This document shows positions 1 through 64,000 of a stretch of 64,000 nucleotides of DNA, piece after piece. Both the position numbers and the translations under genes were made by a program. The stretch comes from Halorubrum sp. 48-1-W. GTDB taxonomy: Archaea; Halobacteriota; Halobacteria; Halobacteriales; Haloferacaceae. Under the pieces are notes generated by a model, which saw only the letters and a program-made list of their open reading frames with translations, was not told the DNA's origin and ran no database searches. Within the stretch, counting starts at the first letter, position 1. Each line of letters opens with the position of its first letter. The DNA lies in contig NZ_QMIM01000017.1 in assembly GCF_003287355.1 (NCBI RefSeq), positions 1 to 64,000 on the forward strand, in the 5' to 3' direction.

Positions 1-1142
1 CCGGGTTCGTCGTCGCGGCCGTCGCGTGGTACTTCGTGTACGCGCGCAGCGAGACCGAGCAACGGGGCGTGCTGGGGTCGTGGGTGCTCGACCGCTCGGA
101 GGAGCTACCCAAGCCCGCGGTGTCGGCGGCGACCTCGGTTCAGCCGAGCGGCGGCGACTACCGGGTGATGGTGCCGATCGCGAACCCGCGGACGGAGGAG
201 CACCTGATCACGCTGGCGTCCGCGATCGCCAAGCAACGCGACGGCACCGTCGTCGCCGTCAACATCGCGAACGTGCCGGACCAGACCTCGCTGGAGGCCG
301 CCCGCGAGCGCGGCGCCCACGAGGCGGCACACGGCCTGTTGGACCGAGCCCGCGAGGACGCCGAGACGTTCGGCGTCGACGTGGAGACCCACGTCGTCCT
401 CTCACACCGCGTGTTCGAGGAGGTGTTCGACGCCGCGCGGACCTACGGCGCGGACCTGACGGTGATGGGCTGGGGCGAGAACTCCCACGGCGCGCCCGGC
501 CGGGCCGAGTCCGCGGTCGACGAACTCGCCCACTCGCTGCCGTGTGACTTCCTCGTGTTCCGGGACCGCGGCTTCGACGCCTCCCGGATCCTCCTCCCGA
601 CCGCCGGCGGCCCCGACTCGGAGCTGTCGGCGGCGGTGGCGCGGACCCTCAAAGCGGAGTTCGGCTCCGAGGTGACGCTGCTTCACGTGGCCGACGACCC
701 GGCGGAGGGGAAGGCCTTCCTCGAGTCGTGGGCGGCCGAGAACGGCCTCGACGACGCGGAGCTCCGCGTCGAGTCGGGCGACGTGGAGTCGCGGATCGCC
801 GAGGCAGCCCGCGAGGCGACCCTGCTCGTGATCGGCGCGACGGAGAAGGGACTGCTCTCGCGGCTGGTCCGCGGCTCGCTCGTGCTCCAGGTGCTCTACG
901 ACGTCGAGTGTTCGGTCCTGCTCGCGGAGAAACGCCACGAACGCGGCCTCCTCGCCCGGCTGTTCGGGTCCGGCTCCCGCGACCTCGACGACGCGTACGC
1001 GGAGGTCGGCGTGGAACCCGAGCCGAACACGCCCCCGGTCGAGGGGGCGACGGGCAGCGACGACAGCGACCGCGACGACGACCGCGACGACGACCGCGAC
1101 GACGACCGCGACGACGACCGCGACGACCGCGACGGCCGCTAA
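1..1142 (+). CDS. Amino acid permease with C-terminal UspA domains (5' end outside window)
   Basis: The reading frame is open from the first bases, which encode the end of a hydrophobic helix ([16 protein letters not shown]), so the true start lies upstream. After this last membrane segment come two UspA-like cytoplasmic domains, one opening with [10 protein letters not shown] and one with RILLPTAGG; the second ends in a nucleotide-binding-type [15 protein letters not shown] stretch. This order (APC-family permease, then tandem UspA) is common in haloarchaea; the transported amino acid cannot be told. The C-terminus is a low-complexity DDDR repeat encoded by a 12-bp tandem repeat. The stop codon overlaps the stop of the convergent deoC by two bases within ctaa. 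Confidence 0.8.
1071..1118 (+). repeat. 12-bp tandem repeat encoding (DDDR)n
   Basis: Four perfect copies of cgcgacgacgac lie in frame at the 3' end of the permease/UspA gene, followed by degenerate copies to about 1138. They encode an acidic/basic DDDR tail that looks length-variable. Confidence 0.85.
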
Positions 1143-1798
1143 CCGTTCCGTTCTCCCACGTTCTCCGGTGCGCCCTCGACGATCGCGACCCCGGCGGAGG
1201 CGCCGATCCGCTCCGCGCCGGCCTCGAACATCGCCATCGCCTCCTCGTAGGAGCCGACGCCGCCGGAGGCTTTCACCGGGAGGTACTCGCTCATCAGCGT
1301 CACGTCCGGGACCGTCGCGCCGCCGTCGGCGAAGCCGGTCGACGTCTTCACCATGTCGGCGTCGGCGTCGACGGCGGCCTCACAGGCCCGGCGTTTCTCC
1401 GCGTCGGTCAACAGCGCGGTCTCGATGATGACCTTCACCGGGACCGGGACGGCCGCGACGACCTCGGCGAGCTCGGCCGTGACCGCGTCGTCCTCGCCGG
1501 CCTTCAGCCGGCCGACGTTGATCACGAGGTCGATCTCGTCGGCCCCGTCGTCCCAGGCGGTGACCGCCTCCTCGCGCTTGCTGGCCGTCGACGACTGCCC
1601 GTGCGGGAACCCCACGACGGTCGCGATCGTGTCCGGGGCCGTGTCGTGATCGGCCGCCTCCGCGAGGTAACACGGCGGGATACAGGCGTTCATCCCGTGG
1701 GTGTCGGCCTCCGTGAGGACGCGTTCGACGTCCTCGAACGTCGTCGTCGGGCCGAGCACGGTGTGGTCGATCCGGGCTGCGAGTTCCCGTCGGTTCAT
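1139..1798 (-). CDS. deoC: Deoxyribose-phosphate aldolase
   Basis: A 219-residue DERA enzyme that reversibly cleaves 2-deoxyribose 5-phosphate to acetaldehyde and glyceraldehyde 3-phosphate, in deoxynucleoside salvage. The start [17 protein letters not shown] is preferred over the longer upstream frame because the family begins at this point and the upstream part is Arg/Ser-rich. Family motifs are visible: [10 protein letters not shown] and [14 protein letters not shown], the latter containing the Schiff-base Lys. A TATA-like stretch sits about 25 bases before the start. The gene is convergent with the permease/UspA gene. Confidence 0.93.
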
Positions 1799-1874
1799 AC
1801 CGGCGACTCGTGTGGGCGCGACAAAGGCCTGCTGGATTCGGAGGGGATCCCGCCCGGTCGTCCGTCCGAGGCGA

Positions 1875-2792
1875 CTACGCCGCGACGCGCCGCCGGAGCT
1901 CGTCACGGATCGCCGTCCGCTTGACGAGCGCGAAGCCACAACAGACCAGCAGGAAGCCGACGACCGTGTTCGGGGTGAGCCCCTCGTTCAACACGAGCCA
2001 GCCGGAGAGCGCCGCGAACACCGGCGCGACGTAGGAGACGAGGTTGATCTCGATCGGGCCGAGCCGGTCGAGGAGGTGGAAGTAGACGAGGTAGCCGAAA
2101 CCGCTGGCGACCACCGCGAGGTAGCCGAGCGCGAGCAGCGCCTCGGTCGTCCAGGCGACCTCGGCCGTCGACTCGCCGAGCCCGAACGCGACGACGTGCA
2201 TGATCACGGCGCCGAACAGCATCGACCACGCCTCCATGGTCTCTATCTCCATGCCCACGTCGAGCGCACGGGTGAGCACCGAGCCGAGCGCGAACGACGC
2301 GGCTGCGAGGAACACGAGGAACTTCGCGACGGTCCCGCCCGCAGCGAGGTTGGAGGGATCGGGCGCGGCCAGCACGCCCGCGCCGGCGAGTCCGATGAGG
2401 AGGCCGACGACGCCGAGGGCGGTCAACCGCTCCGAGGGGAGGAAGGCCCGCGCGAACACCGTCGTCAACACCGGCGAGAGGCCGACCGTGACGGATGCGA
2501 CCGCGCTCGTCACCTCGGGGTCGGTCTGGCCGACGAACAGGAAGGCGTGGTAGGCCGCGATGAGGAGGACCGCGCCGACGGCCACGAGCTTCCACTCGCC
2601 GCGGCCGCGGGGGACCGGGTCGTCGACGACGTAGGCCGCGTAGCCGAGCATCACCACGCCGGCGACGTCGTAGCGGATGGCGGCGAACAGCACGGGCGGG
2701 AAGTACGCCAGCCCGGCGTTTATCGCCATGAACGCCGAGCCCCACACGGCAGCGAGGAGGAGGAACAACGAGAGGTTTCGATAACGGCTCAC
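1875..2792 (-). CDS. EamA-family (DMT superfamily) permease
   Basis: A 305-residue integral membrane protein with about ten hydrophobic segments in two EamA halves; the first opens with [19 protein letters not shown] and the second with [22 protein letters not shown]. It ends with a short basic tail. EamA proteins export metabolites or amino acids, but substrate cannot be read from sequence. The start is GTG. It runs in the same direction as deoC 76 bases downstream, which has its own start region. Confidence 0.85.
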
Positions 2793-2892
2793 GTCGGACG
2801 TGGATCACCCGCCGGGCAAAAGCTTCCGAAAGCGGCCGGCGCCGCCGGCTGCCGGGCCGGACCGTCTCGGGCGGTGACGTCTCACAGCGGAA

Positions 2893-2927
2893 CAAGGGAG
2901 AAGCCCACGGCTTCAGTCGCGGGATAC
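2893..2927 (+). mobile_element. Possible solo IS200/IS605 (TnpB) 3' end
   Basis: The stretch gagaagcccacggcttcag followed by tcgcgggatactgac resembles the hairpin that closes haloarchaeal IS1341-type TnpB elements. The stem is imperfect and no tnpB coding sequence remains, so the assignment is tentative. Confidence 0.3.
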
Positions 2928-3587
2928 TGACCGGATCCGGAACCGATCGTCCTCGCGGGTGACGACGCCGACGTCGGCGAGTCGCCCGAGGGCGTCGACG
3001 ACGGCGCGCTCCGGGGCGCCGACCTCGTCGACGACGGCCTCGACGGAGCCGTCGGTCTCGGCCAGCGCGGCGAGCACGGCGGCGTAAAACCGGCTGTCCG
3101 CCTCGGTGCCGAGCCGCTCGTCGATCTCCGCGAGCGCGTCCTCGACGCGGCCGTGGACCCACCGCTTGGCCACCGACAGCTCCCGGTCGAGCTCGCGGAG
3201 ACGACCGTACTCGGCGGCGAGGTCGGCGATCTCGTCGGCGTGTTCGCCCCCGTCCGGAACCTCGATCGAGAGGTGCGGACACCGGCCGGACATGTCGAGC
3301 CCCTTGCTGGCGGGGTACGCGCTCTTCGCGCCGAACCCGTAGGGGGAGACGCTCACCTCGAGCCGCAGGCTCCGGATGATACGGAAGTACTTTCGCCGCT
3401 GGTCGTCCGTCGTCGACTCGATCAGCCCGGCCTCCTCGAGCTTGCGGAGGTGGTCGATGACGGCCTTCGGGCTCACGCCGAGGTACTCCGAGATCTCCGT
3501 GACGTAGCAGGGCTTCTGGGCGAGTAGCCGGAGGATGCGTCGCCGGTTCTCGTTCCCGAGGAGATCGAGCAGTACCGCGGAGTCCAT
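2913..3587 (-). CDS. ArsR-like winged HTH transcriptional regulator
   Basis: A 224-residue DNA-binding protein. The N-terminal winged helix (residues about 1-75: ENRRRILRLLAQKP, then SEYLGVSPKAVIDHLRKLEE) is typical of ArsR/HTH_20 regulators. A central segment is followed by an acidic C-terminal helical part (VAKRWVHGRVEDALAEIDER). The start MDSAVLLDLLGNENRR is chosen because the family begins here and a TATA-like cttttgt lies about 26 bases upstream. It is divergent from gpmI. The signal it responds to is unknown; one Cys in the HTH does not make a metal site. Confidence 0.8.
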   Translation of the reverse strand: MDSAVLLDLLGNENRRRILRLLAQKPCYVTEISEYLGVSPKAVIDHLRKLEEAGLIESTTDDQRRKYFRIIRSLRLEVSVSPYGFGAKSAYPASKGLDMSGRCPHLSIEVPDGGEHADEIADLAAEYGRLRELDRELSVAKRWVHGRVEDALAEIDERLGTEADSRFYAAVLAALAETDGSVEAVVDEVGAPERAVVDALGRLADVGVVTREDDRFRIRSVSRD

Positions 3588-3638
3588 TAACGTATAGTTA
3601 GCGTCGGACGGACAAAAGGTTGGCTTCCCGCGATCGCC

Positions 3639-3668
3639 GGGTCGAGACGGGTCGAGACGGGTCGAACG
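3639..3668 (+). repeat. 10-bp tandem repeat
   Basis: The decamer gggtcgagac occurs twice, followed by a third diverged copy (gggtcgaacg), in the divergent intergenic region between the HTH regulator and gpmI. Confidence 0.7.
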
Positions 3669-3710
3669 GCACCGATGGACCGACTCGGGCCGCCGCGGAG
3701 CCGTCGCGAT

Positions 3711-3783
3711 GTCGCCGTGTCCGGAGGAGGGGTAGTCGCCGTGTCCGGAGGAGGGGTAGTCGCCGTGTTCGGAACGAAGGGTA
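3711..3783 (+). repeat. 24-bp tandem repeat upstream of gpmI
   Basis: Two perfect 24-bp copies beginning gtcgccgtgtccggaggagg (3711-3734, 3735-3758) are followed by a diverged third copy. The array ends about 28 bases before the gpmI start codon, so it covers the expected promoter region. Confidence 0.85.
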
Positions 3784-3810
3784 ATTACCTCGCGACGGGG
3801 AGGGAGAGGT

Positions 3811-5388
3811 ATGCGGACAGCACTCGTCGTACTCGACGGTTGGGGCCTCGGAGCCGACTCCGAACACCGGACCGGCCTCGAGCCGGACGACCCCACCGTC
3901 CCGGACTCACAGGGTCGAGACGCGGTCGAGGCCGCCGACACCCCGACGTTCGACGCTGCGGCCGAGCGGGGGGCGTACGGGTCGCTCGTCGTTCACGGCC
4001 GGCGCGTGGGGCTCCCCGAGGGGCAGATGGGAAACTCGGAGGTCGGCCACCTCAACATCGGTGCGGGTCGAGTCGTCAAGCAGGCGTACACTCGGATCAC
4101 GGACGCGCTCACGGCGGGGACGTTCGCCGACAACGACGCGCTCCGGTCGGCGTTCGAACACGTCGAGGCGACCGGCGGCCGGGTCCACTTCATGGGGCTC
4201 GTCTCCGACGGCGGCGTCCACTCGCACGTCTCGCACCTCGCGGCGCTCATCGACGCGGCCGCCGAGGCGGGCGTGCCGGCGACGACCCACGCGTTCACCG
4301 ACGGCCGCGACACGGCCCCGGAGATCGCCGACGAGTTCCTCGCGTCGGTGGCCGAGCACGCTGACGAGCAGGGTACCGGCGCGGTCGCGACCGTCATCGG
4401 CCGGTATCACGCCATGGATCGCGACGAGAACTGGGAGCGCACCCGGCGCGCCTACGACGCGATCGTGAACCGCGAGGCCCCCCACGTGGCGGGGTCGGCG
4501 GTCGCCGCCGCCCGCGAGGCCCACGCCCGCGGCGAGACCGACGAGTTCGTCGAGCCGACCCTCGTCGCCGACGAACCCGCCCTCGCCGACGGCGACGCCG
4601 TCGTCTTCTTCAACTTCCGCGCGGACCGGGCGCGCCAACTGGTCCGACTGCTCACCGGGACCGGACCGGAGTGGGGCTTCGATCTGGACCGACCCGACAT
4701 CGAGTTGGTGACGATGACGGAGTACGACGAGACGTTCGAGTTCCCCGTGGCGTTTCCGCCCGAGACCCCGACGAACACGATCGGCGAGGTCGTCTCCGCG
4801 GCCGACGGCACCCAGCTCCGGATCGCCGAATCGGAGAAGTACCCGCACGTCACCTACTTCCTCAACGGCGGTCGGGAGGTCGCGTTCCCCGGCGAGTTGC
4901 GCTCGATCGTCGAGAGCCCGGACGTGCCGACCTACGACCTCGAACCGGAGATGTCGGCGCGGGAGGTGACCGACGAGGCGATCCGGATTATCGGGACGGA
5001 CGACCCCGACCTGATCGTGTTGAACTACGCGAACCCGGACATGGTGGGCCACACCGGCGACTTCGAGGCCGCCATCGAGGCGGTCGAGACGGTCGACACA
5101 CAGCTCTCCCGACTGCTCGATGCGGTCGCCGACGCCGGCGGCCACGCGGTCGTCACCGCCGATCACGGCAACGCCGACGACATGGGGACCCCCGAGAACC
5201 CCCACACCGCACACACGTACAACCCGGTCCCGTTCGTCTACCTGCCGCCCGGGGGCGACGACGGCGGCCGTGCGGTTCGGGCGGGCGGCTCGCTCTGTGA
5301 CGTCGCCCCGACCGTGTTGGAGCTCATGGACCTCGACCGGCCGGCGGAGATGACCGGCGAGAGCCTGCTCGGGCCGATCGATCGGTAA
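3811..5388 (+). CDS. gpmI: 2,3-bisphosphoglycerate-independent phosphoglycerate mutase
   Basis: Interconverts 3- and 2-phosphoglycerate in lower glycolysis and gluconeogenesis. The 525-residue length fits the bacterial-type two-domain iPGAM. Metal ligand Asp9 lies in VVLDGWG and the phosphoserine nucleophile Ser76 lies in GQMGNSEVGHLN. The central transferase domain carries DGRDTAPEIADEF, and the C-terminal metal site reads VVTADHGNADDM. A family-typical acidic insert follows the first strand. The gene is single, with its own promoter region containing tandem repeats, and the thiolase gene follows after 70 bases. Confidence 0.96.
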   Translation: MRTALVVLDGWGLGADSEHRTGLEPDDPTVPDSQGRDAVEAADTPTFDAAAERGAYGSLVVHGRRVGLPEGQMGNSEVGHLNIGAGRVVKQAYTRITDALTAGTFADNDALRSAFEHVEATGGRVHFMGLVSDGGVHSHVSHLAALIDAAAEAGVPATTHAFTDGRDTAPEIADEFLASVAEHADEQGTGAVATVIGRYHAMDRDENWERTRRAYDAIVNREAPHVAGSAVAAAREAHARGETDEFVEPTLVADEPALADGDAVVFFNFRADRARQLVRLLTGTGPEWGFDLDRPDIELVTMTEYDETFEFPVAFPPETPTNTIGEVVSAADGTQLRIAESEKYPHVTYFLNGGREVAFPGELRSIVESPDVPTYDLEPEMSAREVTDEAIRIIGTDDPDLIVLNYANPDMVGHTGDFEAAIEAVETVDTQLSRLLDAVADAGGHAVVTADHGNADDMGTPENPHTAHTYNPVPFVYLPPGGDDGGRAVRAGGSLCDVAPTVLELMDLDRPAEMTGESLLGPIDR

Positions 5389-5427
5389 ACCGTAAACTGC
5401 GGGAGGATTCTTCGCGGTTCCACGCCA

Positions 5428-5435
5428 ATTTAAGC
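5428..5435 (+). promoter_or_regulatory. TATA-like box of the thiolase gene
   Basis: The sequence aatttaag lies about 25 bases before the thiolase ATG, which predicts a leaderless or nearly leaderless transcript. Confidence 0.55.
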
Positions 5436-5458
5436 CCGTCACGGGCCTCGGTTCCGAC

Positions 5459-6601
5459 ATGACCGACGTCACGACGCCGGTGATCGCGGCCGCGTACCGA
5501 ACGCCACAGGGGAGAGACGGGGGCGTCTTCGCGGACGTCAGGAGCGAGGACCTCTCGACGCGGCTCATCGACCACGCGCTCGCGGAGACGGGGCTCTCCA
5601 ACGACCACGTCGACGACCTGATGTGGGGGGTCGCCCAGCAACGAACCGAACAGGACAACAACGTGGCCCGGGTGATCGCGCTCCTCTCCGATCTCGGCGA
5701 GTCGGTACCGGCGACCTCGATCAACCGCTGGTGTGCCTCCTCGATGCAGGCGGTGATCTCCGCGGCCGACGCGGTCGCCGCCGGCAACCGCGACTGCGTC
5801 GTCGCCGGCGGCGTCGAGAACATGAGCCGCGTCCCGATGGACGGCGACGCCTACCAGCACCTCCACCCGGAGCTCTCGGAGAAGTACAACGTCTTCCAGC
5901 TCCAGATGGGGATGACCGCGGAGAAGGTGGCCGAGGAGTACGGGGTGAGCCGCGAGGCGCAGGACGAGTACGCGGCCCGGAGCCATCAGCGCGCCGCCGA
6001 GGCGACCGAGTCCGGTCGCTTCGACGACGAGATCGTCCCCGTGGAGACCGACGACGGGCTCGTCGAGGAGGACGAGGGGATCAGGCCGGACACGACGGCC
6101 GAGAAGCTCGCCGACCTGCCGCCCGCGTTCACGGGCGACGGGACGGTCACCGCCGGGAACGCCTCGCAGATCTCCGACGGCGCGGCGCTGACGGTCGTCA
6201 CGAGCCGCGCGTTCGCCGAGGACCACGGGCTGGACGTGCTCGCGGAGGTGGGGACGAACGCGGTCGCCGGCGTCGACCCAACCGTGATGGGGATCGGACC
6301 GGTCCCCGCGACCCGGAACCTGCTCGACCGCGCGGGGACGACGGTGGACGACTACGACCTCGTCGAGCTCAACGAGGCGTTCGCCTCCCAGTGTGAGTAC
6401 GCCCGCCGCGAACTCGGGGTCGACGAGGACGTCTACAACGTCAACGGCGGCGCGATCGCGATCGGCCATCCCCTCGGAGCCTCCGGCGCCCGGCTGCCCG
6501 TCACCCTGCTCCACGAGATGGAGAAGCGGGACGCGGAGCGCGGGCTCGCGACGCTGTGTGTCGGGTTCGGACAGGGGGCCGCGGTCGAGTTCCTGCGGTA
6601 G
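5459..6601 (+). CDS. Acetyl-CoA C-acyltransferase (thiolase)
   Basis: A 380-residue thiolase that either cleaves 3-ketoacyl-CoA or condenses two acyl-CoA units. The nucleophile Cys92 is in INRWCASSMQAV. Also present are VELNEAFASQ, the His-bearing NVNGGAIAIGHPLGASG, and the second Cys in CVGFGQGAA near the C-terminus. All catalytic residues are intact. It is not next to other beta-oxidation genes; a glutaryl-CoA-type dehydrogenase lies 32 kb away. A degradative role is more likely than isoprenoid synthesis, but that is inference. Confidence 0.93.
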   Translation: MTDVTTPVIAAAYRTPQGRDGGVFADVRSEDLSTRLIDHALAETGLSNDHVDDLMWGVAQQRTEQDNNVARVIALLSDLGESVPATSINRWCASSMQAVISAADAVAAGNRDCVVAGGVENMSRVPMDGDAYQHLHPELSEKYNVFQLQMGMTAEKVAEEYGVSREAQDEYAARSHQRAAEATESGRFDDEIVPVETDDGLVEEDEGIRPDTTAEKLADLPPAFTGDGTVTAGNASQISDGAALTVVTSRAFAEDHGLDVLAEVGTNAVAGVDPTVMGIGPVPATRNLLDRAGTTVDDYDLVELNEAFASQCEYARRELGVDEDVYNVNGGAIAIGHPLGASGARLPVTLLHEMEKRDAERGLATLCVGFGQGAAVEFLR

Positions 6602-6602
6602 C

Positions 6603-7643
6603 TCACCGCTCGACCGCACCGGTGCCGGCGCGGTCGACGTCGGCGAGCGGGATCGACCCACCTGCGAGGTCCGGCCCCTCGAAGGGGTCCTCGGCGAGCA
6701 GGAGCGAGCCGTCGAGGTCGGCGTAATCCAGGAGCGGCGCGAGGTGGGCTCCGGCGGCGATCGAGGCGTTCGACTCGACCATACAGCCGAGCATGACCTC
6801 CAACCCGTGTGAGCGCGCGGTCGCGACCGCGCGCCGTGCCTCGAGCAGTCCGCCCGTCTTCATCAGCTTCAGGTTCGCGATGTCACACCGGTCGGCGATC
6901 CGCGGGATGTCCGCCGAAGTGACGCAGGACTCGTCGGCGGCGATCGGTAGCGCCGAGCGTTCGTAGGCGAACTTCAGTCCCTCGGGCTCCTCGGCCGGAA
7001 CCGGCTGTTCGATGAACTCCACGCCCAGGTCCGCGAGCCACTCGCTCTTCTCGACCGTCTCGCGGGGCGTCCACGCCTCGTTGGCGTCGACGCGGATCGT
7101 CGCGTCGGGCGCGGCCTCCCGAACCGTCTCGACGATCTCCCGGTCGCGGTCGCCCCCGAGTTTCACCTTCAGGATCGGGTAGCCGGCATCGGCCGCGTCC
7201 TCAGCCTTCTCGCGGATCCGCTCCGTGGTGTCGATCCCGACGGTGAAGGAGGTGTCCGGCGTCGACGAGGCGTCGAGCCCCCATAGCCTGTACAACGGGA
7301 CGTCGAGCCGCTTCGCAGTCAGATCGTGGAGCGCGATCGAGACCGCACAGCGGGCGGCCGGGTTGTCGTGGACGACCTCCGTCATCCGCGCTTCGATCGT
7401 CGTCAGCGCGTGCGGGTCGCCCACCTCCTCGACGACGTCGAGGAGCTCGGGCAACACCGCTGTGACCGTGTCCGCGGTCTCGCCGTAGTGTCTCGCGGGA
7501 GCCGCGCCGCCGACGCCCGTCGTCCCGTCGTCGTCGGTCACGCGGACGATCAGGTTCTCGGCCTCGGTCTGCGTTCCCCGGGAGATCGTGAACGGTTCCT
7601 CGAGCTCCATCGCGACCCGCTCGAAGGAGGCGTCGAGACTCAT
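6603..7643 (-). CDS. Enolase-superfamily dipeptide epimerase / N-acetyl-D-Glu racemase DgcA-like
   Basis: A 346-residue enolase-superfamily enzyme. The N-terminal capping domain starts LDASFERVAMELEEPFTISR. The barrel carries LKVKLGGDRD (KxK acid/base), IRVDANEAW, EFIEQPVP and IAADESC as Mg ligands, and NLKLMKTGG as second Lys, a Lys/Lys pattern of racemases such as L-Ala-D/L-Glu epimerase. Its start overlaps the stop of the upstream DUF1611 gene by four bases. That pairing matches the described DgcN-DgcA route for D-glutamate, in which DgcA racemises N-acetyl-D-glutamate. A plain dipeptide epimerase remains possible. Confidence 0.85.
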   Translation of the reverse strand: MSLDASFERVAMELEEPFTISRGTQTEAENLIVRVTDDDGTTGVGGAAPARHYGETADTVTAVLPELLDVVEEVGDPHALTTIEARMTEVVHDNPAARCAVSIALHDLTAKRLDVPLYRLWGLDASSTPDTSFTVGIDTTERIREKAEDAADAGYPILKVKLGGDRDREIVETVREAAPDATIRVDANEAWTPRETVEKSEWLADLGVEFIEQPVPAEEPEGLKFAYERSALPIAADESCVTSADIPRIADRCDIANLKLMKTGGLLEARRAVATARSHGLEVMLGCMVESNASIAAGAHLAPLLDYADLDGSLLLAEDPFEGPDLAGGSIPLADVDRAGTGAVER

Positions 7644-8695
7644 CCCTCGAGCACCTCCTCGACGATCCCGTCGACGATCCGGTCGGCCCCGTGGCGGACG
7701 GGGTCGGCGGCTGGAACGCCCACCTCCTCGCCGAACGCGTCGACGATCTCGCCGGCCGCGTCGTCGTCCGCGACGTCCTTCGTGTTGACCGCGCCGGCGA
7801 CGACCGCCGTCTCGTGGACCGGCTCCGCGAGGTCCTCGTAGAGGTCGACGTAGTCGGCAAACGGCGGGAGCGCGACCGACTCGTAGCCGTGGATCGCCTC
7901 GCGGCCGGCGGCGTGACAGAGCACGAGCCCGTCGGCCATCGACCCGTGGAGGATCCCGCAAGTGACCGCCGAGTAGGCGGGGTGGACGATGGTCCCCTGC
8001 CCCTCGACGACGAGCAGGTCGTGGTCGTCGCCGATCTCGAGGAGCATCTCCTCGACCGCGCCCGCGGTGAAATCGGAGATCACGCGGTCGATCGGGTTCC
8101 CCCAGCCGGCGATCATGATCCCGGTCTGGCCGGTGGGGACGAACGCGACGTCGATCCCGCGCTCGCGGGCAGTCTCGACGATCTCGAGCGACGCGGTCAT
8201 CTTCCCCACCGAGCAGTCCGTGCCGACCGTGAGCACGACGTCGGCGTCGATGTCGGCGGATCGGCCGGTCGCGACGCTCAGGTCCTCGTGTGGCTCCCGA
8301 ACGTCCCGCAGTTCGACGCCGTGTTCGGCCGCCAGCTCCGCGAACTCCTCGTCCTCGTTGAGGAAGTAGTGGAGCCCGCTGACGACGTCACAGCCCGCCG
8401 CGATCGCGGCGCGGACGTCGTCGCGCCAGCTCTCGTCGAAGCCGCCGCCGATCGGCGCGATACCGATGTAGAGGGCGTCGACGTCGCCCTCGGCCGCGGC
8501 GAGCGCCTCCTCGAAGGAGTCGACGATCGGCGCGTCGGCCAGGTCGGGCTCGTGGTCGGCGACACGGTCGCCGGCGCGGTCGCGGTCGAGGACCGCCTCG
8601 ACCGACTGGTCGCCGTAGCGCATCACGCCGAGTGCGGTCTTCGCTTCGTCCGGGAACTTCTCGTGGGCGAGAACGACTATCCGTTCGCTACTCAT
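7640..8695 (-). CDS. DUF1611 family protein, DgcN-like
   Basis: A 351-residue protein of the DUF1611 family. It has an N-terminal Rossmann-like part (RIVVLAHEKFPDEAKTALGV) and a C-terminal P-loop-type part with TVGTDCSVGKMTASLEI, FVPTGQTGIMIAGWG and LLVVEGQGTIVHPAYS. Members have been described as DgcN, which acts on D-glutamate ahead of the racemase DgcA. The four-base overlap with the epimerase gene implies a two-gene operon. A TATA-like ttaaatc (8721-8727, minus strand) about 26 bases before the ATG suggests leaderless transcription. Confidence 0.85.
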   Translation of the reverse strand: MSSERIVVLAHEKFPDEAKTALGVMRYGDQSVEAVLDRDRAGDRVADHEPDLADAPIVDSFEEALAAAEGDVDALYIGIAPIGGGFDESWRDDVRAAIAAGCDVVSGLHYFLNEDEEFAELAAEHGVELRDVREPHEDLSVATGRSADIDADVVLTVGTDCSVGKMTASLEIVETARERGIDVAFVPTGQTGIMIAGWGNPIDRVISDFTAGAVEEMLLEIGDDHDLLVVEGQGTIVHPAYSAVTCGILHGSMADGLVLCHAAGREAIHGYESVALPPFADYVDLYEDLAEPVHETAVVAGAVNTKDVADDDAAGEIVDAFGEEVGVPAADPVRHGADRIVDGIVEEVLEG

Positions 8696-8720
8696 GGCGA
8701 GTCGGTCACCCCGGGGTGGC

Positions 8721-8727
8721 TTAAATC
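8721..8727 (-). promoter_or_regulatory. TATA-like box of the DUF1611/epimerase operon
   Basis: Reads gatttaag on the minus strand, about 26 bases upstream of the ATG at 8695. Confidence 0.5.
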
Positions 8728-8752
8728 GGACGGAGCCGGAACGATGGACCGA

Positions 8753-9070
8753 TCACGCCGATCCGCCGACGAACCGATCCGCGCCCTCGTAGAACCAGTA
8801 GCCGTTCTCGCGCATCGCCCGGCCGAGCTCCTGGTGGAACTCGACGAAGTCCGCGAACTCCTCCTTCTCGACGCCCTCGAAGATCTCCTCGACGGAGACG
8901 ACCGTCTCGTAGTCGATCCGGACGGGGTGATCCCCGTACTCCTCGACGTAGTCGGCCGCCGAGAGCGGGAAGTCCTCCGCCTCGTCGATCTTCTTCGCGA
9001 GCACCGCGTGGCCGTACTGCCGCATTCCCTCGCTCCCCTGTTCGCCGTCGGGGTCGTGTGGCCAGTCCAT
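8753..9070 (-). CDS. Small conserved haloarchaeal protein (DUF5785-like)
   Basis: A 105-residue acidic soluble protein starting MDWPHDPDGEQGSEGMRQYG. It has two short helical stretches (YGHAVLAKKIDEAEDFPLSA; FADFVEFHQELGRAMRENG) and no cysteines, membrane segment or signal peptide. It resembles a small haloarchaeal family I recall as DUF5785; the number is from memory. The start is the first Met after which the composition becomes protein-like. Function is unknown. It is divergent from serS. Confidence 0.7.
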   Translation of the reverse strand: MDWPHDPDGEQGSEGMRQYGHAVLAKKIDEAEDFPLSAADYVEEYGDHPVRIDYETVVSVEEIFEGVEKEEFADFVEFHQELGRAMRENGYWFYEGADRFVGGSA

Positions 9071-9284
9071 ACGCACCGCTTCGCCGAGCCCGGGGATAGT
9101 GGTTACGGAAAATCGAAGCGACGGGAGGGATCGGCCGGTGTCGGCGACGACCGCTTCAGATCGGACGATCCGCCCCGGCCGGACGCACCGGACCGATCGG
9201 ACGACCCGTCCCGGTCGGACCTCCGGCCCGGCTGACGACGACGCTCCGATACGGTTTTGAGTCGTCCCGCGGAACGGCCGGTAA

Positions 9285-10655
9285 ATGCTTTCCCGACAGT
9301 TCGTCCGGGAGAACCCCGAGACCGTCCGCGAGGCGCTCGAGAACAAGGGCGTCGACGTGGACCTCGACCGGATACTCGAGGTCGACGAGGAGTGGCGCGC
9401 GCTCAAACGGCGCGGCGACGACCTGCGTCACGAGCGCAACGAGACCTCCTCGCGGATCGGCGACCTGAAACAGGCCGGCGACGAGGAGGCGGCTCAGGAA
9501 GCCATCGAACGCTCCGGGAAGCTCAAATCGGAGCTCCAGGACGTCGAGGACCGCGCCGAGGCGTTGGAGGCCGAACTCGAGGAGTCGCTGCTCGAACTGC
9601 CGCAGATCCCCCACGAGTCGGTGCCGGTCGGCGGGGACGAGTCCGAAAACGAGGAGGTCCGTCGGGAGGGGTTCGACGACCTGCGGGACCTCCCGGACGA
9701 GGTCGAGCCCCACTACGACCTGGGTGAGGACCTGGAGATCCTCGACTTCGAGCGCGGCGCGAAGGTCGCCGGCGGTGGCTTCTACGTCGCGAAGGGCGAC
9801 GGCGCACGCCTGGAGCACGCGCTGATCCAGTTCATGCTCGACGTCCACCGCGAGCAGGGGTACACGGACGTGTTCCCGCCGATCCCGGTCAACTCCGCGT
9901 CGATGCGGGGTACCGGACAGTTCCCCAAGTTCACCGAGGACGCCTATCGGCTCGAGGGGGACAACGCCGAACCGTACGACGACGAGGACCTCTGGCTGCT
10001 ACCGACCGCGGAAGTCCCCGTCACGAACCTCCACCGCGAGGAGATCCTGCTCGGCGAGGACCTCCCGCTGAAGTACCAGGCGTACACGCCGAACTTCCGA
10101 CAGGAGGCCGGCGAACACGGTACCGAGACCCGGGGCATCGTCCGCGTCCACCAGTTCAACAAGGTCGAGATGGTGAACTTCGTGCGGCCCGAGGAGAGCT
10201 ACGACCGGTTCGACGGGCTCGTCGACGAGGCCGAGGAGGTGCTCCGCCGGCTCGAACTCCCCTACCGGGTTCTGGAGATGTGTACCGGCGACCTCGGGTT
10301 CACGCAGGCGAAGAAGTACGACCTCGAGGTGTGGGCCCCCGCCGACGAGATGGCGGAGGGACCCGACGAGGGAGGCAGGTGGCTGGAGGTCTCCTCCGTC
10401 TCGAACTTCGAGGACTTCCAAGCGCGGCGCGCCGGGATCCGCTTCCGCGAGGAGCACCACGAGTCCGCCGAGTACCTCCACACGCTCAACGGGTCCGGGC
10501 TCGCGGTCCCGCGGATCGTCGTCGCGATCTTGGAGTACTACCAGAACGACGACGGCACCGTGACCGTTCCGGAGGTGCTCCGGCCGTACATGGGCGGTAT
10601 CGAACTCATCGAGGGCCACGACGCGGTCGGCGAGACGAAACTCGGCGACGAGTGA
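9285..10655 (+). CDS. serS: Seryl-tRNA synthetase
   Basis: A 456-residue class II synthetase charging tRNA-Ser. The N-terminal coiled-coil arm (about residues 30-105, [20 protein letters not shown]) binds tRNA. Class II motifs follow: motif 2 region [19 protein letters not shown] with the catalytic Arg, and motif 3 near [17 protein letters not shown]. Length and order match the standard bacterial-type SerRS, not the rare methanogen form. It stands alone with a short gap before the convergent HIT gene. Confidence 0.96.
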
Positions 10656-10685
10656 CGCGACGGTCGCGAGTGACGTGACGGCCGA

Positions 10686-11240
10686 TCACGCCGACTCGAA
10701 CGAGAGTCGGACCGCCTCGCCCGCCTCGAGGTCGCCGGGATCGACGACGTCGTCGCCGGCGGCGAACGCCTCGTGGAGGTGCTCGTAGCTCCGGTCGACC
10801 GCCTCCACGATCACCTTCGTGTCGCCGACGATCGGCATGAAGTTGGTGTCGCCGCTCCACCGCGGGACGACGTGGGTGTGGAGGTGGTCGACGGAGCCGC
10901 CGGCGGCTCCCCTGCCGAGGTTGAGTCCGGTGTTGAACCCGTCGGGGTCGATCCCACGGCGAGAGGCCGAGAGCGTCGCTGCCTTCAGCCGGGCGTGATC
11001 CAGCATCGTCTCGTCGTCGAGGTCGGTCCAGTCGTCGACGTGGGCGTCGGGGATCACCATCGCGTGTCCGGGGTTGTACGGCGCGTTGTTCAACAGCACG
11101 TAGTTGTGGTCGCTGCGCGCGACGACGCGAGCTTTTCGGGCGTTCGCGCGGTCCGGCAGGACGCAGAACGGACAGCCGTCGATCGGGTCCGCGTCGCGTT
11201 CCACCCACTCGATCCGCCAGGGGGCGTAGATACGGTCCAT
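10686..11240 (-). CDS. HIT family nucleotide hydrolase/transferase
   Basis: A 184-residue histidine-triad protein. The catalytic motif is HLHTHVVPRW (His119, His121, His123), preceded by NPGHAMVIPDAHVDD and a two-Cys element CPFC near residues 23-26 typical of the Zn-containing branch. HIT enzymes hydrolyse AMP-linked or dinucleoside polyphosphates. The start MDRIYAPWRIEWV is characteristic of this branch (Fhit/Hint-like with ADPRS-type N-terminus). The physiological substrate is not evident. Confidence 0.88.
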   Translation of the reverse strand: MDRIYAPWRIEWVERDADPIDGCPFCVLPDRANARKARVVARSDHNYVLLNNAPYNPGHAMVIPDAHVDDWTDLDDETMLDHARLKAATLSASRRGIDPDGFNTGLNLGRGAAGGSVDHLHTHVVPRWSGDTNFMPIVGDTKVIVEAVDRSYEHLHEAFAAGDDVVDPGDLEAGEAVRLSFESA

Positions 11241-11305
11241 GTTCGTTCGTCGGGACGCGGGCGTTTCAAGGGGGGCGATCCTCGGTCGATCGACGGCCGC
11301 GTCGC

Positions 11306-12415
11306 TCAGGCGAACTCGACACCGGTGACCTCGATGCGGGCACCGCCGGTCGCGCTCTCGACGGCGCGGACGTCCCAGCCGTGTGCGGCCGCGATACCCG
11401 CGACGATCGCGAGCCCGAACCCCGTCCCCGACTCTGCGGTCGAGTAGCCGCTCTCGAAGACGCGGTCGCGCTCGTCGCCGGGGATCCCGGGACCGTCGTC
11501 GGCGACGTAGAAGCCGCCGGCATCGTCGAGGGGGCCGACGCGGATCGTCACGTGGGGACCGCCGTGCTCGACCGCGTTCCGGAACAGGTTCTCGAGCAGC
11601 TGTCGGAGTCGGTCCCGGTCGGCCACGATCGGCGGGACGTCCTCGATCGAGAGGGTCGCGTCGCCGGTCGAGACCAGCTCCCAGCAGACACGGCTTACCT
11701 CCGTGAGATCGATCGACTCCGTCGAGTCGATCGTCTCCCCTTGTCGCGCGAGCGTCAGCAGGTCGTCGATGAGCGTCTCCATTCGGGCGTGAGCGTCGGC
11801 GATCGCTGTCAGCCGGTCGGAGTCACGGTCGTCGCGGACCAGTTCGAGGTTTCCGCGTGCGACCGAGAGCGGGTTCCGGAGGTCGTGGCTGACGACGCTC
11901 GCGAACCGCTCCAGCTGGTCGTTCCGGCGTTCGAGTTCGCGCTCGTTCGCCTCGAGTTCACGGGTTCGATCCTCCAGCGTCGCCGTGCGGATCGTCGCCC
12001 GCGATCGCTGGATACCCATCACGAGCCCGATCACGGCGCCGAGCGCCAATCCGATCGCCTGGGTTCCGATCGACCACTCGACCGTGACCCCCGGGTGGAG
12101 GTCCCGAAGCGCGATGAACCCGTACATCACGACCACGCCACCGCCCGTCCACGCGACGATCCGCGGGTGAGAGCGGTTGGGGAGATCGGAACGCGACAGC
12201 CAGTACCCGGCGTAGACGAAGGAGACACCCGGGATCCAGAAGAAGACGATATCGAGGAGCGCGACCAGGACGGATTCGCCGTCACGGAGCGCCACGGCCG
12301 CCAACAACACCCCGACGAGGAGGAGGAGCCCGCCGGAGACGGAGAACGCGATCGGGATCGGGGCGTCGCGCTCGAACGGAACTGGGGTCCGGCCGGGAGA
12401 GCGTGACGTATCCAT
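11306..12415 (-). CDS. Membrane sensor histidine kinase
   Basis: A 369-residue kinase with four predicted membrane helices (about 21-43, 47-71, 85-104, 117-135), then a coiled-coil linker (LEDRTRELEANERELERRN). The phospho-acceptor is His177 in FASVVSHDLRNPL, and an ATPase domain carries N (NLFRNAVEHGG), G1 (VADDGPGIP) and G2 (GTGFGLAIV) boxes. No PAS or other sensory domain is seen, so the membrane part is the probable sensor. No response regulator lies next to it, as is usual for haloarchaeal orphan kinases. Confidence 0.88.
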   Translation of the reverse strand: MDTSRSPGRTPVPFERDAPIPIAFSVSGGLLLLVGVLLAAVALRDGESVLVALLDIVFFWIPGVSFVYAGYWLSRSDLPNRSHPRIVAWTGGGVVVMYGFIALRDLHPGVTVEWSIGTQAIGLALGAVIGLVMGIQRSRATIRTATLEDRTRELEANERELERRNDQLERFASVVSHDLRNPLSVARGNLELVRDDRDSDRLTAIADAHARMETLIDDLLTLARQGETIDSTESIDLTEVSRVCWELVSTGDATLSIEDVPPIVADRDRLRQLLENLFRNAVEHGGPHVTIRVGPLDDAGGFYVADDGPGIPGDERDRVFESGYSTAESGTGFGLAIVAGIAAAHGWDVRAVESATGGARIEVTGVEFA

Positions 12416-12453
12416 GTTATGAGTTCTGACGCCGTTATGTCGGAAATACCTAC

Positions 12454-12504
12454 CTTTCTACGAGGAGAGAATCCCGGCGTTTACGCCGGGAGTGAATCCG
12501 ACAA
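12454..12504 (+). mobile_element. Solo TnpB-type element end, identical to 32770-32820
   Basis: A 51-bp stretch starting ctttctacgaggagagaatc contains a perfect 7-bp stem (cccggcg/cgccggg) with loop ttta, followed by agtgaatccgacaa. It is identical to 32770-32820. No transposase coding sequence is attached. It looks like the 3' end left by an IS200/IS605 or IS1341-type element. Confidence 0.6.
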
Positions 12505-12569
12505 CGCTGATACAACGGAAGTCACGGAGAACCGGTCGATCGAACGCCGTTCCATGAGAGAGACGCGGG

Positions 12570-13439
12570 TCAGGAGTTGACCGACTCGAGGTACGCCGTG
12601 ACGACCATCCGGCCTTTCCGGGTGAGCGTCGCGCCCGTCTCGCCGTCGACCACGAGCCCCGACTCCCGGAGCGACTCGAGTATCATCGACGTTCGCGTGG
12701 CGTCGCCGGTGACGACCTGTGAGACCGACGCCTCGCCGCCGGCGGAGTAGATCGATACGAGCACCTCCAGTTCGTCCTCCGTCGGGTCGAGCTCCTCGAC
12801 TTCCGTCCGTACCTCCTCGTACTCGAGTCTGATGTACCGGCCGAGCACGTTGAGCGATCGCTCGTCGGGGACCGTGACGATCGACGTGACCGTCCGGTTC
12901 TCCGGAACGTGCCGGAAGACGAGCGCCGGTCGCCGTTTTCCGGCGAGCGTCCGGTTCGTTCGGTCGTAGTCGATCACTGTCGAGAGGTCCACCGAGAACG
13001 GCTCGTCGACGTCGACGAACCCGATCGCCCCAGACGACAGCGACACCGTCGCGGTTCGGTCGGTCGCGTCCGTGACCCGGCCGCCGACCTTCGCCGGGTG
13101 CCGGACCGTCACCGTCACGTTCCGCAACAGTGCCTTGAACAGGACGCGGGTGAATCGCTCCATGTCGTCCGGCTCGCCCTCGACGAGGGCGGTCGACCGT
13201 GTCCCTGCGCGCTCGTAGGCGACGGTCACACTGTCGCTGAAGAACGACTGGAGGTCCCCTGGGACGGTCCCGACGACCACGTCGAACACCCGCGAGAGCG
13301 GAACGGTCGTCCGCGCGTCCGTCGACGCGAGCACGAGCCGCCGCTGGCTCAACAACACCCGTCCGCGAACGGGATCGCCGCTTTCGACGTCGGGCGTGTG
13401 TACCCGCCCGACGAAATCGGCCACCACCGACTCCTCCAT
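12570..13439 (-). CDS. cheF: CheF-type taxis adaptor protein
   Basis: A 289-residue soluble protein matching the haloarchaeal CheF family, which links the chemotaxis response regulator CheY to the archaellum motor. It opens EESVVADFVGRVHTPD and has a beta-rich middle part. The C-terminal winged-helix-like region (DELEVLVSIYSAGGEASVSQ ... LRESGLVVDGE) ends with TRKGRMVVTAYLES. In genomes I know, cheF sits within or near che/arl genes; here none is adjacent. The assignment rests on recognition of the family pattern, not a computed alignment. Confidence 0.75.
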   Translation of the reverse strand: MEESVVADFVGRVHTPDVESGDPVRGRVLLSQRRLVLASTDARTTVPLSRVFDVVVGTVPGDLQSFFSDSVTVAYERAGTRSTALVEGEPDDMERFTRVLFKALLRNVTVTVRHPAKVGGRVTDATDRTATVSLSSGAIGFVDVDEPFSVDLSTVIDYDRTNRTLAGKRRPALVFRHVPENRTVTSIVTVPDERSLNVLGRYIRLEYEEVRTEVEELDPTEDELEVLVSIYSAGGEASVSQVVTGDATRTSMILESLRESGLVVDGETGATLTRKGRMVVTAYLESVNS

Positions 13440-13619
13440 CGAGCGGAACTTGGCGGGCGTCGTCTTTAGGCTTACCCGCGGGCTCTCAGGACTGATACGG
13501 CTTCGACCGCGTCATCGGAACGGTCGGGGGGTGCCGTCTCGTCGGTCGGCCAGCCCGATCACGCGGCGTCGGGGGAGGAACAGCAAAGCCTAATGAGGTG
13601 GGGAATAAACTCACGGGTG

Positions 13620-14009
13620 ATGCCCACTGTAGAATACCTCAACTACGAAGTGCTCGACGACCACGGTTGGTCCATGGACGACGACGACCTCTTCGAGGCG
13701 GCCGCCGACGCGGATCTCGACGCCGAGGACTACGGGTCCCTCGAGGTCAACCAGGGCGAGTACATCCTCGAAGCGGCCGAGGCGCAGGGCTACGACTGGC
13801 CCTTCTCCTGTCGTGCCGGCGCGTGTGCGAACTGCGCGTCCATCGTCAAGGAGGGCGAGATCGAGATGGACATGCAACAGATCCTCTCCGACGAGGAGGT
13901 CGAAGAGAAGAACGTCAGACTGACCTGTATCGGCAGTCCCGCCGCCGACGAGGTCAGGATCGTCTACAACGCGAAACACCTCGATTACCTCCAGAACCGC
14001 GTCATCTAA
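13620..14009 (+). CDS. fdx: Halobacterial-type [2Fe-2S] ferredoxin
   Basis: A 129-residue plant-type 2Fe-2S ferredoxin, the electron acceptor of haloarchaeal 2-oxoacid:ferredoxin oxidoreductases. The cluster ligands are Cys64, Cys69 and Cys72 in [10 protein letters not shown], and Cys103 in RLTCIGSP. An extra acidic N-terminal domain (about residues 15-45, rich in Asp/Glu) is the known halobacterial insertion for salt stability. Start ATG 13620 ([17 protein letters not shown]) fits the family; earlier in-frame codons are disfavoured. Confidence 0.95.
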
Positions 14010-14140
14010 TTCCGGCCTGATACGTGCGTTTCACAGACGCACCGTCTTCCGGGGTACTGTCGTACGATGTCCCCCGGATATTCTCCACGATAAGGCACTC
14101 TAGTAACGGTTCTGTGTCAGAATTGGGACTGCGAACAGGC

Positions 14141-14460
14141 TCACAACCAGTTCCTGCTGACGTATTCGAGGACGATGTCGGACTGGTCGAGATACTGTGA
14201 TATTTCGTGAACTGCGTCTCCAACCTCGCGCGTAGACAGGGTCTGGTCTCGCTGAAAGAGAACGCCAGCGGTGTCCTCGACGTGTAGTTCGGTGCTGAAA
14301 TCGTCGTCCTGCGTGAGAATCAGACGACCGTGTTCGCGGGCGTACTGGGCGATCGACTCGTCTTCACATCGTCGAGACGCTCCACATCGTGGCCGAGTTT
14401 TCGCAGGTAGTTACGCGTCGCTCGCTCGACGTTCTCGTCGGTGAGGATTCGGTACGGCAT
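14141..14460 (-). pseudogene. DUF5615-type PIN-like toxin, frameshifted
   Basis: Two frames on the minus strand together give a typical DUF5615 PIN-like ribonuclease. The first part reads MPYRILTDENVERATRNYLR through LDDVK. After a break near 14361-14372 a second frame continues EDESIAQYAREHGRLILTQD and ends EYVSRNWL. The N-terminal acidic residue and the TQDDDF motif that form the active site are on opposite sides of the break. The start overlaps the stop of the DUF433 antitoxin gene by one base (TGATG). A small deletion has probably inactivated the toxin; a sequencing error is the alternative. Confidence 0.75.
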
Positions 14461-14741
14461 CAGTCGCGGACGTCGTCAGGGTCGGTGGTCAGGTGCTCGT
14501 GGTCCTCGACTACCGACTCGCGCCGGCGTTCGACGGCGCGCATCTCTTCCGGGTGATCGTGGTAGTACGTGAGCGCTCGATAGACGTCGGCCACGTCGAT
14601 GTCGTGACGGTCGGCGACGGTCCGCGGTTCGAGGCCGCGGTCCTCGACCTGCGTCTTGATGAACTGAACGGTGATCCGTCGGCCTTCGAGATGTGGCTCG
14701 TCGTGTAGTTCCCGCACGATCCACCTCGTCACTTGACTCAT
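14460..14741 (-). CDS. DUF433 family antitoxin
   Basis: A 93-residue protein of the DUF433 type: an N-terminal strand region, then RRITVQFIKTQVEDRGLEPR and a helix-turn-helix-like TVADRHDIDVADVYRALTYYH, the usual DNA-binding antitoxin fold. DUF433 genes pair with PIN-like DUF5615 toxins, and the expected toxin gene follows with a one-base overlap but is frameshifted. The start MSQVTRWIVRELHDEP is chosen over an upstream in-frame start because the family begins here. Confidence 0.8.
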   Translation of the reverse strand: MSQVTRWIVRELHDEPHLEGRRITVQFIKTQVEDRGLEPRTVADRHDIDVADVYRALTYYHDHPEEMRAVERRRESVVEDHEHLTTDPDDVRD

Positions 14742-14973
14742 ACGATTTCTATCCCACCATCGTACTTGAACACCCGGTTCGGGAAGGATCGTCCAGTGTT
14801 CGGGGTGGAGACACGACTGCGAGCAGTCCCGCGTCATGTGAACTCACGCGTGCTCGGTGCGGGACACACGAGACGGTGATGCGGTCGATTTTCGATTGTT
14901 CGTTCTTCGAACGACCGGGTCGATCGAACCGATCGACCCGAACACATTCCACCCCGCCGTGCGTGCTCACCGT

Positions 14974-15951
14974 ATGGAGTATACGACGCTCGGTAACTCC
15001 GGGACGAAGGTAAGTCGGATCGGGATCGGGACGAACACGTTCGGCGGGGACGCGGACTGGCACCTGTCCGCCGAGGAGGCCCAAGCGGTCGTCGACACGG
15101 CGATCGACCACGGGATCAACCTCTTCGATACCGCGAACGCGTACAACGGCGGCGAGAGCGAACGAGTCCTCGGCTCGGCGCTCGAGGGCTACGACCGGGA
15201 TCGGCAGGTCGTCGCGACGAAGGTGTACTCCCGGATGGACGACAGCGACCCGAACTCCGGTGGCCTCTCGCGAAAGGCGATCGAACAGGAGTTACAGAAC
15301 AGTCTCGACCGGCTCGGGATGGAGACGATCGATCTCTACCAGATCCACCGCTGGGACGACGACACTCCGATCGGTGAGACGCTCCGAACGCTCAGCGACG
15401 CCGTCCGACGGGGTGACGTGCGACATCTCGGCGCGTCGTCGATGTGGGCACACCAGTTGGCGGAAGCGCGGTATACGGCCGAATCGGGCGGTCACGAACC
15501 GTTCGTCACGATGCAGAACCACTACAACCTCGCGTACCGGGAGGAGGAACGCGAGATGGTTCCCTTCTGTGAGAAGAACGACGTCGGGCTGATACCGTGG
15601 AGTCCGCTCGCGCGCGGGTTCCTCACCCGTCCACATGACGAACTGGAGACGACCGTCCGCGGCGAGACCGACCAGTACCTCCACGAACGGTTGCGGGCGT
15701 ACGCCACAAAGGGCGGTCGGGAGGTCAACGAGCGCGTCGAGGAACTCGCGTCCGAAAAAGGCGTGAACATGGCGCAGATCGCGTTGGCGTGGCTCCTCCA
15801 TCAGGACGCCGTCGACGCGCCGATCCTCGGTGCACGAAAGCCGGAGTACGTCGTCGACGCCGTGGAAGCACTCGAGATCGACTTGTCCACGTCCGAGCTC
15901 GACTGGTTGGCGGAACCGTACGAGCCGGTCCCGATCGAGGGGCACAGTTGA
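14974..15951 (+). CDS. Aldo/keto reductase
   Basis: A 325-residue NADPH-dependent oxidoreductase with the AKR (beta/alpha)8 barrel and intact catalytic tetrad: Asp52 and Tyr57 in FDTANAYNGGESE, Lys83 in VATKVYSR, His125 in YQIHRWD. It resembles the YajO/Tas-like or potassium-channel-beta-like group. The ATG at 14974 begins MEYTTLGNSGTKVSRIGIGT, the standard N-terminus; earlier in-frame codons lie in non-protein-like sequence. The substrate is unknown and no neighbouring gene hints at one. Confidence 0.92.
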   Translation: MEYTTLGNSGTKVSRIGIGTNTFGGDADWHLSAEEAQAVVDTAIDHGINLFDTANAYNGGESERVLGSALEGYDRDRQVVATKVYSRMDDSDPNSGGLSRKAIEQELQNSLDRLGMETIDLYQIHRWDDDTPIGETLRTLSDAVRRGDVRHLGASSMWAHQLAEARYTAESGGHEPFVTMQNHYNLAYREEEREMVPFCEKNDVGLIPWSPLARGFLTRPHDELETTVRGETDQYLHERLRAYATKGGREVNERVEELASEKGVNMAQIALAWLLHQDAVDAPILGARKPEYVVDAVEALEIDLSTSELDWLAEPYEPVPIEGHS

Positions 15952-16022
15952 ACAGACCGAATCGAGACCCTACAGACGTCCTCTGTGAATTCAACGGCAC
16001 ACGACAGCGGAACACGAGAGAC

Positions 16023-16325
16023 TCACTCGGAGCCCGTGTTCGGCTCCGAGATCGTGTCGGCGAGATCGCGGGCCGTCTCGACGTGTTCGTCGGCAGTCGG
16101 ATCGCCGGTCGTCTCGACGTTCGAGAGCAACTCCGCGACGTGTCCGACCCGTTCTTCGACCACGGCCGTATCGAGGTCACTCACCCCCGCGCCGACCAGA
16201 TCGCCGGCGATAGCATCCGCTTCACCGATCCACCGGCTCGCTTCCCGCTCGATCGGACGTTCTCGGGTCGCAACGAGGTGTTCGTACAGCCGTCCAACCA
16301 TAGATTCGAGGTTTGATCCGGTCAT
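16023..16325 (-). CDS. Small conserved haloarchaeal protein of unknown function
   Basis: A 100-residue acidic, all-helical-looking protein starting MTGSNLESMVGRLYEHLVAT. A central stretch (WIGEADAIAGDLVGAGVSDL) and a C-terminal VETARDLADTISEPNTGSE are seen, with no cysteines or membrane segment. It is convergent with the aldo/keto reductase. Codon use fits a real gene. I do not recognise a function. Confidence 0.6.
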   Translation of the reverse strand: MTGSNLESMVGRLYEHLVATRERPIEREASRWIGEADAIAGDLVGAGVSDLDTAVVEERVGHVAELLSNVETTGDPTADEHVETARDLADTISEPNTGSE

Positions 16326-16550
16326 ACCTCCGGGAAGCGGCCCACGGACAAAGGTGCGTTGCCGACACGGGAGTCGATAGTACCGTTCGGTCCAGGTGAG
16401 ATCTCCCGAGCCGGACGAGAATCGTGAAGCGGTCGGCTTCCGACTCCTGACGACGACATGCCGGGATCGAGTGGCCGACCCGCGTGACGTCGAATAGGGC
16501 CGACCGGGTCGACGGAACGTGGAGAGGACGTCGGTTCGGAGAGTACGTCT

Positions 16551-17813
16551 TTGGAAAGGTTCATTAAACCGATACGGGAAGTGACCACCATCTCGCTGGC
16601 AACGTTGCTCGAATCGGGGAGAAACGAAGTCCGGGCGCTCCGACGAAACGGGCGGGGGAAGATACTGGTTGCCGTCGCCTTCCCGTGGGCGCTCCTGTTA
16701 GGGTCGCGTATGGCACTTCCGGTGCTCCTTCCGTATATACGGTCCGAGTTCGGGCTGAGTCTGTCCGTCGTCGGGTTCCTGGTGACGTTGCTCTGGTTCG
16801 GGGGAGCGGTCGGGCAGTTGCCGGGAGGGGTCCTCGCGGACGAATACAACGAAGGCCTGATCATGACCGTCGGCGTGGGGGTGGTGGCGATCGCTCTCAC
16901 GTTCGTCGTTCTCGCGCCGAACGCGGCGACGTTGTTCGTCGCGGTGCTGCTTTGGGGGCTCGCCACGTCCCTGTACCCGATCGCACGGATCACGGTCCTC
17001 TCCGAGATATATCCGGAGCGGCTCGGAAGCGCCCTCGGGCTGACGATGGCGTCGGGTGACGTCGGCCAAACGCTCACACCACCGATTGCGGGAGCGCTCG
17101 CAGCGCTTTTCGTCTGGCAAGCGGGACTCGGCTTCGTGATCCCGCTTCTGATCGTCGGGGGAGTCGGGGTGTGGTTCCTCGTTCCCCGGAGTCCGCGGGC
17201 GGACGACACGACCGAAACGCTCTCCGTGGACACGGCTCGGTACGTCCTAGCCGAGTGGCGCCGTCCGACGATGGTCTTCGTGAGTTTCATTCTCGTCCTG
17301 TTTTTCTTCTTCTGGCAGGCGTTCACGTCGTTCTTCCCGACGTACTTGGTCGTCGAAAAGGGGATCTCGACGTCGACGGCGGGTCTCCTCTTCGGGGCGT
17401 TCTTCGCTGCGGGTGCGGTCGTGAAACCGGTCGCCGGAATGGCCTACGATCGGATCGGAATGCGATGGGCGCTCATCGCCGTGCTCGTCGGCCCGGTCGC
17501 GGGGCTCCTCCTGCTTCCGATAGTCGACAGTTTCGAAGCCATACTCGTCGTGACGCTGGCGATCAGCACGATGCTCGGCAACGGAGCGGTCACGCAGTCG
17601 TTCGTCGCGGAGCAGTTCCCCGCGGAGATACAGGGAACCGGGCTCGGCGCCGTTCGAACGCTGGCAGCGATGGTGGGCGCGACCGGACCGGTCGTGTTCG
17701 GCGTCGTCGCGGACCGCGGCTTCTTCGACGAGGGGTACGTCGCCCTCGCGGTGATCCTGGTGGTCGTGATCGGTCTCACGTATCGAATGCCCCGCCCGGA
17801 GGGGAGCCGATAG
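16551..17813 (+). CDS. MFS transporter
   Basis: A major facilitator superfamily permease of about 410-420 residues with twelve hydrophobic segments in two halves joined by a charged loop (RSPRADDTTETL). The loop 2-3 motif appears as GGVLADEYNEGL, a weak form of GxxxDRxGR. The opening SRMALPVLLPYIRSEFGL is typical of the CynX/NarK-like group. The first in-frame start is TTG 16551; GTG 16581 (VTTISLATLLESGRNE) is an equally plausible start. Substrate unknown. Confidence 0.85.
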   Translation: MERFIKPIREVTTISLATLLESGRNEVRALRRNGRGKILVAVAFPWALLLGSRMALPVLLPYIRSEFGLSLSVVGFLVTLLWFGGAVGQLPGGVLADEYNEGLIMTVGVGVVAIALTFVVLAPNAATLFVAVLLWGLATSLYPIARITVLSEIYPERLGSALGLTMASGDVGQTLTPPIAGALAALFVWQAGLGFVIPLLIVGGVGVWFLVPRSPRADDTTETLSVDTARYVLAEWRRPTMVFVSFILVLFFFFWQAFTSFFPTYLVVEKGISTSTAGLLFGAFFAAGAVVKPVAGMAYDRIGMRWALIAVLVGPVAGLLLLPIVDSFEAILVVTLAISTMLGNGAVTQSFVAEQFPAEIQGTGLGAVRTLAAMVGATGPVVFGVVADRGFFDEGYVALAVILVVVIGLTYRMPRPEGSR

Positions 17814-17855
17814 GACCGATCGCGGGTACCTCACGCCGTGCGGCGGGCACGGACG

Positions 17856-18815
17856 TCAGTCCAGCCAGCCGAGCAACGCGTCCCGATGGAACGCCACCGA
17901 CTCCTCCCGTCCGACGGGCGGATATCGGGGGTTCGTCACGGTGCCCGAGGAATCGACCGCGCTCTCGGCGATGGCAGCGACGCGATACGCGGGGGCGATC
18001 GAGGGGTACGGTCTGATGCTGGCGTACCCCGCCCGAAACGCCCGGCGGAGCGATTCCGGATCGGCGACGTACCAATCGGCGACGAGATATTCGGATTTCG
18101 CCACCGAGAGGGCGGGTGCCGCTGAGAGCGGCGCTTCCCAGTCCAACACCGCGGTGACGGACCCGTCGGCCACCAGCGCGTTGCCGGGGCGGAAGTCCCA
18201 CGGGAAGAGCCGTGCGTCGGGGGCAGTGGTCGGCGCGTTCGCGACCGTCGCGTCGAGGTCGTCTCGGATGGGATCGAACGCGCCCGGAAGCCGGTCGACG
18301 ACCTCCCGTGCGTACTCCCGAAACCACGCCCCCCAGTCGGCTCGTGCCGTAGTGAACCGGTCCCCCGAGAGTACCAGCGGTCCGAATCCGTCGAACGCGA
18401 AGGTGTCGTGGATGCGCGCGAGGGCCCTCCCGAACCAGCGGGCGAGGTCACGCTGGACGTCCGCGTCGAGCGTTACGAACCGCTCGTGGAGGTCGTCTCC
18501 GGGGACGTAGGCGGTGAGGATGTACGCGACTCCCCCGTGCGTGCCGGCGGCCAGCACCGGCGGGACCGGCACGAAGGTGCGCTGGCGGAGCTTCCGCAAC
18601 AGTGAGGCTTCGGTACGGAGCCACGTCGATTCGGGACAGACCTGGATCACGACCGGGCTGAGCCCCTCGACCCTCGCGATCGCCGTTCGTTTGCGGTTGC
18701 CACGGTCGAGCGGTTCGACCTCGATCGGGGACACGTCGATCTCGGCGAGCCCTGCCTCGGCTGCCGCGCGGAACGGGCCACCGTCGAACGGCGTCGCCCG
18801 CCACGGGTCCGTCAT
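17856..18815 (-). CDS. APH-family phosphotransferase-like protein
   Basis: A 319-residue protein with the aminoglycoside/choline kinase fold: N-lobe Lys region (NRKRTAIARVEG), hinge AYILTAYVPGDDLHERF, and the catalytic loop reading LFPWDFRPGNALV with LDWEAP as the DFG equivalent. The usual HxDxxxxN loop lacks its first His (Pro here) but keeps Asp and Asn. It starts within the stop of the upstream HAD phosphatase gene (ATGA overlap), so they are probably co-translated. It may phosphorylate a small metabolite; antibiotic resistance is not implied. Confidence 0.8.
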   Translation of the reverse strand: MTDPWRATPFDGGPFRAAAEAGLAEIDVSPIEVEPLDRGNRKRTAIARVEGLSPVVIQVCPESTWLRTEASLLRKLRQRTFVPVPPVLAAGTHGGVAYILTAYVPGDDLHERFVTLDADVQRDLARWFGRALARIHDTFAFDGFGPLVLSGDRFTTARADWGAWFREYAREVVDRLPGAFDPIRDDLDATVANAPTTAPDARLFPWDFRPGNALVADGSVTAVLDWEAPLSAAPALSVAKSEYLVADWYVADPESLRRAFRAGYASIRPYPSIAPAYRVAAIAESAVDSSGTVTNPRYPPVGREESVAFHRDALLGWLD

Positions 18816-19492
18816 CGATCGCCCGCCAGGATCGCCGGGAGTTCGACGAGCGAGTCGACCACGTGGTCCGGCTCGTAGGCCCCCGCGTTCCCGCCGTCGC
18901 GAAGCCACACCGTCGACAGCCCGGCGTTCTGTGCGCCCGCAACGTCGTACTCGAGCGAATTACCGACGTACAGCGTCCTACCGGCATCGACGCCGAGCGC
19001 ATCGATCGCGCGGTCGAAGGGCAGGGCGTGCGGTTTCGATCGCGGGAGCTCGGCGCCGTAAACGAGCACGTCGAACCGATCGGTGACTCCCAGCGCGTCG
19101 AGTTTCGTCCGCTGGCGGTCTTCGGGGCCGTTCGTGACGACGCCGACCGCGCCGGTCGCCGCCGCGCGCGTGACAGCCTCCTCGGCACCCGGCAGGAACT
19201 CGACCGCGCTATCGTCGATGACGGTGAGAAGCGCACGACTCAACGCGATCGGGTCGACGTTCGACCGGTCGTGTTGGGCAGCGAGCCTGGTGAACCCCAC
19301 AGCGAAGTATCCGACCGGATCGTCGTGGTCGGGCGGGCCATCGAGCGTCGCCCAGAGGTCCTCGGGATCGCCGAAGCGGGGTTCGCCGACGCGATCGAAC
19401 ATCCGATCGTACATCGCTTGTGTGTCCTGTGTGCGGCGACAGAGCGTACCGTCGAGATCGAAGAGCACGGCGTCGAACGGGTCCACCCGCAT
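18812..19492 (-). CDS. HAD-superfamily phosphatase
   Basis: A 226-residue haloacid-dehalogenase-fold hydrolase. Motif I is LFDLDGTLCRR with the nucleophile Asp, motif II VVTNGPED, motif III Lys in SKPHALPFDRAI, and motif IV GNSLEYDVAGAQNAG, where the usual paired acidic residues are weaker. The helical cap between motifs I and II marks a C1-type phosphoglycolate-phosphatase-like member. Overlap with the downstream APH-like gene suggests that a phosphatase and a kinase act on related metabolites, an inference. Confidence 0.87.
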   Translation of the reverse strand: MRVDPFDAVLFDLDGTLCRRTQDTQAMYDRMFDRVGEPRFGDPEDLWATLDGPPDHDDPVGYFAVGFTRLAAQHDRSNVDPIALSRALLTVIDDSAVEFLPGAEEAVTRAAATGAVGVVTNGPEDRQRTKLDALGVTDRFDVLVYGAELPRSKPHALPFDRAIDALGVDAGRTLYVGNSLEYDVAGAQNAGLSTVWLRDGGNAGAYEPDHVVDSLVELPAILAGDR

Positions 19493-19568
19493 ACTAGGTC
19501 GCAAGCGAATAAAAACCCGTGCCGAGGACGCGAGCCCGCGTCCGTCGGTCACTCGAGTCGTCCGCCGG

Positions 19569-21368
19569 TCACTCGAGCTGGTGGTAGTCCAGCTCGTGGC
19601 CCGCATCGAGGGCGGACCGGACGTCGTCGCCCGGCTCTCCGACGGGGACGGTGTAGGGGCGCGTTCCACCGATGTCGGCCCGTTCGAAGCACACGTTACG
19701 TCGCCAGTCCGGATCCGTATCCGGATAGTCGGTCCGGTAGTGGGCACCGCGGGACTCTGTCCGTTCGAGCGCGCCGCGGAGCACGGTCTCTGCCGTCGTC
19801 AGCATGAAGTCGAGATCGATCGCGAACTCGAACGACCGGTCAGTGACCTCGCCGATCCGGACGTCACTCGACTTCTCCCGGACGGCCTCGAGGCGATCGA
19901 GTCCCTCCCGGAGGGAGGCGTCGTCCCTGAGGATCCCCGCGTGGTTCCACATGAGGTCGCGGAGTTCGGCGAGAACGTGTTCGACCTCGTAGGTACCGTT
20001 CCGACCCGTGGAGGCGGCGAGACTGGCGACGTGCGGTTCGAAGACCGTCCGCAAAACCTCGTCCGGCACGGTTCCCGCGCCGTCGACCCGGTCCGCGATC
20101 CGCTCGCCCGTGACGACGCCGTAGGCGACCGTCTCGGCGAGCGAGTTCCCTCCGAGCCGGTTGGCGCCGTGGACGCCGGCCATCGTCTCGCCGATGGCGA
20201 ACAACCCCTCGACGTCGGATTCGCCGTGAGCGTCGACGCGGACGCCGCCCATCCCGTAGTGTGCGGTCGGCGCGACTTCGACCGGCTCCTCGGCCATGTC
20301 GACACCCAGATCCATGAACCGCTCGTACATGCGGGGGAGTCGCTCCGCGATGAACTCGGCGTCGCGATGCGAGACGTCGAGGTAGACGCCACCGGATTCG
20401 GTACCCCGTCCCTCGGCGATCTCCTTCGCGATCGCGCGGGCGACGACGTCCCGTGCGTCGAGTTCCATCTGGTCCGGCGAGTACCGCTCCATGAACCGCT
20501 CACCGTCGGCGTTGTACAGTCGTCCCCCCTCGCCACGAACGGCCTCCGTGACCAGACGGCCGCTCCACGGCGCCCACTCCGGGTCGTCGTCGTCGACGGC
20601 CATCCCGGTCGGATGGAACTGGACGAACTCCATGTCCATGAGCGTCGCCCCGGCGTCGTACGCCAGGGCGGGTCCGTCGCCGTTGTTCTCGTCGTCTCTG
20701 GAGGTGTGGCGGTTGTACACCGCGGCGTATCCGCCGGCCGCGAGCACGACGCAGCCGGCGTTGAACAGCACGAACTCGCCGGTGTCCATGTCGAACCCGG
20801 CGGCCCCGTACGCCCGGTCGCCGTCCGAAAGCAGCTTCGTTATCATCACGTTCTCCCGGTACGAGACGTCGAGCTCCTGTGCCCTTTCGACGAGCGTGTC
20901 GAGCAAGGACTCGCCGGTGTGGTCGCCCGCGAAGGCGGTGCGTCGGAACGACTGTGCGCCGAAGTACCGCTGGTCGATCTCGCCGCCGTCGGTCCGAGAG
21001 AACGCCATCCCCCACTCGTCCAGCTCGCGGAGTCGGTCCGGCATCTGCTTCGTGACCGTCTCCACCTTCTCGGGGTCGTTGAGGAAGTGGCCCTCGTTGA
21101 GCGTGTCCGCCGCGTGGATCGCCCAGTCGTCCTCGGGGTCGTGCGTTCCGAGCGCGCCGTTGATCCCGCCGCGAGCCCACGTCGTGTGCGCGTCGCCGTG
21201 TCCCCGTTTCCCGAGCACGAGGACGTCATCGACGCCACGCTCGGCGAGTTCGATGGCCGTTCGAGCGCCGGCCGCTCCCGCGCCGATCACGAGCACCGAG
21301 AGGTCGATCTCTCTGTAGTCTGGCGTCGACCGGCCACCGTTACGGGTCCAACTGCGGTTCTCTTCCAT
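19569..21368 (-). CDS. Fumarate reductase/succinate dehydrogenase-type flavoprotein (possibly L-aspartate oxidase)
   Basis: A 599-residue FAD enzyme. The N-terminal dinucleotide fold is VLVIGAGAAGARTAIELAER. Substrate-site motifs follow: MEFVQFHPTGM, EAVRGEGGRLYNADGE, YGMGGVRVDAHGE and the FAD motif GANRLGGNSLAE. The C-terminal helical domain is also present. No iron-sulfur subunit, membrane anchor, nadA or nadC is adjacent, so it is not an ordinary SDH operon member. L-aspartate oxidase or a stand-alone fumarate reductase are the candidates. Start ATG 21368 is family-like. Confidence 0.85.
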   Translation of the reverse strand: MEENRSWTRNGGRSTPDYREIDLSVLVIGAGAAGARTAIELAERGVDDVLVLGKRGHGDAHTTWARGGINGALGTHDPEDDWAIHAADTLNEGHFLNDPEKVETVTKQMPDRLRELDEWGMAFSRTDGGEIDQRYFGAQSFRRTAFAGDHTGESLLDTLVERAQELDVSYRENVMITKLLSDGDRAYGAAGFDMDTGEFVLFNAGCVVLAAGGYAAVYNRHTSRDDENNGDGPALAYDAGATLMDMEFVQFHPTGMAVDDDDPEWAPWSGRLVTEAVRGEGGRLYNADGERFMERYSPDQMELDARDVVARAIAKEIAEGRGTESGGVYLDVSHRDAEFIAERLPRMYERFMDLGVDMAEEPVEVAPTAHYGMGGVRVDAHGESDVEGLFAIGETMAGVHGANRLGGNSLAETVAYGVVTGERIADRVDGAGTVPDEVLRTVFEPHVASLAASTGRNGTYEVEHVLAELRDLMWNHAGILRDDASLREGLDRLEAVREKSSDVRIGEVTDRSFEFAIDLDFMLTTAETVLRGALERTESRGAHYRTDYPDTDPDWRRNVCFERADIGGTRPYTVPVGEPGDDVRSALDAGHELDYHQLE

Positions 21369-21402
21369 GTACGTAGATGCGTGCTGGACGCATATCAACC
21401 CT

Positions 21403-21420
21403 CGCGCGCGTGCGCGCGCG
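21403..21420. repeat. Alternating pyrimidine-purine run
   Basis: An uninterrupted 18-base alternating run (cgcgcgcgtgcgcgcgcg) lies in the divergent region between the flavoprotein and methyltransferase genes. Such runs can adopt Z-DNA under supercoiling. Confidence 0.6.
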
Positions 21421-21540
21421 CCGACGGCGGAGCCACCCAACACCCGCAACGCTCCGGGGCCACACGACACCCGCAACGAACCGAGCGGCGTGGGGACTCA
21501 CACGCGACCTCGACGACCCGACGGTCGGATCGGGCGTGTT

Positions 21541-21573
21541 GGTTCCCGCGTCCTTAGGCGCGGGAGGATCAAG
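21541..21573 (+). mobile_element. Possible TnpB-type 3' end hairpin
   Basis: A 6-7 bp stem (cccgcg/cgcggg) with loop tccttagg is followed by aggatcaag, similar to the aggatgtca tail of haloarchaeal IS1341-type ends. No coding remnant was found, so a simple terminator or leader hairpin is possible. Confidence 0.3.
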
Positions 21574-21597
21574 TGTGTCGAGCCCCTATCCGGCACG

Positions 21598-22221
21598 ATG
21601 GGACCCTTATCCGACGATGACCGTCGAAAGGTGGACCCGACTGACGACCGACGGTTCTACGACACGCCGCGGTACGTCACGCACGCGGACGAGGCGTTCC
21701 GTGACCGTCTCACACGGCTGTACGACGACGTGTTCGAACCCGGCGACCGCGTCTTCGACGCCATGGGCAGTTGGGTGTCACACTTCCCGGATACGACGCT
21801 CGAGCGGGCGATCGGTCACGGCCTCAACGAGGCGGAGTTGCGCTCGAACGAGCGCTACGACGAGTGGTTCGTCCAGGACCTCAACCGGGAGCAGACGCTC
21901 CCGCTGGCTGACGACGCGGTCGATGTCGTCTGCTGTGCGTTGTCCGTCCAGTACCTACAGTACCCGGCGGCGGTCTTCAGCGAATTCGACCGAGTTCGCG
22001 ACGACGATGGCGCGGTCGTGGTGAGCTTCTCCGACCGGATGTTTCCGACGAAGGCGATCGGCGCGTGGCGAGAGGCGTCGATGGAGGAACGGGTCGATCT
22101 GGTCACGGCGTACTTCCATGCTGGGGGCATGACCGTGGCCGATCGAAGGGTCGAACGCGGACCGGGCGATCCCTTCTACGCGCTCGTCGGCCGCGCCGGC
22201 TCCGACGGTTCCGGGAGGTGA
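21598..22221 (+). CDS. SAM-dependent methyltransferase-like protein
   Basis: A 207-residue protein resembling class I methyltransferases of the Methyltransf_11 type. After an acidic N-terminus comes VFDAMGSWVSHFP, a degenerate SAM motif I. Then VVCCALSVQYLQYP (motif IV-like) and GAVVVSFSDRMF follow. The Gly-rich loop is weaker than usual, so SAM binding is likely but not certain. ATG 21598 is chosen because upstream in-frame sequence is low in protein character. Substrate unknown. Confidence 0.75.
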   Translation: MGPLSDDDRRKVDPTDDRRFYDTPRYVTHADEAFRDRLTRLYDDVFEPGDRVFDAMGSWVSHFPDTTLERAIGHGLNEAELRSNERYDEWFVQDLNREQTLPLADDAVDVVCCALSVQYLQYPAAVFSEFDRVRDDDGAVVVSFSDRMFPTKAIGAWREASMEERVDLVTAYFHAGGMTVADRRVERGPGDPFYALVGRAGSDGSGR

Positions 22222-22288
22222 CGCCGTTCGCCGGCAGTCGTCACCCCTCCCAGTGGCCCCCTCCCAGTGGCCCCCTACGGTCCCTCGC

Positions 22289-22540
22289 CTACGGTCCCTC
22301 GCCACGTTTCCGATACCAGACCCGCTCGCCCACCGGCGATCCGCCGTCGTCGGTTTCCAGCCGACTGAGAAACAGGTCGCGAACGGCGAGCGTGACGACG
22401 AGTTCGACCGGGTCGCCGTCGGGCGGCCGGACCGCAACGACGCAGTGACCGTCCCGCGGCCCGATCGACTCGATCCTGCCGACCGACCATCGATCGACGT
22501 GATGGCTCGGCTGTCGTGCGTGGATGCGATCGTGAGCCAT
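22289..22540 (-). CDS. Small hypothetical haloarchaeal protein
   Basis: An 83-residue protein starting MAHDRIHARQPSHHVDRWSV, with beta-strand-like VELVVTLAVRDLFLSR and ending ERVWYRKRGEGP. It is compact and basic-to-neutral with no cysteines or membrane segment. It follows a possible 61-residue gene on the same strand after five bases. I recall similar short haloarchaeal proteins of no known role. Codon positions look protein-like. Confidence 0.5.
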   Translation of the reverse strand: MAHDRIHARQPSHHVDRWSVGRIESIGPRDGHCVVAVRPPDGDPVELVVTLAVRDLFLSRLETDDGGSPVGERVWYRKRGEGP

Positions 22541-22545
22541 GGACG

Positions 22546-22731
22546 TCAGCCGTCGACCGCGCGTTCGGCGGGCCCGTCGAGCGGACCGTCCGGCGTCGCG
22601 CCGACCCGGACCCAGGCGGCCGCGGACGGGGTTGCTCGGCCGGACTCGGTCGTCGACGCCGTCGCGAGCGCTCGCTTCCGGGCGCGGTCGCCGTCCCCGA
22701 CGTCCGCACGCGTGTCCCGCGGTTCGGTCAT
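22546..22731 (-). CDS. Possible very small protein
   Basis: A 61-residue reading frame starting MTEPRDTRADVGDGDRARKR and ending with a low-complexity PDGPLDGPAERAVDG. It ends five bases before the 83-residue gene on the same strand, as in a two-gene operon. Composition alone neither proves nor rules out a real gene; no family is recognised. Confidence 0.3.
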   Translation of the reverse strand: MTEPRDTRADVGDGDRARKRALATASTTESGRATPSAAAWVRVGATPDGPLDGPAERAVDG

Positions 22732-22812
22732 GTCGGGTCGTAAGCGCCCGACGAACAAAACGGTCCGCACGGCGTGCCAACAGTCATGCCCGTATGACAC
22801 GAACGATCCGAT

Positions 22813-24240
22813 ATGCGGAACACGTGGAAGCAGGGGCTCGAAAGCCAACACGAGGAGGTGTCCGACGAGCGTCTCCCGGTGGAGGGGTCGTTTCCGTCGT
22901 GGCTCGACGGAACGTTGGTCGTGAACGGACCCGGGGTGTTCGAGGTCGGTGACCGGACGGTGAACCACTGGTTCGACGCGCTCGCGATGCTCAGGGGCTT
23001 CCGGATCCGGGGGGACGCGATCCGATACACCAACCGGCTAGTCAGGAGCGAGGACTTTCGCGTCGCGAGCCGGGAGGGTCGGGTCCGGCGGGCGTTGCCG
23101 GGAACGCCCGCCAGCGGATCGGCGCTTCGGCGGCTGTATTTGAGCCTCGCCGGGGGGTTTCAGGACAACCCTTCGATCGGCGTCGTCCGGCTCGACGACT
23201 CGATGTACGCGGTGACGGAGAGCCCCATCGGGATCGAGATCGACCCACACACGTTTCATACGGTCGGGCGACGTGACCTGACTGCCGGGCTCGACGCGGA
23301 CGCCACGCTCGGACATACGCACGTCGAGGAGGGGGTCCAGTGGGGCCTGGCGCCGTCTTTCGGTCGGAAGTCGGCGTACACGCTGTTTCGACGCGAACCG
23401 AACGAACCGCCGGAGGCGCTCACCCGGTTGCGGTTCGGCTCGCACCCCCCATACGTCCACGCGTTCGCGCTGACGGAGCGGTACGCGGTCGTCCCCGAGG
23501 GGTCGTTCGGCGTCGACTTCGGGGACCTCCTACGCGGCGTTCCGTGGGGGCGCACGTTCCTCGACGCGTTCGAGCGGCGCGAGGCGACGCCCCGGTTCCA
23601 CGTGATCGACCGGGAGACGGGCGCTCGGACCGCCGCGGTCCCGACGGAGCCGTTCTTCGTGTACCACTTCGCCAACGCCTTCGAGGCCGACGGGACGATC
23701 GTCCTCGACTGTGTCGTGTACGGCGACCTCGGCGCCATTACGGGGTTGACGGTCGAGAACCTTCGCAGCGACGACCCGGACGTTCCCCGGGGTGACTTCG
23801 TCCGATACCGGCTACCGTTGAGCGGGGGTCGCGCCGAACGGGAAACCGTGTACCCCGGGCCTGCGGAGTTCCCGACGATCAACTACGCCGCGGTCAACGG
23901 ACGACGCTACGAGTACGCGTACCTCGCGTCCATCGACAGGGGAAGTCTCCCGACCGCGATCGCGAAGGTGCGTCCGGGGACGACGGAGACGCGCAGGTGG
24001 TCACGCTTCGGCGTTCATCCCGGCGAACCGCTGTTCGTTCCCGACCCGAACGGCGACGCCGAGGACGACGGCGTTCTCCTCTCGTTGGCGCTCGACTCGC
24101 GTGCCGAGCGGTCGGTGTTGTTCTGTCTCGATGCCGCGACGCTGACCGAGCGAGCGCGGGCGGTCCTCCCCCACCGTCTCCCGGCGGGGTTCCACGGACA
24201 GTTCTACGACGCCGACGACCCACAGCGCCTGATGCAGTGA
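22813..24240 (+). CDS. Carotenoid oxygenase (RPE65/CCD family)
   Basis: A 475-residue non-haem iron dioxygenase predicted to cleave carotenoid or stilbene-type double bonds. The seven-bladed propeller's four iron-binding His can be placed: His168 or His170 (LGHTHVEEG), His216 (PPYVHAF), His285 (FFVYHFANAFE) and His461 (PAGFHGQFYDAD). The entry motif WLDGTLVVNGPGVFEVG is typical. Haloarchaea usually make retinal with the membrane enzymes Brp/Blh; this soluble family could supply retinal or other apocarotenoids. No rhodopsin or carotenoid gene is next to it. Confidence 0.9.
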   Translation: MRNTWKQGLESQHEEVSDERLPVEGSFPSWLDGTLVVNGPGVFEVGDRTVNHWFDALAMLRGFRIRGDAIRYTNRLVRSEDFRVASREGRVRRALPGTPASGSALRRLYLSLAGGFQDNPSIGVVRLDDSMYAVTESPIGIEIDPHTFHTVGRRDLTAGLDADATLGHTHVEEGVQWGLAPSFGRKSAYTLFRREPNEPPEALTRLRFGSHPPYVHAFALTERYAVVPEGSFGVDFGDLLRGVPWGRTFLDAFERREATPRFHVIDRETGARTAAVPTEPFFVYHFANAFEADGTIVLDCVVYGDLGAITGLTVENLRSDDPDVPRGDFVRYRLPLSGGRAERETVYPGPAEFPTINYAAVNGRRYEYAYLASIDRGSLPTAIAKVRPGTTETRRWSRFGVHPGEPLFVPDPNGDAEDDGVLLSLALDSRAERSVLFCLDAATLTERARAVLPHRLPAGFHGQFYDADDPQRLMQ

Positions 24241-24251
24241 CTATCTTGATA

Positions 24252-24292
24252 CAGCGAGAAAATCCCGCCGTTCACGGCGGGCGTGAATCGCG
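24252..24292 (+). mobile_element. Terminal hairpin of an IS1341-type element
   Basis: gcgagaaaatcccgccgttc is followed by the complementary arm acggcggg and cgtgaat. It is related to the hairpins at 12454 and 32770, which share cgag..gaatccc and gtgaat. It begins 12 bases after the carotenoid oxygenase stop and marks the left edge of the TnpB-bearing segment. Confidence 0.5.
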
Positions 24293-24317
24293 TAAGCTCT
24301 GTTGAGAAACCGCCGCG

Positions 24318-24437
24318 TTACTGCTGGTCTTGAGTCTCCAACGCTTCAAGACCCGCTTCCAATACTTCTACATACGCTTCTGAAAGTTCCAAGTCGTTTG
24401 CTTCGGCGTGATCTTTTACCACAACGACCGGCGAACA
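24318..24437 (-). pseudogene. C-terminal fragment of a small gene (RHH-like) in the TnpB element
   Basis: On the minus strand the 3' end of a gene remains, ending [20 protein letters not shown] ... ALETQDQQ and a TAA stop. The pattern resembles the C-terminal half of ribbon-helix-helix proteins, but the N-terminus is gone. It is fused head-on to the tnpB fragment, so one deletion probably removed the 5' ends of both divergent genes. Confidence 0.45.
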
Positions 24438-25092
24438 ATACCTGTACGAAGGCCGAAAGTTGTTCCAGCGATTCCGCGAGACAACGCGAGAAATCGCACG
24501 ATTACAGTCCAAGCTACGGGAAGGTCGATACTGTAGCGAGCGTATCCGGCGACTGTACCGGAAACGGACTCGTCGCCGCGACCACGCCCAAGAAGCACTG
24601 TGTCGTGACCTGCTTGAACGGCTGTACGCCGAGGGCGTAGACACAGTGTATATCGGTGGGTTAACCGACGTGTTGGATACGCACTGGTCGGTCGAAACCA
24701 ACACCAAGACCCACAACTTCTGGGCGTTCAAGCAGTTCACCGAGCGACTGGCGTGTACCGCTGAAGAATACGGGATTTCGGTCGAAGTCCGGTCGGAAGC
24801 GTGGACTAGCCAAGAGTGCCCGCAGTGCGGTTCGACAGATCGAACGATACGGCATCAGGATACGCTCACCTGTCCGTGTGGGTTCGAGGGCCACTCCGAC
24901 CTTACAGCGTCAGAGACGTTCCTGAGACGGCAGACAGAGAAGGCAGTCAGGCCGATGGCACGGCCCGTGCGGTTCGAGTGGGACGACCACCGATGGTCGG
25001 AGCCACCACGCTCTCACCGTCCCAAAGAACAGCGCACAGACCCGAGTACCGTCCACCGTAACGGGAATATTGCCTCCGGGGAATCAGCATAG
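24421..25092 (+). pseudogene. IS1341-type transposase TnpB, 5'-truncated
   Basis: About 223 codons of TnpB remain in one frame from [18 protein letters not shown] to the TAG at 25090-25092. Visible parts are the basic helical region ([20 protein letters not shown]), the RuvC-II area ([21 protein letters not shown]), a zinc ribbon CPQCG...CPCG, and Ruv[21 protein letters not shown]. The N-terminal RNA-binding and RuvC-I parts are missing. In RuvC-II the expected acidic residue after the beta strand is not evident. TnpB is an RNA-guided nuclease; this copy should be inactive. Confidence 0.85.
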
Positions 25093-25110
25093 CCGAGACT
25101 CCCATGACGG

Positions 25111-25148
25111 AGAGGAAACCCCGTCGTTTACCACGGGGAGGATGTCAT
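25111..25148 (+). mobile_element. Right-end hairpin of the truncated TnpB element
   Basis: Nineteen bases after the tnpB stop, agaggaaaccccgtcgttta is followed by the closing arm of the hairpin and aggatgtcat, the usual 3' end of haloarchaeal IS1341-type elements. In intact elements this region forms the 3' part of the guide (omega) RNA. Confidence 0.65.
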
Positions 25149-25172
25149 ACGTGTCGAAGCCGTAGAGACGGT

Positions 25173-25511
25173 ATGGAGACGACGATAGTCGAACACGACG
25201 AACGGATGCTCGCCCGGCTCGAGGACGACGACCGGGTGTTCGAGGTGAGCTTCGACACGATCGAACCGACGGACGTGACCCTCCGGTTCGTCCGGGACGG
25301 CACCCGGGTCGGGAGCATCTACAACGACGACGGTACCGCTCGGACGATGGCACGATTGACCACGGGGCGGGACGGGACGGACTTCATCGGCGTCGAGGTT
25401 CCGAAGGAGTTCGTCGCCGAACTGCTGGACGTCGCCTCCGAGGCAGGCCGGGTCCCCGACGAGACCGCGCTCGAGGGGTATCGCCTCCGGGTACTCCGGC
25501 CCGCTCGATAG
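25173..25511 (+). CDS. Hypothetical haloarchaeal protein
   Basis: A 112-residue acidic soluble protein starting METTIVEHDERMLARLEDDD. It has a beta-rich centre (VFEVSFDTIEPTDVTLRFVR) and a helical C-terminus (PKEFVAELLDVASEAG). The start is placed at ATG 25173, because the in-frame sequence upstream overlaps the TnpB element's end hairpin. It sits directly behind the mobile remnant. No function is recognised. Confidence 0.6.
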   Translation: METTIVEHDERMLARLEDDDRVFEVSFDTIEPTDVTLRFVRDGTRVGSIYNDDGTARTMARLTTGRDGTDFIGVEVPKEFVAELLDVASEAGRVPDETALEGYRLRVLRPAR

Positions 25512-25683
25512 CGGGGACCCTCCGGCGGCGGTCACCACGGTGTGTACGGCCCGGGCGAGCCCTCGCGACGTCCCAGAACGCGAGCGGGAACCGCTCGAAG
25601 GGTTCCGGCGCACACCGCGGATCGAGGCCTCCCCGGATGCGGTTTCCGGGACGTCGACGAGGCGGTCGGCGCGTTCGTCATTT

Positions 25684-26958
25684 TCATACGGGTCGCCGGT
25701 CCCGCGTTCCGACGTCGATCGTGAATCCCGCCTCCCGAAGCCGGTCGGCGAGGGGTGCTCCGATCCCCGATGCCGGGGTGAGTATTCCACCCGCGACCGG
25801 CGAGTCGATCCGTCCGTAAACGAGACACATCGCCGCCTCACCGACCATGCGTGCGGTCGCACCGTAGCCCGGATCGAGGTCGGCACCGATCCGGCTTTGA
25901 ACCACGAACGGACCCTCCGTGGCAGTCCCGCGGCCGAGGACCCGCACGGTGAAGTACCCGTCCTCGATCCGTTCCCTCGTCGGGCCCTCGCCGGGGTCCG
26001 GAAACACGAACCGGGACAGGCCCTCCCGCGTCGGGCCGAACTTCATGGCGGCGGTAGCGGCCCTCGTGCCGGCGGCGATCGCACCGGCGCGCACGAGTCC
26101 CCCGATCCCGCCACCCGTCGGTACGACCTCGGTACACTCGAACTCTCGGTCCCACGGATAGCCGCGTAGCGCGTTGCTCCGGCGGATCACCCGCTCGTTG
26201 ACCTGCGCCATCGGCGACGGGGCCGTCCACGTCGATCGGAGTGGATCGGTCCGTACGGTCGTCTGTGCGCCCGGATCACCGCCGTGGCGCTCGCCCTTCG
26301 GCGCGAGCGAGTACGGGTTCCGAAGCGTCTGTCGAGCGACCGGGTCCTCGGCCGCGGCTCGGAACAGTTCGGTGAAACTCGCCATGGTCCCGCCGCTCAC
26401 GCCGCCCCGGCCCTCCTCCACGTAGATCCGAGCGACGTCACAGGGCGTTCCGAACTCCTCGATCGCGAACGACTGAACCAGCAGCGTTCCGACGTCGGCG
26501 GGAACGGAATCGAACCCACAGCTGTGGACGATCCGGGTGCCGGCCTCGAGGGCCTCCTCGTGATACCGGTCGACCATCTCCCGCACCCAGGTGATCTCGC
26601 CGGTCAGATCACAGTAGTCCGTGCCGGCGGCGATACACGCCTCCACGAGTTTCGTTCCGTATTTCGTGTACGGGCCGACCGTCGTACAGACGACGCGGGT
26701 GTCCCCGGCGATCGATCGGAGACGGTCGAGATCGGTCGCATCGCCGACCACGAGCGGGATCGCGTCCCACCCGGGACGCTCGGCGACGAGCGTCGCCTCC
26801 AGTTCCTCGAGCCGTGACTCGCTGCGGCCGCCGATCGCGAGGGAGAGCTCCGAGGGGTCGTACCGTTCGGTGAGGTATTCGGCAACGAGGCGGCCGACGA
26901 ATCCCGTTGCGCCCCACACGACGAGGTCATGACGTCGGTCAGTGCTGGTCACGGACAT
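25684..26958 (-). CDS. Saccharopine dehydrogenase-like / trans-acting enoyl reductase family protein
   Basis: A 424-residue NAD(P)-binding protein. The Rossmann fold opens HDLVVWGATGFVGRLVAEYL and is followed by CTTVGPYTKYGTKLVEACIA, GTDYCDLTGEITWVREMVDR and HSCGFDSVPADVG, the signature of the family containing mycobacterial trans-acting enoyl reductases and saccharopine-dehydrogenase-like oxidoreductases. The C-terminal half (EGPFVVQSRIGADLDPGYG) is the substrate part. The substrate is unknown, possibly lipid-linked. An alternative start lies at 26988. Confidence 0.87.
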   Translation of the reverse strand: MSVTSTDRRHDLVVWGATGFVGRLVAEYLTERYDPSELSLAIGGRSESRLEELEATLVAERPGWDAIPLVVGDATDLDRLRSIAGDTRVVCTTVGPYTKYGTKLVEACIAAGTDYCDLTGEITWVREMVDRYHEEALEAGTRIVHSCGFDSVPADVGTLLVQSFAIEEFGTPCDVARIYVEEGRGGVSGGTMASFTELFRAAAEDPVARQTLRNPYSLAPKGERHGGDPGAQTTVRTDPLRSTWTAPSPMAQVNERVIRRSNALRGYPWDREFECTEVVPTGGGIGGLVRAGAIAAGTRAATAAMKFGPTREGLSRFVFPDPGEGPTRERIEDGYFTVRVLGRGTATEGPFVVQSRIGADLDPGYGATARMVGEAAMCLVYGRIDSPVAGGILTPASGIGAPLADRLREAGFTIDVGTRDRRPV

Positions 26959-27009
26959 CGACGGTCCGTTAGTCGGCGCTACACTCAACCGTTACGTGAC
27001 CGCCCGTCC

Positions 27010-28194
27010 TCACTCGATGAACTCCCGAACCACGTCCTCGAGGACGTCCCTCGCGACGGCCGCGTCCGCGAGGTCGATCGACTCGTCGATCGTGTGCGCC
27101 TGATCGAGATCCCCCGGGCCCCACGTCACCGCCGGGATCCCGGTGTCGTTGACGAAGTTCCGCGCGTCGGTGGCGGCCTCGATCCCCCACGGGTCGCCGA
27201 CGCCGCCGTCCCTCCCGACCGCCTCGACCGACCGGGTACGGAGGCTCGTCGCCAGCTGGTGATCGACCGGGATCGACGAGGAAGCGTACGTCTGGATCCG
27301 TGTCCACTCCGTCTCGACGCCATGTTCCTCCCGTACTCGATCGAGTACCGCCTCGACCTCGGCGTCGACCGCGTCCGGGTCCTCCCCGGGAAGCACCCGC
27401 CTGTCGAGGACGAGCTCGGCGCGGTCCGGGATCACAGCGAGGTTGGAGTCGGTCCCCGCCTCGATCTCCGTCACCGTCGCGAACCCGCCGCCACAGAGCG
27501 ACCCCTCGCGGTCGCGGAGTTCGGCGTCGTACCCGTCTATCGCGTCGAGCAACGGCCGTGCCTCGTCGATCGCGTTCGTGCCGGAATCGGGCTGGCTCGC
27601 GTGCGTCGCCACGCCCTCGACGGCGACGCGGTAGACCGAGAGTCCCTTGGTGCTCGTCGCCACGCGGAAGTCCGTGGGTTCGAGGACGATCCCGTAGTCG
27701 CCGTCGAACCCGCGTTCGAGGAGGGTTCGCGTGCCGGGGTCCGCGGTCTCCTCGCCCATCGCTGCGTGGACGACGACGGAGCCCGACAGCTCGCCAGAGC
27801 GGATCTCGGGCGCCAGATCACGGGCGACGAGCATCGCGAGCGCGACGCCCGTCTTCATGTCCGCGCTCCCCCTGCCGTAGAGCCGGCCGTCCTCGATGAC
27901 GCCCGCGTAGGGATCGTCGGACCACGCGTCGGGGTCGCCGGCGGGAACCACGTCGAGGTGGCCGTTCAACACGACCGTCGGTCCGTCGTCACCCACGCGA
28001 GCGCCGACCTGGGTCCGGTCGGGATCCGGCTCCTCGAGTAGCGTCGCGTCAATTCCCTCCTCGTGGAACCAGTCGTACACGAACTCGGCGGCCGCCCCCT
28101 CGTTCCCGGGCGGGTTCTCCGTGGGGATCCGCACGAGGTCGCGGGCCAACCCCTCGAGCTCCGCCGAACGCTCCGCGGCCGACCCCTCACTCAT
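27010..28194 (-). CDS. M20 family deacylase/peptidase (ArgE/DapE-like)
   Basis: A 394-residue Zn-dependent amidohydrolase. Metal and catalytic residues are visible: VVLNGHLDVVPAG (His and Asp), YGRGSADMKTGVA (bridging Asp), HAAMGEETADPG (Glu pair), and the C-terminal His in LDQAHTIDESI. The lid domain has SVYRVAVEGVATHASQPDSG. Members include acetylornithine deacetylase, succinyl-diaminopimelate desuccinylase and carboxypeptidases; the substrate cannot be assigned, and no arginine or lysine genes are adjacent. Confidence 0.9.
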   Translation of the reverse strand: MSEGSAAERSAELEGLARDLVRIPTENPPGNEGAAAEFVYDWFHEEGIDATLLEEPDPDRTQVGARVGDDGPTVVLNGHLDVVPAGDPDAWSDDPYAGVIEDGRLYGRGSADMKTGVALAMLVARDLAPEIRSGELSGSVVVHAAMGEETADPGTRTLLERGFDGDYGIVLEPTDFRVATSTKGLSVYRVAVEGVATHASQPDSGTNAIDEARPLLDAIDGYDAELRDREGSLCGGGFATVTEIEAGTDSNLAVIPDRAELVLDRRVLPGEDPDAVDAEVEAVLDRVREEHGVETEWTRIQTYASSSIPVDHQLATSLRTRSVEAVGRDGGVGDPWGIEAATDARNFVNDTGIPAVTWGPGDLDQAHTIDESIDLADAAVARDVLEDVVREFIE

Positions 28195-28506
28195 TGGCCA
28201 TCACCCGAGCAGTCGTCGTCGATCGGTTCGGAGCCGGTCGCTCCCCGATCGTCGCCGCGTTCGGGGTTGTATCCCGTTCGCCGTCACCGCGTGTCGGTGG
28301 ATCGCGTGCGGTCATCGTCCACCGTTCGCGAGCGACGATCGATAAAGCCCTCGGGCGACGCGTCGCAACCCGGTGGGATCGGTCTCGCTCGCAGTCTCGG
28401 CCCGCCCGATCGTGCCCCGAACCCGTGGTCACCGTTTTATGCCCCCGCGGTGACGTACCGGCATGGTCACGGCTCGATCGAACGGTGACGCGGCGCGGAG
28501 GCGACG
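28195..28506. other. Intergenic region without a recognised gene
   Basis: A 312-base region between the divergent M20 gene and the CNNM/CorC gene. It should hold both promoters. Reading frames here are Arg-rich and overlap on both strands, so none is called. Confidence 0.6.
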
Positions 28507-29838
28507 ATGACGGACCTCGTCGTCTCCGGGTCGCGGCTCCTGCTCGCGTTCGTGTTGGTCGTCCTGAACGGGTTCTTCGTCGCCTCCGAGTTCGCGTTCG
28601 TCCGGATCCGGTCGACGTCGGTCGAGCAACTCGTCGAGGAGGGGCGTCCGGGCGCGGAGACCCTCGAGGAGGTAATGGCGAACCTCGACAACTACCTCGC
28701 GGTGACACAGCTCGGGATCACCCTCGCGTCGCTCGGTCTGGGGTGGGCCGGCGAGCCCGCGGTCGCGTCGCTCATCGAACCCGCCCTGGAGCCGTTGCTC
28801 CCGGCGAACCTGATCCACCTCGTCGCGTTCGCGATCGGGTTCAGCTTCATCACGTTCCTCCACGTCGTCTTCGGCGAACTCGCGCCGAAGACGATCGCCA
28901 TCGCGGAGGCCGAGCGGCTCTCGCTTTTCGTCGCGCCCCCGATGAAGCTCTGTTATCTGTTGTTTTACCCCGGGCTCGTCGTGTTCAACGGGACGGCCAA
29001 CGCGTTCACCAGCCTCATCGGCATCCCGCCGGCCTCCGAGACCGACGAGACGCTGGACGAACGCGAGATCCGACGGGTGTTGGCGCGGGCGGGCGAGGTC
29101 GGCCACATCGCCGGGGCGGAGGTGGACATGATAGAGCGCGTCTTCGAGACCGACGACACGAACGTCACCGAGGTCATGGTCCCCGGCCCGGACGTGGTGA
29201 GCGTCCCGACTGACGCCCCCCTGTCGGCGATCAGGGCGACGATCCACGAGGCCGGACACACGCGCTACCCGGTCGTCGAGTCCGACGACGAAGGACGCGT
29301 GGTGGGCTTCCTCGACACCAAGGACGTCCTCGAGGCCGTCGATCCGGACGGCGGCGGGACCGCGACCGCCGGCGACCTCGCGCGCGAGGTGCTCGTCGTC
29401 CCCGAGACGACGACGGTCGCGGAGCTGCTCGTCCGCTTCCAGGACGAACGGCGCCAGCTGGCGGTCGTGATCGACGAGTGGGGCGCGTTCGAGGGGCTCG
29501 TCACCGTCGAGGACGCCGTCGAGACGATCGTCGGCGACCTCCGCGACGGCTTCGACATCGAGGGGGGAGAGCCCTCGATCCGCCGGCACGGCGACGTCGG
29601 ATACGAGATCGACGGCGGCGTCCCCCTCTCGACGGTCAACGACACGCTCGGTAGCGACTTCGAGGGCGTCGGCTTCGACACCCTCGGCGGCCTGGTGTTC
29701 GACCGGCTCGGTCGCCCGCCCGAGGTCGGCGACGTCGTCTCCGAGGACGGCTACGCGATCGAGGTGCTGGCGGTCGACGGCGCCCGCGTCTCCACGGTCC
29801 GGATCCGCCAGGAAGACGGGACCGACGACGCCGAGTAG
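28507..29838 (+). CDS. CNNM/CorC-family (hemolysin-like) membrane protein
   Basis: A 443-residue protein. The N-terminal DUF21/CNNM membrane domain has about four hydrophobic segments (LLLAFVLVVLNGFFVASEFA; LGITLASLGLGWAGEPAVAS; FGELAPKTIAIAEAERL). Two CBS domains follow (VMVPGPDVVSVP...; TTTVAELLVRFQDERRQLAV), and then a CorC_HlyC domain ending in IRQEDGTDDAE. The family takes part in Mg2+ or Co2+ export; cytolysis is not implied. Single gene, ahead of the tRNA-His gene. Confidence 0.92.
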   Translation: MTDLVVSGSRLLLAFVLVVLNGFFVASEFAFVRIRSTSVEQLVEEGRPGAETLEEVMANLDNYLAVTQLGITLASLGLGWAGEPAVASLIEPALEPLLPANLIHLVAFAIGFSFITFLHVVFGELAPKTIAIAEAERLSLFVAPPMKLCYLLFYPGLVVFNGTANAFTSLIGIPPASETDETLDEREIRRVLARAGEVGHIAGAEVDMIERVFETDDTNVTEVMVPGPDVVSVPTDAPLSAIRATIHEAGHTRYPVVESDDEGRVVGFLDTKDVLEAVDPDGGGTATAGDLAREVLVVPETTTVAELLVRFQDERRQLAVVIDEWGAFEGLVTVEDAVETIVGDLRDGFDIEGGEPSIRRHGDVGYEIDGGVPLSTVNDTLGSDFEGVGFDTLGGLVFDRLGRPPEVGDVVSEDGYAIEVLAVDGARVSTVRIRQEDGTDDAE

Positions 29839-29914
29839 CTGCGCGCGACTCCGTCACACGGCCTGTCCCGAGTCGTAACGGTTATCAGTCGAAACGGGAT
29901 ACGTGAGGGTGCGT

Positions 29915-29988
29915 GTCCGGGTTAGGGTAGTGGACTATCCTTCAGCCTTGTGGAGGCTGAGACGCGGGTTCGATTCTCGCACCCGGAC
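29915..29988 (+). tRNA. tRNA-His (GUG)
   Basis: A cloverleaf can be drawn by hand. The acceptor pairs G-1:C73 and seven further pairs (tccgggt/acccgga). The anticodon stem is cagcc/ggctg with loop ttgtgga giving anticodon GTG, and the T arm is gcggg-ttcgatt-ctcgc. The extra G at -1 opposite C73 is encoded, as expected for tRNA-His. No CCA is encoded and no intron is seen. Confidence 0.92.
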
Positions 29989-30067
29989 TTTCTGAGGAAC
30001 GTAGTGACGAAGAAAGCCGGACAGCGAGATCGAACCACGCGAGACGAGCGTTAGCGAGTCTCGCAAT

Positions 30068-30091
30068 CGGGGTCGATTCTCGCACCCTGAC
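30068..30091 (+). repeat. Partial copy of the tRNA-His 3' end
   Basis: This 24-base stretch matches the tRNA-His 3' end (29965-29988) at 22 of 24 positions. A duplicated tRNA 3' end beside the gene is the usual trace of integrase-mediated insertion (att site) at tRNA genes. Confidence 0.6.
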
Positions 30092-30140
30092 CTAGGCTTC
30101 TAACGCCCGAATTCGGCACTTTAGCTGAATACAGGCGCTA

Positions 30141-30212
30141 AGCCCCCTCCCTCAAGGAGCACCGCAGTCCGCGCTAGCGGACAAGCGCGCAGTAGGGAGG
30201 GGATACAGCGTC
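30141..30212 (+). mobile_element. Possible TnpB-type end with 9-bp stem
   Basis: Perfect arms cccctccct (30144-30152) and agggagggg (30194-30202) flank a 41-base loop, preceded by gctaag and followed by atacagc. The layout resembles the 3' ends of some haloarchaeal IS1341-type elements. No convincing coding fragment is attached. Confidence 0.4.
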
Positions 30213-30213
30213 C

Positions 30214-30234
30214 CCAGAAATCGAAGATTTCTGG
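30214..30234. repeat. Perfect hairpin, 9-bp stem and 3-base loop
   Basis: The arms ccagaaatc and gatttctgg enclose gaa. It is followed eight bases later by a second hairpin of the same dimensions. Confidence 0.8.
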
Positions 30235-30241
30235 TGTGCGA

Positions 30242-30262
30242 ACGAGACGCGGAGCGTCTCGT
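30242..30262. repeat. Second perfect hairpin, 9-bp stem and 3-base loop
   Basis: The arms acgagacgc and gcgtctcgt enclose gga. Together with the hairpin at 30214 it forms a closely spaced pair in the tRNA-His patch. Confidence 0.8.
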
Positions 30263-30448
30263 CAACGCCGTCATCATCTGGTCGTACACAGTGTGTCGGC
30301 ATGTTCGCCTGCCCACGCAAGCACTTATATTGTCGAACGCCGAATGAGGAATTAAGATGGGCGTTCCGACCTGTCGGCTTCGATTCGCTCGTCGTTCCAT
30401 TCGGAACGACTCGCTCCTTGCGAGGCTGACGGACACGGATAGCGTTCA

Positions 30449-30631
30449 AACGCGACAAGAAGCGTGCGTTCTCCCACGGAATCACCCCGTCGAGAACTAG
30501 GAGTGGGACACTCCGAAGAAACGCCTGTGGAGACTGTACTCCCAGTGGATACATCTGTATCTGTAAAGCGCGTCATGGAAGCAGGAAGCCCCGCCCTCAG
30601 CGAGACCGTCAGGCCGAGCAGGGTGGGGTAG
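30449..30631 (+). pseudogene. C-terminal remnant of a TnpB transposase
   Basis: A frame ending in TAG 30629-30631 reads GVGHSEETPVETVLPVDTSV and then KRVMEAGSPALSE, the recognisable C-terminal tail of one haloarchaeal TnpB group. The RuvC and zinc-ribbon parts are gone. The coding end overlaps a 9-bp stem (ccccgccct, 30589-30597, with agggtgggg) that forms the element's right end, as in intact copies. Confidence 0.65.
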
Positions 30632-30640
30632 TTCACATTC
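30583..30640 (+). mobile_element. Right end of the TnpB remnant
   Basis: The sequence gaagccccgccctcagcgag and its closing arm agggtgggg followed by tagttcac form the hairpin end overlapping the last codons of the tnpB remnant. Confidence 0.6.
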
Positions 30641-30643
30641 GGG

Positions 30644-31060
30644 TCACTCCTCGGCCAGTAGCTTGGAGATCGCGCTAGCCGCGTCCTCAAAGGCGTTGAC
30701 GTCCATGCTATCTGCGGTAAAGAGGACACCTGCATCACCCTGAAGGATTCGGATGACGAACCCGTTTGTGTGAAATCGGACGGTGAATTCATACGGTCCG
30801 ATATCCGGCCCGCCTCCCATGCGGGCGATGGCTGTCCGGATCGGTCGCTCCGCAAACCCGGTGCGTTCGAACTCGACGAGTTGCGACTTGGCCTCTCTAG
30901 CAGTCTCGATCGAATCGTAGAGATCCTGCCGTCTGTAGAGGAGATCAAACGATGACGGGGTGAAATACACCACGGCCCGGAGGGTATCTCCGAGGCTCGT
31001 TCGAGCGGCACTGACGATACCGTCGGCCAGTTCCTCACTGAGATCGGTTTCAAATGTCAT
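30644..31060 (-). CDS. Hypothetical haloarchaeal protein of unknown function
   Basis: A 138-residue soluble protein starting MTFETDLSEELADGIVSAAR. It has an alpha/beta pattern, including VVYFTPSSFDLLYRRQDLYD and YEFTVRFHTNGFVIRILQGD, and ends DAASAISKLLAEE. This resembles a small haloarchaeal family (I recall it as DUF7522, uncertain). It lies in the accessory patch behind tRNA-His, with its stop 12 bases past the TnpB remnant. A start nine bases upstream (MDQMTF) is also possible. Confidence 0.65.
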   Translation of the reverse strand: MTFETDLSEELADGIVSAARTSLGDTLRAVVYFTPSSFDLLYRRQDLYDSIETAREAKSQLVEFERTGFAERPIRTAIARMGGGPDIGPYEFTVRFHTNGFVIRILQGDAGVLFTADSMDVNAFEDAASAISKLLAEE

Positions 31061-31346
31061 TTGATCCACTAATAGAGGGATGCGTGCTATCGTATCAAAC
31101 GTTTCGGCAGAAGCACGCGGGGACCGCAGTGTCTGTCTGGGAACGGGGACAGGTCCATGTGTATTGGAGAATTCCGGTCACATAAGCCGCTACACCCACC
31201 CCGTGTATCGACCGATCGAAGCGGTCATACACAGACTGACTCCCCGTACAAGACTCGCGCTCTCTATTCAGCAGGCCGTTTGTATCAGCCGCTGAAGATT
31301 TCAGCAGAGCCAAAAATCCAATACAGTCGGTTACATCGCAGTCGGT

Positions 31347-32488
31347 ATGCGTCTCTTCGATTTAGCCTCCGATAGGCAGCCACCTGATACGAAAGAGCTG
31401 GAACGCTGCTCAGTCGAAAGCGAGTGGCAACTCGAATCGTGGCTGTTGGCAAATCCTGAGGTGATTCTCGACGAACGGTTGTTGATTTTCGGGCGACAGT
31501 ACAGCCTTGACTCCGGATTTCCCGATTTGCTCGCACTCGACCGGTGGGGGAACGTCGTCGTCATCGAGATCAAGAGGGGGCAAAGCGGGACCGGAAGTGC
31601 CAGCGAGGGAAGCATCCTTTCGCAGCCGCAGGAGTACGCGCAGTCACTCAGCGGGTACGGGTACGACGAGTTGGACGCCGTCTACGACGAGCTGAAGGCG
31701 AAAGTTCGGGACGGTGAGTGGGATCCTGGTGATGCGGAGGTCATCGAGGAGTCGCTGGCGAAAGCCCACAAGACGACGTTCGGGATCGAGGTCGACGAGT
31801 CGGCGTATAATCAACACCAGCGGTTGGTAATCCTCGCGGAGCAGATCACTCGACGAACTGAATCTACGCCCGCTATCTTCTCGAACAGGGACTCAACGTA
31901 CAGTGCGTCTCGGTACAGTGGTTCGCCCCACCAGACGACGATATGAACACAGCCGCCGAGGAGTACGCTGTCCTGGGCTCGTCTACAGTCGTCGACTATC
32001 CGCGTTCGAGGGTTCAGCCCGAGGACGACACCGTCGATTACTCCGACTTGCTTGTTCGTGTCCGGGATCACGCGTATCCGCAGCTCAAAGACGAGCTACG
32101 GTTGGAAGACCGAACTGACATCGCCAGCCAGTCGACGAAGCGGACGATCTTCTTCGGATCGAATCATCCGGACCACCCGAAGCCGCTCAAGTACACGATG
32201 GACCCACAAATCGAGGAAGAGGGGCTCGTCCACTACAAACTCGACCTATGGCAGGCCGAATCCGAGCAAGACACTGTGCTTCGGGAGTTCCTCCGAGACC
32301 AGGCCGAGCAGTTGGACGGGTACTCGTTGACCGAGAACTACGCCAGTGGGATGTCTGTCGTCGAAAGGGAACTGGAAGTTGGTGTCGGCGACGTCGAGAT
32401 CGTTGCGTTGGCGCAGGAGCTGGTCGACCTGGTGACGATCGTCCACTCGGCGGCGGTCGAGGAGTTTCGGGACCACGACGCGTTCTAA
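31347..32488 (+). pseudogene. NucS/DUF91-like PD-(D/E)XK nuclease, frameshifted
   Basis: Two frames join into one protein of about 380 residues. The first has the nuclease core: ESEWQLESWLLANPEVILDE, then DSGFPDLLALDRWGNVVV and IEIKRG, that is Asp followed by ExK of a NucS/DUF91-type site. It breaks near 31865: after ILAEQIT the protein continues in another frame as YARYLLEQGLNVQCVSVQWF and runs to EEFRDHDAF at 32488. One missing base explains both. The catalytic core is upstream of the break, so a shortened active protein cannot be excluded. It may have been a defence or repair nuclease. Confidence 0.75.
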
Positions 32489-32769
32489 GGCTCGGACGGC
32501 GACGACGGCCGACCCGTGAGGGTGAACCGGTCGGGGTGGTGGTTGGGCTGTAGGATGGGTAGAAAGGCACTGGACAGCGTTGCGCCGTCACGGTGCGCTC
32601 CAGGTGGGATCGCGCACGGTCGGGCTGTCCGGCGTGAGGGCAACCGCGTCAGTCGGATCAGAGGCCGTGCGCCGGCCAGCGATTGGCCGTAACCGCCTTT
32701 TCCGATATCGGATGTGTACATCTGTGCGTACACACATGTACGTGCGTTCAGAATCATCGTATCGGCTAT
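32489..32769. other. Intergenic region with a 26-bp imperfect palindrome
   Basis: No gene is supported in this stretch between the broken nuclease gene and the IS end at 32770. It contains the palindrome at 32716-32741. Confidence 0.5.
32716..32741. promoter_or_regulatory. Imperfect 26-bp palindrome
   Basis: The half-sites gtacatctgtg and cacacatgtac match at 10 of 11 positions around a 4-base centre. It could be an old operator or a recombination site; no intact gene follows directly. Confidence 0.4.
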
Positions 32770-32820
32770 CTTTCTACGAGGAGAGAATCCCGGCGTTTAC
32801 GCCGGGAGTGAATCCGACAA
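32770..32820 (+). mobile_element. Solo TnpB-type element end, identical to 12454-12504
   Basis: All 51 bases match the copy at 12454, including the cccggcg/cgccggg stem. The flanking bases differ on both sides, so the repeat unit is well delimited. Confidence 0.6.
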
Positions 32821-32879
32821 GCCTTCCACAGACCACGTTCTGACGCTGATGGGGATATTTATTTGGCGTCACATCGTAC

Positions 32880-33151
32880 CATAACAGACACCGAGACGGT
32901 TTCACCGCCCACCCAACTGCGCAATATCGGGACTCCGAGATCCAGAACGTTCGAGACACCCTCTCGAACCGCTGTGGTGTCTCGGTCAAGATAACTCCGA
33001 GTCCCCCTGTCGGGCGAGAGGAGTAACGGCGGTGTGGCCCCGCCATCGGCTCGTCACGCCGACGAGTCGTCAACCAGCAAATATCCCAACCCAGCGGTGC
33101 GGTGCCGTGGGAAGCCTCACCGTTTACAGCGAGGAGGAGGTCACATCTTAG
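32880..33151 (+). pseudogene. C-terminal remnant of another TnpB-type transposase
   Basis: A frame open across this region ends RCGAVGSLTVYSEEEVTS and TAG at 33149-33151, matching the tail I know from haloarchaeal IS1341-type TnpB proteins. It includes LWCLGQDNSESPC and ANIPTQ upstream. No RuvC motif or zinc ribbon remains, so only the 3' part survives. The last codons overlap the end hairpin (33112-33152). Confidence 0.5.
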
Positions 33152-33152
33152 C
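33112..33152 (+). mobile_element. Right-end hairpin of the TnpB remnant
   Basis: aagcctcaccgtttacagcg followed by aggaggaggtcacatc shows the gtttac loop and aggaggtcac tail typical of these ends, with one mismatch in the stem. Confidence 0.5.
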
Positions 33153-33231
33153 GAACTTACCAACGTGTGAGACGAGTTCGGCCGATTGCCGCCGCCCGAC
33201 GATTCATCATCGTCCGCCGTAACCGCGTGGT

Positions 33232-35214
33232 ATGCTCACGATCGACGATGTACTCGACATCGAGTGGCCCGGCGTTCCGGAGTGGTCGCCCGACGGCGAA
33301 TATCTCGCCGTACCGATCTACGAGAACGATGGAAACGCGCTGTTGATCGGACGACCCGACGGTGAGACGTGGCGGATCGGGCGGGACGGGACGCACGTGG
33401 CGGAGTTCTCGTGGTCATCGAGGACGAGCGAGCTCGTCTACACGACGGAGGACGGGGCGACCGTTCTCGCCGACCCCGACGACCGATCAGTCACGGAACT
33501 GGCTCGGGTACCCGACGGCGACTCATCGCTGACGTGGTCGCCGGACGGCTCGAAGCTCGCGTACTACCGGGAGGGGAAACCGTGTATCCGATCCGTCTCC
33601 GACGGGGCCGAACGGCTCTTCGACGCCCCTCAGCGCGGACCGTTTCTCGGGGGGGAGCGGGCCTTCGCCTGGCGGGAGGACGACCACCGTCGCCTCCTCG
33701 CGTACGAATTCGTGGAACGGGAAACGAAGTGCGTGGGCGTCATCGACCTCGATACGGGGGAGTTGGTCCGACGAACCCGCACGGACGCGGCGTCGAACTC
33801 CCCGCTATGGCTCTCCGACGGACGGCTCCTGTTCGAGCGACGACGGGACGACGGGACCGTGAGGGAGTTCGTCGCGATCGACGTCGCCGAACGGGGGGCG
33901 GAAACCGTGCTGTTCCGGGAGGAAGACCGGGACACGGGCGCCCTCTCCAGCGGCTCGCCGCAACTCTCGCCGGACGGAACGCGTCTGGCCGCGACGCTCC
34001 CGATCGATGGATACGAACACGTCCACGTGATCGACGTCGCCACCGGCGAACGGACGCAACTCACCGAGGGCCGGTTCGAGGACAAGGGCCTCGCGGATTC
34101 CTCGCCGCGGTGGATCGACGACGAGCGGCTCGTGTTCGCGTCGAACCGAAGCGACTCCGGCCAGCGACGGATCTACCGGGTGTCGGTCGACGGCGAGGTT
34201 TCACCGGTCGTCGAAACGCCCGGAACGAACGTCGAACCGCGGCCGTCCCCCGACGGCCGGCGCCTCGCCTACCTCCACGCGAGCGCCGACCGATCGCCCG
34301 AGATACGCGTATGTGGCCTCGACGACGACCGTCTCGGGTCGTCGGCCCGCTCACGGGTGACGGAGTCCGGCGTCGACGGGTGGGAGTCGCCGCCCGTTCG
34401 GCCGGAGCACGTCTCGTTCGACTCCGACGACCTCCACATCGACGGGTACCTCCTCGATCCGCGCCGAACGGACGCGGTTCCGGACGATTCAGCCGACCTC
34501 CCGAGCGTCGTCTACGTCCACGGCGGACCGATGCGGCAGATGCGCGAGGGGTTTCATCCGAGCCGGGCGTACGGCCTCGCCTACGCGTTCCAACAGTACC
34601 TCGCTTCGAAGGGGTACGTCGGGCTGTTCGTGAACTACCGTGGCGGTATCGGATACGGCCGCGAGTTCCGGGCGGCGATCGGCGGGGACCGGGGCCGGGT
34701 CGAAATGAACGATATCGTCCGTGGCGCCGAGTACCTCCGGGAACTCGAGTACACGTCCGATTCGGTCGGGATGTGGGGGCTGTCCTACGGTGGGTACGCG
34801 GCACTACAGCTCCCCGGAACGCATCCGAAGGTGTTCGACGTAACCGTCAATCTCGCCGGTCTAGCCGACGTCAGAAACTACCACGAGTGGGCGACGGAAA
34901 CGAAGTACCCGGCGGTCAGCTCCAGTGCGACGGCCGTGATGGGGGACCCGCTCGAGAACGCCGACCGGTGGAACGACGCGAGTCCGGTCACACACATGGA
35001 CGACTACGAGAACCCGCTGTATAGCTTCCACGGAACCGACGATCGGTACGTAAACGTCGAACAGCAGGACGTCGTCGTCAACACCCTTCTCGAGCAGGAC
35101 GTCACGTTCGAGGCGGAGTACTATCCGGGCGAGGGACACGTGTTCTCGAAACGGGCGACGTGGGAACGGACGTTCGAGCGGATCGAATCGGCGTTCGACG
35201 AGCACCTCCGTTGA
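33232..35214 (+). CDS. S9 family prolyl oligopeptidase-like peptidase
   Basis: A 660-residue serine peptidase. A seven-bladed beta-propeller of TolB-like repeats (EWSPDGEYLAVPI; LTWSPDGSKLAYYRE; QLSPDGTRLAATL; PSPDGRRLAYLHA) covers about residues 10-390. An alpha/beta-hydrolase domain follows, with the oxyanion region VVYVHGGPMRQ, Ser518 in GLSYGGYAAL, Asp604 in HGTDDRYVNV and His636 in GEGHVFSK. All three catalytic residues are intact. No signal peptide is seen, so it should act in the cytoplasm on peptides. Confidence 0.93.
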   Translation: MLTIDDVLDIEWPGVPEWSPDGEYLAVPIYENDGNALLIGRPDGETWRIGRDGTHVAEFSWSSRTSELVYTTEDGATVLADPDDRSVTELARVPDGDSSLTWSPDGSKLAYYREGKPCIRSVSDGAERLFDAPQRGPFLGGERAFAWREDDHRRLLAYEFVERETKCVGVIDLDTGELVRRTRTDAASNSPLWLSDGRLLFERRRDDGTVREFVAIDVAERGAETVLFREEDRDTGALSSGSPQLSPDGTRLAATLPIDGYEHVHVIDVATGERTQLTEGRFEDKGLADSSPRWIDDERLVFASNRSDSGQRRIYRVSVDGEVSPVVETPGTNVEPRPSPDGRRLAYLHASADRSPEIRVCGLDDDRLGSSARSRVTESGVDGWESPPVRPEHVSFDSDDLHIDGYLLDPRRTDAVPDDSADLPSVVYVHGGPMRQMREGFHPSRAYGLAYAFQQYLASKGYVGLFVNYRGGIGYGREFRAAIGGDRGRVEMNDIVRGAEYLRELEYTSDSVGMWGLSYGGYAALQLPGTHPKVFDVTVNLAGLADVRNYHEWATETKYPAVSSSATAVMGDPLENADRWNDASPVTHMDDYENPLYSFHGTDDRYVNVEQQDVVVNTLLEQDVTFEAEYYPGEGHVFSKRATWERTFERIESAFDEHLR

Positions 35215-35282
35215 CGTCCGCTCCACGCTGACCCGCGGGGCTTTCGCCTCGAAGTTCCGTAGCCAGTGGGCGTCCGCAGGAC

Positions 35283-36668
35283 TCAGCGTTCGGCGTCCTC
35301 GTCGCCGGCGAGGTCGCCGAGGGCGGCGAGGTCGTCGTTGATGTCCGCTCCGGAACTCTCGCCGGGGAGGATGTCACCGAGGGCGGCTCCGAAGGACGCG
35401 ACGGTCCAGACGACGCTGATCCGGGCCAGCGCCACGACCGGGTCCTGCCAGTTCCCGACGCGTCCCCACATCGTCATGAGCGCCGCCGCGGTCAGAAACG
35501 AGACGAGCGCGGTTCCGACCAATCGGCGCGGGATGAACCCGAAGATCGGCCGGGACACCGTCACCTTCTGCGGTCCCGCCCAGTAGACGAGCGACAGGAT
35601 CATCACTAACACGAAGGCCGTGTTGACGAGGAAGTAGATCGGGAAGACGCCGACACGGAACGAGAGGAAGAACTCGGCAACGTCGAAGACGCCGTCCTCC
35701 ACGAGGAACGGTATCGAGAAGAAGATACTCCCCACGAATCCTTCGGCGATGTCCCGCGAGGTGTACTTCTGGATCCGATCGCCGAACACGTCGTCGATCG
35801 TCGCCTGGATCGTCTCCTCTCTGAGCCGGGTCACTTCGAGTTGACCGGCGGTGTCGTCGACGACCGATTCGAGGTCGTCGAACCCTTCGCGGAGCGCTTC
35901 GACGAGGGCGCCGTCATTCATACTCCGAACGTCCTCCGGTATGTTCCGAACGTCCTCCGGTCGGTCGACCGTCAGCGTGGTGCCGACGGCCTCCGTTCTC
36001 TTGCGCGGGCCGTCCTGTGCCGGGGCATCCAGTATCGCAACCGGCACGGGGTCGCCGTCGGAGAGGATGTCTCCGAGCGCTGCCCCGAGCGACCCGACCG
36101 TCCAGATGACGTTGATACGAGCGAGCGCTTCGATCGGCGAGCCCCAGCCGCCCACGCGTCCCCACACGGTCATCAGGGCCGCGGCGACGACGAACGAGAC
36201 CGTCAGGGTCATGAACACGCGTATCGGGACGACCCCGAAGAGGGTCCGTGTCTCCTCTTTGTTTCGACCGGTCCACTCGAGCAGTGCGTAGGTCATGAAC
36301 ACGACGAAGAACGTGTTCGCTATCAGGAACACTGGAACCCCGGCGATAGTGAACTCGAAGAGGTGCTCGGCGATATCGAAGATCCCGTCCTCGACGAGGA
36401 GCGGCGACGCGAAGATGACGCTCCCGACGAACGCTTCGGCGGCGTCACGCACGTCGAGGTCTCGCACTCCCGAATCGATCAGGCCCCGATCGTGCGCCTC
36501 GGCCAGTAGCTGTTTGACGTCCCGTACTTCCTCGTGTGTTTCGGCGTCGGACGTGTCCTCCGTCAAGTCACGGAGGGCGGAAAAGAGGTCCTCGACGGTG
36601 GAGGGCGTCGCTCGTTCGTCACCGTCCGTGGTATCGGCGACGTCCCGCGGTGCCGGGCCAGCCTCCAT
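35283..36668 (-). CDS. Tandem DUF2391 integral membrane protein
   Basis: A 461-residue protein made of two homologous membrane modules. The first reads AEAFVGSVIFASPLLVEDGI, then MTVWGRVGGWGSPIEALARI and LGAALGDIL. The second reads AEGFVGSIFFSIPFLVEDGV, then MTMWGRVGNWQDPVVALARI and FGAALGDILPG. Each has about four hydrophobic helices; between them lies a charged segment with DDLESVVDDTAGQLE. I recognise the module as DUF2391; family function is unknown. The start ATG 36668 (MEAGPAPRDVADTTDG) opens the soluble N-terminal segment. Confidence 0.8.
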   Translation of the reverse strand: MEAGPAPRDVADTTDGDERATPSTVEDLFSALRDLTEDTSDAETHEEVRDVKQLLAEAHDRGLIDSGVRDLDVRDAAEAFVGSVIFASPLLVEDGIFDIAEHLFEFTIAGVPVFLIANTFFVVFMTYALLEWTGRNKEETRTLFGVVPIRVFMTLTVSFVVAAALMTVWGRVGGWGSPIEALARINVIWTVGSLGAALGDILSDGDPVPVAILDAPAQDGPRKRTEAVGTTLTVDRPEDVRNIPEDVRSMNDGALVEALREGFDDLESVVDDTAGQLEVTRLREETIQATIDDVFGDRIQKYTSRDIAEGFVGSIFFSIPFLVEDGVFDVAEFFLSFRVGVFPIYFLVNTAFVLVMILSLVYWAGPQKVTVSRPIFGFIPRRLVGTALVSFLTAAALMTMWGRVGNWQDPVVALARISVVWTVASFGAALGDILPGESSGADINDDLAALGDLAGDEDAER

Positions 36669-36770
36669 GTCGTGTCCTCGCGTGGAGTCGCCGGAGAGAA
36701 ATAGATTCGTACTCGCGGTCGGCACACGATCGGACGGTCGGACGGTCGGTTCGATCGAGCTGTACGTTCT

Positions 36771-36810
36771 CGGGTCGTGTCGCTCGTCGTCGGGTCGTGT
36801 CGCTCGTCGT
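36771..36810 (+). repeat. 20-bp perfect tandem repeat
   Basis: Two exact copies of cgggtcgtgtcgctcgtcgt lie in the divergent region between the DUF2391 and MFS genes. Confidence 0.85.
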
Positions 36811-36876
36811 CGGTCGCAACGATCTCTGCCGGTAGACGCAGTCCCATGTACCCCACCGCCTTCCGGGAGAGTATCC

Positions 36877-38127
36877 GTGGTCTCGACGCCGTCGATAGCG
36901 GGAAGCGAGTCCGGGATCGTCCGGGAGCGGCCCTTCCAGCTCCTGTTGTTGATCAACGTCCTCCCGCCGCTCGGGACCGCGCTCCTCTCGCCGGTGTTGG
37001 GGTCGCTCGTCGAGCCGCTCGGCGCGTCGACTGCGAACGTCGGGCTGTTGATGTCGGCGTTCACGGGGCCGGCCGTGGTCGTCATCCCGATCGCGGGGGT
37101 GATCGCGGACCGGTACGGCCGACGGCCGGTGCTCGTCTTCGGGCTGGTGTGGTTCGGGCTGACCGGGACGGCGATCGCGTTCGTCTCCACGTTCACTACA
37201 GCGCTCGTCCTCCGACTGCTCCAGGGGATCGGGTTCGCCGCGCTCACGCCCATCATCATCACGAGCCTCGGCGACCTCTACTCGGGGACGAAGGAGGCGA
37301 CCGCACAGGGGCTTCGGTTCACCGGGTCGGGCCTCTCACAGACGGTCTTTCCGCTCATCGCGGGCGTCCTCGTCGGCTTCGCCTGGCAGTACCCGTTCCT
37401 GCTGTACGCGATCGCGTTCCCGATCGCCGCGGTCGTCTACCTCCGATTCGAGGAGCCGATGGACGACGACGCGAAGGGTGGGTCCGGAGACGACCTCCGA
37501 ACACAGCTCGCGGACCTCCGCTCCCTCGTCGCCCATCGGCGTGCGTGGACCATCGTCGTCGCCCGCGGGACGGCGAACCTCGCGTGGTTCGGCTTCCTCA
37601 CGTACAACTCGATCGTCGTCGTCGACGTGCTCGGCGGGACGCCCGCACAGGCCGGGGTCCTCGCGGCGCTCGCCAGCCTCACGTACGCGCTCGCGGCGAC
37701 CCAGACGGGGCGGATCTCCGCCGTCTTCGACGACCGCCTCTACCCGCTGATCGCGGCGAACGCTTCGATGGGCGCCGGGATCGGACTCGTCTTCCTCGCG
37801 ACCGCGCTCCCGCTCGCTGCGCTCGGCGTGATACTGATGGGGGCGGGATTCGGGATCGTGTTGTCGATCTACCGGAGCATCGTCACCGATCTGGCCCCGC
37901 CGGAACTGCGCGGCGGGCTGGTGAGCCTGAGCGAGGGGACCGGGCGAGCGAGCGCCACGCTGACGCCGATCCTTATGGGCGGGGCGATCGCGGTCGCCAG
38001 CTCGTGGCTCGGGTTCGTCCCCGCCGTCCGCGCCGTCGGCGTCGCGACCGGCGTCTTCGGCGCGGTCGTCGGGATCGGCTGTCTGGTGTTGATGAGCCGG
38101 GCGCCGCCGATACGCCTGGACGGGTGA
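36877..38127 (+). CDS. MFS transporter
   Basis: A permease of about 416 residues with twelve hydrophobic segments. The loop 2-3 motif is well kept (GVIADRYGRRPVLVFG) and the central loop is DDDAKGGSGDDLRTQ. It resembles multidrug-type (DHA) major facilitators; the substrate is unknown. GTG 36877 (VVSTPSIAGSESGIVRER) is preferred because the in-frame sequence further upstream is antisense to the DUF2391 gene. Confidence 0.85.
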   Translation: MVSTPSIAGSESGIVRERPFQLLLLINVLPPLGTALLSPVLGSLVEPLGASTANVGLLMSAFTGPAVVVIPIAGVIADRYGRRPVLVFGLVWFGLTGTAIAFVSTFTTALVLRLLQGIGFAALTPIIITSLGDLYSGTKEATAQGLRFTGSGLSQTVFPLIAGVLVGFAWQYPFLLYAIAFPIAAVVYLRFEEPMDDDAKGGSGDDLRTQLADLRSLVAHRRAWTIVVARGTANLAWFGFLTYNSIVVVDVLGGTPAQAGVLAALASLTYALAATQTGRISAVFDDRLYPLIAANASMGAGIGLVFLATALPLAALGVILMGAGFGIVLSIYRSIVTDLAPPELRGGLVSLSEGTGRASATLTPILMGGAIAVASSWLGFVPAVRAVGVATGVFGAVVGIGCLVLMSRAPPIRLDG

Positions 38128-38261
38128 TCTCTCCACCACGACGTCCTTGACTCTCCACCACGACGTCCCCGGATTTGCCCCGCCGCGACCGCGGGTACTT
38201 TGCCCCCCCAGCGTCGACGCCCGGACGATCAGCACGGAGCCGACCACCGCCGATATCGCGG

Positions 38262-38513
38262 TGGATCGTCTCGGGGATGATCGGCGAGGCCGAACTCGAT
38301 GCGCTCTCGACCGATCCGGAACCGCTCTCGACCGGCCACGACCAGTGGGGATTCGAGCACGTTCTCCTCACGCCGCACGTCTCCGGAGACACCCAAAAGT
38401 ACTGGGAGCGGCGGGCCGACGTCCTCGTCGAGAACGTCGAGCGTGTGGCCGATACGGGCGAGTACGACGACCTCCTGAAGCGGGTCGCCCGAGGCACCGT
38501 CGGGGGCGACTGA
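38262..38513 (+). pseudogene. C-terminal fragment of a D-2-hydroxyacid dehydrogenase
   Basis: About 80 codons read GEAELDALSTDPEPLSTGHD, then FEHVLLTPHVSGDTQKYWER and end TGEYDDLLKRVARGTVGGD. This is the end of the D-isomer-specific 2-hydroxyacid dehydrogenase catalytic domain, including the catalytic His in TPHVSG. The NAD-binding domain and N-terminus are absent, so this is a decay remnant, probably from an earlier gene in this place. Confidence 0.75.
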
Positions 38514-38546
38514 GGTCGACGGCAACTGAAGTCGCCGGCTACGCGC

Positions 38547-39707
38547 TCACTGGTACGCCTGGAGGCCCGTGAGGTCCTCGCCGAGGATGAGCGTGTGGAT
38601 GTCGTGGGTCCCCTCGTAGGTGTAGACGGTCTCCATGTTTGCCATGTGCCGCATCGGGGAGTAGTCGGCCGTGATCCCGTTACCGCCGAGCATCTCGCGG
38701 GCGATCCGCGACTGGTCGCGGGCCATCCGCACGTTGTTCCGCTTGGCCATCGAGACGTGCTGTGGACGCATCTCGCCCGCCTCTTTGAGTTCGGCGAGCC
38801 GGTGGGCGAGCAGTTGAGCGAGCGTGATCTGCGTCGCCATCTCCGCCAGCTTGCGCTGTTGGAGCTGGAAGCCGCCGATGGGCCTCCCGAACTGCTCGCG
38901 GTCGGTGGCGTACTCGCGGGCGGTCTCGAAGCAGTCCTGTGCCGCGCCGACCGCGCCCCACGCGATGCCGTACCGCGCCTGCGTCAGACACGACAGCGGC
39001 CCCTTCATGCCGGAGACGCCCGGCAGGCGGTTCTCCTCGGGGATCCGCGCGTCCTGGAGGCTGATCTCGCCCGTGATCGACGCGCGGAGGCTCATCTTCT
39101 CGTCGATCTTGTTGGTCGTGACGCCGTCCGTATCGGTCTCGACGAGGAACCCGCGGACCGGCGTCCCCTCCTCGCTGTGGTCCTTCGCCCAGACGACCGC
39201 GACGTCCGCGATCGGGGAGTTCGTGATCCACGTCTTCGAGCCGTTGAGGACGAACTCGTCGCCGTCCTTCTCGGCACGGGTCTCCATCGCCGAGGGGTTC
39301 GACCCGTGTTCGGGCTCGGTCAGGCCGAAACAGCCGACCGCCTCGCCCTCGCCGAGAGCGGGGAGCCACTCCTCCTTCTGTTCGTCGCTACCGAACGTGT
39401 AGATCGGGTACATCACGAGCGCGCCCTGGACGCTCGCCATCGACCGGAGTCCCGAGTCGCACGCCTCCAGCTCGCGCATCAGGAGCCCGTAGGAGGTCTC
39501 GCTGACGCCCGGCAGACCGTATCCCTCGAGGTTCGGCGCGTAAAACCCCATCTCGCCCATCTTCGGGATGATCTCCGTCGGGAAGGTGCCCTCGATCCAG
39601 TGTTCGCCCATGTCCTCGACTTCTCCCTCCACGAACGAGCGCGCGGAGTCGACGAGCAGTCGTTCCTCCTGGGTGAGCGACGCCTCCAAATCGAAATAAT
39701 CGATCAT
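38547..39707 (-). CDS. Acyl-CoA dehydrogenase, glutaryl-CoA dehydrogenase type
   Basis: A 386-residue FAD enzyme. Features of glutaryl-CoA dehydrogenases are present: the flavin site CFGLTEPEHGSNPSAMETRA, KTWITNSPIADVAVVWA, the family signature LTQARYGIAWGAVGAA, and the catalytic Glu in VYTYEGTHDIHTLILG. Such enzymes oxidise and decarboxylate glutaryl-CoA to crotonyl-CoA. No other glutaryl-CoA pathway gene is adjacent, and some relatives act on other short acyl-CoAs. The start ATG 39707 is family-like (MIDYFDLEASLTQEER). Confidence 0.9.
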   Translation of the reverse strand: MIDYFDLEASLTQEERLLVDSARSFVEGEVEDMGEHWIEGTFPTEIIPKMGEMGFYAPNLEGYGLPGVSETSYGLLMRELEACDSGLRSMASVQGALVMYPIYTFGSDEQKEEWLPALGEGEAVGCFGLTEPEHGSNPSAMETRAEKDGDEFVLNGSKTWITNSPIADVAVVWAKDHSEEGTPVRGFLVETDTDGVTTNKIDEKMSLRASITGEISLQDARIPEENRLPGVSGMKGPLSCLTQARYGIAWGAVGAAQDCFETAREYATDREQFGRPIGGFQLQQRKLAEMATQITLAQLLAHRLAELKEAGEMRPQHVSMAKRNNVRMARDQSRIAREMLGGNGITADYSPMRHMANMETVYTYEGTHDIHTLILGEDLTGLQAYQ

Positions 39708-39878
39708 GTACGGGATTACGTACGCACGAATAAATAATGCCCTACATCTCGTCACGACGCGGTCGTGGTGACGTTTCGATTCGCCAACTGAAACGCACCG
39801 ATCCGTCGGCTGGAACGCGCCGACCCGCCGGCCGGAACACCCCGATGGGGACAGCGGAACGGGGCGACGACCCGCGCC

Positions 39879-41096
39879 TCAGAACCCGCTCGTTCCCTCG
39901 AGGAGGTGCTCGTCGACGACGTCCATGTCGAGTTCGATCCCCAGCCCGGGTTCCTCGGGGACCGCGATCCGGCCCTCGTCGATCAGCGGTTCGTCGCGGA
40001 CCAGCAGGTCGTCCCACCAGTCGACCTCGAGCGCGTGGTACTCCAGGAGGTCGAAGTTCGGGGTCGCCGCGCCGAGGTGGACGCAGGCCATCGTTCCCAC
40101 CGGGCTACAGACGTTGTGCGGGGACATCGGCATGTAGTTCTCCTCGGCACGGTCGGCGATCCGCATCGTCTCGTGGAGCCCGCCGACCGTCGTCGGGTCG
40201 GGCGTGACGACGTCGACGCCGTGGTCGTAGATCAGCTCCGAGAGCTCGAACACGCGGAACCGGTTCTCGCCGGTCGCGACCGGCGTCCGCGTCGCCTTCG
40301 TGACCTCCTTCTGTGCGTCCATGTTCTCCGGCGGGACCAGGTCCTCGAGCCACATCAGGTCGAACTCCTCCAGCTCGTAGGCGAGCCGCTTCGCGCTCTC
40401 GACGGAGTAGTCCCAGTGGCAGTCGAACGCGAGGTCGACGTCGTAGCCGATCTCCTCACGCACCGCCTCGACGATCTCGCGTTTCTCGCGGATCGCCGCG
40501 TTCGTCAGCCGCCCGTTGTACGGGTCGTTCTCGTTGTCGGCGGGCAGGTCCAGGTCGAACTTGAGCGCCGGAAAGCCCATGTCGGCCACGCGGGCCGCCT
40601 CGGCGGCGTACGCCTCCGGGGAGTACGCCTCGGCTCCCGCGTAGGCCGTCGCCCCGTCCTCGACGGCGTACGCCTCGCCGGCGTGACAGTCACAGTAGAG
40701 CCGGACCTCGTCGCGGTACTTCGATCCGAGCAGTTGGTACACCGGGAGTCCGAGGACCTTCCCGGCGGCATCCAGAAGCGCCACCTCGATGCCGGAGGCG
40801 GCGGTCACGACCTTGCCGGTAGTGCCGCCGTGGCCGGACATCTCCTGGAAGATATAGCGGACGAGCCGCTCCACGTCGAGCGGGTTCTCGCCGACCAGGA
40901 AGCGGTTCGTGTACTCGACGAGTTCGGGGATCCCGCCGCCGCGGTACGACTCGCCGATGCCGACCACGCCGGCGTCGGTCTCGACTTTGATCAGGTTCCA
41001 CTCGAAGTTGCCCTCGACGACGCAGGCGTCGATGCTCGTGATCTCGACGTCCCGGTCCGGGTCGCGGACGTCGATCCGATCGGAGTAGTCCCTCAT
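39879..41096 (-). CDS. Enolase-superfamily sugar-acid dehydratase-like protein
   Basis: A 405-residue mandelate racemase/muconate lactonizing family member. Visible residues: FPALKFDLDLP (acid/base Lys), DLAFDCHWDY (Mg Asp), LMWLEDLVPPEN (Glu), TPVATGENRF (Glu) and MSPHNVCSPVGTMA with the second His base, a dehydratase pattern as in galactonate, gluconate or rhamnonate dehydratases. The start overlaps the stop of the upstream enolase-superfamily gene by four bases. The substrate is probably a sugar acid; which one is not readable. Confidence 0.87.
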   Translation of the reverse strand: MRDYSDRIDVRDPDRDVEITSIDACVVEGNFEWNLIKVETDAGVVGIGESYRGGGIPELVEYTNRFLVGENPLDVERLVRYIFQEMSGHGGTTGKVVTAASGIEVALLDAAGKVLGLPVYQLLGSKYRDEVRLYCDCHAGEAYAVEDGATAYAGAEAYSPEAYAAEAARVADMGFPALKFDLDLPADNENDPYNGRLTNAAIREKREIVEAVREEIGYDVDLAFDCHWDYSVESAKRLAYELEEFDLMWLEDLVPPENMDAQKEVTKATRTPVATGENRFRVFELSELIYDHGVDVVTPDPTTVGGLHETMRIADRAEENYMPMSPHNVCSPVGTMACVHLGAATPNFDLLEYHALEVDWWDDLLVRDEPLIDEGRIAVPEEPGLGIELDMDVVDEHLLEGTSGF

Positions 41097-42199
41097 GCGC
41101 GGAACTCCTCCAGCGCGTCCGTATCGAGCGTCACGCCGTGGCCCGGCTCGTCGGGCATCGCGATCCGACCGTCGTCGTCGGGCGCGAGCGGCTCCGCGAC
41201 GACGTCGTCGAACGCCTTCACGTCCATGTCGCGGTAGAAGTACTCGATCCAGAGGCCGTTGTCGATCGCCCCGAGCAGCGACGTGTGGATGTTCCAGTTG
41301 TAGTGGGGCGCGATCGGCACGTCGTAGGCAACGGCGTAGTTCGCGATCCGGAGCCACTCCGTGATCCCGCCGCAGACGGTCACGTCCGGCTGGAGGATCG
41401 TCGCCGCGCCCGTGTCGTGAAGTCGCGCGAAGTTGTGGCGGCTCCCCTCGAGTTCGCCGGTGGCGACCGGGTAGTCGATGGCGTCGTTCACCTCCGCCAT
41501 CGTCTCCACGCGGTCGATCATCACCGGCTCCTCGATGAAGTACGGGTCGTACGGCTCGAAGGCCCGACAGGCGCGGACCGCCTCGGTCGTCGACTCCCAG
41601 ACGCCGTTGGCGTCGAGGAGCAACGTCGTCTCCGGACCGACCTCGTCGCGGACGGCTGCGACGCGCTCGACCTCCTCGTCGACCGAGAGACGACCGACCT
41701 TCATCTTCACGACATCGTGGCCCTCGTCGACGTAGCGGCGTACTTCGCTCCGCAGGGCCTCGTGGCCCTTCTCGTCGCGGTAGTATCCCCCGCTGGCGTA
41801 GGAGGGGACCGACTCGCTGTTGCCGCCGAGCAGTTTGTACAGCGGCTGGTCCACAGCCTTCGCCTTCAGGTCCCACAGCGCCATGTCGACGGTGGAGATG
41901 GCGCGCAGGATGATGCCCATCCGCCCGATCTGGACGTTGCCCTCGTACATCTCGCGCCAGAGCCGGGTGGTGTCGCGCGGGTCCTCGCCGGCCACGATAG
42001 GCTCGAGCATCGACTCGACCGCGTCCGCGACGAGGTGGGCTCCCTCGTACCCCAGCGAGTAGCCGACTCCCTCGAGACCGTCGGCGGTTCGAACGTACGT
42101 TATCGCGTGGTCTCGGTAGGTGAGCGTCCGGTTGGAGAAGGAGACGGGTGACTCCAACGGGAGCTCGACCGGGAACGACTCGACCTGTGTGATCTCCAT
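41093..42199 (-). CDS. Enolase-superfamily dehydratase/racemase-like protein
   Basis: A 368-residue mandelate racemase family member starting MEITQVESFPVELPLESPVS. Active-site residues: DVVKMKVGRLS (KxK), TLLLDANGVW (Asp), DPYFIEEPVM (Glu), VATGELEGSRHN (Glu), LQPDVTVCGG (Asp) and APHYNWNIHTS (His). KxK plus His-Asp is the mandelate-racemase pattern, able to act on both faces of a hydroxy acid. It is co-transcribed with the second enolase-superfamily gene and divergent from the LarA-like gene, suggesting linked catabolism. Confidence 0.87.
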   Translation of the reverse strand: MEITQVESFPVELPLESPVSFSNRTLTYRDHAITYVRTADGLEGVGYSLGYEGAHLVADAVESMLEPIVAGEDPRDTTRLWREMYEGNVQIGRMGIILRAISTVDMALWDLKAKAVDQPLYKLLGGNSESVPSYASGGYYRDEKGHEALRSEVRRYVDEGHDVVKMKVGRLSVDEEVERVAAVRDEVGPETTLLLDANGVWESTTEAVRACRAFEPYDPYFIEEPVMIDRVETMAEVNDAIDYPVATGELEGSRHNFARLHDTGAATILQPDVTVCGGITEWLRIANYAVAYDVPIAPHYNWNIHTSLLGAIDNGLWIEYFYRDMDVKAFDDVVAEPLAPDDDGRIAMPDEPGHGVTLDTDALEEFRA

Positions 42200-42306
42200 G
42201 CGTGAGCCGGTAATCCCGCCCGTAAATAGCTCGTTGTATGGGCAAGAAACTTCGTGGCCGAGCCGGCCGAATCGACCGGCTCGCGCCGTGTCGGACGGCC
42301 TCGTCG

Positions 42307-42370
42307 GTCCACGAACACCGTCCGTCCACGAACACCGTCCGTCCACGAACACCGTCCGTCCACGAACACT
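42307..42370 (+). repeat. 17-bp tandem repeat in a divergent promoter region
   Basis: Three perfect copies of gtccacgaacaccgtcc (42307-42357) and a partial fourth lie 30 bases before the LarA-like start and about 110 bases before the enolase-superfamily gene start. There are no spacers, so it is not a CRISPR array. Confidence 0.9.
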
Positions 42371-42399
42371 ATTTGTGTCGTCCCCGCCAGAGCCCACGC

Positions 42400-43716
42400 A
42401 TGGAGTTTCCCGACCGAAGCGACGTCGATCACCTCATCGACGCACAGCCGCTCCCGTCGTTCGCGCACGTCGAGTACGACCCCCCGAGCGAGACCCTCGC
42501 GGACCCCCTCGGCACGGCCCGCACGGAACTCGACCGGCTCGACGGCGACGACCTGGAACCGGGCGATACCGTCGCGATCGGCGTCGGGAGCCGGGGGATC
42601 CACCGGATCGACGAGATCGCCGCTGTGGCGGTCGACTGGGCGGAGACTCGGGGATACGACCCCGTCGTCGTGCCCGCGATGGGGAGCCACGGCGGGGCGA
42701 CCCCGGAGGGACAGCGCGAGGTGCTCTCGGCGCTCGGGATCGACGAGGAGGGCGTGGGAGCCCCCATCGACGCCCGAATGGAGGCGGAGCGGTTGGCGAC
42801 GGTGACCGTCGGCGACACGGACGTGCCGGTGTACTTCTCGACGGCGGCCCTCGAGGCGGACGCGGTCGTCGTGATAAATCGCGTGAAGGCACACACCAAC
42901 TTCAGCGGGCCGATAGAGAGCGGGCTGGCGAAGATGACCGTCGTCGGGCTCGGCAAACAGCGCGGGGCGAAGTCGTTCCACTCGACGGCCATCGCCGAGG
43001 GCTACGTCGAGACGCTGACGGCCGGACTCGACGTCATCGAGGCGGAGGTGTCGCTCCTCGGTGGGCTCGCGTTGGTCGAGAACTTCGAGGAGGAGCTCGG
43101 CCACGTCGAGGCCGTCCCGGCGGGGTCGTTCCTCGACCGGGAGCCCGAGCTACTGGAGCGCGCCTACGAGGAGATGGCGACGCTCCCGGTCGAGGCGGTC
43201 GACCTGCTCGTCGTCGACGAGATCGGCAAGGAGATCTCCGGCGCGGGGATGGACACGAACGTGATCGGCCGCTACCGAGTCCTCAACGCGCCCGACCCGG
43301 AGACGCCCGACATCGACCTCATCTACGTGCGCGGGCTCACCGAGGCGACGAAAGGGAACGGCAACGGGATCGGGCTCGCGGACCTCACCCGCCAGGCGGC
43401 GATCGACCAGCTCGACACGAAGAAGACGTACGCGAACGCGCTCACGAGCGGGTCGCTCGCGAAGTCGAAGCTCCCGGTGGTCGCGCCCGACGACGAGTTC
43501 GCGATCCGGACCGCGCTGGCCGCGCTCGGCGGGTACGACCCCGAGACGGTCCGGATCGTCTGGATCCGGAACACCGAGGACCTCGGCGAGCTCCACGTCT
43601 CCGAGGCGGTCGTCGATGACCTCCCCGAGTCGGCGACGGTACGGGACCACGACGTCGCGGTGACCTTCGAGGACGGGACCGCGCGGATCCGGGACGGAAC
43701 CGCACGGATTCGGTGA
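42400..43716 (+). CDS. LarA-like DUF2088 family protein
   Basis: A 438-residue protein of the lactate-racemase LarA/DUF2088 family. Seen are DTVAIGVGSRGIHRIDEI, VPAMGSHGGATPEGQREVL, INRVKAHTNFSGPIESGLAK and VVGLGKQRGAKSFHS. LarA enzymes racemise or epimerise 2-hydroxy acids with a nickel-pincer cofactor. The cofactor-maturation genes larB, larC and larE are not in the window, and I cannot confirm the pincer Lys. It is divergent from the two enolase-superfamily genes. ATG 42400 is chosen because upstream in-frame sequence lies in the repeat. Confidence 0.8.
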   Translation: MEFPDRSDVDHLIDAQPLPSFAHVEYDPPSETLADPLGTARTELDRLDGDDLEPGDTVAIGVGSRGIHRIDEIAAVAVDWAETRGYDPVVVPAMGSHGGATPEGQREVLSALGIDEEGVGAPIDARMEAERLATVTVGDTDVPVYFSTAALEADAVVVINRVKAHTNFSGPIESGLAKMTVVGLGKQRGAKSFHSTAIAEGYVETLTAGLDVIEAEVSLLGGLALVENFEEELGHVEAVPAGSFLDREPELLERAYEEMATLPVEAVDLLVVDEIGKEISGAGMDTNVIGRYRVLNAPDPETPDIDLIYVRGLTEATKGNGNGIGLADLTRQAAIDQLDTKKTYANALTSGSLAKSKLPVVAPDDEFAIRTALAALGGYDPETVRIVWIRNTEDLGELHVSEAVVDDLPESATVRDHDVAVTFEDGTARIRDGTARIR

Positions 43717-43739
43717 TCGACGTCGACGAAACGGTACCA

Positions 43740-43799
43740 CTCTCCACCGGGACGCTCTCCACCGGGACGCTCTCCACCGGGACGCTCTCCACCGGGACG
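43740..43799 (+). repeat. 15-bp tandem repeat upstream of the cupin gene
   Basis: Four perfect copies of ctctccaccgggacg. They lie between the LarA-like stop and the cupin gene and end just before the TATA-like taaacgttat. Confidence 0.9.
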
Positions 43800-43885
43800 G
43801 TAAACGTTATCAGCCGGGTCGTGTTCGACCCTATCATGGGTCGACAGACGCAAGATACCGCGGACGCACCGACGGAGGAGTCGCG

Positions 43886-44233
43886 ATGAAGCCGGTCGCT
43901 TTCGACGAGGCCGAGACGTACGAGCCCGACGACGGGTGGCGACGGGTCGCGATGGCGGGGAGCGACCAGTTCTCTTTCGAGTGGTTCGAGAAGCCGCCGG
44001 GACACAGCTCGCCGATGCACGACCACGAGAACGAGCAGGTGTGTCTCTGTCTCCAGGGCGAACTCACGGTGGCGACGGAGGACGACTCGGTCACGCTGGC
44101 CCCGAACGACTCGGTACTGCTCGAGTCGAACGAGACCCACCGCGTCGAGAACACGGGCGACGAGCGCGCGGTCGGCCTCGACGTGTTCGCGCCGGGTCGG
44201 TCCTTCGACTTCTGGACGGACCGCGAGGAGTGA
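43886..44233 (+). CDS. Cupin domain protein
   Basis: A 115-residue single-domain cupin. The metal-binding motif 1 reads SPMHDHENEQVCLCLQGEL with two His and Glu, and motif 2 is NETHRVENTGDE. Small cupins bind metal or sugars and often act as isomerases or dioxygenases. The stop is followed after two bases by the FAH-family start, so the two are probably one operon within the sugar-acid locus. Confidence 0.88.
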   Translation: MKPVAFDEAETYEPDDGWRRVAMAGSDQFSFEWFEKPPGHSSPMHDHENEQVCLCLQGELTVATEDDSVTLAPNDSVLLESNETHRVENTGDERAVGLDVFAPGRSFDFWTDREE

Positions 44234-44235
44234 GC

Positions 44236-45057
44236 GTGAAGTACCTCGCACGCACCTCGACGGGGGAGCCGTTGCTCGGCGACGACGACGGCTTCGTGCC
44301 GCTCGGTTCGGTCGAGCCCGACCTCGAACGCGTCCGTCAGGCGCTCCCGCGGGCGGCTGTCGGGACGCTCGGGGACGTCGACGACGCGACCGCCGACCGG
44401 ATCCCGGCGGCGAACCTGACGTTCGCCGCGCCGCTCGAGCGGTTCGGCAAGCTCTGGGGGATCGGCTTGAACTACGAGGAGCACGCCGGCGACCTCGACG
44501 AGGACCGCCCCGAGGAGCCGGCCAGCTTCATGAAGCCCTCGTCGGTCCTCACGGGCCCGGGCGGCCCGATCCGGTTGCCGCCGACCGACCGGAGCGAACG
44601 GGTGACCGCGGAGGCGGAACTCGCCGTCGTGATGGGTCGGACGTGCCGGAACGTCGCGGAGGCCGACGTCGACGACGTCGTCGCCGGCTACCTGCCCGTG
44701 ATCGACATGACCGCCGAGGACGTACTCCAGCGGAACCCGCGCTTTCTCACCCGGGCGAAGAGCTTCGACACGTTCCTCGTCCCCGGTCCCGTCCTCGTCG
44801 TCCCCGAGGAACCCCTCGAGCTGTCGTCGCTGTCCGTACGGACCGAGGTCAACGGCGAGGTCGAGGCCGAAAACGAGATCCGGAACATGCTGTTTCCGCC
44901 CGCCGAGATCGTGTCGTTCCACTCCGGCGTGATGACGCTCGAACCCGGCGACGTGTTCAGCACGGGGACCCCCGGCGCCGCACCCATCGAACCCGGCGAT
45001 CACGTTCGCGCGGTCGTGGAGTCGATCGGGTCGGTCGACGCGCCGGTGACGCGGTAG
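44236..45057 (+). CDS. Fumarylacetoacetate hydrolase family protein
   Basis: A 273-residue FAH-fold enzyme: IGLNYEEHAGDLDE (catalytic His-containing loop), SFMKPSSVLTGPGGPI, AEAELAVVMGRT (metal ligands) and FSTGTPGAAP near the end. Family members hydrolyse or decarboxylate 2-oxo acids and their hydroxy derivatives, including steps at the end of oxidative sugar-acid pathways. The start is GTG 44236, two bases behind the cupin stop. Pairing with two enolase-superfamily genes supports a role in 2-keto-3-deoxy sugar-acid degradation. Confidence 0.9.
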   Translation: MKYLARTSTGEPLLGDDDGFVPLGSVEPDLERVRQALPRAAVGTLGDVDDATADRIPAANLTFAAPLERFGKLWGIGLNYEEHAGDLDEDRPEEPASFMKPSSVLTGPGGPIRLPPTDRSERVTAEAELAVVMGRTCRNVAEADVDDVVAGYLPVIDMTAEDVLQRNPRFLTRAKSFDTFLVPGPVLVVPEEPLELSSLSVRTEVNGEVEAENEIRNMLFPPAEIVSFHSGVMTLEPGDVFSTGTPGAAPIEPGDHVRAVVESIGSVDAPVTR

Positions 45058-45103
45058 CGGTCCGAACGGCCCCCCGGAACCGTCGCTCGAACACGCAGGA
45101 AGC

Positions 45104-45110
45104 TTTATTC
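45104..45110 (+). promoter_or_regulatory. TATA-like box of the UspA gene
   Basis: tttattc lies about 24 bases before ATG 45134, consistent with a leaderless transcript. Confidence 0.5.
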
Positions 45111-45133
45111 GGGAACCCACACCAGTCACGCGT

Positions 45134-45562
45134 ATGTACCGGGTTCTCATCCCCGTCGGCGACGACACGGAACGGTCCATGGCCGCGGCGGACGCCGTGA
45201 GCGACCTCCCGAACGCCGACGAGGCGGTCGAGGCGGTCGTGGTGAACGTCTTCGAGGAGTTCGACGTCACGGGCGAGGGCGGTCAGGTGGACTCCGAGGA
45301 CGTCTGGGACGAGGCGAACTTCCCCGAGAGCGTCCACGCGGTCGTCGAACGCCTCGAATCGGCCGGCGTGACCGCTTCGAAGCGCCGCGAACACGGCGAG
45401 GTGACCGAGGAGATACTCGCCGTCGCCGACGAGATCGACGCCGACGGGATCGTGATGGGCGGACGCAAGCGGAGCCCCACGGGGAAGGCCCTGTTCGGAA
45501 GCACCACCCAGTCGGTGATGCTCTCGGCGGACTGTCCCGTGACGGTCGTGCTCGTCGAGTGA
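45134..45562 (+). CDS. Universal stress protein UspA family
   Basis: A 143-residue single UspA domain: YRVLIPVGDDTERSM at the start and GGRKRSPTGKALFGSTTQSV with the ATP-binding G-2x-G-9x-G(S/T) pattern, then CPVTVVLVE. ATP binding is therefore likely. It stands between the FAH-family gene and the TAXI transporter operon, an arrangement often seen where UspA proteins accompany TRAP transporters. Confidence 0.92.
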   Translation: MYRVLIPVGDDTERSMAAADAVSDLPNADEAVEAVVVNVFEEFDVTGEGGQVDSEDVWDEANFPESVHAVVERLESAGVTASKRREHGEVTEEILAVADEIDADGIVMGGRKRSPTGKALFGSTTQSVMLSADCPVTVVLVE

Positions 45563-45629
45563 CGTCCGCGCCCGCGGGACCGTTATCGCTGTCGAATCGA
45601 TCGAAATGAAATGAAAACCAGAGGAAGTG

Positions 45630-45686
45630 ACTGTTTGTTTAGTTCACTGTGTTATTAATTAACTATTTAATATTGGAACAAACAGT
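45630..45686. promoter_or_regulatory. 10-bp inverted repeat flanking an AT-rich promoter
   Basis: actgtttgtt (45630-45639) and its exact reverse complement aacaaacagt (45677-45686) flank the very AT-rich ttattaattaactatttaat, which holds the likely TATA box of the TAXI transporter operon. This could be a regulator binding site. Confidence 0.5.
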
Positions 45687-45703
45687 TGCATTATTATGTA
45701 TCC

Positions 45704-45718
45704 ACGTGATGATCACGT
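45704..45718. promoter_or_regulatory. Perfect 15-base palindrome before the TAXI operon
   Basis: acgtgatgatcacgt (7-1-7) ends six bases before ATG 45725. The position suits an operator controlling the transporter operon. Confidence 0.5.
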
Positions 45719-45724
45719 TCGAAC

Positions 45725-46876
45725 ATGGCTGACAAAGACGTAAACAGACGCAAGTTCCTGTACGGCACGGCAGCAGTGGGGGTAACCGGACTGGCCGGGT
45801 GTAGCGGCGACGGGGAGACGAACGTGGACGACGACGGCTCCGGCGACGACGGTTCGGGTGACGACGGCTCCGGCGACGATGGCTCCGGTGACGACGGCTC
45901 CGGCGACGACGGCTCCGGTGACGACGGCTCCGGCGACGAGACCCTGGAGCTTCGTGTCGGGACGTCCGCCGGCGGGACCCAGGACGTCGGGTTGGCCGTT
46001 GAGCGGGCGGTCAGTGAGGAGAGCGACACCCTCGAGTACTCGACGATCGAGAGCCCGGGATACATCGGGACCATCTATCGGATGGCCCAGGAGCAGTTCA
46101 ACGCGGGCATCACCGACAACAACTCCCTCAACAAGGCGCTCGACGAGGAGGGACAGTTCGACGAACAGTCGGTGTCGCGGATCCCGTACTACGGCTTCTC
46201 TGCGTTCCCGTACAGCATCTACATCGTCGCGCGTGACGGGACGGACATCGAGACGTTCGACGACCTCGCGGGCGCGAACGTCTACCCCGCCGAGCCGGGG
46301 TACTCGACCCGGGGAACCACCCTCGACGTCTGGTCGCAGGACCCGACCGCCGACGTCTACGAGGAGATGAACATCCAGGACATGGGCGTCGGCGACGCCC
46401 CCGGCGCGATGGAGGAGGGGACGATCGACGCCAGCATCGCCTACGGGACGCCCGGCGTGCGGTACACCGGCTTCGTTCAGGAGATGGCCTCCCGCGTCGA
46501 TCTCCACTACGTCGAGCCGACCGACGCGCTCATCGAGTCCGCGGAGTCCTTCTCGGGCGCCGGGACGACGACGACGAGCTACGACGACTGGCCCATCGTG
46601 GACACGGACATCGGCACCGACGAGGTGTTCACCTGGGACCTGGAGGTGCTCTACACGTTCAACCCGGAGGCCGACGCCGACGCCGTCTACGAGCTGTGCC
46701 GCGTCGTCGACGAGCACAACGACGTCGTGAACGAGGGGGAAGCGCAGTTCAACGACTACGAGTCGACGGCCGACATGCTCGGATACGCTCAAGAGCGGAT
46801 CCCCGTTCACCCCGGCGCGGTCCAGTACTACCAGGACAACGACGCGTGGGACGACAGCCTCGAGGAAGGCGAGTAA
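45725..46876 (+). CDS. TAXI-family TRAP transporter solute-binding protein
   Basis: A 383-residue extracytoplasmic receptor. The N-terminus has a Tat signal with RRKFLYGTAAVGVTG and lipobox LAGC, so it should be a lipoprotein. A (GSGDD)7 linker follows, then the TAXI binding domain (LELRVGTSAGGTQDVGLAVE; YSIYIVARDGTDIETFDDLA; ERIPVHPGAVQYYQDNDAW). TAXI receptors take up organic acids such as glutamate or 2-oxoglutarate; the ligand here is unknown. It is the first gene of the transporter operon. Confidence 0.92.
   Translation: MADKDVNRRKFLYGTAAVGVTGLAGCSGDGETNVDDDGSGDDGSGDDGSGDDGSGDDGSGDDGSGDDGSGDETLELRVGTSAGGTQDVGLAVERAVSEESDTLEYSTIESPGYIGTIYRMAQEQFNAGITDNNSLNKALDEEGQFDEQSVSRIPYYGFSAFPYSIYIVARDGTDIETFDDLAGANVYPAEPGYSTRGTTLDVWSQDPTADVYEEMNIQDMGVGDAPGAMEEGTIDASIAYGTPGVRYTGFVQEMASRVDLHYVEPTDALIESAESFSGAGTTTTSYDDWPIVDTDIGTDEVFTWDLEVLYTFNPEADADAVYELCRVVDEHNDVVNEGEAQFNDYESTADMLGYAQERIPVHPGAVQYYQDNDAWDDSLEEGE
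45836..45940 (+). repeat. 15-bp tandem repeat encoding (GSGDD)7
   Basis: Seven in-frame copies, with only synonymous changes apart from the last codon, encode the flexible acidic linker behind the lipobox of the TAXI receptor. Confidence 0.9.
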
Positions 46877-46950
46877 CGCCTCCCGAGTTGATTGCCCCGC
46901 TTCGATGACGTAGCCGACGAACGACACGACATTTCTATACGATACAACAA

Positions 46951-48942
46951 ATGGATACACAAGCGGAACACACGACCGGACCGACGGGCTGGCTTCGCGG
47001 ACTCGATATCACTGTCACGCTCGCCGCTATCGCCTTTTGGGCGATATCGCTCGGGTGGATGTACACACAGACGTGGTCGACCGTCAGGTACGGCGTGATC
47101 TTCGTCGGCGGTATCATGACGGTGTACGCGCTCAACGAGACGAGGGAATCGCTCGAGGACGGTAGCTGGGTCGACGCCGCGGTGTTACTCCCGTCTGCGG
47201 GCGTGTTGATCACGGCGTCGGCGTACTTCTTCGCCAACTTCGACACCGTCTACCTGCTGCGACAGGGGTTCGCCACGCCACACGAGTACATGCTGGCGCG
47301 ACTCATCATCGTCTCGCTTCTGTACCTCACCTGGCGCGAGTTCGGGAACCTGTTCTTGGGGCTCGTCGTCGGCGTGATGCTGTACGCCATCTTCGGTGAC
47401 GGCGTTCCCGGCGTCCTCGGACACGCGGGGATGACCGAACTGACGCTACTCCAGGCGCTCGTCACCGACCTGTACGGGTTCTACGGGTCGCTCACACAGC
47501 TGACCGCGTCGTGGATCGCGCCGTTCCTCCTGTACGCCGGGCTGTTGTTCGCGTACGGCGCGTTCGATCTGATCCTCCGGCTCGCGATCGTCGCGGCCGG
47601 CCGGATCCGGTCGGGCGTGGCACAGACGGCCGTGCTCTCCTCGGCGGTCATCGGCTCGATCAACGGCTCCTACACGGCCAACGCCGCCATGACCGGCTCG
47701 TTCACCATCCCGACGATGAAGGAGAGCGGGATGGCCGGCCATCGGGCGGCCGGCATCGAGGCGGTCGCCTCGACGGCGGGACAGGTGCTCCCGCCGGTGA
47801 TGGGGGCGTCCGCGTTCGTGATGGCGTCGTACCTCGGCGTGGCGTACCTCGACATCGTGATCGCCGGGATGGTTCCCGCGGCCATCCTGGTCGCGTCCAT
47901 CGCCATCGCGGTCCACTACACCGCGATCAGCGACGCGAGCGACCAGGACATGGAGTTCTCCGAGTTCTTCGACGAGGAGATGACCTCGAGCCAGAAGGTC
48001 GTCGAGGGACTCAGGTTCGGGATCCCGTTCGGCGTCCTGATCTACTACCTCGGCATCGCCCAGTACACGGTGATGACCTCGGCGATGTACACCGTCTTCG
48101 CGATGGTCCTCACCGGCGTCCTGATGCCGCCAGTACAGCGGCTCGTCGACGGCTCGGAGACGTCCGCCGGCGCGGAGTTCGTCGCGCAGGTCAAGAACAC
48201 GATCCACGGGTTCCGCCGCGGGGCCATCATCCTCGCGCCGATCGCGATCATCCTCGTGGTGGTGAGCGGCGTCGTGAACCTCTTCTCGACGACCGGCGTC
48301 CCCGCGAAGATCGCGCTCCTGATGATCAACCTCTCGGGCGGCGTCCTGCTCTTCGCCGTCCTGCTCGGGATGGCGGTCGCCATCGTAATGGGCGTCGGCA
48401 TGCCGACGGTCGCCGCGTACGTCATCGTGGCCATCCTCATCGTTCCGACGTTCGTCGCCGACTTCGGGATCGCCCGCGAGACGGCACACTACACGATGTT
48501 CTACGCGGCGATCCTCGCCGGGATCACGCCACCGGTCGCGACCGCGGCGGTGGTCGCGGCCGGGATAGCGGAGGCGAACTTCTGGCGGACCTGCGGGGCT
48601 GCCCTGAAGATCGCCGCGCCGCTCTTCGTGTTACCCGTCGCGTTCGTCTACAACCCGGGGCTGATCTCGATGTCGCCGGACGGGAACACGCTGTTCCTCG
48701 GCGCGCTGGTGATGCTGGGCGCGATCGCGATCATCTACGGGTTGAACTACCCGTTCGAGCTGTCCATCGGCCGGATCACGCTCGTTCGCGTCGGACTGAC
48801 GGTGCTCGGCGTCCTGATCATGACGTTCCCGATGCTCGCGGTGAAGCTCGGCGGGATCGCCGTCTTCGTCGCCGTCTTCGTCGGCGAGAAGGTGATGGTG
48901 CGCGGAATGGACCTGCCGTTCGGATCGGGGGTGAACCAATGA
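46951..48942 (+). CDS. TAXI-type TRAP transporter fused permease
   Basis: A 663-residue membrane protein joining the small (DctQ-like) and large (DctM-like) TRAP subunits, as usual for TAXI systems. About sixteen hydrophobic helices are visible. TRAP-M hallmarks include SSAVIGSINGSYTANAAMTG and GVGMPTVAAYVIVAILIVP, and MFYAAILAGITPPVATAAVV. It works with the receptor 74 bases upstream as a Na+- or H+-driven importer. Its stop overlaps the start of an 81-residue membrane gene (ATGA). Confidence 0.93.
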   Translation: MDTQAEHTTGPTGWLRGLDITVTLAAIAFWAISLGWMYTQTWSTVRYGVIFVGGIMTVYALNETRESLEDGSWVDAAVLLPSAGVLITASAYFFANFDTVYLLRQGFATPHEYMLARLIIVSLLYLTWREFGNLFLGLVVGVMLYAIFGDGVPGVLGHAGMTELTLLQALVTDLYGFYGSLTQLTASWIAPFLLYAGLLFAYGAFDLILRLAIVAAGRIRSGVAQTAVLSSAVIGSINGSYTANAAMTGSFTIPTMKESGMAGHRAAGIEAVASTAGQVLPPVMGASAFVMASYLGVAYLDIVIAGMVPAAILVASIAIAVHYTAISDASDQDMEFSEFFDEEMTSSQKVVEGLRFGIPFGVLIYYLGIAQYTVMTSAMYTVFAMVLTGVLMPPVQRLVDGSETSAGAEFVAQVKNTIHGFRRGAIILAPIAIILVVVSGVVNLFSTTGVPAKIALLMINLSGGVLLFAVLLGMAVAIVMGVGMPTVAAYVIVAILIVPTFVADFGIARETAHYTMFYAAILAGITPPVATAAVVAAGIAEANFWRTCGAALKIAAPLFVLPVAFVYNPGLISMSPDGNTLFLGALVMLGAIAIIYGLNYPFELSIGRITLVRVGLTVLGVLIMTFPMLAVKLGGIAVFVAVFVGEKVMVRGMDLPFGSGVNQ

Positions 48943-49184
48943 GCTCGACGAAGGACTCCACCGAGGACCAGATCGACACCTCGGAGGTCGGCGGCCTCGA
49001 AGAGATCGTTCCGGAACCGCTCATGCCCGTCTGGAAGCGGATCGAGTTGATCCAGCAGTTCCGTGAGACGCACGGCGACACCTACGTGACGGTCTTCGAG
49101 GTGCTCACGGCCATCGTTCTCGCCCTCGGCTACCTCTGGTGGGCGTACATCTACTTCATCGGCGACAACGTCGTGACGATCTGA
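48939..49184 (+). CDS. Small membrane protein of the TAXI transporter operon
   Basis: An 81-residue protein starting MSSTKDSTEDQIDTSEVGGL. After an acidic N-terminus and an amphipathic part (VWKRIELIQQFRETHGDTYV), one membrane helix follows (VFEVLTAIVLALGYLWWAYI). The four-base overlap with the permease stop argues for translational coupling and joint function. It could be an extra subunit or a stabilising protein; I do not recognise a named family. Confidence 0.75.
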   Translation: MSSTKDSTEDQIDTSEVGGLEEIVPEPLMPVWKRIELIQQFRETHGDTYVTVFEVLTAIVLALGYLWWAYIYFIGDNVVTI

Positions 49185-49211
49185 GGGCCGTCGAAGCTTC
49201 CTCCGGGAGGG

Positions 49212-49397
49212 TTAGTCTTCCGCCCAGTAGAACAACGACTCCGTGTCGGCGTCACAGCCCGGACACGTCGACGGAAGCGGTCCGCGAAGACGACCCATCT
49301 CGCCACAGGAGCCACACCGCCACATCGCGTATCGCGTCCCGGTGACGTCGACGATCCGACGAGTGCCGTCGTCCCCCGCCCGATCGGGGGTGCTCAC
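49212..49397 (-). CDS. Small zinc-ribbon (rubredoxin-like) protein
   Basis: A 61-residue protein with two CxxC pairs, WRCGSCGEMG and STCPGCDAD, spaced as in a zinc ribbon or rubredoxin-like knuckle (I recall the haloarchaeal family as DUF7130). It starts at GTG 49397 within the stop of the upstream DUF5789-like gene (GTGA overlap), so the two are probably co-translated. It may bind Zn or Fe; no partner is known. Confidence 0.75.
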   Translation of the reverse strand: MSTPDRAGDDGTRRIVDVTGTRYAMWRCGSCGEMGRLRGPLPSTCPGCDADTESLFYWAED

Positions 49398-49680
49398 GCG
49401 TCCCCGTCGGACTGGAAGGGTTCGCCGACCGCACGTCGGGGAAGCCGACTCATCAGCTCCGTTCTGAGTTCCTCTGCGGACGCGAACTCGGCCGCGTCCG
49501 ACCCGCTCACAGTCTCGCCGAGGTTGACTTCGCCGTCCGCGAGCCGAACCGTCACGTCCTCACACGCCGCTGCGACCGTCGAGGGATCCGTGGGGTACTC
49601 GAGTTCCGAGAGGACGCCGTCGAGTCGATTTAACCTGATCGTTCGTGTCATTAGGTCCGTAACGTCTTCTAACGACATGA
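49394..49680 (-). CDS. DUF5789-like small haloarchaeal protein
   Basis: A 94-residue acidic protein with RLNRLDGVLSELEYPTDPST, VTVRLADGEVNLGETVSGSD and the ending LPRRAVGEPFQSDGDA, a pattern shared by a haloarchaeal family I recall as DUF5789. Start ATG 49680 lies about 45 bases behind an AT-rich box (aaataaa on the minus strand); ATG 49653 is an alternative. It is co-transcribed with the zinc-ribbon gene and divergent from the Dam-type methylase. Confidence 0.7.
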
Positions 49681-49754
49681 ACGTATCCCCCGTGGATGGT
49701 CTCGGGAGCGTTCCCGGGTGTTTATTTTCGACCGGAGCCGACCGTCGACATCGC

Positions 49755-50684
49755 ATGGTCGAGCCGATACTCAAGTGGGCCGGCGGGAAACGACAGCTCC
49801 TCGACGCGCTGTACGCGCGGTTCCCCGAGTCGTTCGACCGGTACCACGAGCCCTTCGTGGGCGGCGGGGCGGTCTTCTTCGACCTCGAACCCGCGTCGGG
49901 AACGATCAACGACGTGAACCCCCGACTGGTCTCGCTGTACGAGCGGGTCCGCGACGAGCCCGACCGTCTCATCGAGCGGCTGGAGGAGTTCGCGGACCCC
50001 GAGTCGGCCCCCGATCCGGACCTCCCCTACGCGGAGACCACCCAGCGCGGCCGCGAGGTGGGGAACTACTACTACCAGCAGCGTGCGCGGTTCAACGACC
50101 GGCCGTACACCGGCGAGTACGACCCCCTCGAGGAGGCCGCACTCTTCGTGTACCTGAACCGTACCTGCTATAACGGCCTCTACCGTGAGAACGCCGACGG
50201 CGGGTTCAACGTCCCGATCGGCCGGTACGCGGACCCGAACTGGGTCAACGGCGGCCGGATCCGACGGGCGAGCGAGGCGCTCGAGCACGTCGCGGTATCC
50301 AACCGCGACTTCGAGTACGTCCTCGACGCCGCCGAGCCGGGCGATCTGGTGTACTTCGACCCCCCGTACGAGCCGATGAGCCCGACCGCCGATTTCACCG
50401 CGTACAGCGCGGACGGGTTCGATCGCGAGGACCAGGAACGCCTGCTCGAAGTCGCGAGAACGCTCGACGACCGGGGCGTGAACGTCCTCGTCTCGAACAG
50501 CGGCGTGACGTACGACCGCTACGTCGAGGCCGGGTTCCACGTCGACACCGTGGACGCGACCCGCGCGATCAACAGCGACGCCGACGGCCGAGACGCCGTC
50601 GACGAGGTGATCGCGACGAACGTCTCCGAACCCGCCCGCCGTGACGCCGGACAGCGCGCGTTGTCGACGTTCGATGGCCGGTGA
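49755..50684 (+). CDS. DNA adenine methylase (Dam/D12 family)
   Basis: A 309-residue N6-adenine DNA methyltransferase. Motif X is EPILKWAGGKRQLL, motif I HEPFVGGGAVFFDL (residues about 31-44), and the catalytic motif IV DPPY (202-205) is followed by EPMSPTADFTAYS. VNVLVSNSGVTYD follows in the expected place. No restriction endonuclease gene is next to it, so it looks like an orphan methylase. The recognised site, GATC or otherwise, cannot be read from the sequence. Confidence 0.92.
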   Translation: MVEPILKWAGGKRQLLDALYARFPESFDRYHEPFVGGGAVFFDLEPASGTINDVNPRLVSLYERVRDEPDRLIERLEEFADPESAPDPDLPYAETTQRGREVGNYYYQQRARFNDRPYTGEYDPLEEAALFVYLNRTCYNGLYRENADGGFNVPIGRYADPNWVNGGRIRRASEALEHVAVSNRDFEYVLDAAEPGDLVYFDPPYEPMSPTADFTAYSADGFDREDQERLLEVARTLDDRGVNVLVSNSGVTYDRYVEAGFHVDTVDATRAINSDADGRDAVDEVIATNVSEPARRDAGQRALSTFDGR

Positions 50685-50781
50685 CCCATCCGTCGCCCGC
50701 CGACGCCCCCTCTGACCCGACGAAACAGTCGAGGTCCGCCATTCGACGGGCTTTTTGACCTTCCCCGCCGTCGGGTCGGGT

Positions 50782-51231
50782 ATGACGAAGCTCGACATCG
50801 ATCTCGTTCTCGTGCCCGTCGACGGCAGCGAGGCGTCCCACGAGGCCGTCGATTACGCGATCGGGATCGCGAGCGAGTACGGCGCGAGCGTCCACGCGCT
50901 GTACGTGCTCGACGAGGGGGTCGTCCGGGCGTTGGAGTCCGGAGCGGTAGACGAACGCGACGTCGCCGAGGACACCGCGGCCTTCACCGCGTCGGTCGCG
51001 GACCGCGCCGAGGAGGCCGGCGTCGACCACAGCAACTCCATGGCGTACGGCTTCTCGACCGAAGTGAAGACTGTCCACCCCGGAAGCGTCGTCCTCGACA
51101 CCGCCGAGGAGCTCGAGTCGGACTTCATCGTCGTCCCGCGCGAGCCGGTCACCGGCGAACCGGGACAAGTGCTCGAGAAGGCCGCGGAGTACGTCCTGCT
51201 GTACGCGAGCCAGCCGGTCCTCTCGGTGTGA
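50782..51231 (+). CDS. Universal stress protein UspA family
   Basis: A 149-residue UspA domain: DIDLVLVPVDGSEASHEAVD at the start and a C-terminal VPREPVTGEPGQVLEKAAEY in place of the usual GxxGxxxxxxxxxG(S/T) loop, so ATP binding is doubtful. The stop overlaps the GTG start of a DUF63 membrane protein gene. ATG 50782 is chosen over an in-frame start 27 bases upstream, as it lies about 25 bases behind a T-rich box. Confidence 0.85.
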   Translation: MTKLDIDLVLVPVDGSEASHEAVDYAIGIASEYGASVHALYVLDEGVVRALESGAVDERDVAEDTAAFTASVADRAEEAGVDHSNSMAYGFSTEVKTVHPGSVVLDTAEELESDFIVVPREPVTGEPGQVLEKAAEYVLLYASQPVLSV

Positions 51232-52088
51232 TCGCGACGCGTTCGGCGGCGACGGCCGTGCTCCCCGCGACGCTCGTCGACCTCCCGTTCCTCCCGGCGG
51301 GGACGACGCTCCCCCCGCTCCCGTACCTCCTCGTCGTCCTCGTCGCGGGCGGCGGGGTCGCGATCGCGATCCGCCACAGCCGACCTACCGTCACCGCTGT
51401 ACACGTGCTCGCGTTGACCCCGTGGGTCGTTCTCGGGTCCGCGCTCCACGTCCTGTACGTCGTCGGCGCCCTCCCCGGTCTCCTCGCCCCGCTCGGCGGG
51501 TCGCCAACGGTGTACCTGACGGTTGGAACGCTCGCGGGTGCAACCTGGCTGGCTGTGGGGTCGGCCGTCGACGACGGACGCGTCCCGGTCGCCGTCGCCG
51601 CCGTCGGGACATGCCTCGTCGTCCCCGCCGTCGCGGCCGCGCTCGGCACCGGCGTCTCCGGGTCGGGGGCGTCGTGGTCGGCGGTCGCGGTGCTCGCGTC
51701 GGTTCCGATCGCGGCGCTCGTCTGGTGGACGCTCGGTCGGCTCGAACCGGGGACCGCCGTGACCGGTGGCGTCGGCGCGCTCGCCGTGTACGGACACGCA
51801 CTCGACGGCGTCTCGACGGCGATCGGGGTGACCCAGCTCGGCTTCGGCGAGCGTAGCCCGCTCTCGCGGGTCATCCTCGAGCTGGGCGGCGTGCCGTCGG
51901 TGCCGGTTCTCGGCGAGGGGTGGCTGTTCCTCCTCGTCAAGCTGGCCGTCGCGAGCGCCGTCGTCTCCCTTTTCGTCCCGTACGTCCGCGATGAACCCGC
52001 GGAGGGACTGCTCCTCTTGGGATTCGTCGCCGCCGTCGGGCTCGGTCCGGCCGTACACAACCTGCTTCTGTTCACCGTCACCGCCTGA
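51228..52088 (+). CDS. DUF63 family membrane protein
   Basis: A 286-residue integral membrane protein with about eight hydrophobic segments. The archaeal DUF63 pattern is visible: WVVLGSALHVLYVVGALPG, AVYGHALDGVSTAIGVTQLG and a C-terminal PAVHNLLLFTVTA, with conserved His and Asp in the membrane. It starts at GTG within the UspA stop. Function unknown; the His/Asp residues within helices recall membrane proteases or redox proteins, a guess. Confidence 0.85.
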   Translation: MIATRSAATAVLPATLVDLPFLPAGTTLPPLPYLLVVLVAGGGVAIAIRHSRPTVTAVHVLALTPWVVLGSALHVLYVVGALPGLLAPLGGSPTVYLTVGTLAGATWLAVGSAVDDGRVPVAVAAVGTCLVVPAVAAALGTGVSGSGASWSAVAVLASVPIAALVWWTLGRLEPGTAVTGGVGALAVYGHALDGVSTAIGVTQLGFGERSPLSRVILELGGVPSVPVLGEGWLFLLVKLAVASAVVSLFVPYVRDEPAEGLLLLGFVAAVGLGPAVHNLLLFTVTA

Positions 52089-52260
52089 CGGTGATGCCGT
52101 GGCTCACGCGGAGGGTCGTGGATCGTCGACGCTCCGCGAGGTCGGCGGCGGTCGGCGGAAAACGAGACGGTCCCGGAGCGCGGGTCCGGGAAGACGGGCC
52201 CGGCGAACGGGTCCGGGAAGCGGGGATCGGACGGGGGCAGTCCCGGGGAACGGCGGCGGC

Positions 52261-52839
52261 TCAGTCCTCCTCGACGACCTCGGGGTCCTCGATGGCGGAC
52301 TGGAGCGAGTCGAGGCCGTTGACCCACTCGGAGACGAGGCCGTACTCCAGCTCGTCGACGAGGGCCATGTCGAGCCGTTCGCCGTCGATGACGCGCGTGC
52401 CGGCCTGGACGACGTACCCCAACGCGGCGTCGAGGTCCTCGTCGGCCTCGGCGTCGGCGGCCGCGTGGACGAACTCGTCGACGTCGCCCTCGACGACGCC
52501 ACCGACGACGAACTCCTCCGCAGCGTAGAAGACGGGGACGAGCGAGGTCTGGACCCCGTCGATGAGCATGGTCTTGTCCTCGTCCTCGAAGGAGACCTCC
52601 GCGAGGACGATGTCGCTGACGTCCCGGATCTCCTCGACGGCGCGCTCCTCGTCGATGCGCCCCTCCTCCAGCGCTGCGAGGACCTTCGCGATCGCGATCG
52701 CGGCGTCGTCCTGGAGGTTCAAGAGCAGGCGCGCGGAGTCTTCGTTTTCCGGATCGAGCTCCTCGTCGGCGAGCCTGTCGAGCCAGTTCTGCCAGCGCTC
52801 CTCGGAGTAGAACGTCTCAACCGCCTCGTCCTCGGTCAT
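52261..52839 (-). CDS. DUF2150 family protein
   Basis: A 192-residue acidic helical protein starting MTEDEAVETFYSEERWQNWL, with LLLNLQDDAAIAIAKVLAAL and a run of short acidic helices to EDPEVVEED. This is the archaeal DUF2150 pattern. No cysteines, membrane segments or nucleotide motifs are seen. It is convergent with the DUF63 gene and read in the same direction as the TatD gene. Confidence 0.8.
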   Translation of the reverse strand: MTEDEAVETFYSEERWQNWLDRLADEELDPENEDSARLLLNLQDDAAIAIAKVLAALEEGRIDEERAVEEIRDVSDIVLAEVSFEDEDKTMLIDGVQTSLVPVFYAAEEFVVGGVVEGDVDEFVHAAADAEADEDLDAALGYVVQAGTRVIDGERLDMALVDELEYGLVSEWVNGLDSLQSAIEDPEVVEED

Positions 52840-52923
52840 ACCCCATACCTCTCCCGGACGACTCAAAGGCCTTTCTTATCTGTCCCCCCGAGAGACGCCG
52901 TGACACTCGGCTGAGAACCGATC

Positions 52924-53775
52924 TCACGTGTCCAACGTCGCCACGGTGTCGATCCCGTACACCGCGGCGGGCGTCTCGACGTGTGCGCGCCGGACGGCCG
53001 TCCCGTATCCCGATTCCAGTAGCCACCGGACCCGCCGCGGGACGGTCTTCGGTCCGAGCACCATCCCCGGCCTGTCGGGGTCGTCGACGAAGTCCGTCTC
53101 CATCAGGAACGGCTCGCCCGACTCCGCGGCGCGTTCGAGTCTGTCCTTCTCGCTCATCACGCTCGGGGTCGGCCCCGCGAGCCGTCCGGCTGCGTAGTGT
53201 TTCACCACCCTGTCCGGGGCGAGCCCGACCGATTCGGCGAGGTCCGCGAGGTCGGTGAGGTCCTCGCTCGCCTCCGTGTGGAGTTGAACCGCGCAGTCGA
53301 CCGCAACAGCCCGTTCGAAGGCGTGACGCGTCACCGCGTTCGAGGCGTCCCACACCGCGTCGCTCACGTCGTAGTGGGGCCTGCCCGACTTCAGCGCCAG
53401 CGCCCGGCCGTCACCGACGTACTCGCTCGCGACGTCGATGCCGCCACACATCAACTCGCGCGCCTCGTCGGGGGTGAAGCCGCGGTCGTCGACCAGCCGA
53501 CTCACGAGTCCCGGATGGACGCCGAGGACGGGCCACGCGCGGCCGGGAAGCACCTCCGTCGCCTCGGCGACGACGTCGAGCGTCTCCTCGAAGACTGCCC
53601 GGAAGTCGTCCGGCTCCTCGACGTCGACGCCGAGGAGCCACGACGGCTTGTTGACGACGAGGAGGTGGGTGCCGCCGAGACGGACGAAGTCCTCGACGGC
53701 GTCGATACCGCGGCCGTGTCGTGGGTCGAGGTGGAGGTGGTTGTCCAGCACCGGCGTGTCGAGGTCGACGGTCAT
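52924..53775 (-). CDS. TatD family metal-dependent hydrolase
   Basis: A 283-residue TIM-barrel hydrolase of the archaeal TatD-like branch. The metal-binding entry is PVLDNHLHLDPRHGRG, further ligands lie in VQLHTEASEDLTD and VKHYAAGR, and the late acidic residue in GEPFLMETDFVDDP. Such proteins act as Mg2+-dependent DNases or phosphodiesterases. The start ATG 53775 is family-like. Single gene. Confidence 0.87.
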   Translation of the reverse strand: MTVDLDTPVLDNHLHLDPRHGRGIDAVEDFVRLGGTHLLVVNKPSWLLGVDVEEPDDFRAVFEETLDVVAEATEVLPGRAWPVLGVHPGLVSRLVDDRGFTPDEARELMCGGIDVASEYVGDGRALALKSGRPHYDVSDAVWDASNAVTRHAFERAVAVDCAVQLHTEASEDLTDLADLAESVGLAPDRVVKHYAAGRLAGPTPSVMSEKDRLERAAESGEPFLMETDFVDDPDRPGMVLGPKTVPRRVRWLLESGYGTAVRRAHVETPAAVYGIDTVATLDT

Positions 53776-53886
53776 GTCTCGTATCGCGGGTTCGGGTCGG
53801 ATAGGCGTTCCGCGACGCTCCGGGGCGGCGGAACGGGCCCGACGTCGTCGGAAACCCTCTTGTCGTCGCCCGCCGATACCCGTCCC

Positions 53887-54363
53887 ATGTCCCGGCCCGC
53901 CACCGCCCTCGTCCTCCTCGCCGTCGGCGGCCTGCTGCTGGCGAACCCGCTGTACCTGCCGGTCGCGACCGCTGAGACGACGACTGCCTACGCCCACGCG
54001 GTCGAGCCGGTCGGCCCGGAGACGCCCTCTTACGGGGACGGAGACGTGGTCGAGCGGGACGACCTCGGCCCGGACGCCCGCGAGGCCTTCGATCGGGCAC
54101 GGGAGTCCGCCGATGGCGGGTTCACAGTGGAGGACCCCGACGAGCGGGCCGAGTCGCTGTCGTACCCGTCGGGCCCCACGCTCGGGAACGGGTTGCTCGT
54201 CGTCGCCCACGGCGGGACCCACTACGAGTTCTGGACCCGGTCGGTCGAGCGCGAACCCGGATCCGTCGTCGCACAACGCGTCGTCGTTCAGCCGGTCGGG
54301 TTCCTCATGGTCGTCGCGGCGGTCGCAGTCGGCGTCCCGGACGACATCGAACGCGGACGATAG
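53887..54363 (+). CDS. Hypothetical membrane-anchored haloarchaeal protein
   Basis: A 158-residue protein with an N-terminal signal-like helix (ATALVLLAVGGLLLANPLYL), an acidic external part (GDGDVVERDDLGPDAREAFD; GTHYEFWTRSVERE) and a C-terminal hydrophobic stretch (VVVQPVGFLMVVAAVAVGV). It should face the outside between two membrane passes. No family function is recognised. It starts 112 bases from the divergent TatD gene. Confidence 0.75.
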   Translation: MSRPATALVLLAVGGLLLANPLYLPVATAETTTAYAHAVEPVGPETPSYGDGDVVERDDLGPDAREAFDRARESADGGFTVEDPDERAESLSYPSGPTLGNGLLVVAHGGTHYEFWTRSVEREPGSVVAQRVVVQPVGFLMVVAAVAVGVPDDIERGR

Positions 54364-54381
54364 ACACCGCGCCGATCGGTC

Positions 54382-55104
54382 CTACTTCGTGTCGTCGGAT
54401 TTGGGAGCGTCGCCGTCGCCGCCGTCGCCGCCATCGTCGCCGCCGTCGCCGCCATCAGCGTCGCCGTCTACGACTTCGTCGAGCCGCTGCTCGACGGTGT
54501 CGTCCACCGTCGAGGCGACGGTTTTCTCGACGGTCTCCTCGACGGTCTCTTCCACCGTCTCCTCGACAGTTTCCTTCACGTTCTCCTCGACCGTCCCTTC
54601 GACCGTTTCTTCTACCGTCTCCTCGACCGTTTCTTCTACCGTCTCGCCGACCGTCGCCTCGACGGTCTCCTCGACCGTCTTCTCGACGTCCTCGGACACC
54701 TTCTCGACGGTCTCCTCGACGTCCTTCGTCACCTCGCCGACCTTCGCCTCGACGGTCTTCTCGACGTCCTCGGACACCTTGCCGACGCTCTGGTCGACCG
54801 CCTCCTCGACCTCGTCGGCGCGGGGGCGGCGGTCGACGCGCTCGTTTACCGCCTCGAGGCGCTCGATGACCGCGTCGACCTCGGTCTTCAGCGTCTCCTC
54901 GACGTTCTCCGTGACCTCCTGCGTCATCCAGTCGGGGTCGAACCGGGCCATCTTCCAGAACACGTGGATGGCGTACGAGACGAGCACGCCCATCCCGAAG
55001 GCGATCCCGACCCGGTTTCCGACGACCGCGAAGAGGGCGACGGCGACGAAGATCAACACACCGTAGGCCAGATCGACGAAGAAGTCCACCCTGCGAGGAT
55101 TCAT
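54382..55104 (-). CDS. Membrane-anchored coiled-coil repeat protein
   Basis: A 240-residue protein. Two membrane helices lie near the N-terminus (DLAYGVLIFVAVALFAVVGN; GIAFGMGVLVSYAIHVFWK), followed by a long acidic coiled coil. The middle is built of repeated VEETVE/VEKTVE units (about residues 100-205) and the end is a Gly/Asp-rich tail GGDGGDDGGDGG. The heptad-like repeats suggest a rod reaching into the cytoplasm. The repeat number may vary between strains. No enzyme motif. Confidence 0.8.
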   Translation of the reverse strand: MNPRRVDFFVDLAYGVLIFVAVALFAVVGNRVGIAFGMGVLVSYAIHVFWKMARFDPDWMTQEVTENVEETLKTEVDAVIERLEAVNERVDRRPRADEVEEAVDQSVGKVSEDVEKTVEAKVGEVTKDVEETVEKVSEDVEKTVEETVEATVGETVEETVEETVEETVEGTVEENVKETVEETVEETVEETVEKTVASTVDDTVEQRLDEVVDGDADGGDGGDDGGDGGDGDAPKSDDTK

Positions 55105-55203
55105 CGACCCACCTCGACGGCCGCCCCGGTCCGTCCGCTCGTGGTTCCGTTCATTCTGTTCGCGTCCACCTACAGGGCCCAACGGGTAATACCGATCGCT
55201 TCG

Positions 55204-56256
55204 CTACGACTGGGCGCGGTCCGACGAAGGAAGGTCCGACTGGGCGGGTTCGGACGATCCCCGCGACGACAGGACCCGCTCCGTGGAGTCGTCGACCTCG
55301 ACCAGGTGACAGAGGGGGTTCCCGGGGTAGACGACGGGGTTCTCGAGAACGCCGATCAACAGCCCGGTGAAGGGGGCTTTCACGCCGACCGCGTCCTCCT
55401 TGAACGGGTTGGTGATCGTCGCGATCCGTTCGCCCTCCTGAACCAGCGAACCGCTCTCGTAGTGGGTGTCGACGATCCCGCCGGAGTCGGCCCGGAGCCA
55501 CGTCTTCTCGCCCGATCCCGCGACGACCGTGCGCCAGCCGGGCCAGCGGACCGACTCCGTCTCGAGCAGGCCGTACTCCGCGAACACCGACCGGACGCCC
55601 GCGAGCGCGTCGTCGATGAGGTGTCGCTGGAACCGGTGGGCCTCGCCCATCTCGATCGTGACCGTCGGGATCCCGTCCGCGGTCGCCTCCCCGCGGAGGG
55701 TCCCGCTCGGGCCCTCGCTGTCGATGATCACGCTCGAGCCGAACGCCATTGCGAGGCGGTAGACCCCCTCGTCGGTCATGTCGCCGCGGGCGTGGAGCAT
55801 GTTCGTCCGTCCCCGCGTCGAGGTGTGGAAGTCGATCCCGAAGTCGCACGGCTCGACGAAGTTCGAGTAGATCCGGTGGGCCATCCGATTCGAACTCGTC
55901 GACCCAGGCTTTCCGGGGAACGACCGGTTCAGGTCCCGGTCGTAGACGGGGAGGTACCGCTGTTGGGCGAGGAAGCCGGGCACGTTGAGCACGGGGAGAC
56001 AGACGATCGTCCCCGAGAGTTCCGAGAGGTCCCACTCGTGAGCGACCTCGCGGACGACCTCGATCCCGTTGAGTTCGTCGCCGTGGGAGGCCGCGGAGAG
56101 GAACGCGGTCGGGCCGTCGCGCTCGCCGTTGACGATCGTTACCGGGATGCGGACGGGGTCGCCGAGGTACGTCTCGCTGATGCCGTAGCGGATGTTCTGT
56201 GTCTCGCCGGGCGGGACCGCGCCGCCGTTGTACGTGAATGCCCGGTCGCTTCCCAT
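55204..56256 (-). CDS. Succinylglutamate desuccinylase/aspartoacylase-like M14 metallohydrolase
   Basis: A 350-residue Zn-dependent acylase. Zn ligands lie in SAASHGDELNGIE (HxxE), the arginine and proton-donor region in VYDRDLNRSFPGKPG, the third ligand in GIDFHTSTRGR, and a Glu in TIEMGEAHRFQ. A biotinyl-like C-terminal part follows (GGIVDTHYESGSLVQEGE). It is divergent from the RimK-like gene with TATA boxes for both between them (minus: 56280-56287). Substrates may be N-acylated amino acids or peptide tags. Confidence 0.88.
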   Translation of the reverse strand: MGSDRAFTYNGGAVPPGETQNIRYGISETYLGDPVRIPVTIVNGERDGPTAFLSAASHGDELNGIEVVREVAHEWDLSELSGTIVCLPVLNVPGFLAQQRYLPVYDRDLNRSFPGKPGSTSSNRMAHRIYSNFVEPCDFGIDFHTSTRGRTNMLHARGDMTDEGVYRLAMAFGSSVIIDSEGPSGTLRGEATADGIPTVTIEMGEAHRFQRHLIDDALAGVRSVFAEYGLLETESVRWPGWRTVVAGSGEKTWLRADSGGIVDTHYESGSLVQEGERIATITNPFKEDAVGVKAPFTGLLIGVLENPVVYPGNPLCHLVEVDDSTERVLSSRGSSEPAQSDLPSSDRAQS

Positions 56257-56279
56257 GTCACACGCGAGCCGGGGACGGG

Positions 56280-56287
56280 GTTTATAC
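56280..56287 (-). promoter_or_regulatory. TATA-like box of the M14 gene
   Basis: Reads gtataaac on the minus strand, about 24 bases before ATG 56256. Confidence 0.55.
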
Positions 56288-56347
56288 GTGACGCACGGAC
56301 GACGAACGTGTCAGACAGGGTTTGGGCGTGTGAAACGATCGGACCAG

Positions 56348-56354
56348 TTTTTAT
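56348..56354 (+). promoter_or_regulatory. TATA-like box of the RimK-like gene
   Basis: tttttat lies about 24 bases before ATG 56377, predicting a leaderless mRNA. Confidence 0.55.
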
Positions 56355-56376
56355 CCCGGCCGTCACAGTGGTCCGC

Positions 56377-57732
56377 ATGGGAACGGATCCGGTCCGAGTG
56401 GGCGTGCTGTCGTTACACAACAGCAAGGAGACGAAGGCGATCTGTAACGCGGTCGAGGACCTCGGCCACGAGCCGGTGTGGCTCCGCGAGGAGAACGCGG
56501 CGATAAGCGTCGAGGACGGCGACGTGTCGGTCGAGCCGGCCGTCGACGTGATCGCGAACCGGCTCCTGTTGTCGAACACCGACCAGCCCGCGGAGCTGCT
56601 CGGGCTCGCCGCCACCTTCGAGCGGATCCGACCGATGCTCAACGAGCCGAACGCGGTGCTCGCGTCGATCCACAAGTTCGCCACAGCGGCGACGCTCGCC
56701 GACTGGAACATCCGCGTGCCCGACGCCCTGCTCGCGCTCTCGAACGACCGGCTCAACCAGGACCGCGAGCGGTTCGGCGAGGTGGGGGTGTACAAGACGG
56801 CGATCGGCACCCACGGCGGCGGCACCTGGAAGGTCGACCTCACCGAGCGGGTGAACCCGAAGGTCGGCAACCGTCAGGCGTTCCTCCAGCAACTCATCGA
56901 CCGGGACGACGAGAAACACCGTGACCTCCGGGTGTACATCGTCGGCGACGAGATCGTCGGCTCGATGTACCGATACGCCCCGGAGGGCGACTGGCGGACC
57001 AACGTCGCGCTCGGTGGCGCGGTCGAGGACGCCACCGACGACATGCCCGAGGAGGCTGCCGACACCGCACTGTACGCCGCGGAGGTGATGGGGCTCGACT
57101 ACGCCGGCGTCGACCTCGTCGAGGGGTACGACGGCTGGTACGTCCTCGAGGTCAACCCGACGGCGGGGTTCAAGGGGCTCTTCGAGGCGACCGGCACGAG
57201 CCCCGCGCCGCACATCGCAAAGCTCGCGATCGAGACCGTCGACGGCGAGCTCGACGACGACGACGTGGCCCGCATCGCGAACACGCTCGACGACTCCCGC
57301 CCCTCGTGTGCGCCGAAACCGAAGTCACGGCCGTCCGAACAGCCCGTCATCGGCTACATCGAGGAGGTCGTCGCCACCGGCACCTCCGGGTCGGTCCAGG
57401 CGTTCGCGAAGTCCGACACGGGCGCGACCCGGACCAGCATCGACACCCAACTGGCCGCGGAGATCGGCGCGGGCCCGATAAAGAGCATGACTCGGGTAAA
57501 GTCGGGCAGCGTCAAGGGCGGAAAGGCCCGTCCCGTCGTCGACCTCGTGATCGGGATCGGGGGCAACCAACACACCGTCACCGCGAGCGTCGAGGACCGC
57601 GGACACATGGATTATCCGCTCCTGCTCGGTCGCGACATCCTCAGTGATTACCGTGTCAACGTCCGGAAGCGCGCCGACGTCGACGAAGCGGAGCGCGGCG
57701 AGGACCGCGAGATCTTGGAAGAAGAGGAGTAG
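56377..57732 (+). CDS. RimK-type ATP-grasp ligase fused to an aspartic-protease-like domain
   Basis: A 451-residue two-domain protein. Residues about 1-305 form a RimK-like ATP-grasp ligase: VGVLSLHNSKETKAICNAVE, VGVYKTAIGTHGGGTWKVD (ATP-grasp Lys and Gly loop), YAGVDLVEGYDGWYVLEVNP with the metal-binding Glu/Asn. Residues about 325-440 form the RimB/ATP-dependent zinc-protease domain: FAKSDTGATRTSIDTQLAAE with the DTGA of retropepsin-type proteases, then YPLLLGRDILSDY. RimK ligases attach amino acids (often Glu) to C-termini. The pairing with the divergent M14 enzyme suggests a peptide-tagging and trimming system. Confidence 0.88.
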   Translation: MGTDPVRVGVLSLHNSKETKAICNAVEDLGHEPVWLREENAAISVEDGDVSVEPAVDVIANRLLLSNTDQPAELLGLAATFERIRPMLNEPNAVLASIHKFATAATLADWNIRVPDALLALSNDRLNQDRERFGEVGVYKTAIGTHGGGTWKVDLTERVNPKVGNRQAFLQQLIDRDDEKHRDLRVYIVGDEIVGSMYRYAPEGDWRTNVALGGAVEDATDDMPEEAADTALYAAEVMGLDYAGVDLVEGYDGWYVLEVNPTAGFKGLFEATGTSPAPHIAKLAIETVDGELDDDDVARIANTLDDSRPSCAPKPKSRPSEQPVIGYIEEVVATGTSGSVQAFAKSDTGATRTSIDTQLAAEIGAGPIKSMTRVKSGSVKGGKARPVVDLVIGIGGNQHTVTASVEDRGHMDYPLLLGRDILSDYRVNVRKRADVDEAERGEDREILEEEE

Positions 57733-57809
57733 TCCGGCCTGCGAGGCCCGCCGTTTCTGGGATCCGCCGTCGCCGGACTGCCGGTGCTACTCGGTAGCGT
57801 CGCCGACGG

Positions 57810-58451
57810 CTACTCGTCGATGTCGACGCCGACGGCCCGTACCGGCGCGCCGTCGCTCGGGAGCGCGAGCGGGTACGCGCGGAGTTCGAACCGCTCGTCG
57901 AGGGCACCGAGTCCGGCGAGGTTCTCCACGATCAGCGAGCCGTCGCCGAGCAGTGCGTGGTGCGCCTCGAACCCCGTCGGCTCGTCGTCACCGGCGTTCG
58001 GCGACGGCGTCGGGTCCGGGTTCAGGGTGTCGACGGCGACGTCGAACCCGCGGTCGGCACACGCCTCGGCGGCCGCCGGCGAGAGGTACGGGTGGTCGAG
58101 GTAGCGGTCCGTTCCCCACGTGGCGTCCCACCCGGTCCAGAACGCGAGGAGGTCCACGTCGGCGTCCGGGACGCGCCGGGCGGGGATCGGTTCGCGGGCG
58201 CCGATATCCCGGCAGTCGACGCGGAGCGCGTCGAAGACGAACCGTTCGACCGGGTAGGCGTCCAGCGTTCGGCCGTCGGGCTCCGTGTGCGCGGGCGCGT
58301 CGACGTGTGTCCCGGAGTGGCTCCCACACTCGACGGACTCGACGTGGAAGCCGTCGGTCCCGTGGGTCGCGGCGGGTTCGACGGTGACGGCGGGGTCGCC
58401 CGGGTACGTCTGTATGCCGGTCTCGATGGGATGGCTGAGGTCGTGGTGCAC
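57810..58451 (-). CDS. Cyclase family protein (kynurenine formamidase-like)
   Basis: A 213-residue protein with the signature HSGTHVDAPAH (metal-binding HxGTHxDxPxH), preceded by HDLSHPIETGIQTYPGDPAV, and ending RAYPLALPSDGAPVRAVGVD. The family includes arylformamidases and isatin hydrolases and uses Zn or Mn. No tryptophan-degradation gene is adjacent, although the trp operon lies 3 kb away. Start is GTG 58451. Confidence 0.88.
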   Translation of the reverse strand: MHHDLSHPIETGIQTYPGDPAVTVEPAATHGTDGFHVESVECGSHSGTHVDAPAHTEPDGRTLDAYPVERFVFDALRVDCRDIGAREPIPARRVPDADVDLLAFWTGWDATWGTDRYLDHPYLSPAAAEACADRGFDVAVDTLNPDPTPSPNAGDDEPTGFEAHHALLGDGSLIVENLAGLGALDERFELRAYPLALPSDGAPVRAVGVDIDE

Positions 58452-58582
58452 AGCCGAGTCAGGGAACCGGACACGGAAAACGACCCCCGCTACCGAACCC
58501 GCGGGTCGACGAGACCCCGACCGTCCCCCCGACGTCGCTCGGCGCCCCTATCGGCGGGTCGCTCGGCGTCTCGACCGGCGAG

Positions 58583-58990
58583 TCACTCGGCGTCTCGACC
58601 GGTGACTTTCCGGACGCACGAGGAGCCGAACGGCCCGAGTTCGCCGGCCTCGAGCCGGAGGAAGTGTCCGGTCGTGATCCCCGCGCCGCACCGCTTACAC
58701 TCGAACTCGCCCTCGCGGGCGACCACCTGGCTGTCGTACTCCACGTAGGTTCCGCCCCGCAGCACACGCAGGCGGGCGTTCTCGCGTTCGATCACGCCGC
58801 GTTTCTCCGCCGTGTCGAGTATCTCTCGCGTGAGCGCGGGGTTCGTCGTCACGGTCTCGATCCGGTCCATCGCCTCGGGCAGTGAGAGCTCCTCGCGTTC
58901 GAGGTGTGCGAGGAGCTCGACGGCGAGCTCCACCTTCTCCGCACGCGTCGCCGGCTCGCTCACGCCCGAGCCGACGGCCGTGACGGACAT
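58583..58990 (-). CDS. DUF5830-like haloarchaeal protein with HTH and zinc knuckle
   Basis: A 135-residue protein. An N-terminal helical part (AVELLAHLEREELSLPEAMD ... REILDTAEKRGVIERE) reads like a winged HTH. A C-terminal part has CKRCGAGITTGHFLRLEAGE and a later single Cys, a possible zinc site with CxxC and C. I recall the family as DUF5830. It is divergent from pus10 (61-base gap), so the two may share control; function unknown. Confidence 0.7.
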   Translation of the reverse strand: MSVTAVGSGVSEPATRAEKVELAVELLAHLEREELSLPEAMDRIETVTTNPALTREILDTAEKRGVIERENARLRVLRGGTYVEYDSQVVAREGEFECKRCGAGITTGHFLRLEAGELGPFGSSCVRKVTGRDAE

Positions 58991-59051
58991 AAGTCGGTCG
59001 GGACCGACGGCCAAGGGCAAGACAGTTATCGGGCGGCCGGTTTCCCCCCGT

Positions 59052-60335
59052 ATGGACGTACTGGAAGTCGCCGCGCGGGCGACCGCGACGGGGCCGGTGT
59101 GTGACGCCTGTCTCGGTCGACTGGTCGCCGACCGGAGCTTCGGGCTGTCGAACGCCGAGCGCGGGTCGGCGCTGCGAACCTCGCTCGCGTTGCGCGAGGA
59201 CGACGACCACGAGCCGGTCGCGACCGCGGACTGCTGGGTGTGTGAGGGTCGGTGTGACGAGTTCGACGAGTGGGCCGAACGCGCGGTGGAGGCGGTCGAG
59301 GGGACGGCGTTTTCCACCTACAACGTCGGGACTCGGCCGCCGCCGCTGATCGAGGAAAACGAGGCGTTGCTCCGCGAGGAGGCCGACTTGGCGGCGGACG
59401 CCGGCGAGCCGTTCAAATCGGAGTTCAACCGCGAAGTGGGCAAACGCGTCGGTCGACTGACGGGCGCTGAGGTCTCCTTCGACCGCCCGGACGTCCAGTT
59501 CACGATCGACCTCGCCGAGGACGACCTCGACGCGAAGGTGAACTCCGCGTTCGTGTACGGGCGCTACCGGAAGCTGGAGCGCGACGTCCCCCAGACCGAG
59601 TGGCCCTGTCGGGAGTGTCAGGGGTCGGGTCGGCAGGGGGCGGACCCGTGTGACCACTGCGGCGGCTCGGGGTACCTCTACGACGACAGCGTCGAGGAGT
59701 ACACCGCGCCGATCGTCGAGGACGTGATGGACGGCACCGAGGCGACGTTCCACGGCGCGGGCCGCGAGGACGTCGACGCGCGCATGCTCGGTACCGGCCG
59801 CCCGTTCGTGATCGAGGTCGCGGAGCCGCGTCGCAGACGGGTCGACACCGACCGGCTCGAGGCCGACATCAACGCGTTCGCCGGGGGCGCAGTCGAGGTC
59901 GAGGGGCTCCGGCTCGCGAGCTACGACATGGTCGAGCGCGTCAAGGAACACGACGCCTCGAAGCGCTACCGCGCCGAGGTGCGGTTCGACGCCGACGTCG
60001 ACGGCGACGACCTCTCGGCCGCGATCGACGAACTGGAGGGCGCGACGGTCGAGCAGTACACGCCGAACCGCGTCGACCACCGGCGCGCGGGCCTCACCCG
60101 CGAGCGCGACGTGTACGAGGCCGACGCCGAGCTCGCCGACCCGCGACACGCCACCGTCGAGGTCCACGGCGCGGGCGGGCTCTACATCAAGGAGCTGATC
60201 TCCGGCGACGAGGGGCGGACCGAGCCGAGCCTCGCCGGGCTCCTCGGGGTCGGCGCCGAAGTCACCGCCCTCGACGTCCTCGCCGTCGAGGGGGAAGACG
60301 AGCCGTTCGAGGACGAGGCGTTCTTCAGGGATTGA
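59052..60335 (+). CDS. pus10: tRNA pseudouridine synthase Pus10
   Basis: A 427-residue archaeal Pus10, which makes pseudouridine 54/55 in the TPsiC loop of tRNA. The N-terminal THUMP-like region has CDACLGRLVADRSFG and CWVCEGRCDEFDEW (four-Cys zinc site). The catalytic domain carries FHGAGREDVDARMLGTGRPF with the catalytic Asp, and EVHGAGGLYIKELISGDEGR at the C-terminus. An insert CRECQGSG...CDHCGGSG (DNA 59607-59673) looks like a DnaJ-type zinc finger. Single gene. Confidence 0.94.
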   Translation: MDVLEVAARATATGPVCDACLGRLVADRSFGLSNAERGSALRTSLALREDDDHEPVATADCWVCEGRCDEFDEWAERAVEAVEGTAFSTYNVGTRPPPLIEENEALLREEADLAADAGEPFKSEFNREVGKRVGRLTGAEVSFDRPDVQFTIDLAEDDLDAKVNSAFVYGRYRKLERDVPQTEWPCRECQGSGRQGADPCDHCGGSGYLYDDSVEEYTAPIVEDVMDGTEATFHGAGREDVDARMLGTGRPFVIEVAEPRRRRVDTDRLEADINAFAGGAVEVEGLRLASYDMVERVKEHDASKRYRAEVRFDADVDGDDLSAAIDELEGATVEQYTPNRVDHRRAGLTRERDVYEADAELADPRHATVEVHGAGGLYIKELISGDEGRTEPSLAGLLGVGAEVTALDVLAVEGEDEPFEDEAFFRD

Positions 60336-60417
60336 CCTCCGCGGGGACCGCTCCCGGCCCGGGACAGCATCCGTCGGATCAACGGGATTTATGAGACGCA
60401 CGTCTGACGCGTAGGGT

Positions 60418-61074
60418 ATGAAGGGGAGCGACGCCGACGTCGACGACGCCGATGCCGGCGGCGGCGAAACCGACTCGCCGGTGGACACGGGCCCGGGAAC
60501 CGAAACTCCGGCGGTCGGCGAACCGGTCGTCGAGCCGGCAGTCGCGACGGCCGCGGCGGACGTTCCGACGGCGGGCGACGTGGCGTTGAACGGGCTCGAC
60601 CGCGCGACCCGCCCCGACCGCGTCTCCTCGGTCCTCGTCGCGGTGGGGCCCGGGCCCCACTCCGGTGCGACGGTCGACGTCGGGAGACGGCTCGCCGAGG
60701 CGACCGACGCGTGGCTGGAGCTGTTCCACGTCGTCCCCTCCGAGGAAGCGCTCACGGCCGGGGGCGCTCGCGAGGTCGATGGGGACGCCGGGAACGAGGA
60801 CGGCGACTACGAGACGGCCGGCGAGCGCCTCCTCGACGCCGCCCGTGACCGCCTCGGGGCGTTCGACCGCGTGGACCGCTGGCTCGTCGAGGACCGAACC
60901 GCCGCGGGCGCGATCGTCGAGCAGTCGCCGTACTACGACCTCGTCGTCCTCGGCGCGCCGACGACCGGCGCAGTCGGCCGGTTCGTCTTCGGCTCCACGA
61001 CCGACACCGTCGTCGACGAGGCGGCGGTCCCGGTGGTCGTCGTCGAGGCTGCCGACGAACAGCCGCTCGAGTAG
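60418..61074 (+). CDS. Universal stress protein UspA family, with acidic N-terminal extension
   Basis: A 218-residue protein: about 60 residues of low-complexity acidic sequence (MKGSDADVDDADAGGGETDS) and a single UspA domain beginning SSVLVAVGPGPHSGATVDVG and ending in GAPTTGAVGRFVFGSTTDTV, an ATP-binding-type loop, and PVVVVEAADEQ. The extension is unusual in length for a stand-alone Usp; a start nearer the domain is possible but no strong internal ATG is visible. Confidence 0.85.
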   Translation: MKGSDADVDDADAGGGETDSPVDTGPGTETPAVGEPVVEPAVATAAADVPTAGDVALNGLDRATRPDRVSSVLVAVGPGPHSGATVDVGRRLAEATDAWLELFHVVPSEEALTAGGAREVDGDAGNEDGDYETAGERLLDAARDRLGAFDRVDRWLVEDRTAAGAIVEQSPYYDLVVLGAPTTGAVGRFVFGSTTDTVVDEAAVPVVVVEAADEQPLE

Positions 61075-61134
61075 CCCACCGTCGCCCGCTTTTCGATTCG
61101 AGCACGTCGTGCGTCCTTGACCCCCGGGCGACAG

Positions 61135-61165
61135 CGTTAAATTAGTGTACATACTTGTACATTAC
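61135..61165 (+). promoter_or_regulatory. Promoter/operator region of the trp operon
   Basis: A TATA-like gttaaatta is followed by two tgtacat direct repeats (61146-61152, 61156-61162) spaced ten bases apart, one helical turn. Each contains the self-complementary tgtaca. Their position at the transcription start region fits a repressor operator. Confidence 0.5.
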
Positions 61166-61193
61166 AACACGGACACATACATCGGTGAACACT

Positions 61194-62249
61194 ATGGATA
61201 TTCAGCACACGGTCGAACGCGTGACGAACGGGGAGGACCTGTCGCTCGAGGAGGCCCGCGAGGCGGCGCGGCTCGTCTTCGAGGAGATGACCGAGGCGCA
61301 GATCGGGGCGCTCCTCGCCGCGTTGCGTGCGAAGGGCGAGACCGAGGCGGAGATCGCGGGCTTCGCTCGGGGGATGCGCGACGCCGCCCGGACGATCGAG
61401 CCGGACCGCTCGCCGCTCGTCGACACCTGCGGGACCGGCGGGGACGACTACGACACGATCAACGTCTCGACGACCGCCGCCATCGTCACTGCGGGCGCGG
61501 GCGTACCGATCGCCAAACACGGCAACTACTCGGTTTCCTCCTCCTCCGGCAGCGCCGACGTGCTCGAGGTCGCCGGCGCGGACGTCGAGGCCGAGCCGGC
61601 CGAGGTCGAGGCCGCCATCGAGGACGACGGGATCGGGTTCATGCTCGCGCCCGTCTTCCACCCCGCGATGAAGGCGGTCATCGGCCCGCGAAAGGAGCTC
61701 GGGATGCGGACGGTGTTCAACGTGCTCGGCCCGCTGACGAACCCCGCCGGCGCTGACGCCCAGCTGCTCGGCGTCTACGACCCCGACCTGGTCGCGCCGA
61801 TCGCCCGCGCGCTCGCACACATGCCCGTCGAGCGCGCGCTCGTCGTCCACGGCGCGGGGATGGACGAGATCGGCATCCACGACGAGACGGTCGCCGCCGA
61901 GGTCGACGGCGACGAGGTGACGGAGTTCACGATCACGCCGGAGGGCCTCGGGGTGGAGCGAGCGCCGATCGAGGCGGTCGCGGGCGGGTCGCCCGAGGAG
62001 AACGCCGCGGACCTCCGGGGGATCGTCGACGGCTCGGTGACGGGCGCGAAACGCGACCTGGTCCTCGTGAACGCGGGCGCGGCCATCTACGTCGCCGGCG
62101 AGGCCGACTCCCTGTCCGAGGGCGTCGAGCGCGCGGCGGAGGCGATCGACTCCGGGGCGGCTACGGAGAAGTTCGCGGCACTCTGCGGCGACGGGGCGGA
62201 ACCGGCCGACTCGAGCGTGGCCGCGGGCTCCGGCGCGGAGGTCGAGTGA
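61194..62249 (+). CDS. trpD: Anthranilate phosphoribosyltransferase
   Basis: A 351-residue enzyme joining anthranilate and PRPP in tryptophan synthesis. PRPP site: VDTCGTGGDDYDTINVSTTA and KHGNYSVSSSSGSADVLE; anthranilate site region: GFMLAPVFHPAMKAVIGPRK, FNVLGPLTNPA, and metal/PRPP DEIGIHDE. Length and order are standard. Its stop overlaps the trpF start by one base (TGATG). First gene of trpDFE, with a probable operator upstream. Confidence 0.96.
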   Translation: MDIQHTVERVTNGEDLSLEEAREAARLVFEEMTEAQIGALLAALRAKGETEAEIAGFARGMRDAARTIEPDRSPLVDTCGTGGDDYDTINVSTTAAIVTAGAGVPIAKHGNYSVSSSSGSADVLEVAGADVEAEPAEVEAAIEDDGIGFMLAPVFHPAMKAVIGPRKELGMRTVFNVLGPLTNPAGADAQLLGVYDPDLVAPIARALAHMPVERALVVHGAGMDEIGIHDETVAAEVDGDEVTEFTITPEGLGVERAPIEAVAGGSPEENAADLRGIVDGSVTGAKRDLVLVNAGAAIYVAGEADSLSEGVERAAEAIDSGAATEKFAALCGDGAEPADSSVAAGSGAEVE

Positions 62250-62893
62250 TGGCGCGAGTGAAGGTGTGCGGGCTCACCGACGGCGCGGACCTCCGGGCAG
62301 CCGTCGAGGCGGGGGCCGACGCGGTCGGCGTGATAACCGAGGTCCCGGTCGACACGTCCCGCGAGGTCGACCCGGCTCGCGCGGCGGACCTGCTCGCCGA
62401 CGTCCCCCCGTTCGTCACGGCGACGCTCGTCACGATGCCGACCTCGGCCGAACGCGCGGTCGAACTCGTCCGGACCATCGGCCCCGACGCCGTCCAGCTC
62501 CACGGCGAGTGGACGCCCGACGAACTCCGGTTCATCCGCGCGGAGACCGAACGAAAGGTACTGCTCGCCGTCGACGCGACGGACCCGGTCCGCGCCGAGG
62601 AGTTCGACGGCGTCGCCGACGCGCTCGTCGTCGACTCGACGCGCGAGTCCGGGGCGGGCGGCACCGGCGAGACCCACGACTGGGCGGCGACCGGCGAACT
62701 GGCCGAGCGACTGACCGTTCCCGTCGTGCTCGCCGGCGGGCTCACCGCGGAGAACGTCGCCGAGGCGGTGCGGGTCGCTGACCCCTTCGCGGTCGACGTC
62801 GCCTCCGGCGTCGAGCGTATCGAGGGGCGGAAGGACCACAACGCGGTCGCCCGGTTCGTCACCAACGCGGGCCGCGAGATGGAGGTCGTATGA
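62249..62893 (+). CDS. trpF: Phosphoribosylanthranilate isomerase
   Basis: A 214-residue (beta/alpha)8 barrel isomerase. The entry MARVKVCGLTDGADL carries the catalytic Cys, DAVQLHGEWTPDEL the characteristic strand, and VVLAGGLTAENVAEAV plus AVDVASGVERIEGRKD the phosphate-binding loops. The catalytic Asp is in LVVDSTRES. It overlaps trpE by four bases (ATGA), so the operon is tightly coupled. Confidence 0.95.
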   Translation: MARVKVCGLTDGADLRAAVEAGADAVGVITEVPVDTSREVDPARAADLLADVPPFVTATLVTMPTSAERAVELVRTIGPDAVQLHGEWTPDELRFIRAETERKVLLAVDATDPVRAEEFDGVADALVVDSTRESGAGGTGETHDWAATGELAERLTVPVVLAGGLTAENVAEAVRVADPFAVDVASGVERIEGRKDHNAVARFVTNAGREMEVV

Positions 62894-64000
62894 ACGGCGA
62901 CCACGACGGGGCGACCCCGCTCGACCGCTCGCGCGCGGAGTTCGTCGAGTTGGTCGACGGCGCCGAGCGGCCGGTCGTCGTCCGGGCGGCCGCGTCGCTC
63001 GATCCCGGGGTCACCCCGCTCTCGGCGTACGCCACGCTCGTCGGCGACGAGCCGTACGGCTTCCTCCTCGAGTCCGGCGAGAAGGTGGCCTCGAGCGACC
63101 CCGACGGCGCGTTCACCGCCGGCGGGAAGGCGGACAGACACGCCCGCTACTCGTTCGTCGGCTACGACCCGGAGGCGGTCGTCTCGGTTCGCCCGGAGGG
63201 GACGCGGGTGACCCAGCTCGGTCCCGCCGCGGCGTTCGTCGGCGACGTCGACCAGTTCGACGTCGACGCGGGCGGTGCGGACGACGACCGCGGCACCGAC
63301 GCCGACGTCATCGATCGGATCCGCACGGCGTTCCCCGACGTGGCCCGTCGCGGATTCCCCGAGACGGACCGGCAGATCCTCTCCGGCGGCTTCGTCGGCT
63401 TCCTCGCGTACGAGGCGGTCTACGACCTCTGGCTCGAGGAGGTCGGCGTCGAGCGACCGGCGACCGACTTCCCCGACGCCGAGTTCCTCCTGACGACGCG
63501 GACGGTCGTCTTCGACGAGAAGGAGGGAACCGTCGAGCTGGTGTTCACGCCGATCGTCGACGTCGACGACGACCCCGGCGAGGTCTACGATGCGCTCGCC
63601 GCGGAGGCCGACAGGGTCGCTGCCGACCTCACGGCCGCCGAGCCGCCGGACCCCGGCGGGATCCGGGTGCGCGAGGAGGAAGCCGATCCGCAAGAGGCCT
63701 ACGAGGAGGCGGTGCGGACCGCGAAGCGCCACGTGCTCGACGGCGACATCTATCAGGGCGTGATCTCCCGGAGTCGCCGTCTCCGCGGGGACGTCGACCC
63801 GCTCGGGCTGTACGCGGCGCTGCGGGAGATCAACCCCTCGCCGTACATGTACGTCCTCCGGCACGACGACCGGACGGTGGTCGGCGCGAGCCCAGAGACG
63901 CTCGTCTCGGTGAAAGGCGACCGGGTCGTCTCGAACCCGATCGCGGGCACCTGTCCGCGCGGGACGAGCCCGGTCGAGGACCGGCGGCTGGCCGGCGAGA
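62890..64000 (+). CDS. trpE: Anthranilate synthase component I (3' end outside window)
   Basis: The first 370 residues of TrpE, converting chorismate to anthranilate with TrpG. The N-terminal domain includes FLLESGEKVASSDPDG (ESG, part of the Trp feedback site region) and ARYSFVGYDPEAVVSV. The start of the chorismate-binding domain shows VLDGDIYQGVISRSRRL, SPYMYVLRHDDRTVVGASPE and NPIAGTCPRG. The frame runs off the window at 64000; trpG is expected next. Confidence 0.95.
   Translation, partial: MNGDHDGATPLDRSRAEFVELVDGAERPVVVRAAASLDPGVTPLSAYATLVGDEPYGFLLESGEKVASSDPDGAFTAGGKADRHARYSFVGYDPEAVVSVRPEGTRVTQLGPAAAFVGDVDQFDVDAGGADDDRGTDADVIDRIRTAFPDVARRGFPETDRQILSGGFVGFLAYEAVYDLWLEEVGVERPATDFPDAEFLLTTRTVVFDEKEGTVELVFTPIVDVDDDPGEVYDALAAEADRVAADLTAAEPPDPGGIRVREEEADPQEAYEEAVRTAKRHVLDGDIYQGVISRSRRLRGDVDPLGLYAALREINPSPYMYVLRHDDRTVVGASPETLVSVKGDRVVSNPIAGTCPRGTSPVEDRRLAGE

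Follow-up and report, generated by a model that had tools for sequence, protein, structure and literature searches.

A conserved haloarchaeal gene cluster of a group 22 nickel-pincer isomerase, two enolases, an FAH hydrolase and a TAXI-TRAP importer as a candidate sugar-acid catabolic unit

Which substrate, and which series of reactions, could bring two enolases, a LarA-like protein, an FAH-family hydrolase and an importer together in a single stretch of a haloarchaeal genome? The locus in question occupies positions 39879-49184 of the window, by which the whole analyzed stretch of 64,000 nucleotides from Halorubrum sp. 48-1-W is meant. It holds two mandelate-racemase-type enolases (EnoA and EnoB), a LarA-fold protein, a cupin, an FAH hydrolase, a universal stress protein (Usp) and a TAXI/fused-TRAP importer, and all of these genes are intact open reading frames. 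The first-pass annotation had named the same families, and they were borne out by domain and family profiles (Pfam, NCBIfam) and, for the LarA-like protein, by the predicted fold. The partly overlapping and partly divergent arrangement was also found as described, with 4-bp overlaps and with the EnoB-EnoA pair divergent from LarA. Three elements are added here, namely an 81-aa membrane gene, a remnant of a D-2-hydroxyacid dehydrogenase and a short-chain dehydrogenase (SDR) gene which lies between LarA and the cupin in relatives. The genes are as follows.

38247..38489, + strand, D-2-hydroxyacid dehydrogenase remnant covering 81 C-terminal residues out of 323; the gene is intact in relatives
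38547..39707, - strand, acyl-CoA dehydrogenase, adjoining EnoA and linked in Halorubrum and Haloarcula litorea
39879..41096, - strand, EnoA, 405 aa, enolase superfamily (MR subgroup), GalD/GlcD-type acid-sugar dehydratase candidate (MR_MLE_C, 214 bits)
41093..42199, - strand, EnoB, 368 aa, enolase superfamily (MR subgroup) with a KxK motif, acid-sugar dehydratase candidate (MR_MLE_C, 213 bits)
42400..43716, + strand, LarA-like nickel-pincer isomerase of group 22, 438 aa, candidate C2 epimerase/racemase (NF052515)
43886..44233, + strand, small cupin, 115 aa, metal-type HxH motif (Cupin_2, 62 bits)
44236..45057, + strand, FAH-family hydrolase, 273 aa, GTG start, candidate 2,4-diketo-acid hydrolase (FAA_hydrolase)
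45134..45562, + strand, Usp, 142 aa (Usp, 73 bits), missing from some of the relatives' clusters
45725..46876, + strand, TAXI solute-binding lipoprotein, 383 aa (Pfam NMT1_3, over its cut-off; TRAP_TAXI)
46951..48942, + strand, fused TRAP permease, 663 aa (TRAP_fused, 369 against a cut-off of 321 bits; DctM)
48939..49184, + strand, small membrane protein, 81 aa, overlapping the permease by 4 bp and accompanying it in relatives

The acyl-CoA dehydrogenase is only a possible member of the pathway.

The first-pass annotation had made its reading depend on conserved linkage in related genomes, and the linkage is kept in Haloferacaceae, Haloarcula and Natrialbaceae. The order EnoA-EnoB, then divergently LarA-SDR-cupin-FAH-(Usp)-TAXI-TRAP-small protein, is found in Halorubrum, in other genera and on a plasmid of Haloarcula litorea; in Natrialbaceae an IclR gene lies between LarA and the SDR and the TAXI/TRAP genes stand on the opposite side, with the linkage retained. 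EnoB is present in 32 of the 44 genomes with a LarA ortholog and in 7 of the 104 without it (Fisher p 5e-16 over 148 genomes, a value which ignores shared ancestry), and the two genes are less than 8 kb apart in 25 of the 32 genomes that carry both. FAH is present in 40 of the 44 LarA genomes (within 8 kb in 35), and EnoB and FAH lie within 8 kb of each other in 30 of 35. This linkage is far beyond chance. The EnoB copies of the cluster form a single clade (24 rows, SH-aLRT 100), and the locus genes are under purifying selection when compared with H. aquaticum (dN/dS 0.07-0.39). The parts are also found separately: the LarA ortholog occurs without EnoB in 12 genomes and EnoB without LarA in 7, and there are separate EnoB-FAH-SDR units without LarA, SDR-cupin-FAH by itself, an EnoB-EnoA pair beside a sugar ABC transporter and an aspartate-dehydrogenase-like gene, and TAXI-TRAP-EnoB-EnoA without LarA or FAH.

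The divergent transcripts start from a region which holds the following elements, and a second repeat lies downstream of LarA.

42223..42229, - strand, TATA-like box CTATTTA of the EnoB-EnoA transcript, its position kept in relatives
42240..42245, no strand assigned, GGCAA-type element, recognized by eye and kept in most divergent promoters of relatives
42307..42369, + strand, four tandem copies of GTCCACGAACAC, repeating every 17 bp and flanked by the two divergent TATA boxes
42370..42375, + strand, TATA-like box TATTTG of the LarA transcript, 25-30 nt before the ATG
43740..43799, + strand, four tandem 15-bp copies of CTCTCCACCGGGACG, at the position of the relatives' SDR gene

The CTATTTA box stands 24 nt ahead of the EnoB start codon, and the EnoB-EnoA transcript is probably leaderless. 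At the position of the LarA box, TTTTGTA or ATTTGT is seen in several relatives, and the GGCAA-type element may be a regulator site. The repeats of the divergent promoter, to which attention had been drawn at first reading, are real, but they are specific to the strain: the 17-bp array is the sole one in the genome, in H. aquaticum a single full copy is accompanied by a degenerate one, and the other relatives have none. A role as conserved operator is ruled out by this absence from most relatives.

The LarA-like protein matches the NCBIfam model NF052515, "nickel pincer cofactor-dependent isomerase, group 22", with 484.3 bits against a cut-off of 400, and stays below the cut-off of Pfam Lar_N (18.3 against 23.3 bits). 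Searches of PDB sequences with the single sequence and with a profile gave no match, and the fold was assigned via the predicted structure. In a Foldseek search with the AF2 model (pLDDT 86.8) the top 18 matches were all of the LarA family (E 6e-11 to 4e-7; next 4e-3), with a TM of about 0.5 and a large rmsd, perhaps due to domain movement; the identity to solved LarA proteins is about 11-15%. Residues R65, H97, H165, K178 and H194 are unchanged across 19 homologs and provide a candidate catalytic His pair, Ni-binding His, NPN-linking Lys and Arg, which were assigned by motif and spacing and not by residue superposition. The spacing from K to H is 16, the same as for K184/H200 of LarA (PMC7583248). 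The NPN biosynthesis genes are present in the genome, all over their cut-offs: LarB (227 against 175 bits), LarC1 (185.5 against 90) and LarE (294.5 against 150). An NPN-type (LarA) isomerase with catalytic-type residues is thus supported by profile and model, in a genome which carries the cofactor-making genes. Group 22 is widespread, with more than 580 matched stretches among the matches listed, from archaea, Poribacteria, Planctomycetes, bacilli and others; no substrate assignment for it was found in the literature searched. Its bacterial neighbors include TRAP DctM, PdxA and SBD_N/NBD_C sugar-acid kinase genes, by gene family a four-carbon acid-sugar setting.

Both enolases have MR_MLE_N and MR_MLE_C domains, and alignment with solved relatives places the three metal-binding acids and the acid/base residues in each of them. 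K179, D225-x-H227, E251, E277, D300, H327 and E352 of EnoA, and K165-x-K167, D196, E223/E224, E249, D272, H299 and E319 of EnoB, are unchanged across 11 homologs each. As read from these residues, both active sites are complete and of the dehydratase (MR) type. Neither protein reaches the NCBIfam equivalog cut-off of a named dehydratase (galactonate, gluconate, arabinonate, rhamnonate, talarate, mannonate). Among the galactonate and gluconate dehydratase models, EnoA comes nearest to galactonate (196 against 311 bits); EnoB scores best with arabinonate (243 against 650 bits) and talarate/galactarate dehydratase, all below cut-off. The best PDB match of EnoB, a 3,6-anhydro-L-galactonate cycloisomerase, was rejected as its function, since talarate/galactarate dehydratase scores close to it and no agar genes were seen.

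The FAH protein carries the FAA_hydrolase domain (178 bits, cut-off 23.9), is 36-38% identical to rhcF of Haloarcula pelagica and reaches no NCBIfam equivalog cut-off. The cupin is 75-96% identical over 12 homologs and has weak PDB relatives; a KdgF (uronate-linearising cupin), which its C-terminal motif brought to mind, was discarded because KdgF was not among 33 PDB matches. The direct passage from enolase to FAH, as first proposed, is chemically incomplete, and the SDR gene of relatives is missing here and in the closest relatives. This genome holds a paralogous SDR elsewhere (G000:C2:97153), and the closest relatives likewise carry one outside the operon; the free SDR (89-100% identity) is found in the clade of the window (genomes G000, G136, G057, G142, G151), whereas most relatives with an operon SDR show that SDR only. 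Classical SDRs act through a catalytic Tyr and Lys (Tyr-x3-Lys). These are absent from 50 of 50 homologs of the cluster SDR, which have Ser and Arg instead, so C4 oxidation by this protein is not assured. Loss of the operon SDR does not mean a dead pathway, against which the dN/dS values and the free SDR both speak; together with the truncated D-2-hydroxyacid dehydrogenase it means that the route of this strain may be partial.

For import, a TAXI binding protein and a fused permease are both present. The binding protein scores 82.6 bits with TRAP_TAXI, slightly below the cut-off of 84.35, and matches solved TAXI proteins weakly; these are remote relatives, and the imported substrate is therefore a guess.

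We put it at somewhat better than an even chance that these genes form one unit for the catabolism of a sugar acid (aldonate) from outside the cell, by way of C2 epimerization, dehydration, SDR oxidation and FAH cleavage. The TAXI/fused-TRAP system would import the sugar acid, and the group 22 enzyme would invert C2, so that either C2 epimer could be used. Dehydration of the aldonate by EnoA and/or EnoB would give a 2-keto-3-deoxy acid, which an SDR may oxidize at C4, operon-encoded in relatives and supplied in trans here, probably by the paralog. FAH would then cleave the resulting 2,4-diketo acid; pyruvate would be one product and a short hydroxy acid the other, with glycolate expected for a pentonate and glycerate for a hexonate. 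All genes would serve one substrate. Relatives of EnoB, FAH and the SDR adjoin nucleoside hydrolase, sugar dehydrogenase and lactonase genes in five haloarchaeal genera, which hints at a pentonate, and a glycerate 2-kinase (DUF4147) gene 7 kb downstream of the cluster in Haloarcula litorea hints at a hexonate. A narrower version, in which an NPN-dependent group 22 enzyme first epimerizes the imported aldonate (D-arabinonate to D-ribonate, for instance) and the dehydratase, a new type of SDR without Tyr/Lys, and FAH follow, with pyruvate and glycolate or glycerate as products, is held only tentatively. An epimerase beside two dehydratases, each possibly taking one C2 epimer, is an apparent redundancy which counts against the main reading. 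With a sugar acid as substrate, "racemisation" is better worded as C2 epimerization. One catabolic unit with its own importer has held up, and the first-pass reading as a whole has held in part.

The placing of LarA at the beginning was a guess; the 2-hydroxy acid set free by FAH could also be its substrate. LarA would then racemize glycerate or lactate for a stereospecific kinase or dehydrogenase, in line with the intact D-2-hydroxyacid dehydrogenase at the cluster in relatives, the kinase near the Haloarcula litorea cluster, a DUF4147 gene adjoining a LarA paralog in Haloarcula marismortui, and the known LarA homologs which racemize glycerate and lactate (PMC11770544). We regard this as unlikely, however, because EnoB-FAH-SDR units without LarA imply a product that needs no racemase, 25 genomes carry LarA and EnoB less than 8 kb apart, and the bacterial group 22 genes stand beside acid-sugar kinase and PdxA genes, that is, at upstream steps. 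Separate substrates for the importer with LarA, for EnoA/EnoB and for SDR-cupin-FAH, as chance neighbors, would agree with the parts found apart, among them LarA in 12 genomes without EnoB; repeated association in three families, where the order is rearranged and the linkage kept, makes this quite unlikely.

A known route, the L-rhamnose/L-fucose diketo-hydrolase pathway with its L-KDF dehydrogenase (PMC11199699), shares the dehydratase, SDR and FAH steps to pyruvate and a hydroxy acid; the present locus adds an NPN isomerase and TAXI-TRAP. FAH-using routes of this kind are already known, and rhcF is annotated in haloarchaea. If the present locus were this route for L-rhamnonate or L-fuconate, ending in pyruvate and lactate, the FAH match to NF053535 (123 bits) and to PDB 8gsr and its 38% identity to rhcF would be accounted for. 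The NF053535 cut-off is 500 bits, though, the SDR of the rhcF locus, at 29% identity, keeps the normal YxxxK motif (as YAAAK) which the cluster SDR does not have, the dehydratase of that locus is UxuA-like and not an enolase, and the L-rhamnonate dehydratase model stays below cut-off for EnoA and EnoB; we take this reading to be improbable. Aromatic-acid degradation, with FAH as an HpaG/HpcE-like isomerase or decarboxylase, is highly improbable: HpaG is among the best NCBIfam and PDB matches, but the score is 149 against 276 bits and no aromatic ring-cleavage gene was recognized in the LarA-holding clusters.

The preferred sugar-acid reading has further counterparts. The D-gluconate 2-epimerases GntE1 and GntE2 (PMC7583248, PMC11770544) share the LarA superfamily, NPN-type catalytic residues and, as a candidate activity in the present case, aldonate epimerization at C2 in a sugar-acid context, whereas group 22 is a separate group and stands here with two enolases, an SDR and FAH. 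The four-carbon acid-sugar operons of bacilli and other bacteria (PdxA-type dehydrogenase and SBD_N/NBD_C kinase) likewise have a group 22 isomerase by TRAP and acid-sugar genes, but with phosphorylating chemistry and without enolase or FAH. Another counterpart is the set of EnoB-FAH-SDR-IclR modules in the five haloarchaeal genera (L167-L171), with homologous core enzymes of 60-75% identity and without LarA, TAXI-TRAP or cupin; by gene content they look like an oxidative ribose route. No description of the present cluster was found in the literature searched, mostly without subscription journals. The novelty suggested earlier for the pathway is narrowed: sugar-acid routes supplied by a nickel epimerase are known in kind, and the role of the group 22 enzyme and this particular gene combination would be new.

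For the group 22 isomerases, the conserved cluster offers a probable substrate class, an importer and downstream enzymes, and hence a short list of assays. If the reading is true, a sugar-acid route with nickel-dependent stereo-inversion would be added to the carbon metabolism of haloarchaea.

The genes were read in the window (C2:1-64000) of the Halorubrum sp. 48-1-W genome (3.58 Mb, 69 contigs), and every gene listed in the first-pass annotation was found as an intact frame of the family claimed, by reading of frames and by profile matches. The arrangement is as follows.

39879-41096, minus strand, EnoA (enolase; 4-bp overlap with EnoB)
41093-42199, minus strand, EnoB (enolase; 4-bp overlap with EnoA)
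42400-43716, plus strand, LarA-like protein
43886-44233, plus strand, cupin
44236-45057, plus strand, FAH hydrolase (start codon GTG)
45134-45562, plus strand, Usp
45725-46876, plus strand, TAXI protein
46951-48942, plus strand, TRAP protein
48939-49184, plus strand, 81-aa membrane protein

Among the matches listed, the closest copy from a named species is that of H. aquaticum, with 91% identity of the LarA-like protein, and in this comparison the cluster genes evolve under constraint (dN/dS 0.07-0.39). At 38247-38489 lies a truncated remnant (81 of 323 residues) of a D-2-hydroxyacid dehydrogenase gene that H. aquaticum and further relatives keep whole. A partial second copy of the tRNA-His 3′ part (30047-30091, 73% over 45 nt) adjoins a low-GC stretch, a possible integration-site remnant (29915-30091 and 30000-32500).

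Linkage in related genomes, chosen beforehand as the point on which the proposal could fail, was observed in several genera. The LarA ortholog (at least 54% identity) was present in 44 of 148 genomes of the family; EnoB occurred in 32 of these 44 versus 7 of the 104 others (Fisher p 5e-16, kinship ignored), and 25 genomes have it no more than 8 kb from LarA. FAH accompanies LarA in 40 of these 44 genomes, at a distance of up to 8 kb in 35. The cluster copies of EnoB form a single clade (24 rows, SH-aLRT 100). The order is retained across many Halorubrum and other genera, on a plasmid in Haloarcula litorea, and the cluster has an inserted IclR gene and the transporter on the opposite side in Natribaculum, Halobiforma and Natronococcus. 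Nearby CoA-transferase genes were also seen, of succinyl-CoA:acetate type at one locus (L164), similar at L161 and L043, and of family III at L082/L084.

The active-site patterns of EnoA (K-x-D, D-x-H, E, E, D, H, E) and EnoB (K-x-K, D, E, E, D, H, E) are each invariant in 11 homologs, and we take them to be those of galactonate/gluconate-type and fuconate/talarate-type dehydratases, respectively, which would take different C2 configurations; none of the cut-offs of the named-dehydratase NCBIfam models was reached by either. The LarA-like protein scores 484 bits (cut-off 400) against the NCBIfam model for group 22 of nickel pincer cofactor-dependent isomerases and falls under the Pfam Lar_N cut-off. 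With its AlphaFold2 model (pLDDT 86.8), the first 18 fold-search matches were all LarA-family structures (best E 6e-11), and the matches after these drop to E 4e-3. All of 19 homologs compared (identity down to 38%) keep R65, H97, H165, K178 and H194, which by motif and spacing probably correspond to R75, H108, H174, K184 and H200 of LarA (PMC7583248). The genome carries larB, larC and larE, each above its cut-off; larC carries little weight by itself, being found in nearly all genomes of the family (137 of 148). Bacterial group-22 genes have TRAP DctM, PdxA and SBD_N/NBD_C sugar-acid kinase genes as neighbours at several loci, a setting that would suit an acid-sugar epimerase. The poribacterial copies (L098-L111) adjoin genes for a UbiA prenyltransferase and a TIM-barrel protein; this unrelated-looking context suggests other substrates, and group 22 is therefore probably not uniform.

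Relatives carry an SDR gene between LarA and cupin, which is absent there in the window and its closest relatives, H. aquaticum included. Five of the 39 genomes searched (the window genome, G136, G057, G142, G151) carry a free SDR like that at C2:97153 (89-100% identity); the operon SDR is absent from the first three, which were inspected, and most relatives having it show that copy alone. This distribution fits replacement in trans by the free SDR, which groups with SDRs of a different SDR-cupin-FAH module. Catalytic Tyr and Lys are replaced by Ser and Arg in 50 of 50 SDR homologs, in contrast to the YAAAK motif of the rhcF-locus SDR, and SDR chemistry is thus the weakest inferred step. Despite the replacement, these homologs (e.g. 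L036:10477-11265) show high conservation and an association with FAH genes.

EnoB-FAH-SDR units lacking LarA occur in five haloarchaeal genera (L167-L171: G018:C8, G042:C7, G044:C8, G027:C1, G060:C35). Their neighbours encode a nucleoside hydrolase, a sugar-dehydrogenase-like protein and a metallo-beta-lactamase-fold (lactonase-like) hydrolase, and most of the loci also have genes for an ECF transporter and for an IclR regulator. This set is a candidate route of oxidative ribose/nucleoside breakdown, in which ribose would pass through ribonolactone, ribonate, a 2-keto-3-deoxy acid and a diketo acid to pyruvate and glycolate; on that reading a pentonate would be likely for the window cluster. 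D-Ribonate and D-arabinonate are C2 epimers yielding the same 2-keto-3-deoxy acid. A glycerate 2-kinase gene near the Haloarcula litorea cluster fits a hexonate and counts against a pentonate.

The divergent promoter was described earlier as repeat-containing; the divergent genes and the repeats are present, but the repeats are not conserved in relatives. TATA-like boxes were read about 24-30 nt upstream of both divergent start codons, a spacing that would fit leaderless haloarchaeal transcripts. Between them GTCCACGAACAC is repeated four times with a 17-bp period, an array found nowhere else in a search of the window genome, and four copies of a 15-bp repeat precede the cupin. Of the 17-bp repeat, the H. 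aquaticum promoter contains a single full copy plus a degenerate one, and the other relatives compared contain none, so the array looks like recent local amplification, and its reading as a conserved operator was dropped. By eye, a GGCAA element is kept at a similar position in most relatives.

A second, parallel cluster of the window genome (L032, G000:C8:42000-61500) holds an HpcH-type aldolase, TAXI, TRAP, a normal-YxxxK SDR, a D-2-hydroxyacid dehydrogenase, a group-22 LarA paralog (44%), three enolases, a UxuA-like gene, an acyl-CoA dehydrogenase and an enoyl-CoA-hydratase-like gene. At L178, L182 and L183, EnoB and EnoA homologs (58-62%) are accompanied by genes for a sugar ABC transporter and an aspartate-dehydrogenase-like protein and may form another sugar-acid unit.

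No description of this gene combination, or of any group-22 role, was found in the literature searched. For the proposed uptake and breakdown route, step order and substrate are unproven, and the window copy lacks one required gene. The cluster is similar in kind to two sorts of known pathway, epimerase-fed sugar-acid routes and diketo-hydrolase routes, and since its linkage is retained in relatives, the core idea of the first-pass annotation is better founded than when it was written.
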